Below are positions 1 through 5,919 of a stretch of 5,919 nt of DNA, piece by piece. Position 1 is the first letter of the stretch. Every line of letters begins with the position of its first letter. The position numbers and the translations under genes are program-made. The notes beneath the pieces were generated by a model that saw nothing but the letters and a program-made list of their open reading frames with translations, made no database searches and was not told the DNA's origin. The stretch comes from Acidobacteriota bacterium (GTDB lineage: Bacteria > Acidobacteriota > Terriglobia > UBA7540). The DNA is taken from assembly GCA_021827245.1 (NCBI GenBank), contig JAKAWN010000422.1, forward strand, positions 1 through 5,919, given 5' to 3'.

Positions 1-90
1 GATATGAAGTCCTTGAACATCGAACCGCACAAGTTCCATGGCGAATGGAATTACACCATCAAGCCTAGAAAACTCGGAAAAGGCGGCTAG
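1..90 (+). CDS. ISAzo13-type transposase, C-terminal 29 residues
   Basis: Frame 1 is open from the window edge to a TAG at 88-90. The tail contains PHKFHGEWNYTI, resembling the C-terminal 'HGxWNYTI' signature I associate with ISAzo13 (Rhodopirellula-type, DDE_Tnp_ISAZ013) transposases. These enzymes cut and join IS ends with a DDE-type catalytic core, which lies outside the window. The stop falls 5 bp before the inner edge of the terminal inverted repeat, normal for a compact IS. The matching N-terminus is probably the open frame beginning at 5875. The family call comes from recall of the motif, not from a search. Confidence 0.7.
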   Translation, partial: DMKSLNIEPHKFHGEWNYTIKPRKLGKGG

Positions 91-95
91 TCGAG

Positions 96-122
96 TTGTT
101 CAAGTTATTTTGCGGAGGCTCC
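96..122. repeat. IS terminal inverted repeat, right (IRR)
   Basis: Read inward from the outer tip on the minus strand it begins GGAGCCTCCGCAAAATAACT. The left repeat begins GGAGACTCCGCAAAATAACT. The two agree over 27 bp with a single mismatch (position 5, C versus A), including an uninterrupted 22-bp match (96-117 against 5826-5847). Confidence 0.93.
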
Positions 123-125
123 TTA
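123..125. repeat. Target-site duplication TTA (left copy)
   Basis: TTA directly outside the IS right end equals TTA at 5818-5820 directly outside the IS left end. Keeping one copy and deleting the IS restores the helicase reading frame exactly (GGT AAG CGA, Gly-Lys-Arg). That is strong support for a 3-bp duplication even though the repeat is short. Confidence 0.75.
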
Positions 126-2576
126 CCTTGCTGCAAAAGCTGGGCGACAACATGTCCGATGGCATAAGTCTTACCAGTTCCGGGTGGCCCCTGGACGCAG
201 AGCGTTGTCCCATCCAGACGCTCAACCACTTCGGTCAATTGCGAGATCAGTTCCCGCTTTGAGTCGATGAGGAATCCACCACTGTGCCCCACGATCCGGG
301 GTGGTCGCCGGTACAACAAATCCTCAACAGCCCTTGACGTTGTTTGCCCACTCCACCAAGCAGCAACGAAGCGATACACCGCGTCCGCAATTTTGGCGGC
401 GGACACGTACTCATCCGGGATCAGATTCAGGTGTGGCGGTGGGGCACCGTTCTTCGGGCCGATTTTGATGCTTGCCCTGCCGTGGTCCGCGTTAAAGGAT
501 ATAACTTCCGTCCGTTGTTCAAGATTGTGGGCAAAGTAGCAGCGGCTGCCTTCATCAACCTTTGTGTCCTGATCGGGATCAAACGCATATTCGTAGACGT
601 GCGATCTGGCAACCCTCGCCGGTGGCGCGGCGGTGCGATTCAGCCCCGCCAGGCAGTCGAAATCATCGTATAGTTCATGCTCGGTCATTTCGTGGCGGTC
701 AAACATGCGCCAAAACACCGGCTTGGCCTCGCGCCAGTGAAATTCCAAGAGCCAAGCCAACACTTCCGCCACACGCTTGCGTTCTGGGTCCGGGATGCCG
801 CCGGCGGCAATGCTATCGAGCATTTCACGGCACAGAATCGCTGACGGATGGTCCGAACCCGTGAGAGCGTTCTCCTCGCGCTGCTTGGGAGGCTCCGGTG
901 GGACATAGACCACTCCGGATTCTTGTTGGAGCGATCGCAACCAGTTGGCCAGGCCGACCAGAGACCGGCAGTCCACCTCGTTATAGTCACGAATCTCTTT
1001 GAGAATGGCCGAGGATCGCCAGTCTTGGGATTGGCCGCTCTCGAGCCAATGTTGATAGGCGACCACCGATCCAGATGCCGTGACCACCTCTCCCTGGCGC
1101 TGGGGCATGTAGAGACATTCTATATCCTTCAAGGAGTAGCCGGTGCTGCCGATCATCACGCCCTGGCGGACCACCGTGTACAGATCCACAAACACCTGAT
1201 TACGCAGCAGGTCGTCCACTTCCTTCTCGCGGCTGGCGTATTTGCCCATCAGGCGGCGCACCGCGGCGGGTTCGTAGGTCGCATAATGATAAATGTGCAG
1301 CGTCTTATCCTTCTGCCAGCGGGCATACGCCCAATCGATGAAACCTTCGAAGGCTTTCCGTTCCTGTATCTCATTGTGTGCCCACCAATCCTTGAAGCTG
1401 GTTTTATTCTCGTCCAGGTAGACGGCGCCAAACAAATATTCCAGCCCCCCCTCAGCGAACGGGAAGCCCTCCATATCGAAGAAAATATCCCGCGGGGATG
1501 GCGGCGGCAGCCGGGCCAGGCCGCGTCGCGGATCATCTTCCCGTGGCCGGACGACCTCGACTATAGGCTGTGGCTTCCCTTTTGATGCCAATTGCAGAAA
1601 GGCCTGACTTTTCAAGCGCTCGAAGGTCTCTGGCTGGATACGCGGAATGGACTGCAATGTGCTATTCGCCAGGGCCGTCAGTGTCGTTATGCCCGCGGCC
1701 TGAAGCTTTTTGATCTGGGGAAACGTGATACGCGCCACGCGGCAGAGATGATCCTGAACTTCCAATATCTGTGCCGCCACCTTAGACCACCGGCCGTAGG
1801 CGCGATCATTGCCCGGATCGGGCGGCGATCTTGGATCAAAGTCATGCTGGAATGCCAGGTATGCTTTCTTGAGACGTCGGTAGTAGAACACAAATTCGTC
1901 GGTAACAAATGGTGCTTCCCGTTGATCGCCCAGCACAAAGACGAAGCGTTCGGGACGCCGCCGCTGAATCGCTTCGAGCATGTCGCAGTAAGCGCATAGC
2001 TGAATGATGTGGTCAGGCTTGACTGAAAGGGCCAGTTTGGTGTCCCACGGCTCATAGTGCCATGGGCCAAAAACCGAATCCCCCGGGGTCTTTTTGAGAA
2101 AGTCTGGATATCCAGCCAGGGAATCCGTGGCCAGACGTCCTTGATAAACCCTGCTGCGGCCGGCTTTCATTTCGGCAATGGTTCGCTCTGCGGCATTGTC
2201 ATCGTGGGGAATTTCGACGAAGTTACCATCTTGACCTTTGATTTCCTGCACATACTGCGCCTCGTGTGCTGAACCACGTTTTGCCGCCAGTTCCTGATCT
2301 TCGGTCAGCGCGTCAGGTGTAATTGCAGCAAGACTCAGTCCGTCCCAGGGAAGCGTATAGGCTGCGGGAAGTTGATCACGAATTAAATACAGCCGATCCA
2401 TCCATGATCCGAATTCCCCCTCGAGAAACGCCACCACATCATGTGGTGAATAGACCAGAATGCCCCCTTTAAATTGCATGATACATCCATACCATGTATT
2501 CGGTCGAAAGTGTATTGCCTGCTGCCGCACCCAGCGTCGAAAACGAACTTTGGGGGTAGTTGAATCGATGCGCAGG

Positions 2577-2602
2577 CTCTGGTGACAAGAAGTATACCAG
2601 AG
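2577..2602. repeat. Inverted repeat CTCTGGT-N12-ACCAGAG over the putative -10
   Basis: Two perfect 7-bp arms (2577-2583 and 2596-2602) are separated by 12 bp. There is no T-run on either side, so it does not look like an intrinsic terminator. Because it covers the candidate -10 of the downstream gene it could be a repressor-binding site; this is inference. Confidence 0.4.
2591..2599 (-). promoter_or_regulatory. Possible extended -10 promoter for the nuclease-helicase gene
   Basis: The minus strand reads TGGTATACT, an extended -10 (TGn plus TATACT, 5 of 6 consensus). It lies about 110 bp before the chosen ATG at 2479 and just after the stop of the DUF4238-like gene. No convincing -35 lies 16-18 bp upstream, as expected if the extended -10 does the work. 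It sits inside the inverted repeat 2577-2602. Confidence 0.35.
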
Positions 2603-2628
2603 GTGGCACCCATGTAATGAACTGCTGC

Positions 2629-3398
2629 TTATATACCGACAACCTTGAATTCCGGGTTAATCGCTCGAAAGTGTGTGATGGTGCCGTCTGCAGCAACAAA
2701 CGGGAAATCAGGCTTGTGGGCAAACACAAATGCCAACTTGTGGGCAACGCTCCCTCGTTGCTCCAGGGAATTGAGTGCTGCTCTATTCGCGTGTGCAGCG
2801 GCAGCCGGACGAGTCTCAGTAGCGCGTTTGAAGGCGCCTCTCTGGCAGAAGCTTGAGACCAGCAATGTACGTGGGGACAGTGGAAGCAGCATAAGCGTAT
2901 CCTCCGCAAGCAAACTACGGAGGTCGAGAGGAACGATTCCAGTGCGCTGGGTGAGCGTCACAGGGCAGTTGGGTAACACTAAATCTCCGCCTTCTGGCGC
3001 AAGGGCTTCCACGCGCCAACGCCGTTTCTCCAATTGTGGCACTGCCAGTTCGATGGCTTTGGGGATCATGCCGAGAATGGAACCTTTATTCAGTGACACG
3101 GCGTTTGGGTACTTTTGAAACAGCCCGATCAGCTTTGCTCGGTCCGCATCGTTTATGGGCGTGCCTTCTACGGCCATACGTGCTTGGTGCTGTTTCCACA
3201 TTTCGTCGGACTGCAACATATGGAGGGCAAGTTGCTGCACGAACTGCATGGCGTTGGCATCGGCTTGCCGAAGGGCGAGATGACTAAGGCCCGCCGGGCG
3301 ATCATGCCGGCGGGGTCAAATCGCTCCATTTTGCCGGCTGGCGGGCCGGCGGCGGGATTCGTAGCGGCGCCTTTTTTGGTCCTGGCGTGTTTGGGCAT
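2629..3398 (-). pseudogene. DUF4238-like protein, N-terminal part deleted and frame broken
   Basis: Translation should start at the ATG at 3398, which has an excellent ribosome binding site (AAGGGAG, 5-nt spacing) 26 bp after the antitoxin gene, giving MPKHARTKKGAATNPA. This frame carries no recognisable domain beyond about residue 30 and stops at 3168. The recognisable part is in another frame, open from 3315 to the stop at 2629 (ATG at 3249, 206 aa from there). It resembles the C-terminal two-thirds of DUF4238: a helical stretch (LQSDEMWKQH), then a conserved core with LVLPNCPVTL and LLPLSPRTLL, and an Asn-rich tail region with ANRAALNSLEQRG. The family's usual N-terminal HxVPxxYL motif is missing from every frame. 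Joining the two frames needs a -1 shift between 3315 and about 3300, beside GC-rich inverted repeats; no canonical slippery heptamer is visible. Function of DUF4238 is unknown; members often occur in accessory islands. Identification is by motif pattern. Confidence 0.6.
3290..3350. repeat. GC-rich inverted repeats at the DUF4238 frame break
   Basis: CCCGCCGG (3290-3297) and CCGGCGGG (3307-3314) form a perfect 8-bp stem with a 9-nt loop. CCGGC (3334-3338) and GCCGG (3345-3349) form a second small stem. The cluster coincides with the point where the DUF4238-like gene changes frame, so it may mark a deletion or slippage scar. Confidence 0.5.
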
Positions 3399-3424
3399 CA
3401 ACACTCCCTTGTACATTGGAGAAT

Positions 3425-3757
3425 TTATTTCCTTCCGAACTCCCGGATTAACTCAGGTCGCTTGTCCAATAAGCGAAGCAAACGTAGTGCCGGACCTGAC
3501 GGTTGGCCGCGCCCTTGCTCCCACGCATGGACGGTCTGGACCGAGGCATTAATGATGCCCGCAAATACCGCCTGACTTACCCGCACCTTTTTCTTGCGAA
3601 GCGCGGTTATTTGCCTGGGTGTTATTGGCCGAGGCGGATCGGGTAATTCCACATCACGTATGGTAACGGTGGAATGTTTTCCCTGCGCCCAATCCAGGGC
3701 ATCCGCAAGCCCGGTCTTGATTTCGTCATAATACATGTTGCTGTTAACTTTCTTCAT
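3425..3757 (-). CDS. higA: HigA-type XRE-family antitoxin
   Basis: This 110-residue protein starts at 3757 with AAGGAAA upstream, 2 bp after the stop of the toxin remnant. Residues 1-50 form the toxin-facing N-terminal part typical of this antitoxin family (YYDEIKTGLADALDWAQG). Residues 50-105 are a helix-turn-helix of the XRE/Cro type: ITALRKKKVRVSQAVFAGII is the first part, and SVQTVHAWEQGRGQPSG is the recognition region with the family's WExGxxxPSG signature. Such antitoxins bind a RelE/HigB-type mRNA interferase and repress their own operon through the HTH domain. No frame break or missing segment is seen, so it looks intact although its partner toxin is truncated. The order toxin then antitoxin is the HigBA order. 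A stand-alone regulator is the alternative reading. Confidence 0.85.
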   Translation of the reverse strand: MKKVNSNMYYDEIKTGLADALDWAQGKHSTVTIRDVELPDPPRPITPRQITALRKKKVRVSQAVFAGIINASVQTVHAWEQGRGQPSGPALRLLRLLDKRPELIREFGRK

Positions 3758-3759
3758 CG

Positions 3760-3873
3760 TTATTTCCTTGTCTTACTGAATCGGTGCTGCATCGCAAGAA
3801 GCGCATCATCCGACACCCCGTGTGCTCTGAGAACTCGCGTGACTCCGGCAAATTCCACAAACATACGTTTCAT
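3760..3873 (-). pseudogene. higB: RelE/HigB-type toxin remnant (37 aa)
   Basis: Start at the ATG at 3873 with AGGA about 8 nt upstream. The product begins MKRMFVEFAGVTRVLRAHG and continues SDDALLAMQ. This is a clear match to the N-terminus of HigB/RelE toxins, which start 'MKRxFVExPxFTR' followed by a helix '(S/T)DDxLxxLQ'. Family members are about 105-120 residues; here the protein ends with HRFSKTRK after residue 29, so roughly 70-80 residues are missing, including the segment usually reading 'PEAGDVIPGTGGLRK' and the C-terminal catalytic sheet. The stop TAA is 2 bp before the antitoxin ATG, so the deletion left the gene junction undisturbed. The toxin should be inactive; its short reading frame may still support translation of the antitoxin. 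Confidence 0.7.
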
Positions 3874-3883
3874 GTATCCATCC

Positions 3884-3902
3884 TGTACTATTTTATAGCA
3901 CA
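3884..3902. promoter_or_regulatory. Palindromic operator candidate over the higBA -10
   Basis: A 19-bp imperfect palindrome, TGTACTAT-TTT-ATAGCACA, has arms that match in 7 of 8 positions. It covers the -10 box, the usual place for an autoregulatory HigA operator. The binding partner is inferred from position only. Confidence 0.45.
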
Positions 3903-3920
3903 AAATGGCGCGCCTCGCAA
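3892..3920 (-). promoter_or_regulatory. Promoter of the higB-higA-DUF4238 operon
   Basis: On the minus strand TTGCGA (3915-3920) is followed after exactly 17 bp by TATAAA (3892-3897), preceded by TG one base further upstream (extended -10). Transcription would start a few bases before the ribosome binding site of the toxin remnant, 19 bp downstream of the -10. The spacer contains the 8-bp palindrome GGCGCGCC (3907-3914). Confidence 0.6.
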
Positions 3921-3935
3921 ATACTTTTTCATTTT

Positions 3936-4088
3936 GTAACCGTTCCCGGGCCAGAAACATCGAAAAATAAGGCTTTTTGCGATATTTAATGGCTCAAAGC
4001 ACAGTAAAATTGCCATCCGCGACGCCAAAACCAGAATAAAACCGCGTTTTTTTTGAAAAAACGCCAGTTTTGGCCCGTGAACGGTTAC
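3936..4088. mobile_element. 153-bp inverted-repeat element, possible MITE
   Basis: GTAACCGTTCCCGGGCCA (3936-3953) is repeated inverted at 4071-4088 with one mismatch; allowing one more mismatch the arms extend to about 23 bp. Inside are a nested pair GCCAAAAC (4024-4031) / GTTTTGGC (4067-4074) and a 9-bp stem GCGTTTTTT / AAAAAACGC with a 3-nt loop (4044-4064). The interior is AT-rich, unlike the neighbours, and codes for nothing recognisable. Size and structure fit a miniature inverted-repeat transposable element or a large cruciform. No target duplication is visible outside the arms, which weakens the MITE reading. The left arm ends 16 bp from the -35 of the TA operon. Confidence 0.45.
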
Positions 4089-4162
4089 GATGCCCCACAC
4101 CCGCGAGGACCGGTAGTGATGAGATTATACGGACAACCAGGCGAGAGCAGTAGCGGCCAAGT

Positions 4163-4315
4163 CTCGCCTCGGCGATCAACTTGGTGGTATTCATTGAACG
4201 TACGGCCGTTGCGCCAGGCAGACTCGTATCGCAACTCCTTGAAGTCGGGGGTCACAATCACAATATCAGTGAATACCTATTCCATCCGGTGACTTGCCAG
4301 ATGCCCGCCTCATAG
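4163..4315 (+). pseudogene. C-terminal tail of a TrbB/VirB11-like ATPase, copy 1
   Basis: The plus-strand frame from 4163 reads LASAINLVVFIERTAVAPGR, then LVSQLLEVGGHNHNISEYLF, and stops at 4313-4315. It resembles the final strand-helix-strand segment of TrbB/VirB11-type secretion ATPases ('IAxAINLVVFI...GRRVxxxxEVxGHD...Y'), which power DNA or protein transfer across the envelope. A stop codon lies four codons upstream (4151-4153), so only the tail remains and the Walker motifs are absent. Comparison with the second copy at 4564 shows changes concentrated at third codon positions, so this was a real coding frame. The family name is inference from a short segment. Confidence 0.45.
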
Positions 4316-4467
4316 CGATGGTCACTTCTCGGCGCCGCGCCAGGGATCGCCGGGGAGGCGGCCTGGGCCGATAGCCCGCTGGAGCCGAGGGCTTCAGCGC
4401 GCAGGAACGAATACCTCCCGCGTGTTTGCAGGGCGTCGATCCAGTATTCCAGCGATGCGGCGGGCAT
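4266..4467 (-). pseudogene. AbiEi-type antitoxin, N-terminal winged-helix remnant with frameshift
   Basis: From the ATG at 4467, preceded by TTGAGG, the frame reads MPAASLEYWIDALQTRGRYS then FLRAEALGSSGLSAQAA. This matches the N-terminal winged helix of AbiEi-like antitoxins ('xxYWIDxLQxRGRYTFxREEAxxxSGLSPEAV'). After about residue 37 the homology moves to a second minus-strand frame (LARRREVTIAMRRASG), corresponding to the 'LxRRGxV' wing, which ends in a TGA at 4266-4268; the first frame runs on to 4258. The rest of the family's roughly 200 residues or more and any AbiEii nucleotidyltransferase partner are missing. AbiE systems are type IV toxin-antitoxin modules linked to phage resistance. 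The remnant overlaps the end of the TrbB-like tail on the other strand. Confidence 0.55.
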
Positions 4468-4563
4468 GGATTGCCTCAAATATCGTTCTGCATAAACAGA
4501 TAGCCAATGTCCGTTTACGCAGACTAATATATCAGCGTTCCCGGTCCGGGACAATAACACTCC

Positions 4564-4650
4564 CTCGCCTCGGCGATCAATCTGGTGGTCTTTATTGAAC
4601 GGATTGCCGATGCTCCAGGCAGGGTGGTATCCCAGTTCGTGGAGATGGCT
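4564..4650 (+). pseudogene. C-terminal tail of a TrbB/VirB11-like ATPase, copy 2
   Basis: The plus frame from 4564 gives LASAINLVVFIERIADAPGR then VVSQFVEM, aligned without gaps to copy 1 at 4163. Over 28 codons, 12 are identical, 10 differ synonymously and 6 change the amino acid, mostly conservatively. The first 17 bases (4564-4580) are identical to 4163-4179. A TAA at 4555-4557 lies just upstream, so this too is only a tail. Downstream the frame stays open but loses resemblance to copy 1 and then runs antisense through the helicase gene, which is not evidence of coding. The two copies are diverged paralogues, not a recent duplication. Confidence 0.45.
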
Positions 4651-4709
4651 AAATCCGATAGCGAGAAACCGCTGAAAGGAACACCCAAAGGCTTGTCGGC
4701 GGGCATTAT

Positions 4710-5820
4710 CTACTTCGTTGCCACGGATGTCCGCGTTGCCAACTCTTCCGTGTATTCCCCAATGCGGCAGTACAGATTCACCAGTCGCATTTGCTCCACA
4801 GTCTGGCATCGCGTCATCATAATTCTTGGTGAACCGACCACGATGGCCAGACATTTGGCCCGTGAAATCGCCACGTTCAGGCGGTTACGGTGCAGTAGGA
4901 ATTCCGCACCTCGGGGCGCATCCTCCAAGGACGAACAGCACATGGAAACGATTACCACCGGGGCTTCTTGGCCCTGGAAGCGATCCACACTGCCAACGCG
5001 GGCGGAGGGGCCAAGCCGTTTTTTAAGCCGTTGCACCTGCATGTTGTATGGCGCGACAAATAGGATGTCGTCCTGCAACCTCAACCGCCGCCTTTGGCCA
5101 TCATCTTCGAACTGGGTCGACAGTAACTCGCCAACAATGGCGGCGATGACCTCGACCTCTTCATCGCTGCACTGGGTGTTCCCTACATGTTCAACGGGCA
5201 CATAAAGCAAACCCGTTCCCCTCTTGACGTGCTTGGCGCCGGGTACGGGCAAAATGCGGCGTCTCGACGTGCTGGGGTGCGCTTCCAGCCGGCCTTCGTA
5301 TACGGCGTCTGAAATAAACCGGCACACTTCTGGGTGCAGCCGCCGTGTAACGTTTAGAAACACCCCGAATTCTGGCGGTATCGTCTGCCGGCCGTTGAGC
5401 AGGTATTCCAGGCCCGACTGGCCGCTTTCCCCCGGATGCGATCCTTGAATCGGCTGGGATAACTGCATCTGATCACCTACCAGCAGCAGGTTTTCGGTGG
5501 CCAAACCGACCCCAACCACGTTAGCCAGGCAGAATTGCCCAGCCTCATCTACGAACAGGTAATCCAATGACTTGGCCAGTTCTGGCCGCACGAATACCCA
5601 GGCCGTGCCGCCGACAACCACACCGCCGCTGGCCAATTCCGCCGCGGCCGCATCAGCTTCGATCCGCTGGATATGCCCGGCCTGTAGGAGCGGTTCATCG
5701 CTATCTCCACCCACCTTCACCAACCGCGCGGCAATGTGGCGGGACGTACACGCCTCATGAACGGCTTTGAGAGCGTTGAGTATGGCCTTATGGCTCGTGG
5801 CGGTGATACCGACTCGCTTA
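4710..5820 (-). pseudogene. TM0106-type nuclease-helicase, C-terminal SF1 helicase part, separated by the IS
   Basis: The native sequence begins at Lys786 (codon 5817-5819, KRVGITATSHKAI, motif Ia) and runs to residue 1154. Motifs in order: DEAGQ (876-880, Walker B), GDQMQLSQP (900-908, motif III), NVTRRLHPEV (940-949), FVAPYNMQVQ (1038-1047, motif IV), GSVDRFQGQE (1061-1070, motif V), LNVAISRAK (1099-1107, motif VI). This is the AAA_11/AAA_12 arrangement of UPF1/DNA2-like SF1 helicases. The end, VEQMRLVNLYCR plus a short tail, is normal for the family, so only the 5' part is lost. Walker A lies in the other fragment, so this piece alone cannot bind ATP normally. An in-frame GTG at 5853-5855 inside the IS could start translation across the junction (VAICSSYFAESPKRV). 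Together the fragments equal one full-length protein, in permuted order. Confidence 0.9.
5818..5820. repeat. Target-site duplication TTA (right copy)
   Basis: TTA lies immediately outside the left IS end and is the partner of 123-125. The duplicated bases are part of the Gly785-Lys786 codons of the helicase. Confidence 0.75.
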
Positions 5821-5847
5821 GGAGACTCCGCAAAATAACTTGAACAA
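5821..5847. repeat. IS terminal inverted repeat, left (IRL)
   Basis: It begins GGAGACTCCGCAAAATAACT and pairs with 96-122 in 26 of 27 positions. Confidence 0.93.
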
Positions 5848-5874
5848 ATTGCCACGGGATGTTAGATTGAATGC

Positions 5875-5919
5875 ATGGTTCGTGAAGCAGGATATCGGGA
5901 GCGGTTGTTGGCGTTGTTG
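5875..5919 (+). CDS. Probable IS transposase, N-terminal 15 residues
   Basis: ATG at 5875 opens MVREAGYRERLLALL, continuing past the window edge. A TAG in this frame at 5863-5865 leaves this ATG as the only standard start nearby. No strong ribosome binding site is visible (GGGA lies about 15 bp away), common for IS transposases. Its place just inside the left inverted repeat and its orientation towards the C-terminus seen at 1-90 identify it; the 15 residues themselves are not diagnostic. Confidence 0.55.
   Translation, partial: MVREAGYRERLLALL

Follow-up and report, generated by a model that had tools for sequence, protein, structure and literature searches.

The stretch of DNA analysed here (5,919 bp in length; the window) raises the question of why one helicase gene, split by an insertion sequence (IS), appears in circularly permuted order. 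On the minus strand the window runs from the C-terminal part of the helicase through a cluster of gene remnants to its N-terminal part, and an IS end lies at either edge (Table 1). A sequence-only reading of the same DNA had described this order, which we confirmed, and had concluded that the segment must be closed through the IS, as a circle or as a unit of a tandem array. We agree that a tandem unit and a circle are the classes of explanation that fit. The claim of necessary closure, however, goes further than the DNA does: a repeat search found no direct repeat common to both window ends, and the interior of the IS lies outside the window.

Table 1. Features of the window in order of position, with strand and remarks.
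Feature	Position	Strand	Remarks
ISAzo13-like IS, 3' end	1..122	+	transposase C-terminus 1-90 and inverted repeat 96-122
3-bp target duplication TTA, helicase-N side	123..125	.	in L001 and L002 the two parts share 3 bp
Helicase, N part	123..2478	-	TM0106-type RecB-like nuclease (RNase_H_2) and Walker A region; the IS interrupts it after residue ~803
DUF4238 gene, 3' part	2629..3268	-	upstream neighbour of the helicase; roughly the first 150 codons missing
Joint of aminotransferase start and truncated DUF4238	3262..3279	.	without IS
Aminotransferase start, broken	3279..3425	-	first ~46 codons plus leader
HigA/NadS/MqsA-type antitoxin gene	3425..3757	-	intact, 110 aa; PF15731
Probable remnant of partner toxin gene	3760..3960	-	N-terminal piece only
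Small element with GTAACCG inverted ends	3936..4088	.	no target duplication in the window
Secretion/conjugation-type ATPase C-terminus fragment, second copy	4163..4308	+	diverged from C67; direct repeat D1
AbiEii end	4308..4363	-	final 14 codons, stop included, and a further 14 bp; no difference from C67:3041-3096
5-bp microhomology of 1,464-bp deletion	4359..4363	.	deletion took most of AbiEi and AbiEii
AbiEi start, first ~36 codons	4359..4467	-	100% to C67; start codon placed by the match to the AbiEi model
Same ATPase C-terminus fragment, first copy	4560..4660	+	84% to L002 15543-15643
Helicase, C part	about 4728..5820	-	AAA_12, UvrD_C_2; its first codons come from the IS
3-bp target duplication TTA, helicase-C side	5818..5820	.	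in L001 and L002 the two parts share 3 bp
Same kind of IS, 5' end	5821..5919	+	inverted repeat 5821-5847; probable transposase start 5875

The two edges are indeed ends of one kind of IS. Their 27-bp inverted repeats (96-122 and 5821-5847) differ by one mismatch, the repeat search returned them as 28-nt arms (96-123/5820-5847) with 96% identity, and both ends have the same orientation, as in one element. Translation of 5875-5919 gives MVREAGYRERLLALL, the probable start of the transposase, and the transposase piece at 1-90, only 29 residues long, scored 19.1 bits against positions 288-308 of PF07592 (cut-off 26.9). Seven plasmid records matched the IS end weakly (22% covered, 92.6%, E 0.3), and in two of them the matching region is annotated as ISAzo13 family transposase. 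Judged from relatives of 410-420 aa, the complete IS would be about 1.3 kb long. Elsewhere in the phylum the IS end was matched in 1 of 199 sampled genomes, by short matches only, and its word was absent from the viral contigs scanned.

Comparison with relatives shows that one simple IS insertion split one helicase gene, as the sequence-only reading had proposed, because the two halves meet exactly, with a 3-bp overlap, in two intact homologues. They correspond to positions 8051-10393 and 10391-11469 of the intact gene in L001, and to 7763-10124 and 10122-11212 of that in L002, with TAA as the overlap in each case; their identities to L002 (88.3% and 89.6%) indicate an about equal distance, as for one gene. 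The overlap agrees with the 3-bp target duplication stated for the ISAzo13 family in PMC10045372. The two TTA copies taken alone are weak evidence, since TTA or TAA adjoins the IS at 8/8 of its ends in the related genome G410 (background 1.3% of positions, loci counted); it is the exact fit of the two halves that counts. The protein cluster of the helicase C part (P0121) has an identical representative and comprises four sequences on six contigs, the longest of 46,952 bp. Variant helicase proteins are also on record, namely P0001 (99%; on a 4,444-bp contig) and P0122, which is mixed. In the sister genome G409 the start and the end of the helicase are each present twice; copies of the helicase gene therefore occur in the family. 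In the literature searched, no paper was found that treats TM0106, RecB and helicase together.

A chromosomal counterpart of part of the window was found in G410. Among the 28 genomes of the family search, 17 matched some part of the window, and only G410 did so at 100% over 1,561 bp. Its contig C67 (46,952 bp) opens with 119 bp of the IS, followed by an identical helicase C part, and continues through AbiEi/AbiEii to the aminotransferase, ThiL, TsaE and RuvX, and the flank formed by IS and helicase C part is thus located on an ordinary chromosomal contig. The IS itself is multicopy in G410, with at least four other insertion sites: eight ends were found on eight contigs (20/20 candidates scored), each contig ending 109-126 bp inside the IS, and ends 100% identical to the 3' end in the window are present on four contigs. 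Because the IS has these other sites and because its helicase-C flank leads into a chromosomal contig, it does not follow that the segment must be closed. Nor do we see a misassembly through a multicopy IS, which had been named as the finding that would overturn the closed form; the IS merely ends the contig. The IS overhangs at the edges of the window (122 and 99 bp) and at the contig ends of G410 (109-126 bp) were considered as proof of one assembly and dropped, as they fit no single word length.

Downstream of the helicase C part, the window is collinear with C67 through an ATPase fragment, the AbiEi start, the AbiEii end, a further ATPase fragment and the aminotransferase start, all in the same order and orientation. 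The differences are spread unevenly, with 0/1,561 bp, 0/56 bp, an identity of 78% over 4163-4363, and 8/147 bp in the aminotransferase start. No second copy of the helicase segment was seen in one genome: G410 lacks the helicase N part and DUF4238 (37/37 candidates scored), HigA (40/73 candidates scored), purM (matched in 6/7 genomes searched) and the upstream island gene (matched in 2/4 genomes searched).

The permuted order arises from the joint at 3262-3279, and not from the IS. At this joint the aminotransferase gene breaks off at codon ~46 and is followed by the second half of the DUF4238 gene, which precedes the helicase, so a point downstream of the helicase is linked in direct orientation to a point upstream of it. 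Such a joint is expected of a direct tandem duplication, and a circle excised from that segment would show it equally. The IS, which had been proposed as the joint or as a mover of the IS26 type, is a plain insertion with a 3-bp duplication inside the helicase gene. The aminotransferase gene of C67 has no exact word longer than 9 bp in common with DUF4238 of L002 and none longer than 10 bp with that of G409, a comparison in which the DUF4238 sequence is judged from these relatives. As an exact 32-base word the joint was absent from the viral contigs scanned and present in 0/97 loci, and no independent copy was found.

The truncated DUF4238 gene is 78% identical to L002 7062-7683 and to G409 C3, and the full gene in L002 matches PF14022. 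The aminotransferase start is identical at 139/147 bp to C67:3695-3841, where the intact gene (PF00155) occupies 3704-4939, and the full-length ATPase protein of L002 (15466-16248) matches PF00437. The antitoxin cluster (P0241) is identical, with one sequence on 15 contigs, one of them recorded at 16,531 bp. The adjoining probable toxin remnant had no Pfam match; over 40-45 residues it is 62-75% identical to pieces that lie upstream of HigA in L069-L071. At 3936-4088 the small element, a dispersed repeat, is 92% identical to G410 C63:22690-22845, where an 8-bp duplication (CATAGAAC) is present, and further partial copies exist in G410; dispersed and without a target duplication in the window, it may mark an assembly switch or one more rearrangement. 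A Pfam scan of ten further window ORFs had no match, and the spacer 3250-4730 was matched in 10/392 sampled genomes, by short matches apart from G002.

The explanation we favour, to which we give about an even chance, is an old head-to-tail duplication of the IS-split helicase locus in the chromosome, with an assembly that stopped at the multicopy IS. The IS inserted once, at a TAA inside the nuclease-helicase gene, which in G410 lies near the AbiE genes and the aminotransferase gene. The region from the middle of DUF4238 through the helicase and AbiE to aminotransferase codon ~46 would be, or would once have been, a direct tandem repeat, in which illegitimate recombination at about 3262-3279 linked the end of one unit to the start of the next. 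The copy seen here has decayed, through the 1,464-bp microhomology deletion in AbiE and truncation of the toxin gene. Homologous exchange between helicase copies may then have set the same IS and the identical 1,561 bp before a diverged copy, a step added because one recent duplication fails to explain the uneven divergence from C67. Finally, short-read assembly would have halted inside the IS on both sides, so that the unit is presented as if opened at the IS and its order seems circularly permuted.

Alternatively, the contig could be a chimera or a mixture of strains, with two strains or loci joined in assembly and an order that never existed in one molecule. We regard this as rather unlikely, even though the patchy identity to C67 (100%, 78%, 95%) and the recorded helicase variants (P0001, P0122) are consistent with it and the small element, as a dispersed repeat without target duplication, is a possible switch point for a short-read assembler. 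The sequence on either side of that element nevertheless keeps the C67 order, and such an order and orientation would hardly be expected of a random chimera. The 5 bp shared at the break 4359-4363 and the words of at most 10 bp shared by the genes joined at 3262-3279 are too short for a repeat-driven assembly error, and such breaks resemble real deletions and duplications, unlike repeat-driven misassemblies. Movement of an IS-ended fragment, from helicase C part to aminotransferase start, into the DUF4238 gene would dispense with a helicase duplication and would agree with DUF4238 being cut where the fragment begins. It seems very improbable, however, as a second IS-ended fragment must by chance have landed beside the helicase N part, one event more than tandem duplication needs.

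An extrachromosomal circle of ~7 kb (5,698 bp and a single IS of ~1.3 kb), excised by recombination from a duplicated or single locus, would use the joint at 3262-3279 equally well and close the order through one IS, and contigs ending inside a multicopy IS are no evidence against it. It is nonetheless improbable: in G410 the identical flank with the helicase C part belongs to the chromosome, and no replication family was detected in the 17/44 window ORFs (>=50 aa) scanned against Pfam. A plasmid origin was likewise rejected: a distant search of 72,556 plasmid records gave 10 that matched, all within the helicase alone and over 2-6% each. Protein scans of the viral contigs returned only a helicase relative (IMGVR_UViG_3300043775_004952; 41% and 52%). 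A repeatedly excised or self-maintaining ~7-kb circle that carries the IS-split nuclease-helicase of a defence island and a non-IS joint appears still more improbable. We consider an IS-mediated amplification or translocatable unit, IS26-like or of the single-IS non-canonical type, in which the IS would connect the units, highly unlikely. Directly repeated IS ends do flank the segment, but the sequences beside them adjoin in intact relatives with a 3-bp duplication, so this IS does not bring distant sequences together; the joint that does so lies elsewhere and is free of IS. The IS moreover resembles ISAzo13 and not IS6.

Altogether, the window is most likely one IS-to-IS stretch of an ordinary chromosome, taken in the analysis to be of Planctomycetota, and neither a replicon nor a new kind of circular DNA, and the observed split and order most likely reflect ordinary genome wear. 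It illustrates clearly that a rearranged locus takes on a circularly permuted appearance when its contig ends in a multicopy IS, and the true joint of such loci is to be sought inside the contig and not at the IS. Insertion of an IS, duplication and deletion at microhomology are also seen here to wear down a locus that carries genes of defence type (nuclease-helicase, DUF4238, AbiE).

Tandem duplications whose joint shows little or no homology are a known kind of rearrangement in bacteria, and the window resembles them in that its joint links a downstream to an upstream point in direct orientation and with little shared sequence; it differs in that a single copy was seen, which has already decayed. 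With IS of the ISAzo13 family it shares a 3-bp target duplication, and its transposase end matches the end of PF07592 below the cut-off, whereas the IS interior is outside the window, hence no finer class for this IS. IS26 translocatable units, as presented in PMC11102541, are similar in that a segment lies between direct IS ends, but there an IS6-family element forms the joint, whereas the ISAzo13-like IS here sits within one gene with a target duplication and a circle is hypothetical. In the single-IS non-canonical amplifications covered by PMC13423834, IS-chromosome junctions likewise occur at both unit ends, and one IS bridges two loci that lie far apart; in the window, by contrast, the IS ends flank adjacent halves of one gene, contiguous in L001 and L002.

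The two window edges fall within one kind of IS. Read from right to left, the minus strand between its ends begins with the helicase C part, passes through several remnants and finishes with the helicase N part. The sequence-only reading had described this permuted order correctly, but it does not follow, as was further claimed, that the segment has to close through the IS. In the related genome G410, eight ends of this IS were found on eight contigs, four per side, with a contig end 109-126 bp from every boundary; the window likewise reaches 122 and 99 bp into the IS at its ends. The IS is multicopy and contigs terminate inside it, so that the window's two IS ends need not be one copy. Since TTA or TAA adjoins all 8 of the G410 ends, this trinucleotide alone proves little. 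Among seven plasmid records that weakly match the IS end (E 0.3), two carry an ISAzo13 family annotation there.

Coordinates of features in the window and in related loci
Feature	Window	Elsewhere	Remark
Transposase C-terminus	1-90		PF07592 profile-end match, below curated cut-off; only 29 residues present
IS inverted repeats	96-122 and 5821-5847		one mismatch
Helicase N part	123-2478 (-)		
Aminotransferase/DUF4238 joint	3262-3279		no IS
HigA-type antitoxin gene	3425-3757		
Small element	3936-4088	C63:22690-22845 (L063)	GTAACCG inverted ends
Secretion-type ATPase C-terminus fragments	4163-4242 and 4560-4660	L055 1305-1377 and 3159-3231	
Microhomology at AbiE deletion	4359-4363		5 bp
Helicase C part	~4728-5820 (-)		
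Probable transposase start	5875		
151-bp repeat copies		L055 3268-3418 and 3542-3692	
Overlap of helicase parts		L001 10391-10393; L002 10122-10124	intact relatives

Among 28 genomes of the family to which G001 and G002 belong, 17 have a match somewhere in the window, and only G410 matches at 100% across 1,561 bp. Its contig C67 (46,952 bp, also the size of the largest contig recorded for P0121, the protein cluster of the helicase C part) starts inside the IS and is identical to window 5919-4359, with 0 differences in 1,561 bp. Beyond this stretch follow AbiEi, AbiEii, two 151-bp repeat copies, an aminotransferase, and thiL, tsaE and ruvX, the last three each exceeding their own NCBIfam cut-off. 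In G410 this flank of the helicase C part is chromosomal. As a divergent purM adjoins the aminotransferase in the sister genome G409, the G410 helicase-AbiE stretch may be an insertion between these two genes; purM was not found in the G410 assembly. The 151-bp repeat recurs widely across G410, and C67:1-4939 gave at least 51 matches there (40 of 187 candidates scored), the majority to the repeat copies. The ATPase fragments flank AbiEi-AbiEii as direct repeats and also occur elsewhere in several family genomes.

From the helicase C part onward, the window runs collinear with C67 and in the same direction: ATPase fragment, AbiEi start, AbiEii end, second ATPase fragment, aminotransferase start. 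Relative to C67, it shows an AbiE deletion of 1,464 bp with microhomology, and in place of the 151-bp repeats it has a different stretch that holds a HigA-type antitoxin, a toxin remnant and a small element with inverted repeats. How closely the window matches C67 varies between 100% and 78%, and the aminotransferase start carries 8 differences in 147 bp. The antitoxin gene is intact and the presumed toxin truncated; the identical protein is known from 15 contigs, the longest of 16,531 bp. GTAA ends and 8-bp duplications fit an IS66-derived small element. The copy on G410 contig C63 has a perfect 8-bp duplication (CATAGAAC), whereas the window copy has none, and some further event took place at this site. 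An assembly chimera here is a less likely but possible reading: the element lacks a duplication in the window yet has additional partial copies elsewhere in G410, but its two flanks are both in C67 order.

The window aminotransferase stops at codon ~46, and within about 18 bp DUF4238 sequence begins, lacking roughly its first 150 codons and followed by the helicase N part. The longest exact word shared by the C67 aminotransferase and the DUF4238 gene is 9 bp for L002 (an intact-helicase contig) and 10 bp for G409. DUF4238 immediately precedes the helicase in L002; in G409 the helicase that directly follows it is truncated. The joint thus connects the downstream side of the helicase with its upstream side, orientation unchanged, which makes it a tandem-duplication or circle joint. 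When the unit is cut there, it reads in plain order as DUF4238, helicase N, IS, helicase C, AbiE, HigA and aminotransferase start; the permuted look is due to this joint and not to the IS. An exact 32-base word search of viral contigs and 97 loci found no second instance of the joint. L002 157-11229 encodes a type IIG-like methyltransferase, a 1,247-aa PD-Lambda-4_A-like protein, a 143-aa protein, a DUF4238-Pers-like protein and a nuclease-helicase with an MkoA-like helicase domain, and is apparently a defence island.

The interpretation given from sequence alone is supported in part: a tandem-duplicated unit is likely and a circle with the same joint possible, while a role of the IS as the joint lacks support. 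Three observations favour tandem duplication: G410 has the helicase C flank in its chromosome; Pfam found no replication family in the 17 window ORFs scanned, out of 44 that reach 50 aa; and G409 likewise carries the helicase start twice, the copies agreeing at 91.7% over 228 bp, and the helicase end twice, agreeing at 97.6% over 336 bp. Two copies within one genome were not seen. In G410, neither the helicase N part nor DUF4238 was found (all 37 candidates scored), nor was HigA (40 of 73 scored); since purM is absent too, the missing side may simply lie outside the G410 bin. A single recent duplication fails to explain the uneven C67 identity; a putative exchange between helicase copies, by a crossover within the C part, would yield such mosaic identity. 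We read the locus as ordinary genome decay.

The undivided gene codes for a fusion of a TM0106-type RecB-like nuclease with a helicase, and the intact relative P0002 (1,155 aa) shows 87% identity across the helicase N part. A viral-collection contig, IMGVR_UViG_3300043775_004952 (L020 / L054), carries a nuclease-helicase relative at 41-52%. In P0122, a 301-aa database protein from what is perhaps a chimeric contig, a start resembling antisense helicase-N sequence continues into a helicase C part that is free of the IS. In the Planctomycetota MAG contigs L001 and L002 the helicase gene is unbroken, and the window parts map adjacent to each other with an overlap of exactly three bases. Because they meet so exactly, the two parts represent a single gene split by a single IS insertion, and on this point the earlier reading is borne out. 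The three-base overlap equals the target duplication size given for ISAzo13 in PMC10045372.
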